Below, one piece after another: positions 1 through 64,000 of a DNA stretch of 64,000 nucleotides. The notes beneath the pieces were generated by a model. That model was given only the letters and a program-made list of their open reading frames with translations. It did not search any database and had not been told where the DNA came from. Origin of the DNA: Amylibacter sp. SFDW26 (lineage in GTDB: Bacteria; Pseudomonadota; Alphaproteobacteria; Rhodobacterales; Rhodobacteraceae); contig NZ_WEIC01000001.1 in assembly GCF_009184395.1 (NCBI RefSeq), positions 1,072,047-1,136,046 of the forward strand, read 5' to 3'. The first letter of the stretch is position 1; each line of letters opens with the position of its first letter. Position numbers and translations under genes: made by a program.

Positions 1-54
1 TATTATGACAAAGCAATTGGTGCAATGCGGGCTATAGATCGGGTCGTTCGCTAA
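1..54 (+). CDS. C-terminal end of an unidentified protein (partial)
   Basis: The first 17 codons of the window form an open frame that ends in TAA at 52-54 and encodes a C-terminus reading ...AIGAMRAIDRVVR. The gene begins outside the window. The composition (Ala, Arg, Ile, no low-complexity run) is that of a normal protein, but the piece is too short to identify. It lies on the same strand as the 59-codon ORF that starts at 155. The 100 bp between them hold DnaA boxes and a palindrome, so the two are probably not a tight operon. Confidence 0.35.
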   Translation, partial: YYDKAIGAMRAIDRVVR

Positions 55-67
55 TCACATAATGTTC

Positions 68-79
68 ACACACGTGTGT
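68..79. repeat. 12-bp perfect palindrome ACACACGTGTGT
   Basis: The bases are self-complementary and lie inside a looser dyad with GTTC at 64-67 and GAAC at 85-88. The palindrome sits 22 bp before the first DnaA box. It could be an operator or a structural element; no binding protein can be named. Confidence 0.35.
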
Positions 80-101
80 TACACGAACCTGTGGGTTGAG
101 T

Positions 102-122
102 TTATCCACAAAGTTATCCACA
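102..122 (+). promoter_or_regulatory. Two perfect DnaA boxes (TTATCCACA x2)
   Basis: TTATCCACA occurs at 102-110 and again at 114-122 in the same orientation, with start-to-start spacing of 12 bp. Both match the DnaA consensus TTATNCACA exactly. A degenerate inverted copy (TGTGGGTTG) lies just upstream at about 90-98. The pair is 33 bp before the start codon at 155, so it could be a DnaA-responsive promoter, a titration site, or part of a replication origin. The flanking genes do not match an origin neighbourhood that I can recognise with certainty. Confidence 0.6.
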
Positions 123-154
123 TATCTATCATCTGCCAATGAAAGGATACTGAG

Positions 155-334
155 ATGAAACCGATTAAATTTTCAGACTATCGTGCAAAAACATTAGCCA
201 TGATGCAAAACCCAACTGTGATTGATCTTCGCGACTACGGTCTAGCGAAATCCGCGCCTCAAGAGGACGGGCATCCAATCCTGACATTACGTGTAGATTT
301 CAAAAGCGGAACGTTGTTGCCTGCGGCGGCTTAA
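155..334 (+). CDS. Hypothetical 59-residue protein
   Basis: An ORF of 59 codons with ATG at 155 preceded by AAAGGATACTGAG, which offers a Shine-Dalgarno element at workable spacing. The product begins MKPIKFSDYRAK, has no membrane segment or cysteine, and carries the segment NPTVIDLRDYG. A perfect stem-loop terminator follows 8 bp after the stop, which supports an independently ended transcript. The stretch 'MMQNPTVIDLRD' is loosely reminiscent of the C-terminal region of UDP-glucose 6-dehydrogenases (...MKxPVxxDLRN), but it is too short to claim homology. Function unknown. Confidence 0.5.
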   Translation: MKPIKFSDYRAKTLAMMQNPTVIDLRDYGLAKSAPQEDGHPILTLRVDFKSGTLLPAAA

Positions 335-341
335 GCTTTAG

Positions 342-378
342 CACCCTGATGCTATCTGCCTCGCATCAGGGTGTTTTT
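342..378 (+). terminator. Rho-independent terminator
   Basis: A perfect 11-bp stem (CACCCTGATGC at 342-352 with GCATCAGGGTG at 363-373) with a 10-nt loop is followed by TTTTT at 374-378. It ends the transcript of the 59-codon ORF and separates it from the convergent valS gene. Confidence 0.85.
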
Positions 379-401
379 CAATCTGCTTAAACGGCTTTGG
401 T

Positions 402-3400
402 CTAACCGAGTGCTGCCACGCGCTCAAAAGCCTCTTGTAGGATTTTCAACTCTTCGCCACCCGTTTCAATACGGGCACGATTTTCGGCAACCACAGCTTC
501 TGGCGCATTGTTCACGAATTTCTCGTTCGACAATTTGCCTTTGATACCATTCAGCTCTTTTTCCAGCTTTTCAATCAGCTTGGTCAAACGCGCCTTTTCA
601 GCATCCACATCGATGATATCTGCCAACGGCAGACAGAATGTGCCACCCTCAACAGCCATCGTAACCGAACCTTTTGGTGCTTCGGATGCTTCGGTCAATT
701 CCTCAATCCGCGCCAAACGCATGATCATTGGCAGGTTACGTTCCAATGCAGCTTTACCCAAATCATCCAATTCCAATTGAACCATCGGGATTTTCGCACC
801 TGCATTCACCCGCATTTCTGCGCGCACAGAACGGATTTGTTCGATCAAACCAACCACCCAGTTCATTTCACGTGATGCATCCGCATCCAACAAATCAGCG
901 GATGTATATGTTGGCCAATCTTCATGCACCAACATATTTGCACGATCAGCAATATCACCCCACAATTGTTCGGTGATATACGGCATGATTGGGTGCAGCA
1001 GGATGATACATTGATCCAAAACCCATGACAGCGTTGCCTTGGTTTCCGCCTTCACCGCTTCATCTTCACCTTGGAACAATGGTTTTGACAGCTCTACATA
1101 CCAGTCACACACCTTACCCCAAACGAATGCATACAGCGCGTTTGCGGCATCATTGAAACGGTATTGTTCTAGCGATGCATCCACCGCCTCGCGAACAAGT
1201 GCTGTTTCACCAATGATCCATTTGTTCAAGGTCTGCGTGGCTGATGCAGGATCGAAATCCGCAACAGGTGTTGCTTCATTAAACTCTGCAAAACGCGCTG
1301 CATTCCAAAGCTTCGTCCCAAAGTTACGGTAGCCTGTAATGCGATCCTCAGACAATTTCAAATCACGCCCCATCGCCGCCATCGCCGTCAGCGTAAAGCG
1401 CACAGCATCAGTGCCGTATTTATCGATCAAATCCAATGGGTCCAAAACATTGCCCGTGGATTTAGACATCTTTTTGCCCTTCTCATCACGCACCAATGGA
1501 TGCACGTAAACCGTTTCGAACGGCACTTTATCCATGGTTTCAATACCCATCATCATCATACGAGCGACCCAGAAGAAGATGATATCGAACCCAGTGATCA
1601 ATACACGATCAACATTGTCGGATGTGTAATAGCGCTCTAGCTCAGGCGTATTTTCAGGCCAGCCAAGCGTGCCGAATGGCCAAAGACCAGACGAGAACCA
1701 TGTGTCTAGGACGTCGGGGTCGCGGTAAAGACAAATTTCTTCCAATTTACCATCTGCATCATGTCCCCAACCTCTAATTGCACCCTCCGTATATTCACTT
1801 CTAACTTTTATTTCTCGCCCAAGCTTTTCTTCGTAATATTTAGCGGCTTGAGCATAAGCTTCATCTTCAGTAGCAGCACAAAATGCCCGATCTACTGGAC
1901 GTTTATATGCACTTGATTCATCTGCGGGTTTTGGCAGGTCACAATCAGTTTCAATATCAGGACCATACCAAACAGGAACCTGATGGCCCCACCATAGTTG
2001 GCGCGAAATACACCAAGGCTCGATGTTTTCCAACCAGTGGAAATACACCTTTTTATCGCCTTCTGGTAAAATCTTAACCGTGCCATCGCGCACCGCATCA
2101 ATCGCGGGTTGCACGATTTGGGCTGTGTCCACGAACCATTGATCGGTCAACATCGGCTCGATCACCACTTTGGAACGATCCCCAAACGGCTGCATGATCT
2201 TTTTATTCTCGACGTACGGGATTTCAGCACCCTCTTCGTCCTTCGTCATCACAGCCAAACCTTCGGCAGTGATATCCGCCACAACGCGTTTACGCGCTTC
2301 GAACCGATCCAAGCCACGGTATTCATCGGGCACAAGGTTCATCGCGGCAATCATCGCCTCGTCAAACTCTTGATCGCCATTGGCAATCGCTTGCGCCACA
2401 GCTGCTTCTTCTGCGTATGGTTTACCGTCAGCACGCATATTGCCCTGTGTATCCATCAAAGAATACATCGGGATGCCACCACGTTTCGCCACTTGATAGT
2501 CGTTAAAATCATGCGCGCCTGTGATTTTCACAGCACCCGAGCCAAAATCAGGGTCAGGGTATTCATCCGTAATAATCGGGATCAAACGGCGGTGCTCTTT
2601 TGGCCCCACAGGAATTTCACAAAGCTTGCCAACCAACGGCGCATACCGTTCGTCACTGACATAAACCGCAACAGCACCGTCACCCAGCATGGTTTCAGGG
2701 CGTGTTGTGGCGATAGAAATGTAATCACGTTCCTCTTCCAGCACCACATTGCCATCTTCGTCTTTTTCAACGTAGGTATAGGTCGCACCATCCGCCAATG
2801 GGTATTTGAAGTGCCACATATGACCATCAACCTCGATATTCTCCACCTCAAGGTCAGAAATCGCGGTTTCAAACTTCGGGTCCCAATTCACAAGGCGCTT
2901 GCCTTTGTAAATCTTGCCCTCGTTGTACATTTTCACGAAGACCTTCAGAACCGCATCGTGAAAGTTCGGGCTGTTTTCGTGGCCTGTGCGCGTGTCACCA
3001 TGGGCACCCGCCATTGTGAACGCATTGCGATCCCAGTCACAAGACGCACCAAGGCGTTTCAATTGTTCAACAATCGTGCCACCTGATTGCTCTTTCCAAG
3101 CCCAGACTTTTTCAAGGAATTTATCGCGCCCCAAGTCAGTGCGTTTGATGCCCTCCTCTGCCAACTGGCGTTCCACAACCATTTGGGTGGCGATCCCCGC
3201 ATGGTCTTGGCCAGGTTGCCACAGCGTGTCGAACCCACGCATACGGTGCCAGCGCACCAAAATATCTTGCAAAGTGTTGTTAAAGGCATGACCCATGTGC
3301 AGAACGCCTGTCACATTTGGCGGTGGGATCATGATACAGAATGCATCTGCACCGTCTTTTGCATTTGCGCCCGCTTTAAACGCGCCAGATGTTTCCCATT

Positions 3401-3455
3401 TTTCGTAGAGTGCAGCCTCGGATGCGGCTGCATCAAAATTCTTTTCCATCGCCAT
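402..3455 (-). CDS. valS: Valine--tRNA ligase
   Basis: Class I aminoacyl-tRNA synthetase that charges tRNA-Val with valine in the cytoplasm. The HIGH-type motif is HMGH at residues 53-56 inside [15 protein letters not shown], and the KMSKS loop is at about 662-666. The central CP1 editing domain, the anticodon-binding domain and a C-terminal coiled-coil (about 955-1010, rich in Lys/Glu) are all present. At 1017 residues it is longer than E. coli ValS (951), mainly through insertions in the editing domain and around residues 540-600. In many alphaproteobacteria valS follows the popZ/DUF2497 gene; here that partner lies about 6 kb away on the opposite strand, so the pair has been separated. The nearest upstream gene on this strand, the HD protein, ends 97 bp before the start. 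Confidence 0.97.
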
Positions 3456-3552
3456 TGGTTTTTGCCTTGAAACTTTGTGTTTGCATGGCTTTCTACATGG
3501 GGTTTTCCATAAGGGGAAGCCCTGTCAGCGCAGTAATACAGCTTTGTTGAAA

Positions 3553-4167
3553 TTAGGCGCGTTCAGCGGCTGTTTCAGCATGCATTAATGGCTGTGGTTT
3601 GGCGCTAATGACAGCAGGATCATAAGGCTCACGCGCAAAGACTTCGCGCACCATATTTCTAAAGAATGAAATATCATATGTGTCATAGTCAGGATCAAAG
3701 CTGGATTGATCCCAACGCTCGCAAAACTGTGCGCAATCATCAAAAAACTCATGCCCAGCATAGGCTTTGCGTTTTTCAGGATCTGCGCCCACATGTTCGC
3801 CGTAATACACCAGCTGAAAGTCGCCATGCTTTTCCACGACCCAACGACATTGTTCACGTACAAAAGGTTTCAGGATCGTTGCAGCGTATTCATCATGATT
3901 ATATGGCGCAAAGATATCGCCAATGTCGTGTAGTAGTGCTGAAACCACCCAGTCAATATCTGCCCCATCGCGCCAAGCACGGGTAGCAGATTGCAAAGAA
4001 TGACCCAATCGTGTGATTTGATAGCCAGATAAGCCTTCGTCCAATTCAACAAGTGCTTTTAACAATCTGTCGGCTGTACCTTTGGTATGTTCAATCTCAT
4101 GTTTGGTTAAGAAATCATAATCTTCACGATCCCCATCTTTCATTTGGGTGAATTTAACCTGATCCAT
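3553..4167 (-). CDS. HD-domain protein, PhnZ/MIOX-like oxygenase-type fold
   Basis: A 204-residue HD-superfamily protein. Conserved ligands are visible as H56 (GHSLQSA), H80-D81 (LLHDIGD), H91 (NHDEYA), H114 (EKHGDFQ) and D153 (RWDQSS). This spacing is closer to the mixed-valent di-iron HD oxygenases (PhnZ, myo-inositol oxygenase type) than to classical phosphohydrolases, but no substrate can be read from sequence. An almost ideal Shine-Dalgarno (AGGAGGT) lies just before the ATG, so it is probably well translated. It starts 36 bp after the Lrp-type regulator on the same strand and is probably co-transcribed with it. A generic HD phosphohydrolase remains possible. Confidence 0.75.
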   Translation of the reverse strand: MDQVKFTQMKDGDREDYDFLTKHEIEHTKGTADRLLKALVELDEGLSGYQITRLGHSLQSATRAWRDGADIDWVVSALLHDIGDIFAPYNHDEYAATILKPFVREQCRWVVEKHGDFQLVYYGEHVGADPEKRKAYAGHEFFDDCAQFCERWDQSSFDPDYDTYDISFFRNMVREVFAREPYDPAVISAKPQPLMHAETAAERA

Positions 4168-4203
4168 GATACCTCCTATCGCTGATTAGAATGCTACATC
4201 CGC

Positions 4204-4635
4204 TTACAAAGCGCGGTCAATCTTTGTGGTAAGGCGGATTAAGCTTTCAGAAGAATTTACCCCATCCAAAGCCCCTATTTGATCCAAAACATCATCCAAC
4301 TCTGCTGTCGTGCTTGCTGCAATTTGCAATACAAGATCAAACCGTCCCGATGCTGTGTGCGCCTCTTCTACATTAACCATTGTTTTTAGGCGCCCAATGA
4401 TACTGGCCTGCTTGCCTGTGTCTGCTTGTACCAGAACCGTCGCCCTTATCCGTCCTGCAATAGCAGCGTCAGTTAAGCGCACAGTATAACCTGCAATCGT
4501 TCCAGAACTTTCCAAACGATCCAAACGTGCCTGCACCGTTGTACGTGCCAAGCCAAGCGTTCCAGCCAAAGTAGAAACAGGTGTTCGGGCATTCACAGCC
4601 AAAGCTGCGATCAATTTCTTATCTATATCATCCAT
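4204..4635 (-). CDS. Lrp/AsnC-family transcriptional regulator
   Basis: A 143-residue DNA-binding protein. The N-terminal winged helix-turn-helix starts with the family signature DDIDKKLIAAL, then LAGTLGLARTTVQARLDRLE at about residues 22-42. A C-terminal RAM/AsnC effector domain follows (about 65-140). It is divergent from the decarboxylase gene at 4747 across a 111-bp spacer that contains AT-rich partial dyads (ATAATGATTCATATTAATC). This arrangement suggests that it controls the decarboxylase, itself and the downstream HD gene in response to an amino acid; ornithine or lysine is a reasonable but unproven guess. Confidence 0.9.
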   Translation of the reverse strand: MDDIDKKLIAALAVNARTPVSTLAGTLGLARTTVQARLDRLESSGTIAGYTVRLTDAAIAGRIRATVLVQADTGKQASIIGRLKTMVNVEEAHTASGRFDLVLQIAASTTAELDDVLDQIGALDGVNSSESLIRLTTKIDRAL

Positions 4636-4746
4636 ATAATACGCCCATTATTTCGTCATAATGATTCATATTAATCACAAATTGCCCATATTGCCGACTG
4701 TTTTTTACAGGTTCCTGCCGCAGACTATAAGAAAACGGAGACGAGC

Positions 4747-5883
4747 ATGAGTTTTCAAGAAGCCATTTGGCAAACACGGCGTGGGTATCTAAAGCAATGT
4801 CAGCCTGACATTCCTGTCTTGTTTTTCAATCCGAATAAGCTGACTGGAACAGCTAAGATATTTCATGATCACTTCCCTGGGCTTGTCACATATGCAGTCA
4901 AGGCAAACCCAGATCCAAATGTCATCAAAACACTTATTTCCTGTGGTATCACAAGTTTTGATGTCGCTTCCCCTGTAGAAATAGACTTGATCCGTAACAT
5001 CGCTCCAAACGCCACATTACATTATCACAACCCAGTCCGATCTATCGCAGAAATCAAACATGCCGTATCAAAGAACATCCGTTGTTATTCTGTGGATCGC
5101 ATAGCTGAATTGGACAAGCTGTTAAAGTATGTACCAGCAGGCGCAGAAATATCAGTACGCTTAAAATTGGATTTAGAAGGTGCTGCATATGATTTCGGAT
5201 CGAAATTTGGTGCAAAGCCTGGTGATTGCATCGCTCTTTTAGAACGGTTGAAAAATAGCAATTACCGCACATCAATGACCTTTCATCCGGGTACGCAATG
5301 TACTGATCCAAAAGCTTGGGAATTATACATCAAGACTTGTGCTGACATCGCTAAAAAAGCTGGCTGCGTGTTAGAACGGTTGAATGTCGGGGGCGGCTTT
5401 CCAAGTTTTAGGGCTAAGAACAAACCTGATTTAATGGCATTCTTTGAGACAATAGGAACTGCTGTTGCAAACCACTTTGACAATAGTATTCCAAAGCTAG
5501 TATGCGAACCAGGGCGTAGTCTTTCTGCAGACGGATATAGTTTAGCAACACGCGTTAAAGCACTGGATAAAAAAACTATTTTCTTAAATGACGGTGTTTA
5601 TGCTGGCTTAACAGAATTCCGCGATATCGGTCCTGTCGATCGTTATCAAACGATTGCATCTGATGGCACTCCCAAGACAGGGGCAAAAGCCAAATACACA
5701 GTTTTTGGCCCAACGTGTGATTCATTGGATCAATTGCCAGAACCCCTCCCATTACCAAGCACAATCGCCGAAGGGGATTATATCCTTTTTGAAAATATGG
5801 GTGCCTATGTGAAATCCATCACAACCCAATTCAATGGTTACGGTAATTTCAAGGAAATTATGATCTCTAACACAGCACCCTAA
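4747..5883 (+). CDS. Ornithine/lysine decarboxylase-like PLP enzyme (alanine racemase fold)
   Basis: A fold-type III PLP decarboxylase of 378 residues in the ODC/DapDC group, probably the first step of putrescine or cadaverine formation. The PLP lysine is K52 in YAVKANP. FHPGTQC (about 180), the glycine-rich phosphate loop NVGGGFPS (about 215), CEPGRSL (about 255) and the active-site cysteine region GPTCDSLDQL (about 328) all fit the family. The usual DGVY-G-F segment reads NDGVYAGLTE, so the substrate-pocket loop is slightly unusual. A divergent Lrp-type gene lies upstream and a terminator hairpin follows 38 bp after the stop. Ornithine is more likely than lysine or diaminopimelate, but sequence alone does not settle it. 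Confidence 0.88.
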   Translation: MSFQEAIWQTRRGYLKQCQPDIPVLFFNPNKLTGTAKIFHDHFPGLVTYAVKANPDPNVIKTLISCGITSFDVASPVEIDLIRNIAPNATLHYHNPVRSIAEIKHAVSKNIRCYSVDRIAELDKLLKYVPAGAEISVRLKLDLEGAAYDFGSKFGAKPGDCIALLERLKNSNYRTSMTFHPGTQCTDPKAWELYIKTCADIAKKAGCVLERLNVGGGFPSFRAKNKPDLMAFFETIGTAVANHFDNSIPKLVCEPGRSLSADGYSLATRVKALDKKTIFLNDGVYAGLTEFRDIGPVDRYQTIASDGTPKTGAKAKYTVFGPTCDSLDQLPEPLPLPSTIAEGDYILFENMGAYVKSITTQFNGYGNFKEIMISNTAP

Positions 5884-5920
5884 GCTGTAACATTTCTAAC
5901 ATCGGATAGCGTTTGCGTGA

Positions 5921-5944
5921 AAACAACATTGCAGTGTTGTTTTT
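5921..5944 (+). terminator. Probable terminator of the decarboxylase gene
   Basis: AAACAACA at 5921-5928 pairs with TGTTGTTT at 5935-5942, leaving a 6-nt loop, and the U-rich tail TTTT follows. The stem is AT-rich and therefore weak. Confidence 0.55.
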
Positions 5945-5971
5945 CCTATTTTCTGTGTAAAGCTTCGCGAC

Positions 5972-6970
5972 ATGAACACAGGTAAACCCAGAAATCATAT
6001 CGTAATTATCGACGGCACCCAAAGCCGCCTTATAGAGGGCCATGAAACCAATGCAGGGTTGCTTTACAAACTGCTAGAAGAAACCAATGATCGCAAAGAA
6101 GAAACACTTTGGTATCATCCAGGCGTTCAAGGTCGCGGTCTGTGGAAATGGGTGACCTTGGCAAGTGGTTTGGGGATCAACCAAACGATCCGTGATGCCT
6201 ATGCGCATCTCAGCAGCAATTTTGAAAAAGGCGATAAAATATATCTGTTTGGGTACAGCCGCGGTGCTTATGCCGTCCGATCTTTGGCTGGGATGATCGA
6301 TGCGATTGGTTTGCTGCGCAAAGACCGCGCGATTGAACGCAATGTGCGGCAAGCTTTCCGTCTGTATGAATGCGAAGATACTGAAACTGTTATGAAGGCG
6401 TTTTTTGATGCGAATTGCCATAGGGACATCGATATTGAAATGATCGGCGTCTGGGATACGGTCAAAGCATTAGGGATCGAATACCCCCTACTCAGCCATT
6501 TGGCACCAATGGCAACGGAATTTCACAATGACAGCATCGCTGACCATGTCAAAAACGGGTTTCAAGCGCTTGCCATCAATGAAACACGCACGGCTTATAG
6601 CCCTGTGATTTGGCATACAAATCCCAATTGGCCTGGGCATTTGGAACAGGTTTGGTTTCGCGGTGCACATTCCGATGTCGGTGGTCATATCTGGAAGTTT
6701 CCCAAAGCGCGGCCATTGTCCAACATTCCGCTTGTATGGATGTTAGAACGCGCTCAAAAATGCGGTATTAAACTGCCCGATGACTGGAAAGACCGTTTTC
6801 CCCAAGACCCAAATGCACCACAACAAGGCAACAAACGTGGCATCGCAAAGTTTTTCTTATTCAGAAAGCCTCGCAGTATCGGAAACTGTCCATCAGAATA
6901 TATCCACCCATCTGTCCTTGAACACACGCCAGAGATGACTGTGTCGGTTCCTGTGCAAAAAAACGCGTAA
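5972..6970 (+). CDS. DUF2235-family alpha/beta hydrolase
   Basis: A 332-residue protein of the DUF2235 family (alpha/beta hydrolase fold; some members are Tle1-type phospholipase effectors, others are cellular hydrolases). The N-terminus IVIIDGT, the nucleophile elbow GYSRGA with Ser96, VWDTVKALG (Asp about 161) and RGAHSDVGGH (His about 233) supply the expected catalytic triad and family signatures. There is no signal peptide, and no type VI secretion, immunity or VgrG gene is nearby, so an effector role is unsupported here. It stands alone between the decarboxylase and the pcm-like gene. Substrate unknown. Confidence 0.88.
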   Translation: MNTGKPRNHIVIIDGTQSRLIEGHETNAGLLYKLLEETNDRKEETLWYHPGVQGRGLWKWVTLASGLGINQTIRDAYAHLSSNFEKGDKIYLFGYSRGAYAVRSLAGMIDAIGLLRKDRAIERNVRQAFRLYECEDTETVMKAFFDANCHRDIDIEMIGVWDTVKALGIEYPLLSHLAPMATEFHNDSIADHVKNGFQALAINETRTAYSPVIWHTNPNWPGHLEQVWFRGAHSDVGGHIWKFPKARPLSNIPLVWMLERAQKCGIKLPDDWKDRFPQDPNAPQQGNKRGIAKFFLFRKPRSIGNCPSEYIHPSVLEHTPEMTVSVPVQKNA

Positions 6971-7063
6971 ATCCACTGATTCTTTAATCCAGCTTGGTTG
7001 CTCAACCCGTATAACTATGGCACAACAATTCGAAATACAGATACCATGGGACAAAGTTTAAAC

Positions 7064-7717
7064 ATGTCTGATTATAAAACAGCACGTATCGCAATGGTCG
7101 ACTGCCAAGTCCGCCCTTCTGACGTTACCAAATATCCAATCATTGACGCGCTTCTTTCAACACCGCGCGAAGCCTATCTCCCACTCGCAAAACGTCCTGT
7201 CGCTTATGCAGGTGAACACATCGCATTAAGTGCTGATCGCGTCCTATTAGATGCGCGTACATTTGCCAAAATGCTGGATGCAGTGTATGTTCAACCAACA
7301 GAAATGGTTTTAGATATTGGGTGTGGTCTAGGCTATTCAACTGCAGTGCTTGCCAAAATGGCCGAAGCAGTCGTTTCAGTGGAAAGCGATGCAGCCATGG
7401 CAGAAGAAGCAAATGCCACACTTACAGAACAGTCCGTTGACAATGGTTTTGTGACAACAGGTGATTTGTCAGCAGGCAATGCTAAGAATGGTCCTTATGA
7501 TGTGATTATTCTACAGGGTGCTGTTACAAATATTCCTGCACCCTTGGCAGAACAGTTAAAAGATGGTGGTCGTATTTGTGCGATTTTCCAAGAGGGCCCA
7601 TTAGGGGCATGCAAAATAGGTTATAAATCTAATGGTAAGATTTCATGGCGCACAGCATTTAATGCAACAGCTCCACTTCTTAATGGATTTGAAACCAAAC
7701 CAGAATTTACTTTCTAA
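7064..7717 (+). CDS. Protein-L-isoaspartate O-methyltransferase family protein
   Basis: A SAM-dependent methyltransferase of the PCMT family. The start at MSDYKTARIAMVDCQ is chosen because the 22 upstream codons of the longer frame (from 6998) look non-coding and this start matches the family N-terminus. Motif I is VLDIGCGLGYSTA at about residues 81-93. The post-motif DVIILQGA is present, but the region before it is shorter and less conserved than in true repair enzymes. In Rhodobacterales a protein of this type regularly precedes tolC, as here (36 bp apart), so the two are likely co-transcribed. Its role may not be isoaspartyl repair. Confidence 0.88.
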   Translation: MSDYKTARIAMVDCQVRPSDVTKYPIIDALLSTPREAYLPLAKRPVAYAGEHIALSADRVLLDARTFAKMLDAVYVQPTEMVLDIGCGLGYSTAVLAKMAEAVVSVESDAAMAEEANATLTEQSVDNGFVTTGDLSAGNAKNGPYDVIILQGAVTNIPAPLAEQLKDGGRICAIFQEGPLGACKIGYKSNGKISWRTAFNATAPLLNGFETKPEFTF

Positions 7718-7753
7718 GTATTAGAAAAAATATACGCCAAAGGATAAGCCCAA

Positions 7754-9130
7754 ATGACTTTTTTAAAGGCTCTTAAGGTTACAACAGCAAGTATCGCACT
7801 TTGTGTTGGTGCTCCAAGCTTTGCAACCACACTTACAGATGCATTGATCCAAGCGTATCAAACCAACCCATCTTTGCGTATTGGTCAAAATAGCTTACGT
7901 GCAACAGATGAAGGCGTTGCCCAGGCTCGTGGTGCATTGCGCCCAACCATTTCAGCAACAGCTTCAACAAATAGAACACTTAACGAAACGACTGATAGAG
8001 CAAGCTCTAGTGACACCGCAGCACTGACAACAAGTGTTCCAATTTATGCAGGTCTAACGGGTTTAAACGGTGTCGACCAAGCAAAGTTTAACGTACAAGC
8101 AAGCCGTCAAGCATTGGTGGATACCGAACAAACTGTGCTTTTGAATGCTGTAACAGCCTATATGGATGTACGTCGTGATCAAAGAAATGTTGAATTGGCA
8201 CGAAACAGTGTAAAAGTTCTATCAGAAGAAGTTCGTGCAGCCCGCGAGCGTTTTGAGGTTGGCGAAGTCACACGTACAGATGTAAGCCAAGCAGAATCAC
8301 GTTTTGCTGCATCTCAAAGTTCATTAGAAACAAGTCGCGCCGCCCTGAAACGTTCTATAGATTTCTATATTGCTACAATTGGGTCCGCGCCAAAAAATCT
8401 ACGCACACCGCCGCCTGCCCCAAAACTTCCTAAATCAGCTAATGATGCGGAAAATATTGCTATTGCTAGAAACCCACAAATCTTGCAACAACAATTTCTT
8501 GTGAAAGCCGCTGAAAAATCAGTTGATATTGCACGTGGGAACAAAAGACCAACAATCACCGGCAGCATTTCAGCACAACAATCGAATGCTGATCTGACAG
8601 ATACAAGCGATACGTCTGCAATCCTAGGGTTAAGCGTTTCACAACCCATCTTTCAGGGTGGACGTTTGAACAGTGCTGAACGCCAAGCTCTCGCACAGCT
8701 GGATCAAGAAAAATCAGAACTTCAGCTGGCTGGCGTACAAGTACGACAAGAAGTGCAAAGTGCTTACGCCACTTGGGAAGCATCAAAAGCCAGCATTCGT
8801 GCACGCCGCGAACAAGTACGCGCAGCAAAGATTGCATTTGAAGGAACAAGTGAAGAGGCAAAATTAGGGGCACGTACAACGCTAGACGCATTGAATGCAG
8901 AACAAGAACTACTTGAAGCACGTTCCGACCTTGTCTCAGCAATCCGCGATGAATATGTAAATGCTTATACGGTTTTGTCTGCGATGGGCTTGCTAACAGT
9001 CGATCATTTGCAGCTAGGCATAGAGACTTACAACCCAGATACGAATTATTCAGCCGTAGCAAAGCCAAGTCCATTGGGTAAAAAACGCTTAGATACTTTG
9101 GATAAAATATTAAAGCGCAACGGTAAGTAG
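7754..9130 (+). CDS. tolC: TolC-family outer membrane protein
   Basis: Outer membrane channel for type I secretion and tripartite efflux pumps, 458 residues. A signal peptide covers residues 1-24 (cleavage after PSFA). The rest shows the duplicated outer-membrane-factor pattern: Tyr- and Asn-rich first strands (LTDALIQAYQTNPSLR) and long amphipathic helices with 'A..A...L' periodicity in both halves (about 130-200 and 330-400). It is the only TolC-type gene in the window and a plausible outer-membrane partner for the RND adaptor/permease pair at 51.9-56.3 kb, although that link is inferred. A short imperfect hairpin followed by TTTT lies just after the stop (9141-9160). Confidence 0.93.
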   Translation: MTFLKALKVTTASIALCVGAPSFATTLTDALIQAYQTNPSLRIGQNSLRATDEGVAQARGALRPTISATASTNRTLNETTDRASSSDTAALTTSVPIYAGLTGLNGVDQAKFNVQASRQALVDTEQTVLLNAVTAYMDVRRDQRNVELARNSVKVLSEEVRAARERFEVGEVTRTDVSQAESRFAASQSSLETSRAALKRSIDFYIATIGSAPKNLRTPPPAPKLPKSANDAENIAIARNPQILQQQFLVKAAEKSVDIARGNKRPTITGSISAQQSNADLTDTSDTSAILGLSVSQPIFQGGRLNSAERQALAQLDQEKSELQLAGVQVRQEVQSAYATWEASKASIRARREQVRAAKIAFEGTSEEAKLGARTTLDALNAEQELLEARSDLVSAIRDEYVNAYTVLSAMGLLTVDHLQLGIETYNPDTNYSAVAKPSPLGKKRLDTLDKILKRNGK

Positions 9131-9292
9131 CTTAAATTTTACGGGTTATTTAACCGTTTTATGGCGTTCAATTGTATCACCAACGCCATAATTACGTTTA
9201 AATTAACATTTAAGGGACTAGAATTTAACAACATAGTTGTTTGAAATTACAATCTTGGGTACTGTTTTAAAAAAAATAATATCGAGGGACCC

Positions 9293-10189
9293 ATGTCTGA
9301 AGCAGAAAAGTCAGCAGAAATAGAAGACGTATTGTCATCCATTCGTCGTTTGGTCGCTGACGGACCGCGCGTTGAAGGAAATAAACCGCAAGCCATAAAT
9401 CTGGCATCACCACGCATCGAACCACCATTAACGTCTCCAAAAGATATCGATGAAGCTATGGAAGAATTACAGGTTACAGAAGATATCACTCCTGAAGTGA
9501 AAAGTTTTGTGCCAGAAGAAGATATTCTGGTCACGACTAAAGATACGATAACCCCGCTTCCTGAAGTCAAAGAAACCGCTGCTGATGGCCCTATTACATT
9601 TGTACAAGCTATAAATGCATCCATTGCAGAAATAGCCAAAGGGCAAGACAACACGCAAAAAGATATTGAACCTGTTGCAGAAGAAATCTCTGATCTGGCA
9701 GAAACTGTAATAGAAGAAACAACCACTTTGACCGATGACGCTGATGAAGAAGCGCGTACAGCACATGTTAATGCTTTCTTGGCGAATGAAACATCTATGC
9801 CTTCAGAAATCGATGCACCAAAAACTGAGAAAACTGAACCTTTTGTATTGCGTGCAGAAATGGCTGCAACTCCTGAAGCAGAAGGACCTGTGGAAGAACT
9901 CGCAGATATAGAAGACGATATAGAAGAAGATACCTTCGAGTATACGTCAGGGGACGACACAGAAGAACTTGAGTTAGAAGACGATATAGAAGATGACGAT
10001 CTCGAAACTGCCGCCGAAGCAGAGCCAAAAGGTGATGCCTTTATCGATGAAGAAACGTTAAGGGAGATCGTCAGCGAATTGGTACGTTCAGAACTACAAG
10101 GTGATCTTGGTGATCGTATAACGCGCAATGTGCGCAAACTTGTACGCCGGGAAATTCATCACGCATTAGCTTCGCGTGAAATTCCATAA
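9293..10189 (+). CDS. popZ: PopZ-like polar organising protein (DUF2497)
   Basis: A 298-residue protein with the three-part build of PopZ. A short N-terminal helix (EIEDVLSSIRRLVADG, about residues 7-22) matches the PopZ client-binding segment. A long acidic linker rich in Glu, Asp, Pro and Thr (about 25-245) is predicted to be disordered. A C-terminal helical oligomerisation region follows (LREIVSELVRSELQ... about 258-298). In Caulobacter PopZ forms polymeric hubs at the poles that tether the ParB-bound origin. The linker here is longer than in Caulobacter PopZ (177 residues in all). The gene follows tolC by 162 bp, as in other alphaproteobacteria, but the usual downstream valS is not there. 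It converges on cobQ with 2 bp between stop codons. Confidence 0.8.
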   Translation: MSEAEKSAEIEDVLSSIRRLVADGPRVEGNKPQAINLASPRIEPPLTSPKDIDEAMEELQVTEDITPEVKSFVPEEDILVTTKDTITPLPEVKETAADGPITFVQAINASIAEIAKGQDNTQKDIEPVAEEISDLAETVIEETTTLTDDADEEARTAHVNAFLANETSMPSEIDAPKTEKTEPFVLRAEMAATPEAEGPVEELADIEDDIEEDTFEYTSGDDTEELELEDDIEDDDLETAAEAEPKGDAFIDEETLREIVSELVRSELQGDLGDRITRNVRKLVRREIHHALASREIP

Positions 10190-10191
10190 TT

Positions 10192-11640
10192 TTATTTTGC
10201 CAATGAAAAAAGCATATTAAGATCTAAATGGGTCTCGATATGGTCTGCCAAATCATCCAACACTTGATCCACTTGGGCATCGTAGTTGAATACAGCCGCT
10301 TGCGCACCCAAGCTCCTTAAAAAAGCTGCGCGAAATGTATCCGCTGTGAAAAGCCCATGGATATAGCATCCCATTATACGCCCATTTGGCGAAGCTGCCC
10401 CTTCTGATTTACCACCAAAATCCAACCAAGATCGCTTGCAATCTGGCCCATCGGTTTTGCCAATATGAATTTCATATCCTCGAACCTTATCGCCTGTTGG
10501 CGTATATGTTCCTGAAACTTCTGCTAAACGTTTTTCAGGATGCATAGTGGTCGTAACATCTAGCAACCCTAGACCTTTATAGCTGCCCGCTGCTCCTTCA
10601 ATCCCTTCTGGATCGTGAATATTTGCGCCCAGCATTTGATATCCGCCACAAATCCCCAACACATACCCCCCACGGCGTACATGCGCTGCAAGATCAATAT
10701 CCCAACCTTGCGCACGAAAGAATGCTAAATCACCAGTCGTTGACTTTGACCCAGGGATCAAAACCATATCCGCATCCAATGGCAATGGCTGCCCCGCTGG
10801 GATCATTTGAACAGAAACATTCGGATCTAACCCTAAAGGGTCTAAATCATCAAAATTAGCAATCCGAGACAATTGTGGAACCGCAATTTTAAAACCAGTT
10901 CCTTTAGCAGTCTTCATAATATCTGCCGCATCCTCTGCGGGTAACTTTGATGCATCTGCAAACCAAGGTAACACACCGATACTAGCCCAACCAGTACGGT
11001 CGACAATCTCAGAGAGCCCCTCATCAAACAAACTAACGTCGCCACGAAACTTATTGATAGAAAAAGCTTTTATACGATCACGATCTGTATTCGGTAAGAT
11101 GACATGTGTACCCACGATCTGTGCAATCACACCACCCCTATCAATATCGCCCACCAAGATCACCGGCACATCTGCCGCTTCAGCAAAGCCCATATTTGCA
11201 ATATCACCCTTGCGCAAATTCGTTTCCGCAGGACTACCTGCACCCTCGACAACCACCAAATCCACATCTTGACCTAAGCGGTTAAAGCTTTCCAAAACCG
11301 CCGTCATTAAGGTTGGTTTTAATTTCGCATAATCCCGCGCCTTTGCTGTGGTGAGTCGTTTTCCCTGTACAATAACCTGCGCCCCAATATCCGTTTCAGG
11401 TTTCAGCAAGACAGGGTTCATATCCGTTATAGCAGGCACACCACATGCCATAGCTTGCAATGCTTGCGCTCGCCCTATTTCACCGCCATCCGCAGTGACA
11501 GCTGCGTTGTTCGACATATTCTGCGGCTTAAACGGACGCACCTTTAGGCCGCGCTTTACAGCTGCGCGGCATATCCCTGCCACCACCATCGATTTACCCA
11601 CATTTGATCCTGCGCCTTGGATCATGATGGACTTTGCCAT
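10192..11640 (-). CDS. cobQ: Cobyric acid synthase
   Basis: Glutamine-dependent amidotransferase that amidates four carboxylates of adenosylcobyrinic acid a,c-diamide in cobalamin synthesis. The start [17 protein letters not shown] at 11640 is preferred over an upstream in-frame start at 11727 because the P-loop normally begins within ten residues of the N-terminus. An N-terminal dethiobiotin-synthetase-like ATPase domain (about 1-230, with KPQNMSNNA) and a C-terminal class I glutamine amidotransferase domain (nucleophile Cys in [10 protein letters not shown], about residue 335) are both present. At 482 residues the length is normal. It is divergent from the membrane-protein gene at 11682 with only 41 bp between them. 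Confidence 0.96.
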
Positions 11641-11681
11641 GTTACGTCCTATAGTTATTGTTAAACCAGTGGGAAAAGGTA

Positions 11682-12251
11682 ATGAACACCCCTGCCCATC
11701 TCTTGTTCGCCGCTGGCGTCTTTGCAAAACCAGATAGCCCTAAAATAACCACGGCTGCAATGATCGGTGGGCTTCTTCCCGACCTTTCTTTGTACATAAT
11801 GGCCAGTTACAGCATATTAATCCTTGGTAACAACCCAACGTATGTCTTTGATGTGCAATATTTCTCGCCGCTCTGGCAACAAACCTTTGCCGTAGACAAT
11901 TCATTCGTCTTATGGGGGATAATCTTTGCCACTGCCATATGGGTGAACAAAAAATGGCTTATGGCTCTGTCTGGCGCTGCATTACTTCATGTGGCTTTCG
12001 ACTTTCCACTACATCACGATGACGCCCGTCAACACTTCTGGCCCGTAACCGATTGGGTTTTTTACAGCCCCTATAGCTATTGGGACAGCAATCATCATGG
12101 CGGTATTATTTCGACAATAGAACAGATATTAGTGGTCAGCGCTTGGATATTGTTGTGGCGCCGTTTCAAATCCATCAAAATGCGCGCACTTTTCACAGCT
12201 ATTGCGTTAATGCAAACCACATCATCCGCTATATTTAGCCTGATGTTCTAA
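11682..12251 (+). CDS. Multi-spanning membrane protein next to cobQ (YdjM-like hydrolase family)
   Basis: A 189-residue inner membrane protein. The start [12 protein letters not shown] is chosen for its Shine-Dalgarno (GGGAAAAGGTA) and because NTPAHLLF is the family N-terminus. Four to five hydrophobic helices are visible, and polar histidine and aspartate residues ([33 protein letters not shown]) suggest a metal-dependent hydrolase of the YdjM/LexA-regulated membrane type. Rhodobacterales genomes often carry this gene beside cobQ, and it is sometimes mislabelled as a cobalamin protein because of that. The catalytic role is inferred from the His/Asp pattern only. Confidence 0.75.
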
Positions 12252-12457
12252 TCATCATGAACCATCTAGATATATGATTTTTTAATCCGCTTTTTAGATG
12301 GTTCTTTCATCTACCCAACACTCAATTATCGTTATCGCCATTAAACGCAACTTGCTACGTTCGTTCGGGTCTCTGAATGCAAAATTGAAATTTCAACCAA
12401 AAAATGCTATGCTATAACTATATGCAACCTAAGACCCGCTCATGGAAGGACTTGAAA

Positions 12458-12610
12458 ATGAAAGTAAAATCTAAATCACTTCGACGTTTAAAGTTAAAAC
12501 GTAAAATTCTAACTAAGAAAATTGTTGGTGAGATCAAAACGGCTCGGCAAAAAGTTGGCTGGTTCTTTCTGTTTATTCTTTCAGCATTCGCTATAGCTAT
12601 TGCTGTATAA
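12458..12610 (+). CDS. Small basic single-span membrane protein, hypothetical
   Basis: A 50-residue product with a strongly basic N-terminus (MKVKSKSLRRLKLKRK) and one C-terminal hydrophobic segment (WFFLFILSAFAIAIAV, about residues 34-50). The start at 12458 is preferred over 12404 because GGAAGGAC lies at good spacing before it. The charge distribution predicts an N-in, C-out topology. It stands alone in an otherwise gene-poor stretch and no family is recognised. It could be a regulatory membrane peptide, or it may not be translated. Confidence 0.45.
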   Translation: MKVKSKSLRRLKLKRKILTKKIVGEIKTARQKVGWFFLFILSAFAIAIAV

Positions 12611-12983
12611 TGGGCAGATTTTCATAACATCGCAGTCTTCTCTAACGTTCTATCACCGAACCGTTAGACGGTAACTGTTGAAGTCAATCTTACCGACCAT
12701 TACAAAGATACAGATTAAAAACATAGCCAGACCACCCCATACTCTCCGTACGTTTAGATATGGGTTTGAGTTTAGCGCGCGTTGATACGGACTTTTCCTG
12801 CAAGGGCGGAGTAACCACCCGCCCTACACCAGCCAATTAAGCCCAATATCAATTAGGGTAATCAAACCAGAAAGTTTCGACTTAAACGGATATAATCTTT
12901 TCACACCCTATGCATTTTAAGCAGTCAAATAGTGGAGAAATTTTTATATCATAATGAGCCAAACATCGATGAAGGGATTAACC
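12611..12983. other. Gene-free stretch with potential RNA structure
   Basis: No convincing ORF lies here. Inverted repeats are seen at 12803-12809 with 12819-12825 (AGGGCGG/CCGCCCT), 12736-12741 with 12759-12764 (CCCATA/TATGGG) and 12746-12750 with 12786-12790 (CCGTA/TACGG). The last two pairings cross, so they would form a pseudoknot if both are real. On the minus strand a frame across 12770-12835 encodes about 20 residues (including GYSALAGKVR) and then stops. The stretch could be a structured RNA, a gene remnant, or chance. Confidence 0.3.
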
Positions 12984-13220
12984 ATGACAGGTAAGGTAAT
13001 TGATAATGTTATAACTCTTGAGCTATCTGAACTGGAAGCATCAACCATTATTGCAGCATTAGAAATGTCTGGACACGTTGTCGCTGAGAAGCTTGCCACA
13101 CGCTATAGCGATCGAAACACAATAGCATTAAGTCTCGTTTCAAATATTATTAAGAAAATACATACCGCAGACCATAATGAGAAGATCGCATACATTCCCG
13201 ATGCACTAGAGTCTGAATAG
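12984..13220 (+). CDS. Hypothetical protein, 78 residues
   Basis: A small cytoplasmic protein with no recognised domain. The start MTGKVIDNVITLELSE is chosen because AAGGGATTAACC supplies a Shine-Dalgarno; in-frame ATGs at 12954 and 12969 are alternatives with poorer spacing. The predicted structure is a short strand, then two helices (LEASTIIAALEMSGHVVAEKLATR and TIALSLVSNIIKKIHTA). There is no cysteine and no membrane segment. It lies between the gene-free stretch and the tRNA-Cys gene and is probably expressed on its own. Confidence 0.5.
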   Translation: MTGKVIDNVITLELSELEASTIIAALEMSGHVVAEKLATRYSDRNTIALSLVSNIIKKIHTADHNEKIAYIPDALESE

Positions 13221-13434
13221 ATTTAAGTGAATTTAAAACCACCGCTGATTGAAAACTCTACACATTTTTATGATACATCTCGTATTCGTATTTTATACAT
13301 GGCTTTCTTCGGAATGAAGCGAATTATACTGGCAAACCCATACTAGAACACGCCTTGAGAACGAATGGCATAAAGAACAGAACAACAACAAAATATGAAA
13401 TTGATACCCAGTGTGATACTCTTGAATTTCCCTA
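13221..13434. other. Intergenic stretch, nothing recognised
   Basis: AT-rich sequence between the 78-residue ORF and the tRNA-Cys promoter. No ORF with a ribosome-binding site, terminator or clear repeat was found. Confidence 0.5.
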
Positions 13435-13463
13435 TTGACGCTCACCATCACCCCAATTAATAA
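13435..13463 (+). promoter_or_regulatory. Sigma-70-type promoter of tRNA-Cys
   Basis: TTGACG at 13435-13440 and TAATAA at 13458-13463 are separated by exactly 17 bp. Transcription would begin near 13470, about 29 nt before the mature tRNA 5' end. Confidence 0.7.
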
Positions 13464-13498
13464 ACGCCCAATAGTTACAACCACTTACTATTACCGGC

Positions 13499-13572
13499 GG
13501 CGAGTTGGCGGAGTGGTGACGCAGCGGATTGCAAATCCGTGTACACGAGTTCGATTCTCGTACTCGCCTCCA
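13499..13572 (+). tRNA. tRNA-Cys (GCA)
   Basis: A 74-nt cloverleaf. Acceptor arms are GGCGAGT (13499-13505) and ACTCGCC (13562-13568), followed by discriminator U and an encoded CCA at 13570-13572. The anticodon loop TTGCAAA places GCA in the anticodon, closed by GCGGA/TCCGT (one G-U pair). The T arm is ACGAG-TTCGATT-CTCGT. Discriminator U73 is the cysteine identity base. Confidence 0.96.
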
Positions 13573-13653
13573 TAAATATACGGCTTGCGGTACAAAGAAC
13601 TTGTTCGTAACGTCCATATCAGAACCTATTAATTATCTGAAAAGCACTCCGAT

Positions 13654-15018
13654 ATGCTTGACCAAGACCTGACTGAAGGCCCGATTTCAAGCCACTTTCG
13701 AACGTTAGCGATTCCAGCCGCGATGGGAATGCTATTCTCAACCCTTTATAATGTGGTTGATGTGTACTTTGCGGGCCAACTTTCAACAGATGCCCAAGCA
13801 GGTTTAGCAATCGGGTTCCAAGCATTTTTCATCATGATGGCAGTGGGTTTTGGCACAGGCTCCGCGATGAGTGCCCTTGTCGGCAATGCGCGCGGTAAAA
13901 AGAACGATGATCTGGCGCGTCAAACCGCAATGCAAGGGTTGTCATTCGCCATAGCGGCAACATTGATCCTTATAGTATTGGGTTTTGTAGCGGGGCCATA
14001 TCTGATCGCATTCGTGTCCGAACCTGGCGCTTATCGTGATGCCGCAAACGGTTACTTCTATTGGCTCTTGGCCTCACTGCCTGGTTTCTTGCTTGCCTAT
14101 GCAGCCAACGGAATCTTGCAAGCACACGGCAACAGCGTCACAATGCAACGCGCGATGATGGCAGCATTCTTTGCCAATATAATTCTAAACCCTTTATTCA
14201 TCTACGGCATCCCGGGGGTGATTTCTGGATTAGGCTTTAATGGCATCGCCCTAGCAACAGTTGTATCCCAAACAGGCGTGATGATATTCGTGCTGCGCGC
14301 TGTGTTGAACCTGCGTGTTATCAAAGGTGCAAATGCATCTGAACTGTCCCCAAACATCAAATCATACCGTGAAATTTTCGGACAGATGCTGCCCACTACA
14401 ACGGCATTCATGGTCATGTTTATCTCTGGCTTTGTCATACAATATGCACTTAAAGGATTTGGTGGGCATGCGATTGCTGCATATGGCATCGCCCTTAGGA
14501 TTGAACAAATCCTTCTCTTACCAGTTCTCGGCATGACAGGGGCACTCTTACCAATTGCAGCCCAGAACTTTGGTGCAGAAAACTATGACCGCGTACGCGA
14601 AGCGCTATGGTTTTGTTGGAAACTCGGTTTCATCATGACAATCAGCGCCGCCCCAATCCTGTGGTTCGGCGGCGCATTCGCGATGTCGTTCTTCACGGAC
14701 AATCAAGCCGTTATCGACGTCGGACAAAGCTATCTGCGCGTCGATAGCTTCTTATTCATCCTGTATATGATGTTGTTCTCGATCAATTCATTCCTACAAG
14801 CCCTTAAACGCCCTGTCTGGACCTTGTGGATATCGGTATACCGCCAAGGTTTCGGTATAGCTTTCTTTGTCTGGCTCTTGGTCGGTGTGTACGGCATGGA
14901 CGTCTGGGGCGTTTGGTTGGGCATTGCTATCGCAGTCAGCACTGGGTGGATCATGGCATTGTTCATTACATCCCGAATTGCCAAACAGGAAATAAATGGA
15001 CTTCACCAAGCATCATAA
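13654..15018 (+). CDS. MATE-family efflux transporter
   Basis: A 454-residue cation-coupled multidrug exporter of the inner membrane. Twelve hydrophobic segments in two similar halves are visible, beginning with a cytoplasmic N-terminus (LTEGPISSHFRTLAIPAAMG). The family motif NVVDVYFAGQLS in helix 1-2 and the polar pattern of helix 7 (GFGGHAIAAYGIALRIEQ) are typical of the NorM/DinF superfamily. It follows tRNA-Cys and precedes an SCP2 gene by 81 bp on the same strand. Natural substrates are not predictable. Confidence 0.92.
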   Translation: MLDQDLTEGPISSHFRTLAIPAAMGMLFSTLYNVVDVYFAGQLSTDAQAGLAIGFQAFFIMMAVGFGTGSAMSALVGNARGKKNDDLARQTAMQGLSFAIAATLILIVLGFVAGPYLIAFVSEPGAYRDAANGYFYWLLASLPGFLLAYAANGILQAHGNSVTMQRAMMAAFFANIILNPLFIYGIPGVISGLGFNGIALATVVSQTGVMIFVLRAVLNLRVIKGANASELSPNIKSYREIFGQMLPTTTAFMVMFISGFVIQYALKGFGGHAIAAYGIALRIEQILLLPVLGMTGALLPIAAQNFGAENYDRVREALWFCWKLGFIMTISAAPILWFGGAFAMSFFTDNQAVIDVGQSYLRVDSFLFILYMMLFSINSFLQALKRPVWTLWISVYRQGFGIAFFVWLLVGVYGMDVWGVWLGIAIAVSTGWIMALFITSRIAKQEINGLHQAS

Positions 15019-15099
15019 CAAAATGCCGTAACGTCTTGATTGCTATAGATTGCTTGCTGTTTGATAAAACCAGCACACGCAAATACGAGGCCATATAAT

Positions 15100-15390
15100 A
15101 TGAACACTGTCGTCGCTGAATTTATCGAACATCTGACACCAAAGGTAAAAGACACCATTGTAGGTACAGCAAAACTGGTCATCAAAGACGAAGGCACGTT
15201 GATGTTAGATGCAACAGGTGCGCGTGTTGGGGATGAAGATGTTGACGTGACATTGATTTCATCAGAAGCCGTGTTCAAAGCCATTCTTGATGGGTCTCAA
15301 AACCCTGCAATGGCGTTTATGACAGGCAAGCTAAAGGTCGATGGCAGTGCCACGCGTGCGCTTAAAGTTAGCGAAATTCTGACCAGCTGA
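15100..15390 (+). CDS. SCP2 sterol-binding-domain protein (copy 1)
   Basis: A 96-residue stand-alone SCP2 domain, a lipid- or acyl-binding fold. Features shared with the copy at 22659 include the strand 'G.LM.DATGARVGDEDVDVTL', then 'ILDGSQNPAMAFMTGKLKVDGS' and the closing helix 'ALKVSEILTS'. The start MNTVVAEFIEHL at 15100 replaces a longer frame that opens at a TTG. It lies 81 bp after the MATE gene and converges on cobT with a 1-bp gap between stops. Bacterial SCP2 proteins of this type are thought to carry hydrophobic ligands; the ligand is unknown. Confidence 0.85.
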   Translation: MNTVVAEFIEHLTPKVKDTIVGTAKLVIKDEGTLMLDATGARVGDEDVDVTLISSEAVFKAILDGSQNPAMAFMTGKLKVDGSATRALKVSEILTS

Positions 15391-15391
15391 T

Positions 15392-16408
15392 CTAAGTGTC
15401 AGAAACACCTGCTTCGGCAAAGGTTGCCATCCCAGAATGGCAGGCAACAGCCCCTTGTAATACACCCAAAGCCAAAGCCCCGCCTGATCCTTCGCCCAAA
15501 CGCAGGCCTAGGGATAATAACGGTGTCTTGCCAAGATTTCCCAAGATCACAGCATGTGCGCCCTCAGCGGATAAATGTCCTGCAACTGTGTGATCTAGTG
15601 CACCATCAACGGCGGCAGCTAAACAAGATGCTGCAGCAGAACAAATAAAGCCGTCTAAAATTACAGGAATAGATTTTGCCCGCGCACTTGCGATGGCACC
15701 AACCATTCCGGCCAACTCGCGACCGCCTAAACACCGCAATGCCTCTAAACCATTCCCAACAGCCGTGGGGTTCGCAGCTATACCTTGAGCAACAACACGC
15801 GCCTTTAGGGCCAAACCTTCATCGGTTACGCCCGTTCCACGCCCCACCCAATCGGCGGCATCGCCACCAAACAACGCACAAGCAATCGCAGCGCCAGACG
15901 TCGTATTGCCAATGCCCATTTCCCCTGCAACCAAAACATCCGTCTGTGCATCCACAGCGTTCCAACCTGTTTGCAATGCAGTAATAACTTCATCTTCGCT
16001 CATTGCTGGCCCAGAAGTAAAATCCGCCGTTGGGCGATCCAATTCCAAAGCATGCACATCCAATTTAGCACCATATGTCTTGCACAATTGATTGATCGCA
16101 GCACCACCATGTTGAAAGTTCAACACCATTTGCTCCGTCACCTCTGGTGGAAAAGCAGAAACACCTTGTGCTGCAACGCCGTGATTTCCTGCGAAAACAA
16201 CAACTTGAGGGTTTGTCCCAACTGGGACATCATCCCCACGCCAACTGGCATACCAAATGGCCAAATCCTCCAAACGCCCCAAAGCTCCAGGAGGTTTCGT
16301 CAGCTGTTCATTGCGATCTTGGGCACCAGCAAAGGCCTTTGCGTCAGCTTCTGGCATCACTTCTAAAACGGATTGAAACTCAGCTAAGGTCGTAAAAGTC
16401 GCGTTCAT
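15392..16408 (-). CDS. cobT: Nicotinate-nucleotide--dimethylbenzimidazole phosphoribosyltransferase
   Basis: Activates the lower ligand of cobalamin by making alpha-ribazole phosphate from DMB and NaMN. The start [13 protein letters not shown] at 16408 is selected because the 33 upstream codons from 16507 overlap the divergent cobV and are not family-like. Substrate motifs are present: [14 protein letters not shown] near the N-terminus, [12 protein letters not shown]-type loop ([12 protein letters not shown], about 175), and the catalytic glutamate region [13 protein letters not shown] near residue 315. At 338 residues the size is normal. It is divergent from cobV with 86 bp between starts, so one intergenic region can control both steps of nucleotide-loop assembly. 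I see no cobalamin riboswitch there; the space is too small. Confidence 0.96.
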
Positions 16409-16494
16409 TAGAATCCGTCCATTTATCTTGTATTTTAACAGTTTTAGCTGCATTTTCACATTGCTGAAATAGCAATTGCGAAGGCCTCTTATAT

Positions 16495-17265
16495 ATGACC
16501 GACACATCCTCCCTAAAGCCCGCGCTGGTATCCGATATCCCAGCCGCCATCAGCTTGCTGACACGCCTGCCTGTGCCCGTTGATCACGACTTAACAGGCA
16601 AACGAGCAGCCTATGCGACATGGGCTTATCCATTGGTGGGTGCCATACTGGGATTACTCGCAGGTATTATCGGATGCTTACTCTATTGGTTCGGCGCGCC
16701 GTCAAATATCGCAGCACTCGTAGCACTTATAAGTCTGGTCATCTTTTCAGGCGGCCTACACGAAGACGGGTTAGCTGATTGCGCCGATGGCTTTGGTGGC
16801 GCTTATGAAAAAGACCGCCGCCTTGAAATCATGAAAGACAGCCGCATTGGTGCATTTGGGGCTATTGCATTGATCCTATTCCTATTGGGACGTGCGGGAA
16901 CCATGGGGACATTGATTGAAACTTCGTTCATCCCTGCTTTGATTGCTGTTGGCGCTGCCAGCCGTTTGCCAATGGTATTGGCCATGTATGCCATGCCAAA
17001 CGCACGCGGATCAGGTTTGGCATCCAGTGTCGGGAAACCGCCTGAAACATCCTTGATCATAGCAATCATCACAACATTACTATTCTGCTTTATAATGATC
17101 GGGTGGTCAGGGATATTCATCTTTGGTTGGGCAATGATTGCCGCCATCATCATGGGTATCATCGCACATCGTTCTATTGGCGGTTACACAGGTGACGTTT
17201 TAGGCGCGATACAACAATGCGCCGAACTCGCGGCATTAGCGGCAGCGGTGACTGCTTTAAGCTAG
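16495..17265 (+). CDS. cobV: Adenosylcobinamide-GDP ribazoletransferase
   Basis: Integral membrane enzyme (CobV/CobS) that joins alpha-ribazole to AdoCbi-GDP, completing adenosylcobalamin. 256 residues with about six hydrophobic segments. The signature [16 protein letters not shown] at about residues 84-99 carries the acidic metal-binding residues, followed by DSRIGAFGA. The C-terminal end overlaps the convergent NUDIX gene by 9 bp. It works directly after the product of the divergent cobT gene. The third nucleotide-loop enzyme, CobP/CobU, is not in the window. Confidence 0.95.
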
Positions 17266-17709
17266 ATTTTCGATAATATCGATCAGGTTTGCAGGAAAAA
17301 TACGGTCAGTTGTGATCTTCAGATCACTTAATGACCACCAACGCGCATCAACCAAAATACGCTTTTCTAAATCGGTCCAACGACTGTGATCAAAGACCTC
17401 GTCACCTGTTTCCACCAAGAAAAACCGTTCTTCTGCGTCCACAGGCACACCGTCAGGCATGATGAATTCTACATTATGGCGATGTAATTCTGGGCCAATC
17501 GGCAAATCCAGCCCCAACTCTTCGCCCAATTCCCGCTTTGCCGTTTCTTCAAAGCTTTCACCATCATCAACGCCGCCACCTGGAGTGGCCCAAAAAGTAT
17601 TCATGTCGCCATTTGGTAAACGGAATTGAAATTTGAACAGGAACACCAATCCAATTGGATCCCGCACAATCACCCGCGCTGATGGTCGTTTCTTCAACAT
17701 AATATCCAT
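17257..17709 (-). CDS. NUDIX hydrolase
   Basis: A 150-residue pyrophosphohydrolase. The NUDIX box is complete: GGGVDDGESFEETAKREL followed by GEELGL, at about residues 45-68, with the metal-binding REL-EE core. The N-terminus KKRPSARVIVRD and the C-terminal helix are ordinary. The first ATG (17709) lies beside the carD terminator and lacks a Shine-Dalgarno; an internal ATG at codon 4 is an equal candidate, so translation may be leaderless or weak. The 3' end overlaps cobV by 9 bp. Substrate cannot be assigned. Confidence 0.88.
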   Translation of the reverse strand: MDIMLKKRPSARVIVRDPIGLVFLFKFQFRLPNGDMNTFWATPGGGVDDGESFEETAKRELGEELGLDLPIGPELHRHNVEFIMPDGVPVDAEERFFLVETGDEVFDHSRWTDLEKRILVDARWWSLSDLKITTDRIFPANLIDIIENLA

Positions 17710-17710
17710 A

Positions 17711-17745
17711 AAAAAACCGCAGCAGGTTCGCCCTAACTGCGGTTT
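17711..17745 (-). terminator. Rho-independent terminator after carD
   Basis: AAACCGCA (17714-17721) pairs with TGCGGTTT (17738-17745). Read on the minus strand, the stem ends in a run of T residues (the A run at 17711-17716). It lies 20 bp after the carD stop codon and abuts the NUDIX start. Confidence 0.8.
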
Positions 17746-17765
17746 ATGCTTTTTATATCTCTGCG

Positions 17766-18287
17766 TTAAGCTGCCGCTACAACACGCGATAATAGAACTT
17801 CGCCGATTTCTTCTGTGGCGCGGCTTTCGTCTACATTGTTCACAACAGCCACTTCCCGCGTCAGACGCTCAAGAGCTGCTTCATACAACTGACGTTCTGA
17901 ATATGATTGCTCGCGTTGTTCGTCATTGCGGTGTAAATCGCGCACAACTTCTGCAATCGACAATAAATCGCCAGAGTTGATCTTGGCTTCGTATTCTTGG
18001 GCACGACGTGACCACATTGCGCGTTTCACACGTGCGCGGCCTTTTAGCGTTGTCATTGCTTTTGCCACCAATTCTGGTGTCGACAGGCTGCGTAAGCCTA
18101 CAGATTCGACTTTGGCTGTTGGCACGCGCAATGTCATTTTGTCTTTTTCAAAGTCGATAACGAAAAGCTCCAGTTTAACTTCCAAAACCTCTTGTTCTTC
18201 AACAGCAACGATTTTGCCAACACCATGTGAGGGGTACACAACATAGTCGTTCAAGCTGAACCCTGCGATTTTTTTTGCTTTAGCCAT
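17766..18287 (-). CDS. carD: CarD-family transcriptional regulator
   Basis: An RNA-polymerase-binding protein that stabilises open promoter complexes; in Rhodobacter and related bacteria CarD compensates for weak -10/-35 promoter features. The start MAKAKKIAGFSLNDYVVYPS at 18287 has AAGGAAG upstream and replaces a 16-codon-longer frame. The N-terminal Tudor-like RNA-polymerase interaction domain (DYVVYPSHGVGKIVAVEEQ, about 12-70) and the C-terminal helical DNA-binding domain (about 75-170) are both visible. At 173 residues the length is usual. It is the last gene of a minus-strand series with fdxA, the S4 protein and the helicase, but a terminator-like hairpin lies just before it. Confidence 0.93.
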   Translation of the reverse strand: MAKAKKIAGFSLNDYVVYPSHGVGKIVAVEEQEVLEVKLELFVIDFEKDKMTLRVPTAKVESVGLRSLSTPELVAKAMTTLKGRARVKRAMWSRRAQEYEAKINSGDLLSIAEVVRDLHRNDEQREQSYSERQLYEAALERLTREVAVVNNVDESRATEEIGEVLLSRVVAAA

Positions 18288-18305
18288 TTTAGTCTTCCTT
18301 ACTGC

Positions 18306-18319
18306 CGTATCCCGATACG
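18306..18319. repeat. Dyad CGTATC-CC-GATACG before carD
   Basis: Perfect 6-bp arms around CC, located 19-32 bp upstream of the carD start codon and directly beside the terminator hairpin at 18320-18347. Position and symmetry suggest an operator or a leader element. No known regulator's site is recognised. Confidence 0.4.
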
Positions 18320-18347
18320 AAAAAAAACGCGTCATAAAATGACCGCG
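18320..18347 (-). terminator. Terminator-like hairpin directly upstream of carD
   Basis: On the minus strand CGCG(G)TCAT pairs with ATGACGCG (plus-strand 18328-18347, one bulged G, 3-nt loop TTT) and is followed by eight T residues (A run at 18320-18327). It is 32 bp before the carD start codon and 194 bp after the fdxA stop. It either ends the fdxA transcript or acts as an attenuator in a carD leader; a TATAAA on the minus strand at about 18371-18376 could be the -10 of such a leader. Confidence 0.6.
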
Positions 18348-18541
18348 CGAATTGGTTAGTGTTTTTGGGAATGTTTTATAGTTTCAGCAACATATACTGA
18401 TAGGTATCCTACTATTTCGATATACATTGTATCACAAAAACGCATAACTTCCCATACCGTATACGTTAGTAATTTATGAAATCAAAACAGTGTATTACAT
18501 ATGCTTGTTAAAATAAAAATCTGAATGCCACGAATCGCGAC

Positions 18542-18880
18542 CTAACCGCCTTCACCAGGCTCAGGAGAGAAGTACTTCTCTAATTTACCCTCTTCACCAT
18601 CACGCTCTTCTGCTTCTGGCAGTTGGTCTTTTTTCGTAATGATAACAGGCCATTTTTCCGCATACTCACGGTTAAACTCTACCCATTTTTCCATATCAGG
18701 TTCTGTATCTGGACGGATCGCATCTGCTGGGCATTCTGGTTCACATACACCGCAATCGATGCATTCATCAGGGTGGATCACCAACATGTTTTCACCCTCA
18801 TAGAAACAATCTACAGGGCAAACCTCTACACAGTCTGTGTATTTACAAGCGATACAAGCGTCGTTGACGATATATGTCAT
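18542..18880 (-). CDS. fdxA: 7Fe ferredoxin (FdII/FdxA type)
   Basis: A 112-residue electron carrier with one 3Fe-4S and one 4Fe-4S cluster, close to Rhodobacter ferredoxin II. The start [12 protein letters not shown] is chosen over the ATG two codons earlier. Cysteines C9, C12, C17 and C21 in [15 protein letters not shown] and the set [12 protein letters not shown] (about 40-51) match the seven-iron pattern, and the C-terminal extension is acidic. It follows the S4-domain gene by 56 bp on the same strand, and the order S4 protein, fdxA, carD is common in Rhodobacterales. Physiological partners are not evident from the context. Confidence 0.95.
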
Positions 18881-18936
18881 GTGCAAAATCCTAGTCTTTG
18901 CGGTTGTTACATAGCCCTATATGGGCCGAATTCAGA

Positions 18937-19311
18937 TCAATCAAGACGCTTTGCATGAAAAGCGTCAGTCTGCCGCCTATCTTTCTTTGTAGGACGACCA
19001 TTTCCTTCAAATTTCGGGTTAGGTGGAATATATTCCTTTTTAGGCGGCGGCGGTGATTGGTCATTGTACAATTGTTGGGCTTCTGGGGCGGGACCGCGCC
19101 GTGTTCCAAGATTTGCAACCTCAATCACACGTACCTGTTCCGCTTTCACAAAAGTTAACATATCTCCCACAACAAGACCATGCGCTGGTTTGCTGATTCT
19201 GGTGCTGTTAACGCGAAGTTTACCCTCTGCCACAAATTTTGTGGCGAGGCTGCGCGATTTGAAAAACCGCGCATACCATAACCATTTATCAACCCGTTGC
19301 GTTTCCGCCAT
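18937..19311 (-). CDS. S4-domain RNA-binding protein (Hsp15/HslR-like)
   Basis: A 124-residue protein with an N-terminal S4 RNA-binding domain (QRVDKWLWYARFFKSRSLATKFVAEGK, about residues 5-31, then 'VN..RISKPAHGLVVGD') and a basic, proline-rich C-terminus. The layout matches Hsp15 (HslR), which binds free 50S subunits that still carry nascent chains. It starts 3 bp after the helicase stop codon, so translational coupling is likely. The pairing of a Suv3-type helicase with an S4 protein suggests shared work on RNA or ribosomes. Confidence 0.9.
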   Translation of the reverse strand: MAETQRVDKWLWYARFFKSRSLATKFVAEGKLRVNSTRISKPAHGLVVGDMLTFVKAEQVRVIEVANLGTRRGPAPEAQQLYNDQSPPPPKKEYIPPNPKFEGNGRPTKKDRRQTDAFHAKRLD

Positions 19312-19314
19312 AGA

Positions 19315-21996
19315 TTATGATTTGCCTTTCAGCGCCATCAAGGCAGCGAATGGATTGTCAGGATCAATCGCTTTGTCTTTCTTTGGCGGGCCAGAAGAAT
19401 GTTGTTTCGGCTTATTCGATTGTTTGCCATTTTTGTTATCGCGGCGCGCTTTTGGTTTCGATTGCTGAGGGCGATTACCTTGTGGGCGTGCTTTTGGCAC
19501 CCACTTAAAGGTGTAGAACACTTCCTTTGTGTCTTCTTCCACGTTTTCCTCGGTAGGTGCTGGCTCTTCAGAGGCAACATCCGTTGCCACTTCATCACCA
19601 GCCGCCTTCGGCGTAGGCTTTACCTTATCACGTTCACCTTTATCAGCAGCATAGCCCAGACCTTGCATCAAATCTGCAAACTGATCCAATGTCATACCAG
19701 TGATGGACAACATGTCAGGATTGGCTTCAAAGCCACCTTTGACATCATGGGCACGGATCATGTCCGCCAGACGTTCCAACATATCGATACGGATCGCACG
19801 TTCACCGGCCAAACGGTAGCCAGCACGTGGGTAATACCCCTTTGGCGCATCAGGCATCGCAGGAACAGTCACCAACCCAGCTGGTGGAGCTTCTGGGAAT
19901 TCATCAAGACCTTCGAATAAAGACCAAAGCACCAAACGCAAACGTGTCGGTGCTGGTTTCAGCATTAAGTGGTGGAATACTGTGTATTGGCCAAAACGGA
20001 TGCCATGTTTACGCAAAGTCCCGCGTTGATCTTGATCCAGCGCTTTTATGTCATTTGAAATCGCAGAACGTGGAATAACGCCAAGACTTTCTGCCAAACG
20101 GAACGCAACGCCTTTGGCCAAACCTGGCAAGGCTTCGTCATCGCGCATGTTAATAATATGTTCAAAAGCCGCTGTGATTTTGCGGTCAATAAAATGGCCC
20201 AAGCGTTTGCGGACTTTATCAGCAACGTCAGTACCAGCTTCTTCATCCACAAAAACATGAATAGCAGGCGACATAACATCATCACCTTTTACAAGTTTTC
20301 CGACAGCGTGTTCGCCCCACATCAGGCCACCTTGTTCTGTAAAATCAAATTCGGTGTCTGGCGCATTGTAAAACCGGTCCGAACGCAGGCTAAATTCAGG
20401 CTGAAGCGCTTGAATAGCCGCAGAGCGCAGGGTTTTCACCTGATCTGCATCCGCAGATTTATCCAATTGGAATTGAAATGCATTTAATTTACCGACGAAT
20501 TCACCTTCGATCGTTACTTCGCCATCTTTATTTACTTCAGCCACCAAGGCCTCCTTTTGCTTCAACCGGCGCATTAAAATAGAGGTACGCCGATCGACAA
20601 ATCGTTTTGTAAGCGCGCCGTGAAGCGCATCTGATAACCGATCTTCTACTGCACGTGTTTCGTCTCGCCAATAGTTTTCGTCAGTTAACCAGCCTTTTCT
20701 CTGTGTCACATAGGTCCATGTGCGGATATATGCCAATCTTTTAGACAATGCATCAATATCTCCATGGGTTTTATCAATACGCCGTACACGGTCTGCAAAC
20801 CATGCCACAGGAATTTGTCCGCCGTCTGCTAGAAACTCGAAGATTTTCCCCACAATAGCGACATGTTCATTGTGCGACACTTGTCTAAAGTCTGGTAATT
20901 GGCACGTATCCCACAACAATTGCACATCACGGGCGTTTTGAATGCGGTCAATGATTTCAGGCTGATCAGATAAGCTGCGCAGGGTCAAATGATCCCCTGC
21001 TTCGCGAGCTTTGATCAATAGCGGATCATCACTGCTGCGTTCCAAAGATCGCAATAATGTGGCGGTTGTGCCAAAATCCAATCGAGAATTACGCCATTGC
21101 AGCTTTTGAATCGGTGAAAAGCGGTGATTTTCAATCGCATTCACCACTTCATCCTCTAAGGGACGCGCTTCACCTGTGACACCAAAGGTACCATTATTCT
21201 GATAACGCCCCGCGCGCCCTGCAATTTGCGCCAACTCATTGGGCATAAGACGGCGCATATTACGACCATCGAACTTTGAAGTACCAGAGAATGCCACATG
21301 ATCAATATCAAGGTTCAACCCCATGCCAATGGCATCCGTTGCCACCAGATAGTCGACATCCCCGTTTTGATACATCTCTACTTGCGCATTGCGCGTCCGT
21401 GGGGAAAGCGCCCCCATCACAACCGCAGCGCCCCCTTTCTGGCGGCGGATAAGCTCCGCGATGGAATAGACATTATCCACAGAAAACCCAACGATTGCAG
21501 AGCGTTCTGGCATACGGGATATTTTTTTGGACCCTGAATACGTCAGTTCAGAAAATCGATCACGACGTAAAAAATCGGCATCAGGAACCAATTGGGAAAT
21601 CACGCCCCACATGGCATCTGACCCTAAAAACAAAGTCTCGGACAATCCACGCAGGTTCAACAAACGATCTGTAAACACATGCCCGCGTTCAGGATCAGCA
21701 CAAAGCTGCACCTCATCAATCGCGACGAACTCCGCGCCAAGGCTTGTTGGCATCGCTTCAACAGTACACACCCAATAGGCTGCACGCGGTGGTACAATGC
21801 GTTCTTCACCTGTAATCAAAGCAACAACAGATGGCCCTTTTTTTGCAACCAAACGGTCGTAAACTTCACGTGCTAACAAACGCAAAGGCAGCCCAATCAC
21901 ACCGCTGCGATGAGCCAACATGCGTTCGATCGCATAATGTGTTTTTCCGGTGTTGGTGGGGCCAAGCACCGCGCAGACGCGCGATCGCTGTTGCAT
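19315..21996 (-). CDS. Suv3-type ATP-dependent RNA helicase (MgpS-like)
   Basis: An 893-residue superfamily 2 helicase, related to the mitochondrial degradosome helicase SUPV3L1/Suv3 and to alphaproteobacterial MgpS. Motif I is GPTNTGKTHYAIERM at residues 12-26, motif II VAIDEVQLC at about 92-100, and motif VI near QIAGRAGRYQNNGTFG at about 263-278. Suv3-like C-terminal domains follow. The tail from about 800 is low-complexity and basic with Lys/Gln/Asn repeats, and probably binds RNA. It begins 18 bp after a TPR-protein gene and is followed by the S4 gene after 3 bp, forming one operon. Role in RNA unwinding or decay is inferred from the family. Confidence 0.9.
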   Translation of the reverse strand: MQQRSRVCAVLGPTNTGKTHYAIERMLAHRSGVIGLPLRLLAREVYDRLVAKKGPSVVALITGEERIVPPRAAYWVCTVEAMPTSLGAEFVAIDEVQLCADPERGHVFTDRLLNLRGLSETLFLGSDAMWGVISQLVPDADFLRRDRFSELTYSGSKKISRMPERSAIVGFSVDNVYSIAELIRRQKGGAAVVMGALSPRTRNAQVEMYQNGDVDYLVATDAIGMGLNLDIDHVAFSGTSKFDGRNMRRLMPNELAQIAGRAGRYQNNGTFGVTGEARPLEDEVVNAIENHRFSPIQKLQWRNSRLDFGTTATLLRSLERSSDDPLLIKAREAGDHLTLRSLSDQPEIIDRIQNARDVQLLWDTCQLPDFRQVSHNEHVAIVGKIFEFLADGGQIPVAWFADRVRRIDKTHGDIDALSKRLAYIRTWTYVTQRKGWLTDENYWRDETRAVEDRLSDALHGALTKRFVDRRTSILMRRLKQKEALVAEVNKDGEVTIEGEFVGKLNAFQFQLDKSADADQVKTLRSAAIQALQPEFSLRSDRFYNAPDTEFDFTEQGGLMWGEHAVGKLVKGDDVMSPAIHVFVDEEAGTDVADKVRKRLGHFIDRKITAAFEHIINMRDDEALPGLAKGVAFRLAESLGVIPRSAISNDIKALDQDQRGTLRKHGIRFGQYTVFHHLMLKPAPTRLRLVLWSLFEGLDEFPEAPPAGLVTVPAMPDAPKGYYPRAGYRLAGERAIRIDMLERLADMIRAHDVKGGFEANPDMLSITGMTLDQFADLMQGLGYAADKGERDKVKPTPKAAGDEVATDVASEEPAPTEENVEEDTKEVFYTFKWVPKARPQGNRPQQSKPKARRDNKNGKQSNKPKQHSSGPPKKDKAIDPDNPFAALMALKGKS

Positions 21997-22014
21997 TTTA
22001 GGTCTGTCCTTAGC

Positions 22015-22593
22015 CTATAACGAGGTGCCTTTGACCTCATCCTCTAGTCTTTCAATGTTCTTCTTAAGACTATCTTGATGGGGATGCACCTCTAAAGCGC
22101 GTTTATAAACCGCAAGCGCATCTTTTTTCCGATCCAATTGATCAAGGATCGATCCAAGACCCGCCATTGCCCCAAAATGCCTTGGGTTTAATTGTAAGGT
22201 ACGTTGAATGTCCGCCATAGAGAGACCAAACTCATTCATCAAATAAAAGGCTGTTGCCCGCATATTCCATGCTTCGGCAAACTCTGGCGAATGATCAATC
22301 ACTGTCGAAAAGTGACCAACAGCCACTTTCAATTCACCTTCTTGCATAGCTTGTTTGCCACGACGCAACAAATGATCCATCGCAGGCGAGCCAGATTTAC
22401 CCCACTCAACCCAAATTTTCTGCTCTGACTTCTTCCATTCCCCATTTTCAGGGTCTTGTAGTTCTGAAAACAATGTATCCAGTTCAGCTGTCTGTGCAAA
22501 AGCGTGATTTTTATCACCAAAAACAGCAATTAACGTTACGAAACAAAAGATCGTAGGTATCCAGGACTTTAAGTTTTTAGTATTTGGTTTCAT
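22015..22593 (-). CDS. Exported tetratricopeptide-repeat protein
   Basis: A 192-residue protein. The start MKPNTKNLKSWIPTI at 22593 gives a signal peptide of about 33 residues ending in HAFA, so the mature protein is probably periplasmic. Three TPR units follow (about 85-185: AVGHFSTVIDHSPEFAEAWN, then MADIQRTLQLNPRHFGAMAG, then ALAVYKRALEVHPHQDSL). Such repeats mediate protein contacts. It is the first gene of the minus-strand series leading to the helicase (18 bp apart) and is divergent from the SCP2 gene at 22659. No partner can be named. Confidence 0.85.
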   Translation of the reverse strand: MKPNTKNLKSWIPTIFCFVTLIAVFGDKNHAFAQTAELDTLFSELQDPENGEWKKSEQKIWVEWGKSGSPAMDHLLRRGKQAMQEGELKVAVGHFSTVIDHSPEFAEAWNMRATAFYLMNEFGLSMADIQRTLQLNPRHFGAMAGLGSILDQLDRKKDALAVYKRALEVHPHQDSLKKNIERLEDEVKGTSL

Positions 22594-22658
22594 GATAACT
22601 ATAATGGTATCGCAAACACGCAAGAATGCGAGATTTTTTTACGGTCTAGGAGACACAA

Positions 22659-22949
22659 ATGAGTGACGTAATCACAAAAGCAGTAGAAGCGCTGAACGAA
22701 AAGATGGGCAGTGACGGATTTGATGGCTCAGTTAAAGTCGAAATCGAAGGCGAAGGTTGCCTTATGATTGATCAAAATGGTGCACGCGCTGCTGACGAAG
22801 ATGCTGATTGCACACTAACAGCTGACGCAGAAACATTCCAAGGCATGCTAACAGGTGATGTGAACCCAACAGCAGCCTTTATGTCTGGCGGTCTTAAGGT
22901 AGACGGCGATATGGGTGCTGCAATGAAATTGGGCGCAGTTCTTTCCTAA
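22659..22949 (+). CDS. SCP2 sterol-binding-domain protein (copy 2)
   Basis: A 96-residue single-domain SCP2 protein, paralogous to the gene at 15100 (shared motifs 'GARAADEDADCTL', 'MLTGDVNPTAAFMSGGLKVDGD' and a closing 'AMKLGAVLS' helix). It is preceded by CTAGGAGACACAA, a good Shine-Dalgarno. The alpha/beta hydrolase starts 1 bp after its stop, so the two are translationally coupled. The pair suggests that the SCP2 protein presents or removes a lipid or acyl substrate or product of the hydrolase, which is an inference from context. Confidence 0.9.
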   Translation: MSDVITKAVEALNEKMGSDGFDGSVKVEIEGEGCLMIDQNGARAADEDADCTLTADAETFQGMLTGDVNPTAAFMSGGLKVDGDMGAAMKLGAVLS

Positions 22950-22950
22950 T

Positions 22951-23880
22951 ATGACACAAGCACCGTTCTTTGATGATATAGCCAATGCTCCCAAAGGGGG
23001 CATTGCCCATTGGAAAACATGCAAAGACGGCGTGCGTATCCGTGTAGCGACTTGGAAAAGTGGAACCAAAGGTACGGTTTTGATTTTCCCTGGTCGCACT
23101 GAATACATTGAAAAATATGGACCAACAATACAATCTTTTGTGGATCGCGGTTATTCCGTTGCAGCAATTGATTGGCGCGGGCAAGGCTTAGCTGAACGCA
23201 TCGCTAAAAATCGCCAATTGGGCCATGTGAAACATTTCCATGACTACCAAATGGATGTGAGCGCAATGCTGGAAGTCGTCGAAGAGGCTGGTTTACCAAA
23301 GCCTGAAACACTTTTGGCCCATTCGATGGGCGGCAATATTGCACTTCGTGCACTGCATAATGGTTTAGATATTAAAAAAGTCATATTTTCAGCACCTATG
23401 TGGGGCATTTATATTGCGCCTGCCCTTCGTGTCCCTGCCAAATTAATATCAACAATAGGTCCACGTATTGGGTTTTCACAAAAGTTCTCACCAAACACGC
23501 GCTCAGAAAACTACGTTCAGATATGTGACTTCGCTGAGAATAAACTTACTAATGACAAAGAAACTTATGATTGGATGATCCGCCAGTTGGATGCACATCC
23601 AGAACTTGGCATAGGCGGCCCAAGTATCAATTGGCTACATCAAGCTTTCTTGGAATGCGCAAAATTGTTGATGATACCAACACCACAACAAGATTGCCTT
23701 TGCTTTCTGGGCAGCAACGAAGAAATCGTACACCCAAGATCCCTACGCCATATCATGGGCAAATGGGAAAACGCTGAATTGATCGACATCCAAGGCGCCA
23801 AACATGAACCCTTGATGGACGGCCCTGAGATATTGAACCAAGTTTGGGGAAATATTGATCGTTTTTTAGCTGTTCAGTAA
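22951..23880 (+). CDS. Alpha/beta hydrolase, lysophospholipase/monoacylglycerol-lipase type
   Basis: A 309-residue serine hydrolase of the hydrolase_4 family. RTEYIEKYGP and YSVAAIDWRGQGLAER precede the nucleophile elbow AHSMGGN (Ser at about 118). The C-terminal acid and histidine are likely in FLGSNEEIVHP and GAKHEPLMDG (His about 286). Family members act as lysophospholipases (PldB-like) or monoacylglycerol lipases. There is no signal peptide, so it is cytoplasmic or membrane-associated. Its last 15 bp overlap the convergent hisN gene. Substrate not certain. Confidence 0.88.
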   Translation: MTQAPFFDDIANAPKGGIAHWKTCKDGVRIRVATWKSGTKGTVLIFPGRTEYIEKYGPTIQSFVDRGYSVAAIDWRGQGLAERIAKNRQLGHVKHFHDYQMDVSAMLEVVEEAGLPKPETLLAHSMGGNIALRALHNGLDIKKVIFSAPMWGIYIAPALRVPAKLISTIGPRIGFSQKFSPNTRSENYVQICDFAENKLTNDKETYDWMIRQLDAHPELGIGGPSINWLHQAFLECAKLLMIPTPQQDCLCFLGSNEEIVHPRSLRHIMGKWENAELIDIQGAKHEPLMDGPEILNQVWGNIDRFLAVQ

Positions 23881-24666
23881 CTTTAACGCTTGCTCATGCA
23901 CGCGCTTATCGCTTGCTGCAAGTGCCTGACCACCCGCATGCGCAGGCCCGCCTTGCCAATCCGTCACGATACCGCCAGCGGCTTCAACAACAGCTATAGG
24001 TCCTTGGATATCGTAAGCATTCAAACCTGCCTCGATGACCAAATCAATTTGTCCTAAAGCAAGTAAAGCATAGGCATAACAGTCCATACCATACCGCGTT
24101 AACTTGGCCTGCCCTGCAACCCGTTCAAAAGCAGCACCTTCTGCATCAGTGCCAACCTCAGGAAAGGTGGTAAAGGCAATCGCATCGGAAATATCTGCAC
24201 AGCTTTTAACAGCCAAGTCACGCGTATGCCCATTATGGGTCAAAGAAGCCACGTCAAATCCGCCTGCAAACCGTTCCCCCGTATAAGGTTGATCGATCAG
24301 CCCCAGAACAGGCCCTTCGCCAGCATCCACAGCAATCAGTACACCCCATGTCGGTGTCCCGCTGATAAAACCGCGTGTCCCATCAATTGGATCCAACACC
24401 CATGTCAGACCGCTCGTGCCCGTGCTGTTTTCGTATTCCTCCCCTAAAACGCCATCATCAGGGCGGCGTTTTGCCAAGATAGCACGCATTTCACGTTCAA
24501 TGGCTTTATCTGCAACTGTGACAGGATCGAACCCATACGTCAGCTTGTTCTCTAAATCCTGCCCTGAAGTCCGAAAATACTGCAACGCAATAGGCCCTGC
24601 CGCATCAGCCAATGCATGTGCAACATCCCATAATTCATTTTGCAAAGTTTTGGATAGTATAGACAA
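23866..24666 (-). CDS. hisN: Histidinol-phosphatase (inositol-monophosphatase family)
   Basis: A 266-residue Mg-dependent phosphatase of the IMPase superfamily; alphaproteobacterial members next to no other his gene usually serve as HisN. Metal ligands are in VLGEEYEN (about 74-81) and WVLDPIDGTRGFISG (about 89-103), with the C-terminal DIQGP site at about 217. The start codon is TTG, because no in-frame ATG precedes the conserved region and GGAG lies 7-8 nt upstream. That Shine-Dalgarno lies inside a terminator-like hairpin, so translation may be controlled by structure. A general inositol-phosphate phosphatase is the alternative. Confidence 0.85.
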   Translation of the reverse strand: MSILSKTLQNELWDVAHALADAAGPIALQYFRTSGQDLENKLTYGFDPVTVADKAIEREMRAILAKRRPDDGVLGEEYENSTGTSGLTWVLDPIDGTRGFISGTPTWGVLIAVDAGEGPVLGLIDQPYTGERFAGGFDVASLTHNGHTRDLAVKSCADISDAIAFTTFPEVGTDAEGAAFERVAGQAKLTRYGMDCYAYALLALGQIDLVIEAGLNAYDIQGPIAVVEAAGGIVTDWQGGPAHAGGQALAASDKRVHEQALKLLNS

Positions 24667-24668
24667 AG

Positions 24669-24708
24669 AAAAACTCCAGTTAGGTGCGTGTTCCTAAACT
24701 GGAGTTTT
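24669..24708 (-). terminator. Terminator hairpin between the XRE gene and hisN
   Basis: AAAACTCCAGT (24670-24680) pairs with ACTGGAGTTTT (24698-24708) in a perfect 11-bp stem; read on the minus strand it ends in TTTTT. It follows the XRE gene but ends only 3 nt before the hisN TTG start, and its descending arm contains the hisN GGAG. Confidence 0.75.
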
Positions 24709-24739
24709 CACAATGTAAGGTTTGCGTCAACCGCAGACC

Positions 24740-25123
24740 TCATGCAACGTCACTTAAAACACGTGCAAGATCAAAAAGTTTGCGGCGCTGATTTTCAGGC
24801 ATCGCATAATATGAACGCACAAGTTCAAGTGCTTCTTTATCAGCTAATAAATCGCCTTTGGCATTCTGAATTTCAGTACCATCGGCCTCATTATTCAACG
24901 CTACACCATCGTAACCTTCAAAGAAAAACGTAACAGGAACGCCCAATGTTTCAGCAATATCCCATAAGCGTGACGCACTGATACGATTCATACCTGTTTC
25001 ATATTTTTGGATTTGTTGAAATTTAATACCAACTGCTTCGCCCAATTGCTGCTGGCTGTATCCAACCATCCAACGTCTTTGACGAACGCGTTTGCCCACA
25101 TATTCATCTACGGGATGCGCCAT
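24740..25123 (-). CDS. XRE-family transcriptional regulator
   Basis: A 127-residue DNA-binding protein of a well-conserved alphaproteobacterial type. The start MAHPVDEYVGKRVRQRRWMV at 25123 matches the family N-terminus and replaces an 18-codon-longer frame. The helix-turn-helix spans about residues 20-45 (YSQQQLGEAVGIKFQQIQKY), then ETGMNRISASRLWDIAETLG and VPVTFFFEG. The C-terminus is a short helical, probably dimerising, tail. A terminator follows. Upstream lies an AT-rich region with two copies of a 16-bp direct repeat that may be its operator. Targets unknown. Confidence 0.92.
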   Translation of the reverse strand: MAHPVDEYVGKRVRQRRWMVGYSQQQLGEAVGIKFQQIQKYETGMNRISASRLWDIAETLGVPVTFFFEGYDGVALNNEADGTEIQNAKGDLLADKEALELVRSYYAMPENQRRKLFDLARVLSDVA

Positions 25124-25338
25124 TAATTTAAGTCCTTGCTTGCTACTCAAGGTTTTATACCAATTTTTGAATTCCAATGTAGCCGCGGCCAGTCAACTAT
25201 CTGATATCTTTACTATAAAAAAATATATGCCATTGTTATAAAACATTTTTTTCACACTTTCATAAATGACATTTAAAAAAAAAATCACACCAATAAGTAG
25301 AACACCTATTCAATGGTTAGCATATAAAAAAATTGATA
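25124..25338. other. Upstream region of the XRE gene, very AT-rich
   Basis: No gene is seen. The region has long A/T runs (for example 25217-25230 and 25275-25285) consistent with a promoter for the minus-strand XRE gene. I cannot place a convincing -35/-10 pair. Confidence 0.4.
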
Positions 25339-25387
25339 TTTGCAAAATGCAAATACATGCAATTTGAAACTTTTGCAAAATGCAAAT
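25339..25387. repeat. Two 16-bp direct repeats of TTTGCAAAATGCAAAT
   Basis: Identical copies lie at 25339-25354 and 25372-25387, with start-to-start spacing of 33 bp (about three helical turns). Each copy is itself a tandem of TGCAAA separated by one A, and a further TGCAA lies between them at 25358-25362. The TTTGCAAA core resembles sites described for the ScfR/PccR/RamB group of XRE regulators, but the XRE protein encoded next door is a different, shorter type. Likely an operator. Confidence 0.6.
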
Positions 25388-25579
25388 TCAAATTATAACT
25401 AAAGACGAAAAGGAATCGCACTTAGCACTATTACCCATAAGAGTATCGCACGAGAACAAAAACAGCCTTAAAGTGATTTCTTGCCCGAAACCATCAATTA
25501 CAAAGCAATACTTTATAACAGCCAATCTTTACAAAACACAAAATATAACGCGCAGGGCATAATCCCCATATTACAAATA
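25388..25579. other. Gene-poor interval before the typA terminator
   Basis: A plus-strand frame of 60 codons (25380-25562) crosses this interval but begins inside the repeat, has no ribosome-binding site and no recognisable composition. Nothing else is seen. Confidence 0.4.
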
Positions 25580-25619
25580 AAAACCCCGCTGCGCGTTTTC
25601 ATACGCGCAGCGGGGTTTT
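25580..25619 (-). terminator. Strong terminator after typA
   Basis: A perfect 17-bp stem (25580-25596 with 25603-25619), GC-rich in its upper part, with a 6-nt loop. On the minus strand it is followed by T residues (TTTTTATTT), placing it 24 bp after the typA stop. On the plus strand it has TTTT in the stem and could also stop transcripts coming from the left. Confidence 0.9.
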
Positions 25620-25643
25620 CATGTCATCTATACATTCTAAAAG

Positions 25644-27464
25644 CTAGCTTGCAACTTTAGACATGCGCTTACGTTCATTTGGATCCAAGTAACGTTTACG
25701 CAAACGCACAGAGCTTGGCGTCACTTCCACCAACTCATCATTATCGATATACGCAATCGCTTCTTCCAAAGATAATTTAACTGGCGTCGTCAAACGAACC
25801 GCTTCATCCGTACCTGATGCACGTACGTTGGTCAGCTTCTTACCTTTAAGTGGGTTCACTTCCAGATCATTCTCACGGTTATGCTCACCAATGATCATAC
25901 CCTGATAAACATCTTCTTGTGCACCAATAAAGAACTTACCACGATCTTCTAGGTTGAAGATCGCATAAGAAACAGATTGGCCATTCTCCATTGAAATCAA
26001 CACACCAGCACGGCGACCAGGGATAGCACCCTTGTACTCTGCCCAATCATGGAACACACGGTTCAGAACACCCGTACCGCGTGTATCTGTCAAAAACTCA
26101 CCGTGATAGCCGATCAAACCACGTGCAGGCACATGTGCCACGATACGTGTTTTGCCAGCGCCCGCTTGTTTCATCTCAACCAGCTCACCGCGGCGGTGAC
26201 CTGTGATCTTTTCAATCACGGCGCCAGAATATTCGTCATCCACATCGATGGTTACCTCTTCAATAGGTTCCATCTTCTTACCGTCTTCTTCCATGAACAG
26301 AACTTGTGGGCGAGAAATCGACAATTCAAACCCTTCGCGGCGCATGTTTTCGATCAAAACGCCCATTTGAAGTTCGCCACGACCAGCAACTTCGAACGCT
26401 TCACCGCCAGGTGTGTCTGTCACTTTAATCGCAACATTTGATTCCGCTTCTTTCAACAGACGTTCACGGATCACACGCGACTGTACTTTTTTGCCATCAC
26501 GACCTGCCAATGGGCTATCGTTAATACCAAAAGTCACAGTAATTGTGGGCGGATCAATAGGTTGTGCAGGAATAGCTTCATCCACAGACTGTGCAGCCAA
26601 AGTATCCGCAACCGTTGCTTTTGTCATACCGGCAATAGAAACAATGTCGCCTGCTTCGGCCACATCAATTGCAGTTTGTTCCAAACCACGGAATGCCAAA
26701 ATTTTCGTCACACGGAAGTTTTCGATCAGCTCACCTTCACGAGACATCGCTTTGATCGTTTCACCCGCCTTCAATGTGCCCGTTTCAACACGGCCCGTTA
26801 GCAAACGGCCAAGGAATGGATCACCGCCCAATGTTGTTGCCAACATTGTAAAAGGTTTATCTTGTTCTTGGATTTGCGCAGGCGCTGGAACATGATCAAT
26901 GATCAGGTCAAACAAAGCAGACAAATCTTTACGAGGACCGTCCAACTCCATATCAGCCCAACCAGAACGGCCAGACGCATACATGGATGGGAAATCAAGC
27001 TGATCATCTGTTGCTTCTAGGTTTGCAAACAAATCGAAACATTCATCCAACGCACGATCAGGTTCGCCATCAGGTTTATCCACTTTATTCACGACAACGA
27101 TTGGGCGCAGACCCAATTTCAACGCTTTAGATGTTACGAATTTTGTTTGTGGCATCGGGCCTTCGGCAGCATCCACCAACAACACAACACCGTCTACCAT
27201 AGACAGGATACGCTCAACCTCACCACCAAAGTCAGCGTGACCTGGTGTATCAACGATATTGATACGTGTGCCCTTCCACTCAACTGATGTTGGTTTTGCA
27301 AAAATCGTAATACCGCGCTCGCGTTCCAAATCGTTGCTGTCCATAGCACGTTCTTGTGTCGCTTCGTTTTCGCGGTAAATACCAGACTGCTTCAGCAGTT
27401 CATCTACAAGTGTGGTTTTGCCGTGGTCAACGTGGGCAATAATAGCAATATTTCGTAAATCCAT
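25644..27464 (-). CDS. typA: Translational GTPase TypA/BipA
   Basis: Ribosome-associated GTPase of the EF-G family, needed for 50S assembly and for growth under stress or at low temperature. The start [20 protein letters not shown] at 27464 matches the family; a longer frame from 27524 adds 20 non-conserved residues. P-loop AHVDHGKT at 10-17, switch [25 protein letters not shown] (G4), then domain II, EF-G III and V-like domains and the BipA C-terminal domain ([19 protein letters not shown]). 606 residues, normal length. A strong terminator follows. Confidence 0.97.
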
Positions 27465-27607
27465 GATACGCGCCTTTATAGGAGGTTGGGCTGTTTGTGT
27501 GCGCCTTACAGGGACTATGCACAAATAGCCAGTGATAAATGAGCATAGCTGGGTTCCGCATCAAGCATCGCACAGCTTAAACCAGTCCACCCTCCTATTT
27601 CTGCACG

Positions 27608-28006
27608 TTAGATTACCCCTAATATACGCAATGCAAATACCACCTGACAGCCAACCCCAACAGCAAAAGCTAGGGTTCTTAGCACAGGTATAGCAGCCGT
27701 ATATATGATGTAATGTGCAACACGGGCAAAGAAATACACAATCGCAGCTGTCGCAGTTGCCCCACTGTTAAGCCCCAAGACTTCGACAATCAGCACCAAA
27801 GGTGCAAAAACAGCCATATTCTCTACCGCATTACTATGGGCACGCGCAGCACGGTGCGCCCAGTCTGCATCATGCGGATGAACACCCGTAGGATCCCAAA
27901 CCGCTTGCACGACCCCCTGCTGCACAATCAATTGTAAAATGTAGGGCAGCCATGACAGCCCAAGCAAACAAACTGCAAGTGTTAACCAATAAAGTTCTGA
28001 TGACAT
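27608..28006 (-). CDS. MAPEG-family membrane protein (copy 1)
   Basis: A 132-residue four-helix membrane protein of the MAPEG family (glutathione- and eicosanoid-related membrane proteins). The start MSSELYWLTLAVCLLG at 28006 is chosen because upstream codons to 28171 cross the promoter and the divergent gene. Conserved polar residues follow the family pattern: HDADWAHRAARAHSNAVENMA (about 52-72) and FFARVAHYIIYTAAIPVLRTLAF. It is divergent from an HxlR-type regulator across 110 bp holding an inverted repeat, an arrangement that suggests redox or electrophile control. Enzymatic activity is unproven in most bacterial members. Confidence 0.88.
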   Translation of the reverse strand: MSSELYWLTLAVCLLGLSWLPYILQLIVQQGVVQAVWDPTGVHPHDADWAHRAARAHSNAVENMAVFAPLVLIVEVLGLNSGATATAAIVYFFARVAHYIIYTAAIPVLRTLAFAVGVGCQVVFALRILGVI

Positions 28007-28068
28007 GATGAAAGTTCCTCTGTTTCCAAAATTAATGGAATCACAGTTACTCTTTTGTTTACATTTAC

Positions 28069-28099
28069 GTAAGTATGCACAAATAATGCATATACTTAC
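28069..28099. promoter_or_regulatory. Inverted repeat in the MAPEG/hxlR divergent promoter region
   Basis: GTAAGTATGCA at 28069-28079 faces TGCATATACTTAC at 28087-28099; the arms match except for a 2-nt insertion in the right arm. The right arm ends 17 bp before the hxlR-type start codon. It is a likely operator for the HxlR-type protein, controlling itself and the MAPEG gene. Confidence 0.55.
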
Positions 28100-28116
28100 A
28101 AATAGGATAGTGTAAA

Positions 28117-28479
28117 ATGCGCAAACAACGTCATCCAACAGAGATACTTGAACATTGCCCGATGGAGGCAACTTTGGATCTGATAGGTGGAAAATGGAAA
28201 GGCGTTATACTCTTTCGTCTTTACGAGGGCACAAAGCGGTTCAACGAATTATCGCGCCTTATCTGCACAATATCCCCCAGAACATTGACCAAACAACTGC
28301 GTGAATTAGAGGCAGATGGGCTTATCAGCCGCACTGTTTATCCAGTCGTTCCGCCAAAAGTGGAATACAATCTGACAGAGCGCGGTCAAACATTACAGCC
28401 TGTTTTGTTGGCGTTAATGGAATGGGGTCAAACCAATATCCTTGATGCCACCCCAATTGAGCAGTCAAACAGCCTGTAA
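28117..28479 (+). CDS. HxlR-family transcriptional regulator
   Basis: A 120-residue winged-helix regulator. The family core is complete: CPMEATLDLIGGKWKGVILF (about 14-33), RFNELSRLICTISPRTLTKQLRELEADGLI, and the wing SRTVYPVVPPKVEYNLTERG. The cysteine at about residue 14, just before the first helix, is where thiol-based sensing occurs in family members such as HypR and YodB, so redox or electrophile sensing is plausible. Divergent from the MAPEG gene and convergent with a LysR gene, overlapping it by 15 bp at the 3' ends. Confidence 0.92.
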   Translation: MRKQRHPTEILEHCPMEATLDLIGGKWKGVILFRLYEGTKRFNELSRLICTISPRTLTKQLRELEADGLISRTVYPVVPPKVEYNLTERGQTLQPVLLALMEWGQTNILDATPIEQSNSL

Positions 28480-29355
28480 ATGCTGCGGACGCGCAGGCGT
28501 TGATTGACTTGCATAAGCATCCTCAATCAATTCTGCCAAACGATCAACCAATACCGCATTTGCTGAACCTGCTCGTTGCAATGTGATCTTAAACTCAGGC
28601 AATTCTGGCAAATTCGCATCTGCTGGCACTTCCATCCAATCAGCAGGCTGCGTTCCAGCTAAACACGCATGAACAGCAAAATCGGCACTGACACAGGCCT
28701 CAACAGTCTTTGCATGCGTTGTATCCACAGCCAATTGCCATGTAATGCCAGCTTTATCTAAGGCTTCCACGACAATTGGGCGGAACAAGCAATTGTTCTC
28801 ATATGCCAATCCAAGCGGTTGTTTTTTCCAAACACGCCCATCTTGTGCACCAAACCATGTAAGTTGTGATGATTGCACAACCTTTGCCCCCACTGGGCAA
28901 TCAATTTCTGTTGTCAGGATTAAATCAGCCTCGCCCAGCTCCAGCCTTTCTTTCAGATTGATTGTGTAAGAAGACAACAATTGGACCTTCACACGCGGAA
29001 ACTCGACTGCAAATTGCTTAAGAACCTTAGGGATATGTGGATAAACGATATCATGCGGCACACCCAAAACGATTTCATCTTCGAAATCATCAGATGTTAA
29101 TCGCCCCCAAGCTTCATCATTTAATGCCATCATGCGCTTGGCATAACTCAGCAACAACTCCCCTTGTTGCGTTAAGGCAACCCCACGCCCTGACCGATCC
29201 ATCAAGGCTAAACCCATAGCTTCCTCTAACCTTTTCAATTGCATAGAAACCGCTGATTGCGTCAAATGCAGCTGACCTGCTGCTTTTGTTACGCCGCCAG
29301 TTTCTGCTACGGCTACAAATGAACGCAACGCAGTTAAATCTAAATTCCGAACCAT
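28465..29355 (-). CDS. LysR-family transcriptional regulator
   Basis: A 296-residue activator/repressor. The start MVRNLDLTALRSFVAVAETG at 29355 is canonical; an upstream in-frame start would add 21 atypical residues. N-terminal winged helix-turn-helix (GGVTKAAGQLHLTQSAVSMQLKRLE, about 20-44), then the periplasmic-binding-protein-like effector domain (about 93-290). It is divergent from the DUF1127 gene at 29481, with 125 bp between starts, so it may regulate it. Effector unknown. Confidence 0.92.
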   Translation of the reverse strand: MVRNLDLTALRSFVAVAETGGVTKAAGQLHLTQSAVSMQLKRLEEAMGLALMDRSGRGVALTQQGELLLSYAKRMMALNDEAWGRLTSDDFEDEIVLGVPHDIVYPHIPKVLKQFAVEFPRVKVQLLSSYTINLKERLELGEADLILTTEIDCPVGAKVVQSSQLTWFGAQDGRVWKKQPLGLAYENNCLFRPIVVEALDKAGITWQLAVDTTHAKTVEACVSADFAVHACLAGTQPADWMEVPADANLPELPEFKITLQRAGSANAVLVDRLAELIEDAYASQSTPARPQHLQAV

Positions 29356-29480
29356 ATCACAATCCTTGATGAATACTGTCACAAATCTTTGTTTTTCAAA
29401 TGATAGCTTAAGTGGCATAGAGATATCAAGGAATTTGATGAAAAGAACCCATCACATAACAGAATGGAAAGGATCACAAA

Positions 29481-29684
29481 ATGACATATATCGCCGATAC
29501 TCACATCCCTCGCGCCTCAAAGCGTCCAGCATTCTTTGCGCGCCTTAACTCTGCACTTATGTTGCGCAGTCAACGTAACGCCCTGCAAAGCCTCAGCGAT
29601 CAATCTTTAAAAGATATCGGCTTAAGCCGCGCTGATGTTCACCGTGAATGCGCAAAAACATTCTTTTCTGACCTCATCAGATAA
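29481..29684 (+). CDS. DUF1127 small protein (copy 1)
   Basis: A 67-residue basic protein. The C-terminal half carries the DUF1127 signature: LQSLSDQSLKDIGLSRADVHRE (about 36-57), in which 'L.D.GLSR' is invariant. AAAGGATC precedes the ATG. In Rhodobacter sphaeroides the DUF1127 protein CcaF1 is an RNA-binding protein co-transcribed with stress sRNAs whose loops contain CCUCCUCCC. Here too a hairpin with a CU-rich loop follows the gene, 16 bp after the stop. Function in this organism is inferred. Confidence 0.88.
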   Translation: MTYIADTHIPRASKRPAFFARLNSALMLRSQRNALQSLSDQSLKDIGLSRADVHRECAKTFFSDLIR

Positions 29685-29700
29685 GATTTTTGCCTAAAGG

Positions 29701-29735
29701 CGCGCCTACCTCTTCCCTTGAGGCGCGTCTTTTTT
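29701..29735 (+). terminator. CU-loop hairpin/terminator after DUF1127 copy 1
   Basis: CGCGCCT (29701-29707) pairs with AGGCGCG (29721-29727) and is followed by TCTTTTTT. The 13-nt loop contains CCTCTTCCC. It is a normal terminator in form, but the loop resembles the anti-Shine-Dalgarno loops of the array at 36.4-37.0 kb. Confidence 0.75.
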
Positions 29736-29867
29736 AGAAAACCCTTGAATTTAACGATAAATTCATGCGTATTTTCCTTGATAAATCCCAATAACTCCCC
29801 ATATTCTTTGTTAAGAATGCCACAACTACGTGCGCATCCACCGAAATGTTATCGAGGAGATAAAAAA

Positions 29868-30632
29868 ATGGCTGAATATGATACAGTCCGCCGCGCCTCC
29901 GCAGGCGTACAATCATCGGCAATTGACGAGGGTCTTCGCGCCCACATGAATCGCGTTTACGGACTGATGTCCATGGGAATGATCATCACAGGGATCATCG
30001 CTTATATTGTAGGTACTGATTTGGCATCTGCAAAAGCAGGCCAACCAACAATGCTTCTATCCCCAGAAATTCTGCAAACGATGTTCTCTAGCCCAATTCG
30101 CTATGTGATCATGTTTGCACCTTTGGCTGTTGTCTTTGCATTCGGCGCAGGCATCAATCGCATGTCTGAAAACACAGCACGTCTGGTATTCATGGGCTTC
30201 TCAGCTCTGATGGGTCTGTCCATCTCTTGGATCTTTGCTGTTTATACAGGCATCTCAATCGCAAACACATTCTTTGTAACTGCGATCGCATTCGCTGGCC
30301 TATCTCTATGGGGTTACACAACAAAGAAAGATATCTCTGGTTGGGGCAGCTTCCTAATCATGGGTGTGATTGGTTTGATCGTTGCATCAATCGTAAACAT
30401 CTTCCTTGCATCAGGCCCTATTGCTTTTGCGATCTCAGCTTTGGGTATTTTGATCTTTGCGGGCCTAACAGCCTACGACACCCAGAACATTAAGAATACA
30501 TATCTTCAAATGGCTTCAAATGGCCAAACAGAATGGTTGGGTAAAGCAGCTATCATGGGTGCTTTGAACCTATACTTGGACTTCTTGAACATGTTCATGT
30601 TCATGCTACAGTTCTTGGGCGGCCGCGAGTAA
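29868..30632 (+). CDS. Bax-inhibitor-1/YccA-family membrane protein
   Basis: A 254-residue inner membrane protein with seven hydrophobic segments. The start MAEYDTVRRASAGVQSSAID at 29868 has GAGGAGATAAAAAA upstream; the longer frame from 29718 runs through the preceding terminator and is rejected. Family features are the N-terminal amphipathic region, 'HMNRVYGLMSMGMIITGIIA', and the C-terminal 'LTAYDTQNIKNTYLQM' with the conserved Asp, ending in ALNLYLDFLNMF. Relatives are proposed pH-sensitive Ca2+ leak channels or FtsH modulators; no role can be assigned from context. A strong terminator follows. Confidence 0.93.
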   Translation: MAEYDTVRRASAGVQSSAIDEGLRAHMNRVYGLMSMGMIITGIIAYIVGTDLASAKAGQPTMLLSPEILQTMFSSPIRYVIMFAPLAVVFAFGAGINRMSENTARLVFMGFSALMGLSISWIFAVYTGISIANTFFVTAIAFAGLSLWGYTTKKDISGWGSFLIMGVIGLIVASIVNIFLASGPIAFAISALGILIFAGLTAYDTQNIKNTYLQMASNGQTEWLGKAAIMGALNLYLDFLNMFMFMLQFLGGRE

Positions 30633-30660
30633 TCGCAAAACCCTTATTATAAAGAATAAG

Positions 30661-30688
30661 AACCGAGGCCATGCGCCTCGGTTTTTTT
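30661..30688 (+). terminator. Rho-independent terminator
   Basis: AACCGAGGC (30661-30669) pairs with GCCTCGGTT (30675-30683), with a 5-nt loop, within a run of seven T (30682-30688). It ends the BI-1-like transcript 28 bp after the stop. Confidence 0.9.
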
Positions 30689-30707
30689 ATATCTAAAGGA
30701 TGACACC

Positions 30708-31103
30708 ATGGAAGATTTCCCACTTACAATCACAGCTTGGACAGCCCTGATTTTAGGCGCATTACTTCTATACTTGACGTTCGCGACTATTCTATACCGC
30801 CGCAATAAACATATCGTTCTGGGCGATGGCGATGACAAAGTCATGACCAAGCTTATCCGTGGTCATGCTAACGCATCCGAACAAATCCCAATGGCCCTTA
30901 TCTTACTCGGCTTGGTAGAATACCTGAATGGCGGCACATACGCCTGTATCATCGCAGTAATTTTGATTACAGGCCGCATATCACACGCCATATACTTCCG
31001 CTTTGATGGCACAACATGGCGCTTTCGCTTCTATGGAATGCTTCTCACACTCATAGCACAGGGGTTGTCTATACTAGCACTTCTACGCGCGTTATTGTTC
31101 TAA
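30708..31103 (+). CDS. MAPEG-family membrane protein (copy 2)
   Basis: A 131-residue protein with four hydrophobic helices and the MAPEG pattern DKVMTKLIRGHANASEQIPMALILLGLVEY (about 43-72), where 'R.H.NA.E..P' is the conserved glutathione-site segment. It is more canonical in that segment than copy 1 at 27608. AAAGGATGACACC precedes the ATG. It starts 20 bp after a terminator, so it needs its own promoter or read-through, and converges on the SDR gene with a 2-bp gap. Confidence 0.9.
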   Translation: MEDFPLTITAWTALILGALLLYLTFATILYRRNKHIVLGDGDDKVMTKLIRGHANASEQIPMALILLGLVEYLNGGTYACIIAVILITGRISHAIYFRFDGTTWRFRFYGMLLTLIAQGLSILALLRALLF

Positions 31104-31105
31104 CC

Positions 31106-31705
31106 TCACTCAACGATCATCACCTGCCCAGTAATGGCGCCCTCAACGCTTTTGGCATAAGCACGCCCAACGCGTTCAGATGGAACTGTTTCATGCCCAG
31201 GAAACCACGCACCATATCGCGGTGCTGAAACATCTAGCAAACCTGGGCTGACCACATTCAGCCTCAATTGGCGTGGCATCTCAATCGCTGCGCCCACCAC
31301 AAAGCCGCCAAGTGCCCCATTGGCAGTTGCAGCAGCTGCCCCCATTCGGATGGGGTCACGATCTAATACCCCACTTGTCAGCGTGAATGACCCCGCATCG
31401 GCAACAGCACTCAACCCAGCCAAAACTAAATTAACCTGCCCCATCACCTTATTCTGCAAGCCCAACATAAAGGTTTCTTCTGTAAACTCAAACAACAACC
31501 CAAAATGTACATCACCTGCCGTAGACACAACCGCATCCACAATTCCAGTCTTTGTATACATCGCATCAACCGATGCACGATCCGCCATATCCACGCGAAT
31601 ATCGCCATTTGAGCGTCCTGCCAAAATTAAATCATGACGCGCGCCCAGTTCCTTACAAACGGCTTTGCCAATATCCCCTTCAAACCCAACAACAATGATC
31701 TTCAT
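31106..31705 (-). CDS. Short-chain dehydrogenase/reductase-like protein without the catalytic Tyr-Lys
   Basis: A 199-residue Rossmann-fold protein. The nucleotide-binding motif VGFEGDIGKAVCKEL (residues 6-20) replaces the usual GxxxGxG with G-x2-G-x2-G, followed by LAGRS and the STAGDVHFG segment in place of NNAG. The serine is kept in LTSGVLDRD, but YxxxK is absent: the corresponding region reads AAATANGALGGFVVGAA. The set resembles short SDRs of the YdfG/'suppressor' type that retain NAD(P) binding with altered catalysis. Its start overlaps the MerR gene's stop by 4 bp (ATGA), so the two form an operon. Confidence 0.85.
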   Translation of the reverse strand: MKIIVVGFEGDIGKAVCKELGARHDLILAGRSNGDIRVDMADRASVDAMYTKTGIVDAVVSTAGDVHFGLLFEFTEETFMLGLQNKVMGQVNLVLAGLSAVADAGSFTLTSGVLDRDPIRMGAAAATANGALGGFVVGAAIEMPRQLRLNVVSPGLLDVSAPRYGAWFPGHETVPSERVGRAYAKSVEGAITGQVMIVE

Positions 31706-32064
31706 TCTGGCACTCCCTTAATCTTCGCATAGCAGGTTAATTTATATCTGAGTAAATCTGCACATCGCTCTAATGTTTTGCGGCGCTCTTCAAGATGATC
31801 TGAATGTTCTAATAATACCTGTTCACGCTCAGAAACCGTTGTATCGCCCTTGGCATACAACTCTGCAAAATACTGCATCTTCTTCATCGGCATGCCTGTT
31901 TCACGCAAAGACGCTAATAGCGTCAGCCATTCAACATTCTCAGGTGAAAACTGGCGCACACCATCAGAACTACGCTCTATTGCAGGAACGAGACCTGATT
32001 TTTCATAATATCGGATCGTATCAATACTTAATCCGCTGCGCGATGCTGCTTCTGAAATTCTCAT
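31702..32064 (-). CDS. MerR-family transcriptional regulator
   Basis: A 120-residue regulator. N-terminal winged helix-turn-helix (MRISEAASRSGLSIDTIRYY, then EKSGLVP and RQFSPENVEWL) and a C-terminal antiparallel coiled-coil (about 78-112). There are no paired cysteines in a metal-binding loop, so it is not a CueR- or ZntR-type metal sensor; the closest visible type is the group that controls SDR or oxidoreductase genes in response to organic ligands. Its own promoter has the 19-bp spacer typical of MerR-activated promoters. Confidence 0.93.
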   Translation of the reverse strand: MRISEAASRSGLSIDTIRYYEKSGLVPAIERSSDGVRQFSPENVEWLTLLASLRETGMPMKKMQYFAELYAKGDTTVSEREQVLLEHSDHLEERRKTLERCADLLRYKLTCYAKIKGVPE

Positions 32065-32093
32065 AGGTCACCCAAAATCTACTCAGTTTGGGT

Positions 32094-32124
32094 AAACTAC
32101 CGACCTAGAGTGGCTCTAGGTCAA
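32094..32124 (-). promoter_or_regulatory. MerR-type promoter with palindromic operator in the spacer
   Basis: On the minus strand TTGACC (plus 32119-32124) and TAGTTT (plus 32094-32099) are 19 bp apart, the elongated spacing typical of MerR-controlled promoters. A perfect inverted repeat GACCTAGAG-TGG-CTCTAGGTC (32102-32122) fills the spacer and overlaps the -35. The start codon of the merR-type gene is about 23 nt downstream of the expected transcription start. Strong evidence for autoregulation of the merR-SDR operon. Confidence 0.85.
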
Positions 32125-32133
32125 GATAAAAAG

Positions 32134-32161
32134 CAAAAAGGCGCCCCAAAGAGCGCCCTTC
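32134..32161 (-). terminator. Terminator after rpmG
   Basis: AAGGCGC (about 32138-32144) pairs with GCGC(C)CTT (32153-32160) with one bulge; on the minus strand T residues follow (CCTTTTTGC). It lies 27 bp after the rpmG stop and beside the MerR promoter. Confidence 0.65.
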
Positions 32162-32187
32162 AAAGTCCTAAGACTGAAAAATCAAGC

Positions 32188-32355
32188 TTACTTGATTTTA
32201 CCTTCTTTGTAAGGAACGTGCTTACGCACAACTGGGTCGTACTTATTAACAACCATTTTTTCGGTCATTGTACGAGAATTCTTTTTAGTCACATAAAAGT
32301 GGCCAGTGTCCGCAGTTGAGTTTAGGCGGATTTTAATTGTGGTTGGCTTCGCCAT
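32188..32355 (-). CDS. rpmG: 50S ribosomal protein L33
   Basis: A 55-residue ribosomal protein translated from the reverse strand; it begins [20 protein letters not shown] and continues with [10 protein letters not shown], ending in the basic [13 protein letters not shown]. This matches the C-minus (zinc-independent) form of L33, since no CxxC pair is present. GGAGAAAAACC precedes the ATG. It stands alone as a single-gene unit with its own terminator, as is usual in Rhodobacterales. Confidence 0.96.
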
Positions 32356-32448
32356 GGTTTTTCTCCGTGCTGCAGGAAAACCCTGCGAAAATCTGTGAAC
32401 CCGCCTTCTACTCGCTTCAGCATACGAGTCAAGGGGAAGTCGCGTAAT

Positions 32449-32910
32449 TTATGAAGTCTTTGCGCCATCTCTGGTGATCATGATCTCGCGCAGGTCATCT
32501 GGTACGGGTCTGCTCTCTGTTGCCGTTTGATTAACCATCACCAAAGTCGTGTCACCCGTGACCCGAACAGTCCCATCACACCACACTGCATACTCCACAA
32601 CAAAGCTTGTACGGCCCAAGCGGGATACCCGTGCCAACGTTATGTATTCCTCGGCATTATACATCGGCGCATCATAGGTAATATTCGCAGATCGCACGAC
32701 AGGTTTGATTTCGCTTGCTTGACTAAACACAATCCCAAGCATCTCTAGATAAAGCACACGCGCGTTTTCGAACCATGTGTGATAAATCTTGTTGTTCACA
32801 TGGTTATACGTGTCCAAGTCGCTGTATTTCACGACATCAGCCAAACCCAATGTCCAGCCACCCTCAATACCCAGCGCTTCGATCTTTGCTTTGTCTAAAA
32901 CTTTTGTCAT
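32449..32910 (-). CDS. Acyl-CoA thioesterase, 4HBT hotdog family
   Basis: A 153-residue hotdog-fold hydrolase. The catalytic segment is [22 protein letters not shown] (about 29-50; Asp in the position of the 4HBT nucleophile/base), followed by the central strand regions '[25 protein letters not shown]'. Likely hydrolyses short or medium acyl-CoA esters. Its ATG overlaps the mrp stop by 4 bp (ATGA), so translation is coupled, although a functional link between Fe-S assembly and thioester hydrolysis is not obvious. Confidence 0.88.
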
Positions 32911-33968
32911 GCCAAGCCTTTTTCCACCAACCCTGCTGCGATCTGAGCATAAGCCTCTGCAATCGGGTTGTCAGTAGCTGCAATCGGTGTGCCACCATCT
33001 CCTGCCAAGCGAATCTCTAAATCCAATGGGATTTCACCCAAGAATGGCAATCCCAGACGTTCCGCATCTGCACGCGCACCACCATGACCAAAGATATGCG
33101 CCTCATGCCCACATTTAGGGCAGTGATAGCTCGACATGTTTTCGATCATGCCCAAAACTGGCGTTTTCGTCTTTTCAAACATGTTCAAAGCTTTACGTGC
33201 ATCCAATAACGCCACATCTTGCGGTGTAGAAACAACAATCGCACCTGTCACACTGGCCTTTTGCGCCAATGTCAGCTGTACATCACCCGTACCTGGCGGC
33301 AAATCAACGATCAACACGTCCAACTCGCCCCATTCCACTTGGCCCAACATCTGTTGCAATGCACCCATCAGCATAGGGCCACGCCAAACAACGGCTTCAT
33401 CTTCTTTCAACATCAGCCCAATAGACATCATCGTCACACCGTGGCTTTGCAAAGGAATAATCGTTTTACCGTCAGGTGATGCAGGGCGTTTGTTCACACC
33501 CATCATGCGCGGCTGACTTGGGCCATAGATATCCGCATCCAACAAACCAACACGGCGACCTTGTTTTGCCAACGCAACGGCAAGGTTACTGGAAACAGTC
33601 GATTTACCAACGCCGCCCTTACCGCTGGCAATAGCCAAAATACGGTCCACACCTTCAACAGGTGCTTTATCCGCAGCGGGTTTCGGATGACCACCAATTT
33701 TTAAATTCGGCACAGGTTTAGGTGCATTATGTGCAGTCAACATTACAGACGCAGATGTCACACCATCCAAAGCTTTAACAGCAGCTTCCGCCGCATCCCG
33801 CACAGGACCCATCTTTGGGCCATCCTCTGGGGCGACTTCCATTACGAACTGAACAGATCCGCCTTCAACTACCAGCGCGCGGATCAAATCTGCCGCTACA
33901 ATATCCTGCCCATTTGGCAATTTAACCGCTTTTAAACAGTCTAAAACATCATCACGATTAACGGTCAT
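32907..33968 (-). CDS. mrp: Mrp/ApbC/NBP35-family Fe-S carrier ATPase
   Basis: A 353-residue P-loop ATPase that carries and delivers Fe-S clusters. N-terminal MIP18/DUF59 domain (about 1-80), a linker rich in Pro/Lys, then the deviant Walker [12 protein letters not shown] at 114-124, Walker [12 protein letters not shown], and the CxxC cluster-bridging motif YHCPKCG (about 282). The C-terminal PFLGEIPLD motif is typical. Downstream thioesterase gene overlaps by 4 bp; upstream the tungstate-transporter operon is divergent with about 100 bp between the start codons. Confidence 0.95.
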
Positions 33969-34068
33969 AATATGGAGCCTTCTCTTTCAGCTTGCGCATC
34001 ACTATATATCGCCCCTAAATTTAGCATTCTTGCCAGAAGGGCAAGGGCAAACGGGAAAGACCGCGACA

Positions 34069-34767
34069 ATGAGTATCCTTGGCGAAGCCATAGACCTAGT
34101 ACTCTCTGCTGATGCAGAGCTTGGCGGCATTGTTGGCCTATCTTTGCGCGTCAGTCTTACTGCTACATTAATCGCGTCCATCCTTGCGATTCCCTTAGGG
34201 GCTGCGCTTGCGGTCTGGAATTTCAGATTTCGTCAGGTATTGATCGTAATTTCAACATCCTTAATGGCCCTCCCCCCCGTAGTGGTCGGCCTAATGATCT
34301 ATCTGTTGCTCTCCCGCGCCGGCCCACTGGGATCATACGGCATATTGTTTACACCCATGGCTATGATCATCGCTCAGTCCGTTTTGATCTTCCCTATCGT
34401 CCTTGCCTTAACACGCGAAGCCATCTTACCGATTAACCGTGATTACAAGAATCTGCTTGATGCCCTAAACGTCACACCAGTTCAGCGCCTAAAGACCCTT
34501 ATATGGGATGCAAGATTTGCCATTGTCACCGCATTGCTTGCGGGTTTTGGTCGCGCATTGGCCGAAGTTGGCGCTGTTATCATCGTCGGTGGGAATATCG
34601 CGGGCTTTACCCGCGTCATGACCACAACAATCGCGCTGGAAACATCCAAAGGTAATCTGCAACTTGCCTTGGCACTTGGTATCATCCTGTTAAGCATCGC
34701 TTTTGCCATTAACATCCTCATCCACTGGATCAGCAGCTTTGGTCGTAAATATCAGGTGACACGCTAA
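34069..34767 (+). CDS. tupB: Tungstate ABC transporter permease
   Basis: A 232-residue inner membrane permease of the ModB/TupB type. The start MSILGEAIDLVLSADAELGG at 34069 is chosen over 34030, which would add residues from a repetitive leader. Five to six hydrophobic helices are present, with the ABC-coupling EAA loop near 'YKNLLDALNVTPVQRLKTLIWDAR'. It overlaps tupC by 1 bp (TAATG) and is first in a three-gene operon tupBCA. Assignment to tungstate rather than molybdate follows from the TupA-like binding protein. Confidence 0.93.
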   Translation: MSILGEAIDLVLSADAELGGIVGLSLRVSLTATLIASILAIPLGAALAVWNFRFRQVLIVISTSLMALPPVVVGLMIYLLLSRAGPLGSYGILFTPMAMIIAQSVLIFPIVLALTREAILPINRDYKNLLDALNVTPVQRLKTLIWDARFAIVTALLAGFGRALAEVGAVIIVGGNIAGFTRVMTTTIALETSKGNLQLALALGIILLSIAFAINILIHWISSFGRKYQVTR

Positions 34768-35468
34768 TGACCCAGCTCACAATAGAAAACCTGAACTATA
34801 CCTCAGATGACGCGCGGTTGCTGAAAGACATCAATATTTCGCATAAAAACAACGGAATCACTGCAATTATTGGCGCAAATGGCGCTGGCAAAAGCCTTTT
34901 ACTGTCGATCCTACACGGCTTGATTGCCCCGACATCAGGACGTGTCGCATGGGATGGAGCATCAGCCACTAAAGGCAAGAACACACGCGGATATGTTTTC
35001 CAAAAGCCAATCATCCTGCGGCGATCCGTACGCGACAATCTTGCCTATCCTTTAAAGGTTCAAAATCATCCCAAAACTGGGCAGGCAGAGGCCATAGATC
35101 AGATGCTAGAGCTCTCACAGCTTTCCCATCTCGCAGATCAACCCGCCGCCAGCCTGTCAGGTGGCGAAGCCCAACGTATGACCATCGCACGCGCCTTGAT
35201 CACGCAGCCAAAAACACTGCTATTAGACGAGCCCTGCTCTAACCTTGACCCTGCTTCAACCAAGCTCATTGAAAACATGATCCATAGCTTTGTGGCGGGT
35301 GATGGCAGCGTCTACATCTCTACACACGATATGGCGCAAGCAAAACGCCTCTCAAATGTCGTTTTCTTTCTGGAAGCAGGACAATTATTAGAACATAAAG
35401 CTGCAAAAGACTTCTTTGCCGCGCCCACTACCCGTGAAGGCAGAGCCTATCTGAACGGAGACCTCTGA
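34767..35468 (+). CDS. tupC: Tungstate ABC transporter ATP-binding protein
   Basis: A 233-residue ATPase. Walker A GANGAGKS at 36-43, signature LSGGEAQRM (about 129), Walker B LLLDEPCSNLDP (about 150). There is no C-terminal MOP/TOBE oxyanion-sensing domain, which separates it from ModC and fits TupC. It sits between the permease (1-bp overlap) and the binding protein (starts on the next base). Confidence 0.93.
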   Translation: MTQLTIENLNYTSDDARLLKDINISHKNNGITAIIGANGAGKSLLLSILHGLIAPTSGRVAWDGASATKGKNTRGYVFQKPIILRRSVRDNLAYPLKVQNHPKTGQAEAIDQMLELSQLSHLADQPAASLSGGEAQRMTIARALITQPKTLLLDEPCSNLDPASTKLIENMIHSFVAGDGSVYISTHDMAQAKRLSNVVFFLEAGQLLEHKAAKDFFAAPTTREGRAYLNGDL

Positions 35469-36305
35469 ATGCGCTTTATGCTCACTTTCTGCCTATTGAC
35501 CCTATCTTCTATGGTTCAAGCAGAGGATAAATTTATTACAATTGCTTCCACAACCTCCACTCAGAATTCTGGCCTATATGACTATCTGCTTCCACAATTC
35601 ACCGCAGATACTGGTATCGGTGTGCGTGTTGTTGCAGTGGGCACAGGTCAAGCGATTAAAATAGCGAAAAACGGTGATGCGGACGTTTTGTTGGTTCACC
35701 ACCGCCCATCCGAAGATGCCTTTGTGGAAAATGGCTATGGCATTGAACGTCGTGATGTCATGTACAATGACTTTGTCATCGTTGGCCCAAAAGGCAAGGC
35801 CAGTTTTGAAAGTTTGGAAAATGCGCTGACGACATTCGCATCCACTGAGGATTATGCATTCGTATCGCGCGGTGATGACAGCGGCACCCATAAACGCGAA
35901 CGCGAATTATGGGCAACGTTCAACCTATCTCCACAAGGGAAATGGTACCGTGAAATCGGCGCGGGCATGGGTGCTGCCCTAAACATGTCCGCCTCAATAG
36001 ACGCCTACACAATGTCAGATCGTGGAACATGGTTGTCTTTTGGCAATAAGGGGCAACTGGGTATCATTATCCAAGGTGACGACATTTTGTTTAACCCTTA
36101 CGGCATTATTCTGGTGAACCCTGAAAAACACCCACACGTGAAAATCAGCATGGCACGTCAATTCTCAGATTGGATCGTATCGGATAAAGCACAATCCATT
36201 ATCGGGGCATTTAGCGTCAATGGCATGCAACTTTTTTGTCCAAATGCAAATCCAGAAGATAATATAAATGTGGTCTGTCCTTCCTCAATTCCTAGGACAG
36301 ACTAA
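35469..36305 (+). CDS. tupA: Tungstate-binding periplasmic protein
   Basis: A 278-residue solute-binding protein. Signal peptide residues 1-18 (MRFMLTFCLLTLSSMVQA). The oxyanion-binding N-terminus IASTTSTQNSGLYDYLLP is the TupA signature (TTTS-type), followed by 'RVVAVGTGQAIKIAKNGDADVLLVHH' and SRGDDSGTHKRE (about 137), a second anion contact. TupA binds tungstate much more tightly than molybdate, which suggests tungsten-dependent enzymes (for example aldehyde or formate dehydrogenases) elsewhere in the genome. None is encoded in this window. Confidence 0.93.
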   Translation: MRFMLTFCLLTLSSMVQAEDKFITIASTTSTQNSGLYDYLLPQFTADTGIGVRVVAVGTGQAIKIAKNGDADVLLVHHRPSEDAFVENGYGIERRDVMYNDFVIVGPKGKASFESLENALTTFASTEDYAFVSRGDDSGTHKRERELWATFNLSPQGKWYREIGAGMGAALNMSASIDAYTMSDRGTWLSFGNKGQLGIIIQGDDILFNPYGIILVNPEKHPHVKISMARQFSDWIVSDKAQSIIGAFSVNGMQLFCPNANPEDNINVVCPSSIPRTD

Positions 36306-36351
36306 AAAAGGCATCCCCCGTATAACTGCGCATTGTTTCAAGCTCCTGAGC

Positions 36352-36368
36352 TATGCAATAATTGCATA
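36352..36368. promoter_or_regulatory. Dyad TATGCAAT-A-ATTGCATA before the hairpin array
   Basis: Perfect 8-bp arms around a single A, followed by ATGCAT at 36375-36380 and a -35-like TTGACC at 36383-36388. Its position ahead of the CU-loop hairpins makes it a candidate operator or activator site. A matching -10 could not be fixed with confidence. Confidence 0.45.
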
Positions 36369-36430
36369 ACGGAAATGCATTATTGACCCTTTAAGAATGG
36401 TTACTCAATACCTATCTTATAGACAGAGCG

Positions 36431-36556
36431 AAGGACACACCTCCCATTTAGTCCTTCCTTATATAGGATCTCAGCTTCACTCCTCCCATCCGAAGCCCGA
36501 TCCAAAGTTAGAAAGCGATGCTGCACCTCCTCCCGCGGCATCGCTTTTTCTTTTTG
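36431..36556 (+). ncRNA. Three tandem CU-loop hairpins (cuckoo/CcsR-like sRNA array)
   Basis: Hairpin 1: AAGGAC 36431-36436 with GTCCTT 36451-36456, loop contains CACCTCCCATT. Hairpin 2: GGATC (36466-36470) plus GCTTC (36474-36478) with GAAGC (36492-36496) plus GATCC (36499-36503), loop ACTCCTCCCATCC. Hairpin 3: AAAGCGATGC 36512-36521 with GCATCGCTTT 36538-36547, loop contains CCTCCTCCC, then a T-rich tail that makes it a terminator. The loops are complementary to Shine-Dalgarno sequences. This matches the architecture of the Rhodobacterales 'cuckoo' sRNAs (CcsR1-4 of R. sphaeroides), which sit beside DUF1127 genes. Here they precede the DUF1127 gene, whose start is 122 bp further on. No transcript start is proven. 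Confidence 0.75.
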
Positions 36557-36678
36557 CACTATTCTTATCAGTAAAACTACTTATGCACCAAACGCATGTC
36601 GGAAATGCAACCTTATCTGTTTTATTTTTGGGCAGAACGCCTAAATTAAAGTCATCAGATAAACAATGGAGCAAGCCA

Positions 36679-36888
36679 ATGGCAATCCTAGCACAAACAT
36701 ACAAACCGACTTCTGCAGACACATTTACATCAGTATTCAACATGGTGAAAACAGATGTCGCGAACTACTTAGCTTACCGCAAAACAATTTCTGAGCTAAG
36801 CAAGTTGACAAACCGCGAATTGGGCGATCTTGGCCTAAGCCGTTCAGGCATCAAAGCATCTGCAATCTACGCAGTATACAACTACTAA
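36679..36888 (+). CDS. DUF1127 small protein (copy 2)
   Basis: A 69-residue protein with the DUF1127 C-terminal signature ISELSKLTNRELGDLGLSRS (about 36-55) and a tyrosine-rich end. The ATG at 36679 has GGAG 8 bp before it; the longer frame from 36397 runs through the hairpin array and is rejected. In R. sphaeroides the DUF1127 protein CcaF1 is RNA-binding and affects processing of the CcsR sRNAs. The gene is bracketed by hairpins 1-3 on its left and 4-5 on its right, so an RNA-related role is likely here as well. Confidence 0.88.
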   Translation: MAILAQTYKPTSADTFTSVFNMVKTDVANYLAYRKTISELSKLTNRELGDLGLSRSGIKASAIYAVYNY

Positions 36889-36904
36889 AATTACATACTC
36901 ATAC

Positions 36905-36970
36905 CGATCTGCCCTCCCTCAGATCGTGTTGCATAAAACGGCGTCACCCTCTCCCTGTGGCGCCGTTTTT
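36905..36970 (+). ncRNA. Two CU-loop hairpins following DUF1127 copy 2
   Basis: Hairpin 4: CGATCTG 36905-36911 with CAGATCG 36920-36926, loop CCCTCCCT. Hairpin 5: AAAACGGCG-T-CAC (36935-36947) with GTG-G-CGCCGTTTT (36957-36969; T-G wobble), loop CCTCTCCCT, followed by T residues, so it doubles as the transcript terminator. They start 16 bp after the stop codon of the DUF1127 gene and probably belong to the same transcript. Loops carry the same anti-Shine-Dalgarno CU motif as hairpins 1-3. Confidence 0.75.
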
Positions 36971-37027
36971 TATTGGCCCAATAAAACAGCCTTGATATCA
37001 GCAGCAGTTTCCATCACTCATGTTCAT

Positions 37028-37417
37028 ATGAAATCACACGCAATTATCCCCAGAGAATTACAACCATATTACGATGACTGGAAAATGTCCCCAGGCCTAC
37101 AGTCTGGTAACCACATTTTCTTTACAGGTTTTACAGGTGCAAATGCTAACGGCGACCTACCAAGCGACCCAGAAGCTCAAATGCGAAATGCGTTTGAAAA
37201 AGTTGGCCTTGTTCTAAAAGAAGCAAATTTAGACTTTGGCGCACTTGTAGAAATGACAACATACCACATTGGTTTGCGCGATCATCTTGAGGTCTTCAAG
37301 TCTATTAGATCCGAATATGTCCAAGAACCTTACCCAGCATGGACAGCCATTGAAGTTTCAGGTTTTGTCAGAGAAGGCGCGATAATAGAAATTCGCGTTA
37401 TAGCGCGCACAGAATAA
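37028..37417 (+). CDS. RidA-family protein
   Basis: A 129-residue protein of the YjgF/YER057c/UK114 superfamily. The start MKSHAIIPRELQPYYDDWKM at 37028 discards 34 upstream codons that run through hairpin 5. The RidA fold is seen in PGLQSGNHIFFTGFTGANA (about 21-39), a central MRNAFEKVGLVLKEANLDF and the closing YPAWTAIEVSGFVREGAIIEIRVIA. Canonical RidA has an active-site Arg about 105 in the strand 'P.R.....L'; here the equivalent reads PAWTAIEVSGF, with no Arg, so it is one of the non-deaminase-type Rid subfamilies. It converges on uvrD with 4 bp between stops. Confidence 0.85.
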   Translation: MKSHAIIPRELQPYYDDWKMSPGLQSGNHIFFTGFTGANANGDLPSDPEAQMRNAFEKVGLVLKEANLDFGALVEMTTYHIGLRDHLEVFKSIRSEYVQEPYPAWTAIEVSGFVREGAIIEIRVIARTE

Positions 37418-37421
37418 GCAT

Positions 37422-39773
37422 CTAAAACGGCACTTCATCTTCAGCTTGAACAAAGCTCGCTAAAATTTTCTTAGCCCCGCCACCATCAAAAACAATCGAC
37501 AGTTTATCCGCTTCCACGCCGATTACCGTTCCATTGCCGTATTTCCCATGATTCACACGATCCCCAATCCCAAAATCGGGCACAGCTTCGGCATCAATGA
37601 TCAACGGTTTACGTGGCTTTGATGGAATCACCGTCATGCCAGATGTACGCGATTGCATCCGTTTCCAGCCCGGTGAACTATAAGCATCGGCCTTAGCAGC
37701 CTTATCCGCCAAATCGGACTGCATTGTCGCCCCACCACTCGTGCCACCATAAAGCCCAGGCGCACTTAGAACATCAACATGCTCTGGTGGCAACTCATCC
37801 ACAAACCGCGATGCCATTTGCGTTTGCCATTGCCCATAAACACGACGGTTTTGCGCAAAACTGATCGTGCAAAACTCTTCGGCCCGCGTGATGCCCACAT
37901 AGGCCAAGCGTCGTTCTTCCTCGACACCCTTTTGCCCTGTCTCATCCATAGCCCGTTGCGATGGGAACAACCCATCTTCCCAACCGGGTAAAAACACCAC
38001 AGGAAATTCCAAACCTTTGGCAGCATGCAATGTCATAATACTGACCTTAGGCGTATCCGCTTCCTGCTCATTATCCATAATCAGGCTGACGTGTTCCAAA
38101 AACCCTTGCAGATTCTCAAACTCTTCCAACGCCTTCACAAGCTCTTTCAAGTTTTCCAACCGCCCAGGCGCTTCTGGCGTTTTGTCATTCTTCCAGTGAT
38201 CCGTATAGCCGCTTTCATCCAAAATAAGTTCAGCCACCTCAATATGGCTCATCGCACCGTCCCGAATGGCAGTTGTCCAACGATCGAACCCTTCGACCAG
38301 TTGTTTCAATGAATTACGCGCACGGGCAGACAAGCCGCCCTCTTCCACAACAATCCGCGCGCCTTCTAACAAAGACACACCATTTTCACGCGCTGCTTGG
38401 TTGATAATTTGCTGCGCCTTGTCGCCAATCCCGCGTTTTGGTGTATTCACAATCCGCTCAAACGCCAAACCATCTTCATTAGAAACCGCAACACGGAAAT
38501 AGGCCATCGCATCACGGATTTCCATCCGCTCATAAAACCGCGGCCCGCCAATCACGCGGTAATTCAAACCGATGGTCAGGAAACGGTCTTCAAAGGCTCG
38601 CATCTGATGGGATGCACGCACAAGAATAGCCATTTCATCCAACGAAACCGCATCATGTCCACGGGTGCCGCGCTGGAAATTCTCAATCTCATCACCAATC
38701 CAACGCGCTTCTTCTTCGCCATCCCAATGGCCAATCAAACGAACCTTATCTCCGTCTTTTTTATCCGTCCAAAGCGTCTTTCCTAAACGGTTCTCATTGC
38801 CATTGATAACGCCAGAAGCAGCCCCCAGAATATGATGCGTAGACCGATAATTCTGCTCCAGCTTAACAACATGCGCCCCAGGGAAATCCTTTTCAAACCG
38901 CAGGATATTTCCCACTTCAGCACCACGCCAACCATAAATCGACTGATCATCATCACCGACACAACAGATGTTCTTATGGTTTGATGCCAACAACCGCAGC
39001 CACAAATACTGCGCCACGTTGGTATCTTGGTATTCGTCCACCAGAATGTATTTAAACCAGCGTTGGTATTGCTGCAAAATATCAGGATGCGCTTGAAAAA
39101 TCGTCACCACATGCAACAGCAAATCCCCAAAATCTGCGGCATTCAGCGTTTTCAAACGCGCTTGATATTGCTCGTATAAATCCACACCTTTGTGATTGAA
39201 CAAAGCACCGTCACTCGCAGGGACTTTTAAGGGCGTCCAAGCGCGGTTTTTCCAACTGTCAATGATCCCTGCCAACATGCGTGGCGGCCAACGTTTCGGA
39301 TCAATATGTTCCGCTTCGATCAACTGCTTCATCAAACGGATCTGATCATCCGTGTCCAAAATAGTGAAATTGGATTTCAGTCCAACCAGTTCCGCATGGC
39401 GGCGCAGGATTTTCACGCAAAGCGAGTGGAATGTGCCCAGCCAAGGCATCCCTTCGACCATTTCGCCTAACATACCGCCCACACGATTTTTCATCTCGCG
39501 TGCCGCTTTATTGGTAAAGGTCACCGCCAAAATCTCATTCGGCCGCGCGGTACCCGTGTTCAACAGATGCACAATACGCGAGGTCAATGCTTTGGTCTTA
39601 CCCGTTCCCGCACCCGCCAGCATCAACACAGGTCCACTCAGTGTTTCCACCGCCTCGCGCTGTGCAGGGTTCAACCCTTCCAAATACGGTGTCGGCCGCG
39701 CGCCCATCGCCATTTGCGAAAGGCTGCGCTTTTCTGCTTGTTCAAAAGCGTCGGTATCATCCCAATCATTCAT
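37422..39773 (-). CDS. uvrD: ATP-dependent DNA helicase UvrD/PcrA type
   Basis: A 783-residue superfamily 1A helicase in nucleotide-excision and mismatch repair. Motif I LAGAGTGKTKALTSRI at about 52-67, motif II ILVDEYQDTN, motif III QSIYGWRGAE, and motif VI VGITRAEEF are all present, and the protein ends in a C-terminal Tudor-like region (IGDRVNHGKYGNGTVIGVE...) that binds RNA polymerase in PcrA/UvrD. A perfect alphaproteobacterial LexA box lies 41 bp before the start codon, so it is SOS-regulated. It converges on the RidA gene. Confidence 0.95.
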   Translation of the reverse strand: MNDWDDTDAFEQAEKRSLSQMAMGARPTPYLEGLNPAQREAVETLSGPVLMLAGAGTGKTKALTSRIVHLLNTGTARPNEILAVTFTNKAAREMKNRVGGMLGEMVEGMPWLGTFHSLCVKILRRHAELVGLKSNFTILDTDDQIRLMKQLIEAEHIDPKRWPPRMLAGIIDSWKNRAWTPLKVPASDGALFNHKGVDLYEQYQARLKTLNAADFGDLLLHVVTIFQAHPDILQQYQRWFKYILVDEYQDTNVAQYLWLRLLASNHKNICCVGDDDQSIYGWRGAEVGNILRFEKDFPGAHVVKLEQNYRSTHHILGAASGVINGNENRLGKTLWTDKKDGDKVRLIGHWDGEEEARWIGDEIENFQRGTRGHDAVSLDEMAILVRASHQMRAFEDRFLTIGLNYRVIGGPRFYERMEIRDAMAYFRVAVSNEDGLAFERIVNTPKRGIGDKAQQIINQAARENGVSLLEGARIVVEEGGLSARARNSLKQLVEGFDRWTTAIRDGAMSHIEVAELILDESGYTDHWKNDKTPEAPGRLENLKELVKALEEFENLQGFLEHVSLIMDNEQEADTPKVSIMTLHAAKGLEFPVVFLPGWEDGLFPSQRAMDETGQKGVEEERRLAYVGITRAEEFCTISFAQNRRVYGQWQTQMASRFVDELPPEHVDVLSAPGLYGGTSGGATMQSDLADKAAKADAYSSPGWKRMQSRTSGMTVIPSKPRKPLIIDAEAVPDFGIGDRVNHGKYGNGTVIGVEADKLSIVFDGGGAKKILASFVQAEDEVPF

Positions 39774-39813
39774 CCGCGCATCGTAACTGTATTTACAAGA
39801 AAGTAAAAGCGTT

Positions 39814-39828
39814 GTTCACACAATGTTC
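39814..39828. promoter_or_regulatory. LexA box GTTC-N7-GTTC before uvrD
   Basis: GTTC at 39814-39817, seven bases ACACAAT, then GTTC at 39825-39828. This is the exact direct-repeat consensus of alphaproteobacterial LexA. It lies 41 bp upstream of the uvrD start codon (minus strand). Confidence 0.85.
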
Positions 39829-39838
39829 CACCATAAAT

Positions 39839-39861
39839 AAAAACCATAATTTATGGTTTTT
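39839..39861. repeat. AT-rich inverted repeat between uvrD and tRNA-Gly
   Basis: AAAAACCATAA faces TTATGGTTTTT (11-bp arms, one central base). The stem has T-rich ends on both strands, so it could act as a bidirectional terminator or insulator between the LexA-controlled uvrD promoter and the tRNA promoter. A third ACCATAA copy lies at 39830-39836. Confidence 0.5.
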
Positions 39862-39866
39862 TCCAC

Positions 39867-39894
39867 TTGCAGCAGCTATGGTTAAGTGTATAAA
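39867..39894 (+). promoter_or_regulatory. Sigma-70-type promoter of tRNA-Gly
   Basis: TTGCAG at 39867-39872 and TATAAA at 39889-39894 with a 16-bp spacer. Transcription would start near 39901, about 12 nt before the mature tRNA. Confidence 0.65.
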
Positions 39895-39912
39895 CCGCTT
39901 TACCAAATGGAC

Positions 39913-39987
39913 GCGGGCGTAGCTCAGGGGTAGAGCATAACCTTGCCAAGGTTAGGGTCGAGAGTTCGAATCTCTTCGCCCGCTCCA
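39913..39987 (+). tRNA. tRNA-Gly (GCC)
   Basis: A 75-nt cloverleaf. Acceptor arms are GCGGGCG (39913-39919) and CGCCCGC (39977-39983), discriminator U, and CCA encoded at 39985-39987. The anticodon stem ACCTT-GCC-AAGGT presents GCC. D arm GTAGCTCAGGGGTAGAGC and T arm GAGAG-TTCGAAT-CTCTT are regular. Confidence 0.97.
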
Positions 39988-39998
39988 ATTTGAAAACA

Positions 39999-40030
39999 AA
40001 GGGTCGCAGTGAAAACTGCGACCCTTGTTT
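39999..40030 (+). terminator. Terminator after tRNA-Gly
   Basis: AAGGGTCGCAGT (39999-40010) pairs perfectly with ACTGCGACCCTT (40015-40026) around a GAAA tetraloop, followed by GTTTC. It begins 12 nt after the tRNA. Confidence 0.85.
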
Positions 40031-40092
40031 CATTTCAGCTGTATAAAATACATATTAGATCAAAGCAAAAAAACAGCCCTACCCCCAAAGAA

Positions 40093-40122
40093 AAAGGCCC
40101 GAACAAATGTTCAGGCCTTTTC
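40093..40122 (-). terminator. Terminator of the tad gene cluster
   Basis: AAAGGCC-C-GAACA (40093-40105) pairs with TGTTC-A-GGCCTTT (40108-40120), one C-A mismatch. On the minus strand the run TTTTTCTTT follows. It lies 22 bp after the last tad gene. Confidence 0.8.
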
Positions 40123-40143
40123 ATTTTAGAATGCTAAAATGAT

Positions 40144-40761
40144 TTAGCTGCGTGTTGAACCGTCAGAAGAATCGTCAGAATCATAATTAGGGTTCGTCGC
40201 ACGTTCCGGACCATTCACTTGGTCAGTATTGATGATCTCAGGGTGGAAACGTGGTGTTACAACAACTTCATTCAAAAAGGTCGTCGCAATCAACTGTCCA
40301 GCTGAAAGTCTTGGTTCAAACGGAACACCCGTTTGGATCAAAATCAACGTTTCGCCAATTGTCATAGTTGGAATAACCTCATTTGGAAGTCCTGACACAT
40401 CAAAAACGCGTTGGCCACCATTCACAGCTGTACTCCATTGAATGCGTTTTGTATCTGCATCAACTTGCAAAATACTTGTCACAACCATAGTCGGGTCTGA
40501 GCCATCAGCCTCAACAATAGATTCAAACACAGTTCCAACAGTATTAATGAAAGCATCATCTACAACGTCTTGACGTGAAACCAAATCAACAGCTGTATAT
40601 GTTGCTTTGTTTGCCTTCATGTATGTCTTAAAGCCATCAAAGAAAGAGTAGCTTGTGACGATCCATGTCAGAATTACAGGCGCAATAACTGCAAACTCTA
40701 CGCTAATGTTACCTTTGTCATTCTGGGTAAACTTGCGGATATATTTTTGAAGAATATTCAT
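40144..40761 (-). CDS. TadE-family pilus assembly protein (gene 3 of 3)
   Basis: A 205-residue pseudopilin-like minor component of a Tad/Flp system. N-terminus: a basic stretch, the processing-type motif 'KGNISVEFAVIAPVILTWIV' (Glu at position 5 of the motif, as in TadE/TadF) with the hydrophobic helix about 24-43, then an extracellular domain of about 150 residues ending in a Ser/Asp-rich tail (SDDSSDGSTRS). It overlaps the previous gene by 1 bp (TAATG). The rest of the Tad machinery (tadA-C, rcpA) is not in the window. Confidence 0.85.
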   Translation of the reverse strand: MNILQKYIRKFTQNDKGNISVEFAVIAPVILTWIVTSYSFFDGFKTYMKANKATYTAVDLVSRQDVVDDAFINTVGTVFESIVEADGSDPTMVVTSILQVDADTKRIQWSTAVNGGQRVFDVSGLPNEVIPTMTIGETLILIQTGVPFEPRLSAGQLIATTFLNEVVVTPRFHPEIINTDQVNGPERATNPNYDSDDSSDGSTRS

Positions 40762-41297
40762 TATATTGGCTCCACTACATAAGCTGTATCAGCTACTAAT
40801 TTCACGTGACCTTCTTCATTGCTGGAAAAGATACCAGGCAATGAATTCGGGAATACACGGTCAATGACTACACATGCACGAACATATACCGCATCATTTT
40901 GTTGACCTGGTGTAAACTCAGTCACAGGCTCGCTGTTGTCTGCACGATTGATACATTGGATTGTTGCTGGTTTTGTAAACCCAGCTGATGTATCGATCGG
41001 GCTCATTTCAACTGCGATATTTTCAGAGCAGTTTTTGATGAACGTTGCGTGGCTACAAATTTCGCTCTTGAAATAAGCCAACCCATTATCATTTGATTCT
41101 GGGAAGCCATGTAGACGCACCTCACGAACAGTTTTGTCCAGTGCTGTCTCTAAGTTTGTATATCTTAGCATCATAACAGCTGCATCAAAGTTTATAGCAA
41201 CGAGGCCAAAAATCATTGGAAACAAAACCGCGAATTCTACGCCGAGTGATCCCTTTTGGTCTTTAGAGAAGCTCTTGAAGTTTTTAAGAAATTTCAT
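40761..41297 (-). CDS. TadE-family pilus assembly protein (gene 2 of 3)
   Basis: A 178-residue protein with the TadE signature QKGSLGVEFAVLFPMIFGLV (about 15-34), a single N-terminal transmembrane helix, and an exported domain containing four cysteines (SEICSHATFIKNCSEN, ATIQCINR, RACVVID) that could form two disulphides. It starts 13 bp after the TadG-like gene on the same strand and overlaps the next gene by 1 bp. Probably a minor pseudopilin of the Flp pilus. Confidence 0.85.
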   Translation of the reverse strand: MKFLKNFKSFSKDQKGSLGVEFAVLFPMIFGLVAINFDAAVMMLRYTNLETALDKTVREVRLHGFPESNDNGLAYFKSEICSHATFIKNCSENIAVEMSPIDTSAGFTKPATIQCINRADNSEPVTEFTPGQQNDAVYVRACVVIDRVFPNSLPGIFSSNEEGHVKLVADTAYVVEPI

Positions 41298-41310
41298 AAT
41301 CCCATCCTCA

Positions 41311-42915
41311 CTACTGAGTTAGCTTAAGTTTTTGAACAGAAATCGCGATTGAAGCAAAAGCGGCTTCGATGTCCAAAGCGGTTACGTTATAGAATTGACC
41401 AGGGCCAGATGCACAATCGCTTAGAAGCGTTTCGGCATTAGATGATCCATTGCTCGTTGTGTTCGCATCACCAAAGTAGATTGTATATACAACCAAGTTA
41501 TCGTGTTGCTTAGCAGCTTCACATGTCGCACGCATCGCCGTATCGGCTTCTTGTGCTGATGTTTCATTACCATAAAGAGTATTAACACTGCTTACTTGAT
41601 CAGAGATTTGCACATAATCGTATAGTGTAAGCAAATCCCATGTGTCAGCCCAATCTAATTGTTCAGTGATACCCTCAGGCAAGCTGTCATACTTGATCTT
41701 GTTCCAGTTATAATCATAAATGAACCAATAATCATTATAGCTGCTGTCATAGCCGATCTTATAGTACTTACCATCGCTACGTTGCATATAGTGACCAGCA
41801 TATTGGCTGCCATTCACTTTATACACGTTTGATGGACCGCTACGATAATCATCTTTCAAACGACGGTGGCTTGTATTGTTACCATCACTCATCACGATCA
41901 AAGCCTTCAGAACACCAGCCTCAGTGAAGCTTTTTGGGTGATCTGCTGCTTCAGGGCTACCCAAAGCGTTAGCAATTGGAACCGCACCACGGTCTAGCAA
42001 AGCTGCACCCCAACGTGTACCAATATGCGTCGCAGTAGAACCTGTTGCCTGTAATGAATTGATTTTAGCTTTCAAGTCATCTTTAGACGTTGAGAAAGGC
42101 AAAATCTCTGAATACGCAGATGTTCTACAATCCCTTACTTTATTCAAAGAACCACCATAATATCTATTGAAAGCATAGCTTGAAAGCTGCTTCAACTCTA
42201 CAGATGTTGGCAATTCTGTTGCCGCATACTCATCATGATCAAAGATAATACAGTGGTGATCATCGTGATGATCCTCAGTTGTATAAAGATCAAACATACT
42301 TTCTGGCAAACTTACGTTCGTTGCATATGGAACAATAGATACTGCCGTAACAGTGTTTTCCGCTGCAACTACAGATGGTTCTTTGATCACAGTGTCGATA
42401 AACTTGTTAGCGGCCACTTTCAAATTAGAAATCTTAGATCCTTGCATAGATCCAGACACATCCAAAACCATAGAAATCTCTAGGTTAGGAATACGCTCCG
42501 AAGCAGTACTTTCCACACGTACATCTAAAGTATCAAGCCCCATTAAGCCTAAGAAATATGTATCTAGTTCTGCTGTCGCATAAGCTGAAACTGTACGTCC
42601 AGTTAGCGATACTTCCGTTTTTTCAGGATCGATATCAGCTTGAAAACTAGCAAGAGATGACACCTTGCTCATATATTCTCGCACGATGTCGCCAGCTTCT
42701 TCTGCATCACCAGTTTGTCTTAGGGATGCGGCCGCAAGCACGGCACGGTCAAGATTATATTGTATACTACTTCTTACAGCTTCGTGGCGCACAATATCAA
42801 TTGCACTGCCACCAATGAGGATCATAGTTGATGCCATTGTAGCCGCAAATAGGGAGAAAGAACCGCGTTCATCGCGCTCAAACTTTCTCATCATTTTACT
42901 CATGTACTGTTTCAT
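41311..42915 (-). CDS. TadG-family protein with von Willebrand factor A domain (gene 1 of 3)
   Basis: A 534-residue pilus-associated protein. N-terminal TadG-type segment DERGSFSLFAATMASTMILIGG (about 15-36) with one transmembrane helix, then a Flp/TadG-like helical region, and from about 150 a vWA domain with the MIDAS motif MVLDVSGSMQGSK. An insertion at about 225-240 is rich in His and Asp (DHHDDHHCIIFDHDEY), and another at about 365-410 is Tyr/Asp-rich. Both could bind metal or surface ligands. GGAAGTGAAAAA precedes the start. First of the three-gene tad unit. Confidence 0.9.
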   Translation of the reverse strand: MKQYMSKMMRKFERDERGSFSLFAATMASTMILIGGSAIDIVRHEAVRSSIQYNLDRAVLAAASLRQTGDAEEAGDIVREYMSKVSSLASFQADIDPEKTEVSLTGRTVSAYATAELDTYFLGLMGLDTLDVRVESTASERIPNLEISMVLDVSGSMQGSKISNLKVAANKFIDTVIKEPSVVAAENTVTAVSIVPYATNVSLPESMFDLYTTEDHHDDHHCIIFDHDEYAATELPTSVELKQLSSYAFNRYYGGSLNKVRDCRTSAYSEILPFSTSKDDLKAKINSLQATGSTATHIGTRWGAALLDRGAVPIANALGSPEAADHPKSFTEAGVLKALIVMSDGNNTSHRRLKDDYRSGPSNVYKVNGSQYAGHYMQRSDGKYYKIGYDSSYNDYWFIYDYNWNKIKYDSLPEGITEQLDWADTWDLLTLYDYVQISDQVSSVNTLYGNETSAQEADTAMRATCEAAKQHDNLVVYTIYFGDANTTSNGSSNAETLLSDCASGPGQFYNVTALDIEAAFASIAISVQKLKLTQ

Positions 42916-43317
42916 TTTTTCACTTCCATATACATTACGGATTCATAACTACCGATCCTTATCCCCATTCGGCGTGTTCTCAGTTTGGCTGTAACTAGGC
43001 TTTAATCGTATGTTTTTCGGACGAAATCGGTCAATACTGTGGTGATGTGTATTTTTGCCATGCAAAATATGACACAACTTAAGATATTGAAATATAATGA
43101 TTATTACTGTAATAAGCAAAAAACCGCTGTTTAAATGTGGCATAAATGGCGTAGTTTAGGCGAAAAGCATCGCGACAATACTCGCGAATAAATATGACCG
43201 TTTCGAACTGCGAAACAATCGACCCAATTTCAAAGCTTCAAAAATTATACTTTTTTAACATTTCGGCTTGAAATTAGGGGAATCACCCTATGTATTTTTT
43301 GCTTTCTAGGGCAAAGA
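42916..43317. other. Intergenic region upstream of the tad genes
   Basis: Four hundred bases without a credible gene, AT-rich in the middle (43070-43130). It must contain the tad promoter. No GTTC-N7-GTTC, TTAA-N7-TTAA, DnaA box or terminator was found. Confidence 0.45.
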
Positions 43318-44277
43318 CTACGATTTACCCGTTGGAATGACCTCATATCCAGGCTCTTCTGCCTCATCATCTGTCATCACAGATGGGAAACCTGGTGCAC
43401 GAATATCCAATCCTGTAGCATCTTCAAGACGTCTAATAATGTTAGGAGACAATTCACGGCTGCCATAGCGCTCAATACCGTCTTTAAAGATATCGATCAT
43501 CAACGGATTCATTTCCAATGGCACATCGGCACGATCGGCCACATCTTGGAACAAACCAATGTCCTTTAGTACCAAATCCATTGTGAAGCTGATATCACGT
43601 GACCCATTCAGGATCACTTGACTTTCCGTTTCATGAACAAAAGATGTACCAGAACTGATTTTCATCGCCTCATAAGCCGTGTTTAAATCCATTCCAGCAG
43701 CTTTTGCCACAACCAGAGCCTCTGAACATGTGATCAGGTTTGCAGTCGCCAGATAGTTCGTCAAAACTTTCAACACACTTGCTGATCCTAGATCACCAGT
43801 ATGCAACACACGACGCCCCATCGTTGTAAGTAATGGCAGTATTCGCTCAAAGGTGTCCCTATCACAGCCAGCAAAAATTGAAATATTGCCTGTATCGGCA
43901 CGGTGGCATCCACCAGATACAGGGCAATCAACCGCCGCGCCACCAGCAGCCATCACCATGGCCCCTAATCGCTTCACCTCTGCTTCATCTGTAGTGGACA
44001 TTTCCATCCAAATTTTACCGTCATCCATAGTTCTTAAAAGACCATCATCTGCTTCCATAACAGCAGCAGATGCCGCAGGGGACGGCAAACAAGTAATAAC
44101 AGCATCACAGGCTTGCATCATTGCAGCGGGGCTTTCCCCTGCCTTTGCGCCACGTTCGACAAAACTTGAAACCAAATCAGCGTTCAAATCATGAACCATT
44201 ATATCCATGCCATTGCGTAACAGGCTGCCTGATAGCTTACCGCCTACATTCCCAAGACCAATAAATCCGATTTTCAT
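43318..44277 (-). CDS. NAD(P)-dependent beta-hydroxyacid dehydrogenase family protein
   Basis: A 319-residue enzyme of the 3-hydroxyisobutyrate dehydrogenase family. The start at codon 3 of the longest frame (MKIGFIGLGNVGGKLS, 44277) is preferred because GGGGGA is 7-8 bp upstream. Rossmann motif GFIGLGNVGGKLSGSLLRNG (about 4-23), substrate site DCPVSGGCHRADTGNISIFAG (about 117-137), and the catalytic lysine region LKVLTNYLAT (about 170). It could reduce or oxidise 3-hydroxyisobutyrate, tartronate semialdehyde or a related acid. No pathway partner is nearby. Confidence 0.87.
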   Translation of the reverse strand: MKIGFIGLGNVGGKLSGSLLRNGMDIMVHDLNADLVSSFVERGAKAGESPAAMMQACDAVITCLPSPAASAAVMEADDGLLRTMDDGKIWMEMSTTDEAEVKRLGAMVMAAGGAAVDCPVSGGCHRADTGNISIFAGCDRDTFERILPLLTTMGRRVLHTGDLGSASVLKVLTNYLATANLITCSEALVVAKAAGMDLNTAYEAMKISSGTSFVHETESQVILNGSRDISFTMDLVLKDIGLFQDVADRADVPLEMNPLMIDIFKDGIERYGSRELSPNIIRRLEDATGLDIRAPGFPSVMTDDEAEEPGYEVIPTGKS

Positions 44278-44370
44278 AGCCATTCCCCCTATTTTACTTT
44301 GAGTTTGGGAAAATTTATCGAGTCAGCCCGCCAGAACGCGACATTGGAGTGCCGCAATTAAGATATATAA

Positions 44371-44763
44371 CTATGGATGCCCTAATTCTGAAATATCGCC
44401 CTCAGAAGGATCAAAGTCAGCGAACCTAATACGTATAGAAACCGATGGTCCTCTTAATCGAGCTTTGTTTGGCCTGATACATTTCAGTTTTGCCTGTACA
44501 GATTTACCGTCCATTTGCAAAGATCCCTGTTTCACTCCGCATTTAGTGGTATGCGATATCGCCACAAGCGCCATTCTGGCAAAATCCTTCGCATTCGCAA
44601 TCATACCCTGTCCCAGCTGAATAACGGTTACATGTTCCGCCTCGGTAAAGATCGCGAATGAGTTTGATCCAACTTCTACAAATTGCCCACCTTTGTGCAC
44701 AACTTGTGTGGGCACACCACAAGACGCCAAAAACAAACATCCCAACAGCCAATAGGCTCGCAT
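44371..44763 (-). CDS. Small lipoprotein, hypothetical
   Basis: A 130-residue protein with a lipoprotein signal: MRAYWLLGCLFLASC, where C15 would be lipidated after the LAS lipobox. The mature part has two further cysteines (about 75 and 98, in TTKCGVKQG and KLKCIRPN) that could form a disulphide, and predicted beta-strands (VSIRIRFADFDP). No family recognised. It precedes the dehydrogenase gene on the same strand (94 bp) and is divergent from the pirin gene. Confidence 0.75.
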   Translation of the reverse strand: MRAYWLLGCLFLASCGVPTQVVHKGGQFVEVGSNSFAIFTEAEHVTVIQLGQGMIANAKDFARMALVAISHTTKCGVKQGSLQMDGKSVQAKLKCIRPNKARLRGPSVSIRIRFADFDPSEGDISELGHP

Positions 44764-44988
44764 TTTATACCCTCCTTTAAAAACTCATAAGAAAGGTCGC
44801 GGAATTTGTTTAAGCACCTCTAAAAAAGGTACCGTTATTTACAAAGGATAAATCATAAATTTATTTGGATTTTGATCATTTGAACACCATATCCGCAAAT
44901 TCGCACATCTGCTGTATTAGGCCTATTCTATATATATAGCATTCAATCTGATATTTTCAGGCCAACTTAGATACTGAAAGGACACATC

Positions 44989-45900
44989 ATGTCTGTACGT
45001 CCCGTAAAATCGACCTCTATCGGCAATCCCACAATGGAAGGTGCTGGTGTAGAACTGTACCGCGCCTTTGGTTTTCACAACCCATCAGAACTTGACCCAT
45101 TCCTGTTATTTGATGATTTCCGCAATGATGATCCCAAAGCTTTTGAAAAAGGTTTTCCATGGCACCCCCATCGCGGCATTGAAACCATTACATATATATT
45201 GTCAGGAAATGTGGATCATAAAGATAGCTTAGGCAATTCAGGTTCTTTAGGGGCTGGCGACATCCAATGGATGACATCAGGATCGGGTATTTTACACCAA
45301 GAAATGCCGCGCGGGAATGCCAATGGGCAAATGCACGGCTTTCAACTTTGGGCCAATTTACCACCTGACTTAAAAATGACTGCCCCGCGGTATCAGGATG
45401 TTGGCGCACAAGAAATTCCTGAAATCCTTGAGGATGACGGCACACGTGTAAAAGTCATCGTAGGCGATTTCTGGGGTAGATCAGGTCCAGTGGACGGTAT
45501 TGCCGCTGATCCACAATACTTGGATATCTATGTACCTGCAGGTGTAAAAAAGGTTTTTCCCGTAGATACTTACAAAAAAGCTTTCGCGTATATTTTCGAA
45601 GGCTCTGGTCTGTTCGATTATGCCTCAACACCACGTGGCATCCTGACAGAAAAAGAAGTCATGGGCGAAGAGGTCAACATTCGCGACCTATCAGGTAACC
45701 GCACATTGGTAAACTTTGATACGGGCGATACTGTAACCGTCCAAGCTGGCCCAGAGGGTATTCGATTTCTGTTAATCTCGGGCACACCGATCCAAGAACC
45801 TGTCGCTTGGCATGGGCCTATTGTGATGAACACCACCGAAGAATTACAAACTGCCTTTGATGAATTAAAGAACGGGACCTTCATTAAGCCCGCTCATTAA
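44989..45900 (+). CDS. Pirin-family protein
   Basis: A 303-residue bicupin. The metal ligands of the N-terminal cupin are present as H59 and H61 (PWHPHRGIET), H103 and E105 (ILHQEMP), in the same spacing as human pirin and E. coli YhhW (quercetin 2,3-dioxygenase activity). The C-terminal pirin_C domain follows (about 165-290). In bacteria the role is unsettled: quercetinase, or modulator of pyruvate dehydrogenase. GAAAGGACACATC precedes the ATG. Monocistronic. Confidence 0.93.
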   Translation: MSVRPVKSTSIGNPTMEGAGVELYRAFGFHNPSELDPFLLFDDFRNDDPKAFEKGFPWHPHRGIETITYILSGNVDHKDSLGNSGSLGAGDIQWMTSGSGILHQEMPRGNANGQMHGFQLWANLPPDLKMTAPRYQDVGAQEIPEILEDDGTRVKVIVGDFWGRSGPVDGIAADPQYLDIYVPAGVKKVFPVDTYKKAFAYIFEGSGLFDYASTPRGILTEKEVMGEEVNIRDLSGNRTLVNFDTGDTVTVQAGPEGIRFLLISGTPIQEPVAWHGPIVMNTTEELQTAFDELKNGTFIKPAH

Positions 45901-45922
45901 TTATTATATTCTAATTCAACAC

Positions 45923-45958
45923 TATAGGCGTTTAATTATCAGCGATTAAACGCCTATA
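45923..45958 (+). terminator. Long hairpin after the pirin gene
   Basis: TATAGGCGTTTAAT (45923-45936) pairs with ATTAAACGCCTATA (45945-45958): perfect 14 bp, 8-nt loop. There is no T run after it, so it may act as a 3'-end stabiliser or a factor-dependent terminator rather than a classic intrinsic one. Confidence 0.5.
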
Positions 45959-46086
45959 AAACATGATAATAAGCAAAAGCTCGCCGCTAAATCGCTCGCC
46001 CTTAAAATGCCTAATTCTTACCAAAAAAATTAATGACCGTAACTTAATTGTATTTAAAACCCTTACCGTTCCTTTGGAGAACTCTC

Positions 46087-47106
46087 ATGAAAATTTTGGC
46101 TGTAGATGATGACAATTTTATTTTAAACATACTATCAACACTGTTGGCTGAAGCAGGTTTTCACAGCGTTGAAACATGCTGCTCTGCAAAAGATGCTCTT
46201 GTTAAGATAGAAGATGAAACTTCCGAATTCGATTGTTTTTTCTTAGACATTCAAATGCCAGAGATGGACGGAATTGAACTTTGTAAAGCAATAAAAACAA
46301 ACAAACGTTTTACGAACACGCCAGTGGTAATGCTTACCGCTCTTTCCGATAGGTCATACATTGATAAAGCGTTCGAAGCAGGTGCAACAGACTATATCAA
46401 CAAACCATTTGACGTCACGACTGTAGGAATAAGAGCACGTATTGCTGAAAAGCTTATCTTAGCACAAGATATCCTCCACGAACGTACAGTTGCCCCAGCA
46501 AGAACAACCTCCAAAAAATATGAAACTACGGCCGACGAACCAATACAATATACGCTTGCATCAGAACGGTTGTTTCAAGAACCGCAATGGTTTGAAGATA
46601 TTGATGGTGCAATACATTATAATGCACTCACGAATTATTTGAACCAATTATCGAAATCTGGTCTCAACAACACAAATGTCTTTGCCATAAAAGTAGATGA
46701 AGCTGAAAAGATTAACATCAAATCCACTCCTGATGACTTTCTAAGAATATTAAACGAAATTGCTGAAATAATTGCCACTACTCTACGCTCTAAAGGGTTT
46801 TTCTTAATATCGTATGCAGGTGGTGGTCATTTTATATGTATTTCACATAGTGAGTTCTTCGAAAATGAACAGAATGCAGAAGACCTTATGCAAGATGCTA
46901 TGAATACCTCAACGGTACTCTATGAGAATGGCGAGCCTGTTAATATAGGCATATCGATAGGAACACCTTTAAAACCACTTACAAGCAAACATAAACAAAC
47001 TGCACGCATATTCAGAGTATCAATTGCTAGGTCAGAAGCACGTTATAATGAGAAGCAAACAGCTTCGCTTTTCATTACAGAAGAACCTATATCTCTATCA
47101 AAATGA
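46087..47106 (+). CDS. Response regulator with degenerate GGDEF-like output domain
   Basis: A 339-residue protein. Receiver domain (about 1-125): acidic pocket D7-D9 in AVDDDNF, phospho-acceptor D54 (FFLDIQMPEMDG), T84 and K106 (YINKPFD). The C-terminal half (about 165-325) has the size and layout of a GGDEF domain, and SYAGGGHFICIS occupies the position of the GGDEF signature but lacks the acidic residues, so cyclase activity is unlikely. It may instead bind c-di-GMP or act through protein contacts. The start at 46087 has GGAGAACTCTC upstream. No histidine kinase gene is adjacent: it is an orphan regulator. Confidence 0.85.
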   Translation: MKILAVDDDNFILNILSTLLAEAGFHSVETCCSAKDALVKIEDETSEFDCFFLDIQMPEMDGIELCKAIKTNKRFTNTPVVMLTALSDRSYIDKAFEAGATDYINKPFDVTTVGIRARIAEKLILAQDILHERTVAPARTTSKKYETTADEPIQYTLASERLFQEPQWFEDIDGAIHYNALTNYLNQLSKSGLNNTNVFAIKVDEAEKINIKSTPDDFLRILNEIAEIIATTLRSKGFFLISYAGGGHFICISHSEFFENEQNAEDLMQDAMNTSTVLYENGEPVNIGISIGTPLKPLTSKHKQTARIFRVSIARSEARYNEKQTASLFITEEPISLSK

Positions 47107-47135
47107 CAGTTTAAGACAGAAGGGTTCGTGTTAAA

Positions 47136-48632
47136 CTATCTCTTAGGCTCACGCTTATTCCGTACAGGACGGTTGATATCCTTCTGGAACTTGCCTTCTT
47201 GGTGCTTGTTCAGCTTGGTTACACGCTTCTCTTTCTTATCCGCATAAGGGTTCTTATCGGATTGCGAACGTATAAACAGGCGAATTGGTGTGCCAGGCAT
47301 ATCAAAGCCTTCACGCAGACCATTCACCAAATAACGTTCATAACTGGTAGGCAACAAATCAGCATGCGAACACATCGCCACAAAGGTTGGTGGACGTGTT
47401 TTAACCTGTGTCATATAGCGTAAACGGATACGACGACCACCTGGCGCGGGCGGTGGGTGCATTTCAACCATACCCTCTAACCAGCGATTCAACTTTGATG
47501 TGCCAACACGGCGATTCCATGTTTCATGGGCGGTCATAATCGCTTTATGCAAGCGGTCCAGTCCACGGCCTGTTTTCGCAGACACAGTTACCAAAGGTGC
47601 GCCGCGCAGCTGTGGTAACAAACGCCCAAATTTTTCACGCACATCTTTCAGTTTTTCTTGCTTCTCTGTCTCAACATCCCACTTGTTAACAGCAATCACC
47701 ACGGCACGGCCTTCGCGTTCTGCCAAATCGGCAATACGCAAATCTTGTTGCTCAAACGGGATTTCAGCGTCCAATAGAACGACAACAACTTCAGAGAATT
47801 TAACGGCCCGCAGGCCATCAGAGACTGATAATTTTTCTAGCTTTTCCTGAACCTTAGCTTTCTTTCTTATACCAGCCGTATCCCAGATACGGATTGGGAC
47901 ATCTTCCCAGTTTAGGTTCAAGGAAATCGCATCACGCGTAATCCCCGCCTCTGGCCCAGTCAGCAAACGATCATCTTTCAGTATCTGATTGATCAATGTC
48001 GACTTCCCCGCGTTCGGGCGCCCCACTACAGCAATTTGCAACGGTTTCTCTTTTGAGATAATGCGCTCGCCACCTAAACCGTCTTCGTCGATTTCAACGT
48101 CTGTCTCAGGCGTGCTTTGTTCTTGGCGTTCTTTGAATTCTTCTTCGATTGGGCGTAACACATGCGCCAATTCATCCATGCCTTCACCGTGTTCAGCAGA
48201 CAGTTGAATAGGTTCGCCTAAACCAAGTGAGAATGCATCGTAATACCCGACCTCACCTGCTTTACCTTCAGCTTTATTCGCCGCCAAGATCACACGCGCC
48301 GCTTTTTTACGCAGGATTTCCGCAAACACGCGGTCCGCTGGTAAAACGCCATCACGCGCATCAATCATGAACAAACACACGTCTGCCATGTCCACAGCAC
48401 GTTCTGTCAGCATCCGCATACGTCCTTGCAGACTTTCATCGGTTGCTTCTTCTAGACCAGCCGTATCAATGATTGTGAATTTCACACCAGCAACACGTGC
48501 ATCACCTTCGCGCAAATCGCGTGTCACACCCGGTTGATCATCGACCAAAGCAAGCTTTCTGCCGACCAAGCGGTTGAACAGCGTTGATTTGCCCACATTC
48601 GGACGCCCAACAATGGCTAGTGTAAAACTCAT
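47136..48632 (-). CDS. der: Ribosome biogenesis GTPase Der (EngA)
   Basis: A 498-residue double-GTPase needed for 50S maturation. The start [17 protein letters not shown] at 48632 is chosen over 48650. First G domain with P-loop GRPNVGKST (9-17) and DTAGLEEA; second G domain with GRPNAGKST (about 210) and DTAGIRKK; then the KH-like C-terminal domain. The acidic linker between the G domains (about 170-195) is usual in alphaproteobacteria. It is downstream of bamB (49 bp) on the same strand, the normal der-bamB-TPR arrangement. Confidence 0.97.
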
Positions 48633-48681
48633 GGCTCTTGGCCCCTTCATCTCTGAAAGAGCCCCTTACAGGGCTATTGAC

Positions 48682-49998
48682 CTATTTGAAAGCGTGTAAT
48701 TGCCCATTTCCAGATAGAATATACATTGTGCCGCTCACAATCGCTGGCTGAGACGCGGCTCCACCAGGGATTTGTACATTTCCAAGTGCTGCACCAGTTG
48801 AGGCGTTAAAGCTGCGGATTTGGCCATCACTGCCAGCTACGACCAAACGGTTACCAGCCAACACTGGGCCGTAATGCACATTTGCTTCACGGCGGCGTTT
48901 GCCGTCTTTAAGATAACCTGGAAGTGGTACAGCCCACATTTCAAGACCATCTGCGGCACGTAGACGTTTCAACTGAAATTGATCTGTTACCAAAAATAAG
49001 GAATCGCCTGTCGCCCAAACAGGACCATAAGATCCTTCGTTAACGGTCCAATTCCGTTCTCCAGTTTCACGGTTTGCAGAAATAAGGCGACCAGCTTGGT
49101 TCGCGGCATAAACCGTATCACCTGTAATCACAGGATCGCTTGATATAGCGCCAACAAAACCACGAGCATTACCTTTACCACCGCCAGAAACAGCAGCACT
49201 CCATGTGCGTGCACCCGTTTTAACGTTGGCACCGACCAGTTCACCAGAACTAAATGGAAGCGCTAGGAATTCACCAACTGCGGCTGGTGCGCCAGCACCT
49301 GACAGGCCAGTCGCAGGCCCACCACTGCGAATTTCCCATTGAATACGACCATTCGCAACATCCAGAGCAATCGCTTTATTATTCAAATTCACAGCAATAA
49401 TAAGACCATCGATTACCAATGGAGCCGCTGAAATAGACGCATCCGTTTTGTGGCGCCATTTGATGGCTCCTGATGCAGGGTCAATGGCAATCACTTCGCC
49501 AAAGCCTGTTGTTGCAACGATTAGGCCATTGCCATAAGCAATACCACCACCAGAAGCAGCCCCACCTTTATCCCAAGGTGGCGTTAAATCTTTTACCCAG
49601 ACAGGTGTTCCTGATGTACTGAAAGCACGCACTTGTGAATTCGAATCCATGGTAAATACACGCCCCGCAGCCACAATTGGGTCAGATGTAATACGTGCTT
49701 TTTTACCATTGCCCGAACCAATATTTGCGGACCACGCACGTGTAAGTGCTGTTCCCAGCGCAGGATGTGCAACGCGGTGCGCTGTTGACCCGTTCTTATG
49801 TGTCCATTGTGCATAGTTTTGCTGCGTAGGTGCAGCAAGTTGCGTCACTTCTGCAACCTCAACGACTTCTTCAGCTTCACCACGTAAACTCAGGCGTTCA
49901 CCTTGCAATATTTCTTCTTTTTTAGCACAGGCCGCTAAAGCAAGGCTTGCTGCGATTGCTAATGTCAGAGTTTTGTAGTGAACTCTTGATGTTGTCAT
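48682..49998 (-). CDS. bamB: Outer membrane assembly lipoprotein BamB-like (beta-propeller)
   Basis: A 438-residue PQQ-type beta-propeller lipoprotein of the BAM complex that folds outer membrane proteins. Lipobox LAAC with Cys24 (signal peptide 1-23). At least six WD/PQQ-like repeats are readable, for example VFTMDSNSQVRAFSTSGTPV, VIAIDPASGAIKWRHKTD, AIALDVANGRIQWEIRSGG and LISANRETGERNWTVNEG. It lies in the TPR-bamB-der cluster. In Rhodobacterales this gene is often annotated only as a PQQ-like repeat protein. Confidence 0.9.
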   Translation of the reverse strand: MTTSRVHYKTLTLAIAASLALAACAKKEEILQGERLSLRGEAEEVVEVAEVTQLAAPTQQNYAQWTHKNGSTAHRVAHPALGTALTRAWSANIGSGNGKKARITSDPIVAAGRVFTMDSNSQVRAFSTSGTPVWVKDLTPPWDKGGAASGGGIAYGNGLIVATTGFGEVIAIDPASGAIKWRHKTDASISAAPLVIDGLIIAVNLNNKAIALDVANGRIQWEIRSGGPATGLSGAGAPAAVGEFLALPFSSGELVGANVKTGARTWSAAVSGGGKGNARGFVGAISSDPVITGDTVYAANQAGRLISANRETGERNWTVNEGSYGPVWATGDSLFLVTDQFQLKRLRAADGLEMWAVPLPGYLKDGKRRREANVHYGPVLAGNRLVVAGSDGQIRSFNASTGAALGNVQIPGGAASQPAIVSGTMYILSGNGQLHAFK

Positions 49999-50042
49999 AG
50001 TGAGAACTCTCTTATTGCCTGTTGTTACGCGTATTGTGCAGT

Positions 50043-50720
50043 TTAATTGTCAGAAAGCAACTGTGGAACAGATGGAAGTTCACCGCCCAATGATACCAAA
50101 AGCTGTGTCGCGCGTTGTTGAATACTTGGAGACACTTCTGACTCTTGCAAAAGTCCGCTCAGCAGTTCAATTGCCCCTGCCTTATCACCCTCATCAAGTT
50201 TTGCCACAGCCATTTGCTCTAATGCCATAGGCCGAAACGGGTTGCCAGGTATTGCCAATTGATCCAAGGCTGCCATTCTTGCAGCTGGATCTGCGTCTTT
50301 CCCCCGCAACATAAGTGCCTTGAACGTCGCCATATCCCGATAGATCGTATCCAATGTGTCAGAAGCCGCTAAACTGTCCAATGTTGCCAATGCAGCATCT
50401 TTTTGACCGTCTTGCACTTGCAAAGCTGCTTTTTGCAAAGCCAATACAGCAAAAGATGCGCCAGCATCCTTGGACAAACTATCAAGCGCAGTAATTTGTT
50501 CTGCAGTATTTTCATTTGAAAGTGCTGCTGTAATTGCATCACCACGCGCTTGTGCTACCGCTTCCGCTTGAGACTTAGACCATTCTAAATACGCAGCTCC
50601 ACCAACTGATCCGACAATCACAACAGCAGCGATCCATCCGTATTTTTTGAAATACCCAAAAAGTTGATCCTTACGGACCTCTTCTGTCACTTCTTCGATA
50701 AAACCGTCTGTATCACTCAT
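50043..50720 (-). CDS. YfgM-like membrane-anchored TPR protein
   Basis: A 225-residue protein with an N-terminal cytoplasmic segment (about 1-27), one transmembrane helix (YGWIAAVVIVGSVGGAAYLEW, about 28-48) and a periplasmic helical domain with TPR-like repeats (about 60-215). This matches the YfgM/TPR_21 family, which in E. coli associates with the Sec translocon and PpiD. It is first in the series TPR, bamB, der, with 44 bp to bamB. An acidic N-terminus (SDTDGFIEEVTEEV) is typical of the alphaproteobacterial form. Confidence 0.85.
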   Translation of the reverse strand: MSDTDGFIEEVTEEVRKDQLFGYFKKYGWIAAVVIVGSVGGAAYLEWSKSQAEAVAQARGDAITAALSNENTAEQITALDSLSKDAGASFAVLALQKAALQVQDGQKDAALATLDSLAASDTLDTIYRDMATFKALMLRGKDADPAARMAALDQLAIPGNPFRPMALEQMAVAKLDEGDKAGAIELLSGLLQESEVSPSIQQRATQLLVSLGGELPSVPQLLSDN

Positions 50721-50781
50721 AGTGGGCCTCTAAATATTTTGGCAGACTTTAAAAGGAAAAACACCCGAATGCCAAGTCAGA

Positions 50782-51660
50782 TTAACTGCTTTCTTTGGCC
50801 TTATATGTATGTTCGTCCGTTGGAAAGGCGCGTTTGCGAACTTCTTCTGAATATCGTGTGATCGCGTCACGCATCATATCTTCCATATTCCCATACCGCT
50901 TTACGAATGTAGGGACGCGCGGAAACAGGCCTACCATATCTTCAAACACAAGGATTTGACCGTCACATTCCACAGATGCGCCAATTCCAATCGTTGGTAT
51001 GGACACTGCATTTGTAACCTCATTTGCCAATCTCACAGCAACACCTTCTACAACTACAGAAAACGCCCCCGCGGCTTCGACTGCTTTGGCGTCAGATACA
51101 ACCGCATCAAACTGATCTTGCTCGCGTACAGCTTTAAATCCACCGGCCGTGTTCATTTGTTGGGGCATCAAACCAATATGTGCCATCACAGGAATACCAC
51201 GTGTCGACAGGTATTCGATTGTACCGGCCATTTCAGCGCCACCTTCAAGTTTCACCGCCGTACATCCCGTTTCTTTGATGATCCGTGATGCATTGCGAAA
51301 CGCCACTTCTGGACTTTCTTCGAAGCTGCCAAAGGGCATATCCACCACAACCAACGCTTTTTCAGCGCCGCGCATCACGGCTTGGCCGTGCATAATCATA
51401 TGTTCCATAGTCACACCCAACGTGTTTGGCATACCGTGGATCACCATCCCCAAACTATCGCCAACCAAGATCATATCTGCCTGTTCATCTACCAAACGGG
51501 CAACATGTGCCGTATAGGCGGTTAAACAAACTAACGGATCACCACCCTTACGTCCTGTGAACAAAGGCACCGTCATTTTCTTCTTTTTTGCATAATTTTC
51601 GGAAATTTGATCAGGATCAGATACAGCCAGCTTTTTTGATATAGTGCTCGTTGTGGACAT
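50782..51660 (-). CDS. panB: 3-Methyl-2-oxobutanoate hydroxymethyltransferase
   Basis: First committed enzyme of pantothenate synthesis: transfers a hydroxymethyl group from 5,10-methylene-THF to alpha-ketoisovalerate. The 292-residue TIM-barrel shows the family motifs [20 protein letters not shown] (about 45-64), [12 protein letters not shown] with the Mg ligand Asp, [14 protein letters not shown], and [17 protein letters not shown] with the catalytic Glu region, then TIGIGAS. An N-terminal extension of about 25 residues precedes the usual KKKMTVP start. panC is not adjacent here. Confidence 0.95.
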
Positions 51661-51752
51661 GATTATAAGACCTTTTTAAAGATAGAATACGGTATTTCGT
51701 CATATTAACCAAAGTTCTAGAAGAATAATATATCCAAATGTAATCCATGTGG

Positions 51753-51766
51753 ACGTTACGTAACGT
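51753..51766. promoter_or_regulatory. 14-bp perfect palindrome ACGTTACGTAACGT
   Basis: The palindrome lies in the panB/RND divergent space, 115 bp before the RND adaptor start and flanked by CATGT (51746-51750) and ACATG (51767-51771), which extend the dyad with a 2-bp asymmetry. The symmetry and position are typical of a TetR-type operator of an efflux operon. No tetR gene is within the window. Confidence 0.6.
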
Positions 51767-51880
51767 ACATGAATGAGACAAAAACTGCGCTTGCAGGTGG
51801 TTTTGACCAAGCGTAGGCTTTGCCTGAATTATAAAGGCCAAAGGGGAAATATTTTAAACCCCTACTTCGAGGAGTATTAA

Positions 51881-52954
51881 ATGCGCCCTGTTCCAATTAT
51901 ACTTGCCTTATTGGTTTGCGCTGCAATTGCGACATTTGTTATTAAAGGTGGCAACTCTGCCGCGCCTAAAGAAGATACACCTGAAAGTAGCCCAGCCATT
52001 GCAGGAGAATTCCCACCAGTTTCTGTATTAGTACAAAAATCCGTGGCACAACCTGTGACCAGCGGCATTGTCTTACGCGGTCAAACCGAAGCATTTCGTC
52101 AACTAGAAGTCCGTGCAGAAGTGGATGGTAAAGTCATCTCACAACCTCTTCGCAAAGGGACGTTGGTGACAGAAGGTCAGTTGTTATGCGAGTTGGATGT
52201 TGGCACACGCCAAGCAGCAATTGCAGAAGCAAAAGCGCGTTACGAAGAGGCAAAAGCAAATAATAAAGGTGCTGCTGGCCTTGTGCAAAAAGGTATCATA
52301 TCTGAAACAGCTGCGTTTTCACGCGAAGCTGCTTTAGAAGCGGCCCAAGCTAACTTGGACCGTGCCCAGCGCGAATATAATAACTTGAAGATCAACGCGC
52401 CATTTTCTGGCCTCTTGGAATCTGACACATCGGAATTTGGATCGTTCATTCAACGCGGCTCTCCATGCGCTACGGTTTTGCAGCTAAATCCAATGAAATT
52501 GGTAGGCTTTGCCACGGAAGAGCAAGTTGCGCGCATCACTGAAAATGCGCAAGCAGGTGCACGCCTGCTGTCTGGCCGTCAGGTTGAAGGCAAAGTGACT
52601 TTTATCTCACGCAGAGCGGACAGTGTTACACGTACATTCCGTGTAGAAATCACTGTGCCAAATGATGATGGTAAATTGCGCGACGGTTCAACAGCAGATA
52701 TTTATATCGCTTTATCTGGCGAAAAAGGCCACATCATTCCACAATCTGCACTGACGCTGAATGGTGATGGTATTTTGGGCATTCGCGCTGTGAAGGATAA
52801 CAAAGCTACCTTTTTACCCATCGAGGTTATCCGCGATAGCGCTGAGGGTATATGGGTGTCTGGCTTGCCAGCAGAAACAAATGTGATCGTTGTTGGCCAA
52901 GAATATGTAACAGATGGGCGTGAAGTATCCGTAACCTTTAAAGAGGAAAGCTGA
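51881..52954 (+). CDS. RND efflux periplasmic adaptor (membrane fusion protein)
   Basis: A 357-residue membrane fusion protein. An N-terminal hydrophobic anchor (PVPIILALLVCAAIATFVIKG, about 3-23) without a lipobox; then barrel-sandwich hybrid/lipoyl halves (SGIVLRGQTEAFRQLEVRAEVDGKVIS and APFSGLLESDTSEFGSFIQRGS), a helical hairpin rich in Ala/Glu, and a beta-barrel domain (GKVTFISRRADSVTRTFRVE). It is followed after 4 bp by the RND permease, with which it forms an efflux pump; TolC is a likely outer membrane partner. A 14-bp palindrome upstream suggests repressor control. Confidence 0.92.
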   Translation: MRPVPIILALLVCAAIATFVIKGGNSAAPKEDTPESSPAIAGEFPPVSVLVQKSVAQPVTSGIVLRGQTEAFRQLEVRAEVDGKVISQPLRKGTLVTEGQLLCELDVGTRQAAIAEAKARYEEAKANNKGAAGLVQKGIISETAAFSREAALEAAQANLDRAQREYNNLKINAPFSGLLESDTSEFGSFIQRGSPCATVLQLNPMKLVGFATEEQVARITENAQAGARLLSGRQVEGKVTFISRRADSVTRTFRVEITVPNDDGKLRDGSTADIYIALSGEKGHIIPQSALTLNGDGILGIRAVKDNKATFLPIEVIRDSAEGIWVSGLPAETNVIVVGQEYVTDGREVSVTFKEES

Positions 52955-52958
52955 TAAA

Positions 52959-55900
52959 ATGGTAGGTATTGTCGATTGGGCCTCTTCCCGCGCCCGAATG
53001 ATCATCGCCTTTATTTTGATGTCATTGGCAGCCGGTTGGTTGGCCTATACAGGATTACCCAAAGAGGGTGAGCCAGATATTGATATTCCTTTCCTATTCG
53101 TTTCAGTTCCTTTCCCAGGCATTTCAGCAGCGGATTCTGAAAAACTGTTGGTCAAACCCCTAGAGACAAAGTTGAAGGAGCTGGAAGGTTTAAAAACCAT
53201 GACGGCCACGGCTGCCGAAAACTATGGCGGCGTCGGCATGGAATTCGAATTCGGCTGGGACAAAGAGGCCGTGATTGCCGAGGTTCGTGATAAAGTCAGC
53301 CAAGCTGAAGCTGAATTTCCTGAGGGCGCTGAACAATATACGATCAATGAGGTGAATTTTTCCCAGTTCCCAATCATCGTTGTATCTCTTTCTGGTGGCG
53401 TTCCTGAGCGCACATTGCTGCGGGTTGCAAAAGAATTGCAAACGGAACTAGAGGGATTATCCCCGGTTCTGGAAGCAGGTCTTGCAGGGCATCGTGACGA
53501 GATGCTTGAGGTGTTGATCGACCCATTAAAACTAGAAGCATACAATGTAACTGCAGGTGAATTACTCAACGTAGTTCAAAACAACAACCAACTGATCGCA
53601 GCTGGTGAAGTCGAAACAGATAGTGGTGCTTTTGCAGTTAAAATTCCATCTTCATTTGATGAACCTCAAGACGTTTATAACCTTCCCGTTAAGGTGAATG
53701 GTGACAGTGTAATCACTTTGGGTGATTTGGCTGAAATCCGTCTGACATTCGAAGACCGTTTGGGCACGGCGCGTTATAATGGCGATGCAACAGTGGCCTT
53801 GCAGATTGTAAAACGCAAAGGCGCCAACCACATTGAAACCGCTCAATTGGTGCGCGATACTGTGACAAAAGAGATGGAAGAATGGCCACTAGAATTAAAG
53901 CAAGCTATTCGTGTTGATTTCACATTGGATCAATCCAAACAAGTTGCCAGTATGATTGGCCAACTTGAAGGGTCCGTTCTAACAGCTATACTACTTGTGA
54001 TGATCGTGGTTCTCGGTGCTTTGGGTATCCGTTCAGCCTTATTGGTTGGCTTTGCCATTCCAACATCTTTCCTGTTGGCCTTTGCATTTATGGCTGTTGC
54101 TGGTTTGGCGATCTCGAATATGGTGATGTTCGGCCTGATCTTGGCTGTTGGTATGCTCGTTGATGGTGCCATTGTTGTAGTGGAATATGCAGACAAACGC
54201 ATCCGTGATGGCGTTGGCCCCATGCAGGCTTATGTTGCCGCTGCAAAACGCATGTTCTGGCCGATTATATCATCTACAGCAACAACGCTTTGTGCTTTCT
54301 TACCAATGCTATTTTGGCCAGGTGTTCCAGGCGAGTTTATGCGCAATTTACCGATTACATTGATTTACGTACTTGCAGCGTCCTTACTTGTAGCGCTTGT
54401 GTATTTACCTATCGTAGGTGGGGTTGCGGGACGTTTGACGCGCCTATTGGAAGACATATCAAATTCTCTACGTAGCAACCAAACAGTAACAACACGTGTT
54501 ACATTACTGATTATTACTCTTGGCCTTATCTTAGGCAGCATTGTGCTGGTTATGACAGGAATGATTGCAGCCGCTGTTTTGACATTACTTCTTTGTTTTG
54601 GATTATCAGCCATTGGTGGATCATTGACACCAGAGAATAAAGTCGCGGATCGTGATGCAAATAAACGCACACCATTTGGCAAATTCATCCAAGGCATCGT
54701 AAGCACTGCTTATATGCCATTAGTTGCTATCCTTGCCACTTTCGGTTTTGTGGCAATCACATTCATGACCTTTACAAATAACAACAAAGGCGTTGAATTC
54801 TTCGTCGATCAAGAGCCTGAAAACGGCATCATATATGTGCGTGCGCGTGGCAACCTCTCACTTGAGGAAAAAGACAAACTTGTACGTGAGGTTGAGACCA
54901 GAGTGGCATCTGTAAAGAATGTAGAATCTGTCTTTGCATTCGCAGGTGAAGGCGGCTTGGATCAAAACACTGGTGGCGCGCAAGCTCCATTAGATACAGT
55001 TGGACAAATCCAGTTCGAGTTGGACGATTGGAAAGTGCGTGGTACTGGCACTGGTCAAGCCATTTTGGACAACATCACCGAAGTCATACAAGTTGTACCT
55101 GGCATTCAGGCTGAAATCCTTGTCGATGAAGATGGCCCTGCTGCGGGCAAAGCATTGAACTTACGCGTGCTTGGTGACAACTGGCCAGATTTGCTGAAAT
55201 CGGCGCGTTTGGTTCGCGCGCATTTCAACACAGTACCTGGCTTGAAAGACATCGAAGACACAACACCCCTGCCCGGCATTGATTGGCAGATTGATGTGGA
55301 TGTCGAAGAAGCAGGCCGTTACGGCGCTGACGTTGCATCCGTTGGTGCCATGGTGCAACTGGTCACACGCGGACTGCTGCTTGATACAATGCGCGTAGAC
55401 AGCTCCGAAGAAGAGATCGATATCCGTGTACGCGTCCCTGAAGAGGACCGTTTATTATCCACATTGGACAGTTTACGTGTACGTACCGCAACAGGCCTGA
55501 TCCCACTGTCAAACTTCATCAGCCGTACACCTGTATCGCAATTGGGGCAAATCAACCGTGTAGATACAGCCCGCTATTTCGATGTTAAGGCCGATGTTTT
55601 GGTCGGCGTAAATGCAAATGAGAAAATTGCCGAAGTGACCGAATGGATGGAAAAACAAGACCTTCCAGCTGGCATCGATTGGGAATGGTCTGGCAACCAA
55701 GAAGACGAAGAAGAAAGTGGTGCATTCCTGCAAAAAGCTTTCATCGGCGCTATGGGTTTGATGTTTGTGATTTTGCTGGCGCAGTTCAATAGTTTTTATA
55801 ACTCTATATTGGTTCTACTGGCTGTGGTCCTATCCACGACAGGTGTTCTGATCGGTATGATGGTTATGGGGCAACCGTTTTCTATCATTATGACAGGGAC

Positions 55901-56336
55901 AGGTATCGTGGCCCTTGCCGGCATTGTAGTAAACAACAACATTGTTCTAATCGATACTTATCAGGAATACTCCACACGCATGCCAAAACTAGAGGCTATT
56001 GTGGCAACGGCAGAGGCACGTATTCGCCCTGTTCTGCTGACAACAATCACAACTATGGCTGGCTTAACACCTATGATGCTGGGGCTCTCTATCGATTTTG
56101 CCGACGGTGGCTACAGCTTGGATGCGCCAACAGCATTATGGTGGAAACAGCTGGCAACGGCTGTTGTCTTTGGCCTTGGTATTGCAACCATTCTTACTCT
56201 TGTTTTGACCCCTGCTATGTTGGCACTGCGTGTTTGGGTTATGGCTTGTGTTAAGTACCTATCAAACGACACAAAAAAAACGGGTGGTAAAAAACTAAGC
56301 CTTCATGATACGGCTTATGCAGATATCGCAAAGTAA
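52959..56336 (+). CDS. RND-family efflux permease
   Basis: A 1125-residue proton-driven inner membrane transporter. Two large periplasmic loops and 12 core transmembrane segments are readable; the proton-relay acidic site is in GMLVDGAIVVVEYAD (about 398-412), and motif 'TTITTMAGLTPMMLG' is near the C-terminus. It is about 80-100 residues longer than AcrB-like permeases: an insertion at about 500-570 adds two extra hydrophobic segments (TRVTLLIITLGLILGSIVLV and MIAAAVLTLLLCFGLSAIGG). The DUF6404-like gene follows after 8 bp. Drug or lipid substrates unknown. Confidence 0.93.
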   Translation: MVGIVDWASSRARMIIAFILMSLAAGWLAYTGLPKEGEPDIDIPFLFVSVPFPGISAADSEKLLVKPLETKLKELEGLKTMTATAAENYGGVGMEFEFGWDKEAVIAEVRDKVSQAEAEFPEGAEQYTINEVNFSQFPIIVVSLSGGVPERTLLRVAKELQTELEGLSPVLEAGLAGHRDEMLEVLIDPLKLEAYNVTAGELLNVVQNNNQLIAAGEVETDSGAFAVKIPSSFDEPQDVYNLPVKVNGDSVITLGDLAEIRLTFEDRLGTARYNGDATVALQIVKRKGANHIETAQLVRDTVTKEMEEWPLELKQAIRVDFTLDQSKQVASMIGQLEGSVLTAILLVMIVVLGALGIRSALLVGFAIPTSFLLAFAFMAVAGLAISNMVMFGLILAVGMLVDGAIVVVEYADKRIRDGVGPMQAYVAAAKRMFWPIISSTATTLCAFLPMLFWPGVPGEFMRNLPITLIYVLAASLLVALVYLPIVGGVAGRLTRLLEDISNSLRSNQTVTTRVTLLIITLGLILGSIVLVMTGMIAAAVLTLLLCFGLSAIGGSLTPENKVADRDANKRTPFGKFIQGIVSTAYMPLVAILATFGFVAITFMTFTNNNKGVEFFVDQEPENGIIYVRARGNLSLEEKDKLVREVETRVASVKNVESVFAFAGEGGLDQNTGGAQAPLDTVGQIQFELDDWKVRGTGTGQAILDNITEVIQVVPGIQAEILVDEDGPAAGKALNLRVLGDNWPDLLKSARLVRAHFNTVPGLKDIEDTTPLPGIDWQIDVDVEEAGRYGADVASVGAMVQLVTRGLLLDTMRVDSSEEEIDIRVRVPEEDRLLSTLDSLRVRTATGLIPLSNFISRTPVSQLGQINRVDTARYFDVKADVLVGVNANEKIAEVTEWMEKQDLPAGIDWEWSGNQEDEEESGAFLQKAFIGAMGLMFVILLAQFNSFYNSILVLLAVVLSTTGVLIGMMVMGQPFSIIMTGTGIVALAGIVVNNNIVLIDTYQEYSTRMPKLEAIVATAEARIRPVLLTTITTMAGLTPMMLGLSIDFADGGYSLDAPTALWWKQLATAVVFGLGIATILTLVLTPAMLALRVWVMACVKYLSNDTKKTGGKKLSLHDTAYADIAK

Positions 56337-56344
56337 GGGCTATT

Positions 56345-56692
56345 ATGAGCTATGAAGAGAAATACCAAAAAGCACTGGCCGAATTAGAGGCCAGCGGCAT
56401 TCGCAAAGCGCATTACTTGCCTGTGGGTCATAGAATATCCAAACACTTTGGGTCACAGTCACGTCCGCCACATTATAACACTTTTTACAAGAATGCTTTT
56501 TCCATGGGTATCTGGTTTACCGTTGGTTGGGGCATTGGTATGTGGATATTGGTTTGGCGTCATGCTGACAAAATATATTCCGAAGCGATTACAGCGGCTG
56601 GCTTTGCTGGCATGATCTTTGGTCTTGCGATGGGCTGTTTTTACAAGTTCATGGCACGCAAGAATAACCTAAGCGATTGGGACGACCTGTAA
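56345..56692 (+). CDS. Small membrane protein, DUF6404-like
   Basis: A 115-residue protein: cytoplasmic N-terminal helix (YEEKYQKALAELEASGIRKA), then two hydrophobic helices (MGIWFTVGWGIGMWILVW about 59-76 and AITAAGFAGMIFGLAMGCFY about 86-105) and the C-terminal NNLSDWDDL. The pattern resembles the DUF6404 family found in many marine bacteria, but I cannot confirm it. It starts 8 bp after the permease and is the last gene of the efflux operon; it could be a small accessory subunit of the pump. Confidence 0.7.
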   Translation: MSYEEKYQKALAELEASGIRKAHYLPVGHRISKHFGSQSRPPHYNTFYKNAFSMGIWFTVGWGIGMWILVWRHADKIYSEAITAAGFAGMIFGLAMGCFYKFMARKNNLSDWDDL

Positions 56693-57087
56693 GCCGATCA
56701 GCGTACGCTGCCCTAATAAAACCATAACACTTTTCACAGTATAACATCCAAGTCGACAAAGTGGTTCACGGGTTTTCAATGGGTGTGTGACAGCACCATA
56801 TGCGAAAACCACCGAAAAAACGCTAGATTAGGTGCAGGATTAACGCCCCTGTTCGGCTTTATACCCACATCAAGAGGCGTTTCAACACAATAGAAACGCA
56901 TAGGTGGCGCCACCTTCTTATAATCTTAACACAACAAATCCTGACGAAATACGATCATCCAATACCGTTGATTGATGCATTTACATGTCTGCTATGCACA
57001 AAACTCTGCGACTTTTTTGTGCATGTACAATGTCGTGATAAGGTCGATAGTGAGGACTATATAAACTCCTTATGGGATGATGATATT
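56693..57087. other. Intergenic region with two dyads
   Basis: No gene. GCGTTTC (56877-56883) faces GAAACGC (56893-56899), and AGGTGGCGCCACCT at 56902-56915 is a perfect 14-bp palindrome. Together they could form two adjacent hairpins or a double operator; no T run follows. Confidence 0.45.
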
Positions 57088-57462
57088 ATGTCTGAGAATG
57101 TGCAAACACAAGAACGTGATTTTAAAGCAGCTGTTAAAGATGGCTTGGCTTTAAAATGCCCAAATTGTTCCAAAGGGCCGCTTTTGTATAAATACCTAAA
57201 GGTCCACGACAGCTGTTCTGTTTGCAATCAAGACTTAAGCTGTCAACGTGCTGACGATGGTCCCGCATATCTGACAATCCTATTCGTAGCCCATTTGGTT
57301 GGTTTTTTAGCCCATATATTAATTTCCTATACAGCCCTATCAAACATTGCGCTATTCTTGGCTTTATCAACTGTAGCGACCATATTAGCCCTTATCATAT
57401 TACCCCGCATGAAAGGCATGATCATAGCTATTCAATGGGCCAAGCGGATGAATGGGTTTTAG
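57088..57462 (+). CDS. DUF983-family zinc-ribbon membrane protein
   Basis: A 124-residue protein. Two CxxC pairs, LKCPNCSKGPLLYKYLKVHDSC and SVCNQDLSCQ, form a zinc ribbon; then RADDGPAYLTILFVAHLVGF begins two transmembrane helices. This is the DUF983 signature. The start at 57088 is chosen because the 40 upstream codons in the longer frame (from 56968) have an unusual cysteine-rich composition and no support. Function unknown; members often lie near respiratory or cytochrome oxidase genes, none of which is here. Confidence 0.88.
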   Translation: MSENVQTQERDFKAAVKDGLALKCPNCSKGPLLYKYLKVHDSCSVCNQDLSCQRADDGPAYLTILFVAHLVGFLAHILISYTALSNIALFLALSTVATILALIILPRMKGMIIAIQWAKRMNGF

Positions 57463-57604
57463 AAATAAAGCGCAAACATAATACCTGCGTTTTCCCATAC
57501 ATATCGATCAAAATTGATATGCCATAGATTATACGTTGGCCTTTATATTATTGACCATTACATCTCTGATAATTACTTTATCATAAATGATGGGGGGGTC
57601 ACTG

Positions 57605-58180
57605 ATGCAAAGCTTGCTGAAAATTGTATTTTTTATTTTGATTTTCACGACAAGTGCCAGTGCAAAAAACTTCAAGTTAGATCCAAGCTCGGTGGTTTTA
57701 GTGCAAGAGATTGACATTACCTCAGTGTGGTTGTGTCCAGTTTCACAAACAGGTCAATTCGAAACACATTGCAAAAGAAACAACCATTTGTATTTCTACC
57801 TAGAAGGTGGGCGACGTGATTTTATCACTGAGGGAAAAACTGGATATTACGGTGTAAAATCCATCAAAAGCAAAAAAGCAGGAAGATATGCTTATACCCT
57901 TGGTCGTATTACATCTGGATCAAATATAACCACTTATAGTATTAAAGATGAAACTATGATCGCAGATGTAAGTTCTGGTACAGTTCTCATAATGCCTTAT
58001 TCATATGGTTTACCACGAAAAACATTAAACAAAATACTAAAGCAAGTTAAATCTATCTTTAGAAAAAGATATGGCAGTGTCGCCGATCAAATGACTTATA
58101 AGATCATGGAAACAAAGAAGATATCCTGTACTAAGTCTAAAATTGCATTCAACTCTGGTCAAAGCTGCACGCTGCGTTAG
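57605..58180 (+). CDS. Hypothetical secreted protein
   Basis: A 191-residue protein with a signal peptide (MQSLLKIVFFILIFTTSASA, cleavage after SASA). The start at 57605 has GGGGGGTCACTG before it, so the ATG at 57587 is less likely. The mature part is basic and contains four cysteines (about 44, 57, 178 and 187) that could form two disulphides, plus beta-rich segments (HLYFYLEGGRRDFI, YAYTLGRITSGS). No family recognised. AT-richer than the neighbours, so it may be a recent arrival. It converges on the ABC exporter. Confidence 0.7.
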   Translation: MQSLLKIVFFILIFTTSASAKNFKLDPSSVVLVQEIDITSVWLCPVSQTGQFETHCKRNNHLYFYLEGGRRDFITEGKTGYYGVKSIKSKKAGRYAYTLGRITSGSNITTYSIKDETMIADVSSGTVLIMPYSYGLPRKTLNKILKQVKSIFRKRYGSVADQMTYKIMETKKISCTKSKIAFNSGQSCTLR

Positions 58181-58215
58181 GTGCAGAAAAGATTACGATT
58201 CCACAAAGCCTTTCC

Positions 58216-60051
58216 CTAAGCCACCTCAGCACCTTGTTCATCTTCATCAGCCAACTGACGGTGCCACATTGTTGCATAACGGCCGTCGCGGGCTAAAAGC
58301 TCATCATGTGTTCCTTGTTCAGTCACATGCCCCTCTTCTAGAACGATGATTTGATCGGCATCTACAACAGTAGACAAACGGTGTGCGATGGTGATGACAG
58401 AACGCCCCTCACCCATTTGGCGTAGGCTTTCTTGGATGTCCCGCTCAGTTTCTGTGTCCAATGCGGATGTGGCTTCGTCCAGTAACAAAATTGGCGGATT
58501 TTTCAACAATGTCCGCGCAATCCCCACACGCTGTTTTTCACCGCCTGACAGCTTCAAACCACGTTCACCTACAGTGGTTTGATATCCCTCAGGGAGGCTC
58601 ATAATAAAGTCGTGGATTTTCGCAGCTTTTGCTGCCTCAATAATATCAGCTTCGGATGCGCCAGCGCGACCGTAAGCGATGTTGTACCCAACCGTATCGT
58701 TAAACAGCACAGTATCCTGTGGAACAATCCCGATTTGGGCGTGTAGGCTGTTTTGAGTAATGTCACGCACGTCTTGTCCATCGATGCGTAATGCCCCAGT
58801 ACCCACATCATAGAAACGGAACAACAAGCGACCAATTGTGGATTTACCTGATCCAGAGGGACCAACTACAGCAACTGTTTGACCTGGCTCCACGGTTAAG
58901 TTCAGGTTTTTCAGAATTCCGCGATTTTCGTTATAAGCAAAATCAACATTATCGAACTTAATCTCACCCTTGGTAACTTCTAACCCTTTGGCATCTGACT
59001 TATCAGTAACCTCGGCGGGTTGTGCCAACAAATCAAACATTTCACCCATATCCACCAAAGCTTGGCGAATTTCGCGATAAACAGTGCCAAGGAAATTCAG
59101 CGGCATGGTGATTTGGATCATGTAAGCGTTGACCATTACAAAGTCACCAACCGTCAGATCACCGCGTTCCACACCGATTGCTGCCATAGTCATCACCAAC
59201 ACAAGGCCGATGGTGATGATTAGCGACTGGCCAAAGTTTAGGAAACCCAATGTATAGTTGGTCTTTAATGCTGCTTTTTCATATCCGCGCATACTGACGT
59301 CATAACGCAACGCTTCGCGTTCTTCTGCGCCAAAATACTTTACGGTTTCAAAGTTCAACAAACTATCAATGGCTTTTTGGTTCGCATCTGTATCCAGATC
59401 ATTCATTTCCTTGCGAATACGTACACGCCATTCGGTCACTTTGAATGTGAACCAGATATAAATACCGATGGTGACAACAATTACGGCCAGATACCAAACA
59501 TCGAAGAGATAGAACAGAATACCACCGATAAAAATCAGCTCTAGGATCAACGGACCAATAGAAAACAGCATGAAACGCAATAGGAATTCCACGCCTTTGA
59601 CACCGCGTTCAATAATGCGGCTTAGCCCACCCGTTTTGCGGGTAATGTGGTAACGCAATGACATCGCATGGATATGTCGGAAAGTTTCCAACGCAAGTTG
59701 GCGTAAAGCACGTTGGCCAACTTTGGCGAAAATCACATCGCGTAATTGGTTAAATCCAACAGCAAGCAGGCGCATAACACCATATGCAATTGTAAGCCCA
59801 ACCGCCCCTGCTGTGAGCATGAATACGGTTTGTGGTTCACTGCTGTCCGGCGCCAAAGCATCCACGGCAGCTTTGAAATAGAACGGTGTGGCTACGCCTA
59901 CAATCTTTGCAACGAAGAGCGCTATTAAAGCGAGAATGACACGGACTTTGACTGACGTATCACCAACTGGCCACAGATACGGTATTACCTTGCGGATCAC
60001 CCGCATAGCTTGTTCTTTGTTCACATCCGTTTCAGTGATTGTAGATGGCAT
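58216..60051 (-). CDS. ABC exporter, Atm1/HMT1-like (fused permease and ATPase)
   Basis: A 611-residue half-transporter. Six-helix transmembrane domain (about 28-320) with the Atm1-like segments 'TRKTGGLSRIIERGVKGVEFLLRF' and 'LNFGQSLIITIGLVLVM'; ATPase domain with Walker A VGPSGSGKST (about 405), Q-loop GIVPQDTVLFND, signature LSGGEKQRVGIARTL and Walker B ILLLDEATSALD. The fold and the N-terminal motifs match the Atm1/ABCB7 group, which exports glutathione-linked Fe-S or metal compounds. It follows the LysM gene by 60 bp on the same strand. Confidence 0.92.
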   Translation of the reverse strand: MPSTITETDVNKEQAMRVIRKVIPYLWPVGDTSVKVRVILALIALFVAKIVGVATPFYFKAAVDALAPDSSEPQTVFMLTAGAVGLTIAYGVMRLLAVGFNQLRDVIFAKVGQRALRQLALETFRHIHAMSLRYHITRKTGGLSRIIERGVKGVEFLLRFMLFSIGPLILELIFIGGILFYLFDVWYLAVIVVTIGIYIWFTFKVTEWRVRIRKEMNDLDTDANQKAIDSLLNFETVKYFGAEEREALRYDVSMRGYEKAALKTNYTLGFLNFGQSLIITIGLVLVMTMAAIGVERGDLTVGDFVMVNAYMIQITMPLNFLGTVYREIRQALVDMGEMFDLLAQPAEVTDKSDAKGLEVTKGEIKFDNVDFAYNENRGILKNLNLTVEPGQTVAVVGPSGSGKSTIGRLLFRFYDVGTGALRIDGQDVRDITQNSLHAQIGIVPQDTVLFNDTVGYNIAYGRAGASEADIIEAAKAAKIHDFIMSLPEGYQTTVGERGLKLSGGEKQRVGIARTLLKNPPILLLDEATSALDTETERDIQESLRQMGEGRSVITIAHRLSTVVDADQIIVLEEGHVTEQGTHDELLARDGRYATMWHRQLADEDEQGAEVA

Positions 60052-60111
60052 ACCGCTCTCTCCTGTATACCTTATTTAGGTCGAGAAAACAGGATTGACC
60101 AGTGCTAAAAC

Positions 60112-61140
60112 TTACTGTGTTGGCAGGTCAAAAATTTGACCTGGGTAAATTAGGTCGGGGTCTTTGATGATGTCACGGTTAGCTTCAAATATTTGGACAT
60201 AACGTATCCCGTCACCATATCGATTTTCGGCAAGTTGCCACAGTGTGAAACCTGGTTGAATGGTGACATTGGTTGCTTTGCTTTTGCTAGATGCGACAAC
60301 CTTTTTTGCAGCCTCTTTTTTGAAAGGGCTTTCGACACGTTCTTTCACGGTTCCAGCCGCATCTATAGTATCCACTCTTAGGGCATATACACCCTCAGGA
60401 ACATCAGAAAGTGTGATTTTCCACTGGCCATTGTCTTGTATTTTTTCAACCTTATTTGGCTTATTATCCAAATATAATCGAACAAAACCATCACTATTAC
60501 CACTTCCAGCCACAATCACATCACCCACATCGTCATAGACGATTGTATCTAACGAAAGGGGTGCATCCTTGGCTTTTCCTGATGGCTCAGTGACTGTTTC
60601 CTCTGCCGTTTTAACCTCGGCTTTAACCACCTCTATGCTTTCTCGTTTTGCCACAATAATCTTTGGTGCAGCCTCTGTATTTGGAGCAACGGGCATGACC
60701 AAAACTTGTTCAGTGGAAGCCTGTTCGAAACCTGTGTCATCAATAGAGATCAAAGAAAGTTCGCGCGGATCAGTATCCGCAGGCAAGTCAAACAGCGCCA
60801 CGAAAGAACCGTCGTCATCTGATTGACTTGTTGCGATTTCTTGCCCGTCTAGGCGTACGCTAACAGTGATGTTTGCAGCGGCTTTTCCTGCCACAACAGC
60901 AGCACCTGATTTGTCTATGCGAACGATATCAAAGCTGGGTAATGTGGCTGCTTTTGCCGCGGACTCTTCAGTGACAACAGGATCAGGTGGTGCAATCAAT
61001 ACATTTTGTGCCGCTAACCCAGCAGGTTCATCTGTAACTGCTGGATCGTCAACAATCACATTATAAGCCGTTACCATTGCCACAACCACAACGGCACTTG
61101 CCCCTGCTATTGCCAAACCTGATGATAATGATGTCGCCAA
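60112..61140 (-). CDS. LysM-domain cell-envelope protein
   Basis: A 342-residue protein that begins at a TTG with AAGGGCAAGGG upstream. An N-terminal hydrophobic anchor (LAIAGASAVVVVAMVTAYNVIV, about 9-30) is followed by a long Ala/Glu/Val-rich region with Ig-like repeats (VSVRLDGQEIATSQSDDDGS and VRLYLDNKPNKVEKIQDNGQ) and a C-terminal LysM domain (PGFTLWQLAENRYGDGIRYV, about 293-312) that binds peptidoglycan. Rhodobacterales often carry this gene as 'LysM peptidoglycan-binding domain protein'. It is divergent from the LOG gene and upstream of the ABC exporter. Confidence 0.87.
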   Translation of the reverse strand: MATSLSSGLAIAGASAVVVVAMVTAYNVIVDDPAVTDEPAGLAAQNVLIAPPDPVVTEESAAKAATLPSFDIVRIDKSGAAVVAGKAAANITVSVRLDGQEIATSQSDDDGSFVALFDLPADTDPRELSLISIDDTGFEQASTEQVLVMPVAPNTEAAPKIIVAKRESIEVVKAEVKTAEETVTEPSGKAKDAPLSLDTIVYDDVGDVIVAGSGNSDGFVRLYLDNKPNKVEKIQDNGQWKITLSDVPEGVYALRVDTIDAAGTVKERVESPFKKEAAKKVVASSKSKATNVTIQPGFTLWQLAENRYGDGIRYVQIFEANRDIIKDPDLIYPGQIFDLPTQ

Positions 61141-61229
61141 ACCCTTGCCCTTTACAGCTTATGTCGTCACCATGTTACACAAATCATACATCAAATCAAA
61201 AACAGATTTTCGTTAACTAAGGCTCCACT

Positions 61230-61793
61230 ATGACTAATGTTCCCAAAAAATCTATTTGCATCTTTTGTGGTTCCCGCAGTGGAACCCAACCCGAATATGG
61301 CGCAGCAGCTCGTGAAATAGGAACACGCATTGCCAATCAGGGCCTGCGTTTGGTTTATGGTGCGGGTGATGTTGGCCTGATGGGAAAAGTTGCAAACGCC
61401 GCACAGGACGCTGGCGGTGATATTCTGGGGGTTATTCCAGAGCATTTGGTGAAATGGGAGGTTGGCAAGATTGATTTGACCCAATATATCGTCACCGAGA
61501 ACATGCATGAACGCAAAAAAGTTATGTTTATGAACTCTGATGCGATCATCACCCTGCCTGGTGGCCCTGGATCATTGGATGAGTTGTTTGAGGTGCTGAC
61601 ATGGGCGCAGTTGGGTCAGCATGAAAAGCCGATTTATTTGTTGAATGTTGCTGGGTATTGGGATCCGTTGATTACGTTGATCGAACATCAAATCGCACAT
61701 GGGTTTGCGGCACCTTCATTTCGGGAATTTTTGAAGGACTTTAACGATGTAAATACGCTGTTTGCACAATTGGAAAAAGATATAGCGGATTAA
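61230..61793 (+). CDS. LOG-family protein (cytokinin riboside monophosphate phosphoribohydrolase type)
   Basis: A 187-residue Rossmann-like protein. The nucleotide-binding motif CGSRSGTQPEYGAAA (about 11-25), GAGDVGLMGKVA, and the catalytic PGGPGSLDELFEVLTWAQLG (about 110-129) define the LOG/TIGR00730 family, earlier mislabelled lysine decarboxylase. Family members split AMP or modified nucleotides into base and ribose phosphate. The stop overlaps the convergent lysR stop by 4 bp. Confidence 0.9.
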   Translation: MTNVPKKSICIFCGSRSGTQPEYGAAAREIGTRIANQGLRLVYGAGDVGLMGKVANAAQDAGGDILGVIPEHLVKWEVGKIDLTQYIVTENMHERKKVMFMNSDAIITLPGGPGSLDELFEVLTWAQLGQHEKPIYLLNVAGYWDPLITLIEHQIAHGFAAPSFREFLKDFNDVNTLFAQLEKDIAD

Positions 61794-62653
61794 TCTATCC
61801 ACGAATCAGTATAAGCTTTCAGTTCCTTTAACGCAGCAACCACATGTGGGTCATTGCGTTTGCGTATGTGAACCATGGAATAGAGCGGTTGTGGAATAAC
61901 AGGCGCGTCTTTGACCACTTTCAAGTTTGGGATTCTGTCCGCCACACTGTTCAACACAAAACTTGGTAAATAGAGCGTCCCACCACGACGTTTTAACTGT
62001 TCTACGGCAAAGTCATCATTACCAGCGCTTAGAGCTGGATAGCTGAGATGGCTGAGTTGTTCATCGTGATGGCGTGAAAAATATTCCGTATAGGCCACTT
62101 TTATATAATCCTCGATGCGGACATCTTTTAGAAATTCTGCTGTGGTTGAAACCATAACATATTCATCACTACCGACCTCTGAAACGATCAAGTCAGGCAA
62201 GTATTGCGGTGCAAAAAGCAGGCCAATATCACATACACCTGACAGCACATCCCTTTGAATTTGATAAGAAAAGTTGATTTCAATATGCAGTGCAAGATCA
62301 GGTACATTTTCTTGTAAATCATCAATCCAATCCAAGAAGAACGAGCGGATCAAACTGTATTGCGCTGAGATATAAAGACGGCGGCTTAACTTATTTCCGC
62401 CTTGCTCCACATCGCGTTTCGCATGCCCCCATAGGTTCAACATAGAGTGGCAATGGGTTTCAAATCTGATGCCAGAAATCGTGGGTTCTGCACCGCCACG
62501 TCCCCGTTCGAAAAGGCGTGTGCCAAGCTCTTCTTCCAGTTGTCTGATGCGCGCGCTGACGGTTGATTGGGTGATATTCAACCTGTCCGCAGTGCGGTTA
62601 AAGTTGCGCGTTTCAAGCACATCTAAAAAGGTTTTGATAAGCAATTGGTTCAT
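61790..62653 (-). CDS. LysR-family transcriptional regulator
   Basis: A 287-residue regulator. The start is the ATG at 62653 (MNQLLIKTFLDVLETRNFNR); a TTG two codons earlier is less likely. Winged helix-turn-helix (NRTADRLNITQSTVSARIRQLEEELGTRLF, about 19-48) and the substrate-binding-like effector domain (about 85-285). It is divergent from the GlxA-type gene (about 110 bp between starts), which is the typical arrangement for regulating that gene. Confidence 0.9.
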   Translation of the reverse strand: MNQLLIKTFLDVLETRNFNRTADRLNITQSTVSARIRQLEEELGTRLFERGRGGAEPTISGIRFETHCHSMLNLWGHAKRDVEQGGNKLSRRLYISAQYSLIRSFFLDWIDDLQENVPDLALHIEINFSYQIQRDVLSGVCDIGLLFAPQYLPDLIVSEVGSDEYVMVSTTAEFLKDVRIEDYIKVAYTEYFSRHHDEQLSHLSYPALSAGNDDFAVEQLKRRGGTLYLPSFVLNSVADRIPNLKVVKDAPVIPQPLYSMVHIRKRNDPHVVAALKELKAYTDSWID

Positions 62654-62766
62654 ATTCAATCGAATAAACCGATTGATAATGACAAATCAACAATATTTTT
62701 AAACTGATTAACCTTTGATAGTATCACCGAAACTTTAAGAACGTATTAAGTGTAGAGGAGTTTACA

Positions 62767-63747
62767 ATGGATCGTAGCCAATATGAAACTTGTCATTTCA
62801 TCTTTGTTTTGACGGAAGGATTTTCGCAATCCAGTTTGTCGAACTCTATGGCGGTTCTAAACACCTGTAATCGTATTTTAAAGAGACAAGCCTACTCTTG
62901 GTCTTTGATCAGCGAAACGGGTGATGCCGTTACCAGTTCATGTGGTGTGCCAATTGCGGTAAGCAGCGGTTTATACCCAGTGAAACGTCAAGATTTTATT
63001 GTGCTTTTGAGCAGTGCGGATAATCCACAACTACAATCCAAAACGTTGGTGAATTGGGTGCGCCGTGAGAGTATGAAACGCCCAAGAATTGCTGCATTAG
63101 ACACTGCAACATATATTTTGGCTGCTGCTGGGTTGTTGAACAACCAGAAATGCACGTTGCACTGGGAAAGTCAGGATGCGTTTAAGGAATGCTATCCTGA
63201 TATCGATTTGGTCAATCAAATATACACTACAGAGCGTTCAATTTTCACCTGTGCTGGCGGAACTGCCGCTATGGATATGATGCTGCATATCGCAGAAGAA
63301 GATCACGATGGTGAAACGGCGCGCGATATTGCAGATCACTTGATTTACGTTTCCTCCCGCAGCCAAGACGACCGTCAACGTATTTCGTTGACGGGCCGTT
63401 TTGGCATCCGCAATGCACGTTTGGCAGATGCGATTAACCACATGGAAAATAATCTGGAATTCCCACTGACACCTGCGGAACTGGCAGCAAAGATCAATGT
63501 ATCTGTGCGTCAATTGGAACGGATATTCAGCCGATATATGGATTGCCCACCCAAGCGGTTTTATATGACGCTTCGTTTGGAAAAAGCACGCCGTTTGATT
63601 GCCCAAACAGATATGAGTTTGATAAACATTTCAATGGCTTGTGGTTTTACATCCACATCGCATTTTTCACGGTGGTATAAGCGCCATTACGGTATGCAAC
63701 CATCGAAGAGTGACAGCTTTACAAACCGTAAGACATTAGCAGCTTAA
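62767..63747 (+). CDS. GlxA-family AraC-type transcriptional regulator
   Basis: A 326-residue protein with an N-terminal DJ-1/PfpI amidotransferase-like domain (about 10-195) and a C-terminal AraC/XylS double helix-turn-helix (about 220-318: TPAELAAKINVSVRQLERIF and LINISMACGFTSTSHFSRWY). In GlxA-type proteins the nucleophile-elbow region reads '..CTGAF.LA.AGLL'; here it is ALDTATYILAAAGLL, with Asp in place of Cys, so the first domain is a sensor, not an enzyme. GAGGAGTTTACA precedes the ATG. The tail overlaps the rarD-type gene by 4 bp. Confidence 0.9.
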   Translation: MDRSQYETCHFIFVLTEGFSQSSLSNSMAVLNTCNRILKRQAYSWSLISETGDAVTSSCGVPIAVSSGLYPVKRQDFIVLLSSADNPQLQSKTLVNWVRRESMKRPRIAALDTATYILAAAGLLNNQKCTLHWESQDAFKECYPDIDLVNQIYTTERSIFTCAGGTAAMDMMLHIAEEDHDGETARDIADHLIYVSSRSQDDRQRISLTGRFGIRNARLADAINHMENNLEFPLTPAELAAKINVSVRQLERIFSRYMDCPPKRFYMTLRLEKARRLIAQTDMSLINISMACGFTSTSHFSRWYKRHYGMQPSKSDSFTNRKTLAA

Positions 63748-64000
63748 GGCGCTTTGCGGAGAGATTGATAGGAATAGAGCCCCAGCGCCGTCCATATGAT
63801 GGCAAAAGCGATGAAGTGCCATTGGGTGAAAGGTTCCATGAAGATCAAAACGCTGACGCCAAATTGTAATGTTGGGTTTAAATATTGGACAAGACCTACT
63901 GTTCCCAGTGCCAATCGTTTCATCGAATAAGACATAAGCACTAGGGGCCCGGCTGTAAGTGGCCCAACCAACATCAATAGCACGGTATCCCATCCATGCC
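63744..64000 (-). CDS. rarD: EamA/RarD-family transporter (C-terminal part)
   Basis: Minus-strand gene running off the window, 85 codons visible from the window edge to the stop at 63744. The frame reads through GWDTVLLMLVGPLTAGPLVL, MKRLALGTVGLVQYLNPTLQ, FGVSVLIFMEPFTQWHF and AIIWTALGLYSY, matching the last two or three helices of RarD (chloramphenicol-sensitive protein), a drug/metabolite transporter. The 3' end overlaps the GlxA-type gene by 4 bp. Start and N-terminal part lie outside the window. Confidence 0.85.
   Translation of the reverse strand, partial: HGWDTVLLMLVGPLTAGPLVLMSYSMKRLALGTVGLVQYLNPTLQFGVSVLIFMEPFTQWHFIAFAIIWTALGLYSYQSLRKAP

Follow-up and report, generated by a model that had tools for sequence, protein, structure and literature searches.

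The locus lies in a 3.1-Mb Amylibacter-like genome (Rhodobacterales) from a group of marine bacteria; NCBI places Amylibacter in the order Rhodobacterales, family Paracoccaceae. At its centre is a gene for a small DUF1127 protein, flanked by a solute-binding protein gene (PBP_like_2), which we take to be TupA, and a RidA-type gene, with a helicase gene farther along that we read as uvrD. Coordinates below are those of the window, by which we mean the whole 64-kb stretch of DNA that was analysed.

36351–36378, +: promoter module 1, LysR-type box TGCA-N6-GCAT at 36354–36367, then CGGAAATGC (best matrix score in 64 kb)
36412–36417, +: -10-like CTATCT of the RNA unit, predicted start ~36424 (YTANNT spacing in the genus)
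36420–36558, +: predicted upstream three-hairpin RNA, ar14/NfeR1-like (RF02344 match, fold z, presence without DUF1127 in 5 genomes)
36427–36460, +: hairpin 1, loop ACACCTCCCATTTA (hairpin scan, fold; CCTCCC invariant in 7/7 rows; stem covariation weak)
36466–36503, +: hairpin 2, loop ACTCCTCCCATCC (scan, 36474–36496; fold; CCTCCC invariant in 7/7 rows)
36510–36556, +: hairpin 3, loop ACCTCCTCCC, T-rich tail; probable intrinsic terminator (sequence; scan, 36510–36549; fold)
36581–36608, +: promoter module 2, box TGCACCAAACGCAT at 36584–36597, then CGGAAATGC (exact pattern, 1 of 4 in the genome)
36641–36646, +: -10-like CTAAAT of the DUF1127 promoter, predicted start ~36653 (YTANNT spacing in the genus)
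36668–36671, +: GGAG, Shine-Dalgarno-like, of the DUF1127 gene (sequence)
36679–36888, +: DUF1127 gene, 69 aa, CcaF1-like (PF06568, 36.0 bits, cut-off 23.3)
36905–36926, +: hairpin 4, loop CCCTCCCT (scan, fold; two-sided changes in 4/7 pairs)
36935–36974, +: hairpin 5, loop CCTCTCCCT, T-rich tail; probable terminator (scan, 36935–36969; fold)

Five CU-loop hairpins cluster around the DUF1127 gene

Within 543 nt of one strand (+, 36427–36969) lie five CU-loop hairpins, three 5′ and two 3′ of the DUF1127 gene. An earlier note on this DNA had described these hairpins, T-rich tails after the third and the fifth, and a TATGCAAT-A-ATTGCATA dyad ahead of the array. Direct reading and a hairpin scan recovered all five, the tails are present in the sequence, and the dyad occupies 36352–36368. 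The folds put the CU motif inside the loop of every hairpin. The full CCTCCTCCC appears in one loop (hairpin 3), and the other four carry CCTCCC, CTCCTCCC, CCCTCCC and CTCTCCC. A terminator scan limited to loops of 3–8 returned none at the locus; the loops of hairpins 3 and 5 measure 10 and 9.

The + strand of the window holds 11 CU-loop hairpins in total, compared to 8–19 in 20 shuffles, which is no excess, and a scan of its minus strand for such hairpins found none. Because the + strand total falls within the shuffle range, isolated CU-loop hairpins prove nothing; the cluster and its strength do. Five CU-loop hairpins in 600 nt were not reached in any of 300 Markov shuffles (highest 4), and none of the 300 contained two hairpins scoring ≥30. 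The RNA fold of 36420–36556 has an energy of -46.1 kcal/mol (z -7.2) and that of 36890–36974 an energy of -28.3 kcal/mol (z -6.8), with equally stable shuffles in 0/200 cases for each. Mirrored sequence is unsuitable as a hairpin control, since mirroring preserves hairpins. Across the genome, CCTCCTCCC alone shows no clear enrichment (5 occurrences versus 3 for the reversed control), and the other three DUF1127 genes have no adjoining CU-hairpin array.

The upstream RNA unit also occurs without the protein gene

We compared the locus within a set of 33 genomes of the same genus, probably Amylibacter. A DUF1127 profile matched in 31 of the 33, and one locus from each of 30 was examined. A strong upstream CU hairpin is present at 20 of these 30 loci, 11 of which also have a downstream one, and in all ten genomes with the closest DUF1127 orthologs hairpins flank the gene on both sides. 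In five genomes (G019, G021, G022, G026 and G030) TupA and uvrD enclose the three-hairpin unit, and a search of both strands of these five loci found no DUF1127 gene. The space past the last hairpin is 25–50 nt in four of them and ~550 nt in G022. Loci L142–L144, L149 and L024 have this form, the three-hairpin RNA unit being kept between TupA and uvrD and the DUF1127 gene missing.

A tree of uvrD fragments was built from 30 rows, 22 from the genus and eight from others (G005 was dropped as too short, and G017 and G029 were not entered). A single branch (100/98) separates the outgroup from the other rows, and two changes on the tree account for the DUF1127-less form. Most economically, the upstream unit would date from the base of the genus or earlier, and the protein gene would have been lost twice with the RNA retained.

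We also scanned 20 loci from other genera, 14 obtained through the ar14 search, which biases them toward arrays, and six through DUF1127 similarity. In 19 of the 20, between 3 and 15 CU hairpins lie ≤800 nt after DUF1127, with none in the remaining locus, and no hairpin was detected between the promoter box and the DUF1127 gene in any of the 20. The arrays of other genera share the uvrD side of the neighbourhood.

Some genomes carry a second locus in which a DUF1127 gene is followed by an array but lacks the promoter module (L145, L146, L147 and L026). At L147 (G031 C1:862400–865400), the module-less DUF1127 gene is followed by about six nearly identical repeats of ~94 bp, each of which contains two CU-loop hairpins, as would result from recent tandem growth of the array.

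Loops are conserved and most stems covary

The upstream alignment has seven rows, as the divergent G014, G020 and G017 were misaligned in a ten-row version and were dropped. The downstream alignment uses the same seven of ten genomes, the other three showing one downstream hairpin by scan. RNAalifold placed a different pairing at hairpin 1 over the seven upstream rows, and for this reason we took the window's own fold for the upstream covariation.

For the downstream pair, 100% of cells are paired and two-sided changes occur in 7/19 pairs versus 2.5 expected, which 0/500 shuffles reach, and sliding the partners leaves ≤1 such change. For the upstream triple, 84% of cells are paired and two-sided changes occur in 12/35 pairs versus 6.9 expected (1/500 shuffles; ≤5 changes with partners slid), where the shuffle counts for both sets ignore relatedness and are not probabilities. 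By stem, two-sided changes are found in 1/10 pairs of hairpin 1 (67% of cells paired), 6/10 pairs of hairpin 2 (two helices, 91% and 77%), 5/15 pairs of hairpin 3 (96%) and 3/12 pairs of hairpin 5. Hairpin 3 and the downstream hairpins thus covary clearly, hairpin 2 moderately and hairpin 1 weakly. An arm-swapping test was partly circular, as the scanner picks paired arms, and was not counted as evidence.

CCTCCC in loops 1 and 2 is invariant in all seven rows, and loop 3 differs from CCTCCTCCC in three of the seven; across the genus, the last upstream hairpin has the full CCTCCTCCC in 7/20. Together, the loop conservation and the counts of two-sided changes indicate that the CU core is kept and that in most stems the two arms change in step. 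The earlier note's picture of one loop motif on varied stems holds in part: the loops are kept and most stems covary, but the full CCUCCUCCC is missing from four loops and hairpin 1 barely covaries. The syntenic loci give a similarly mixed outcome, with the layout kept and compensatory changes in most stems, but with little covariation in hairpin 1 and variation of loop 3 in 3/7 rows.

A shared promoter module precedes both predicted units

The module ATGC-N7-GCAT-N2-CGG-N3-TG occurs at 36353 and 36583, its only two positions in the window. Because each predicted unit starts with this same module, the dyad is best regarded as part of the first promoter. Using search regions for boxes and -10 elements that were set post hoc from the sequences, in genomes that are related to one another, we found a TGC-N7-GCA box in the first region of 20/20 upstream-unit loci of the genus (~0.14 expected per locus) and a strict one in the second region of 15/20 (~0.05 expected per locus), module 2 not being strict in 5/20. 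YTANNT lies 56–59 nt after the box start in 20/25 RNA promoters of the genus (20 upstream units and five stand-alone ones) and 57–59 nt after it in 16/23 DUF1127 promoters with a strict box. This -10-like spacing would place the starts near 36424 and 36653, and with a start near 36424 the first box would sit at about -70 to -57. A consensus promoter scan of the locus detected no + strand sigma-70 site.

Genome-wide, the module pattern has 11 matches at ≤1 mismatch versus 2 in the reversed control. Four matches are exact: the two at the locus, one that precedes a 49-codon ORF, and a fourth, at C7:42132, that has no clear unit. Another DUF1127 gene has a one-mismatch site ahead of it. The 49-codon ORF (MTNLDTKIDY...), with its exact module at G000 C8:47299 (L091, L155), is a candidate regulon member. 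Separately, a LysR-type regulator gene (28468–29451, -) is divergent from a second DUF1127 gene (29481–29684, +), whose promoter was searched and held no convincing module.

The module precedes DUF1127 in 19/20 loci of other genera, and from these 19 promoters of other Rhodobacterales genera we built a matrix, leaving out L019, which lacks the first box. On both strands of the 64 kb, the RNA promoter (module 1) ranks first with a score of 24.2 versus 7.7–17.2 in ten shuffles. The DUF1127 promoter (module 2) ranks second with 8.7, a score that 7/10 shuffled windows reach and that is not significant alone. Many of the other-genera DUF1127 promoters (e.g., L002, L011, L020 and L023) have a second, TTGTGCAnnTGCAGCAT-like box ~40 nt past the first.

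A class-wide ar14 search returned only 5/289 genomes at E ≤ 1e-6, and Rhizobiales ar14 copies were therefore drawn from plasmids, as eight loci that we picked among 40 listed of 509 matching plasmid records. In seven of the eight, the top matrix site lies 106–110 nt before the ar14 match (scores 9.6–22.0), and in the eighth the corresponding site ranks second (2.1). Over 100 shuffles of locus L104, the mean maximum score was 1.8 and the highest 14.1, so that the weaker Rhizobiales sites rest on their common position. In R. leguminosarum and R. ruizarguesonis (2/5 annotated loci), a DUF1127 gene is found 213–225 nt upstream of ar14, and its own site is the second-ranked one.

These observations change one part of the earlier note. 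Where it suggested a split array, we predict two transcription units that both begin with the module, and the upstream one also occurs without DUF1127.

Resemblance to known RNA families

Searched against Rfam at curated cut-offs, the whole window yields two tRNAs only. RF02344 (ar14) scores 50.3 bits (E 5.5e-8) over 36420–36550, below its gathering cut-off of 58.8, and RF02791 (CcsR1) scores 26.8 bits over 36894–36971, below its cut-off of 65.3. No second ar14 match exists in the genome at E ≤ 1. An ar14 search of 101 genomes gave 47 matches at E ≤ 0.01, of which five pass the cut-off.

Compared with ar14, in which three hairpins each present an unpaired CCUCCUCCC, the upstream unit has CU loops in all three and the full motif in the third alone; the ar14 promoter box TGCA-N6-GCAT is found upstream of the predicted start (36354–36367). 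Cuckoo RNAs consist of 2–4 adjacent hairpins with CCUCCUCCC loops and variable stems. Adjacent hairpins with a conserved CU loop and variable stems are found here, three upstream and two downstream, with weak covariation in hairpin 1, and the exact CCUCCUCCC is found in one of the five loops. As in CIN1, a short DUF1127 gene lies beside CcsR-like hairpins, here on both sides. Because the cut-offs or the exact loop motif are not reached, we do not assign the locus to ar14, CcsR1 or the strict cuckoo family, but it very probably works like these RNAs. Models that require a strict CCUCCUCCC can miss family members with shortened loops.

The earlier note's main proposal, that the DUF1127 gene is flanked on either side by cuckoo-type hairpin RNAs, is supported as a prediction by the hairpins and by a weak Rfam resemblance, which is to ar14 upstream and to CcsR1 downstream but attains neither gathering score. 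Its interpretation as a whole is partly supported.

Proposed mechanism and alternative readings

We favor, with a probability of roughly 0.7, a divergent locus of the cuckoo/CIN1 type with twin, co-regulated units. The hairpins, the loop conservation, the covariation of most stems, the twin modules and the stand-alone unit 1 are read directly from the sequences, and we infer that both units are transcribed. Unit 1 would be a free-standing ~130-nt RNA with three anti-Shine-Dalgarno loops, transcribed from a promoter and ended by a terminator of its own. Unit 2, the DUF1127 mRNA, would likewise have a separate promoter and would carry one or two CcsR-like CU-loop hairpins in the 3′ UTR, which may be released by RNase E together with the DUF1127 protein. 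The exposed CUCCC loops, mimicking the 3′ end of 16S rRNA, would base-pair with several mRNAs at their Shine-Dalgarno regions and reduce their translation, and the stems may vary freely provided that the loops stay presented.

The functional steps are modeled on characterized relatives. NfeR1 is reported to block ntrB translation through redundant anti-Shine-Dalgarno loops and not to need Hfq (PMC10746234); the loops at this locus would pair with Shine-Dalgarno sequences by analogy. CcaF1 is reported to bind RNA and to help mature CcsR RNAs (PMC10253847), and by the same reasoning the DUF1127 protein may bind RNA, whereas other DUF1127 proteins are reported to act via PhoR (PMC12501420). From the NfeR1, VtlR and CcaF1 literature, the locus most likely produces an anti-Shine-Dalgarno RNA together with a DUF1127 protein, both controlled by one LysR-type regulator.

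We considered that the locus could instead be one ordinary CcaF1-CcsR operon, in which RNase E cuts a single precursor that starts at the first promoter and extends through hairpin 5, and the upstream hairpins have moved from the 3′ to the 5′ side of the gene. R. sphaeroides CcaF1-CcsR1-4 is reported to be one such RNase E-cut precursor (PMC10253847), and the uvrD side of the neighbourhood is common to the arrays of other genera. However, the supposed operon would contain a probable terminator and a second promoter module, and unit 1 occurs stand-alone, which makes a single operon unlikely.

A leader attenuator, in which hairpin 3 of the upstream set stops transcription of DUF1127 unless a signal permits read-through, would fit the position of this T-tailed hairpin before the gene and has a precedent in an S. 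meliloti DUF1127 gene reported to be under leader attenuation with an upstream ORF (PMC12218461). A 163-aa frame (36397–36888, +) also spans the array and the gene here. This frame is not kept in the nine closest relatives, whose open frames at DUF1127 span 79–105 codons compared to 172 here, and is probably due to chance; an upstream reading frame through the array was rejected on the same ground. The second module between terminator and gene (strict at 15/20 loci, with -10 spacing) and the survival of the three-hairpin unit without DUF1127 in five genomes further argue against attenuation, which we regard as quite unlikely.

An account of the locus without any regulatory RNA, by ordinary terminators, leader structure and a bias toward pyrimidines, is very improbable: single CU-loop hairpins do arise by chance (8–19 per 64-kb strand in 20 shuffles, 11 in the window), but the cluster (0/300), the fold z of about -7, the covariation with largely invariant loops and the conserved promoters are at odds with it.

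A LysR-type regulator and a possible wider regulon

Returning to the twin-unit reading, both promoters share a LysR-type box at a near-equal distance from the -10-like element, and for this reason one regulator probably switches on the RNA and the protein together. The LsrB site of NfeR1 is reported to read TGCA-N6-GCAT and to fall between -72 and -57, ahead of the core promoter, and LsrB is reported to activate NfeR1 (PMC10746234); the box of module 1 has the same form. VtlR, the Brucella name of LsrB, is reported to activate DUF1127 genes and AbcR2 (PMC12595884), and Agrobacterium VtlR/LsrB to activate atu1667, which encodes a small protein and is orthologous to two of the Brucella targets (PMC7486931). 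By analogy with LsrB, the cue would be redox or nutrient status.

LsrB is reported to be restricted to the Rhizobiales, where its gene shares an operon with trxB (PMC11975290). In the Amylibacter genome, trxB lies at G000 C8:199611–200516; none of the 34 LysR-type candidates listed is its neighbour, and the only listed one on the same contig is at 266880. A search for a thioredoxin-reductase motif beside 30 of the 34 candidates was likewise negative. Among these candidates the trxB neighbourhood of LsrB is absent, and none of them could be singled out as the regulator of the locus.

NfeR1 of rhizobia and CcsR of Rhodobacter, which have been studied apart, seem to have a promoter switch and a protein neighbour in common, which suggests one regulon and one physiological cue. 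We tentatively raise the possibility of an ancient alphaproteobacterial regulon in which a single LysR-type module joins anti-Shine-Dalgarno RNAs and DUF1127 proteins, from Rhizobiales NfeR1-type RNAs to Rhodobacterales ccaF1-type operons. Amylibacter would have twin units with an RNA that outlives loss of the protein gene, the Rhodobacterales regulator would be other than a trxB-linked LsrB, and DUF1127 would be the missing partner of Hfq-independent NfeR1-type RNAs. The RNA chaperone, if any, of NfeR1 is posed as an open question in the NfeR1 report (PMC10746234), and RNA versus protein binding by DUF1127 proteins is presented as debated (PMC12501420). A genus that has the RNA unit both with and without an adjoining DUF1127 gene renders the two questions directly testable.

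Comparison with known systems

The hairpin type, the DUF1127 link and both model systems are already known. Our literature search, which did not extend to the original cuckoo, CcaF1 and CcsR papers, where an earlier mention is possible, returned no description of a two-sided locus, a stand-alone Rhodobacterales ar14-like unit or the shared module.

With alpha-r14/NfeR1 (RF02344), the upstream unit shares adjacent hairpins, CU anti-Shine-Dalgarno loops, differing stems and its own predicted promoter with a TGCA-N6-GCAT box, and ar14 likewise adjoins a DUF1127 gene in 2/5 annotated Rhizobiales plasmid loci. The Amylibacter unit differs in falling below the Rfam cut-off, in the motif being shortened in two of three loops, in a genome where no trxB-linked LysR-type gene was found and in its Rhodobacterales host; the ar14 family is reported from Rhizobiaceae, Brucellaceae and Phyllobacteriaceae (PMC7143759).

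The second half of the locus resembles CcaF1-CcsR1-4 (CIN1) of R. sphaeroides, where DUF1127 also has CU-loop hairpins in the 3′ UTR, the last a probable terminator. Unlike that system, the locus has only two downstream hairpins and an extra upstream unit with its own predicted promoter. The R. sphaeroides CcaF1-CcsR promoter is reported as RpoHI/RpoHII (PMC10253847).

Finally, the predicted co-regulation resembles the VtlR/LsrB regulon of Brucella, Agrobacterium and Sinorhizobium, in which one LysR-type regulator is reported to activate DUF1127 genes and small RNAs (PMC12595884, PMC7486931, PMC10746234). It differs in that trxB of the Amylibacter genome has no listed adjoining LysR-type gene.
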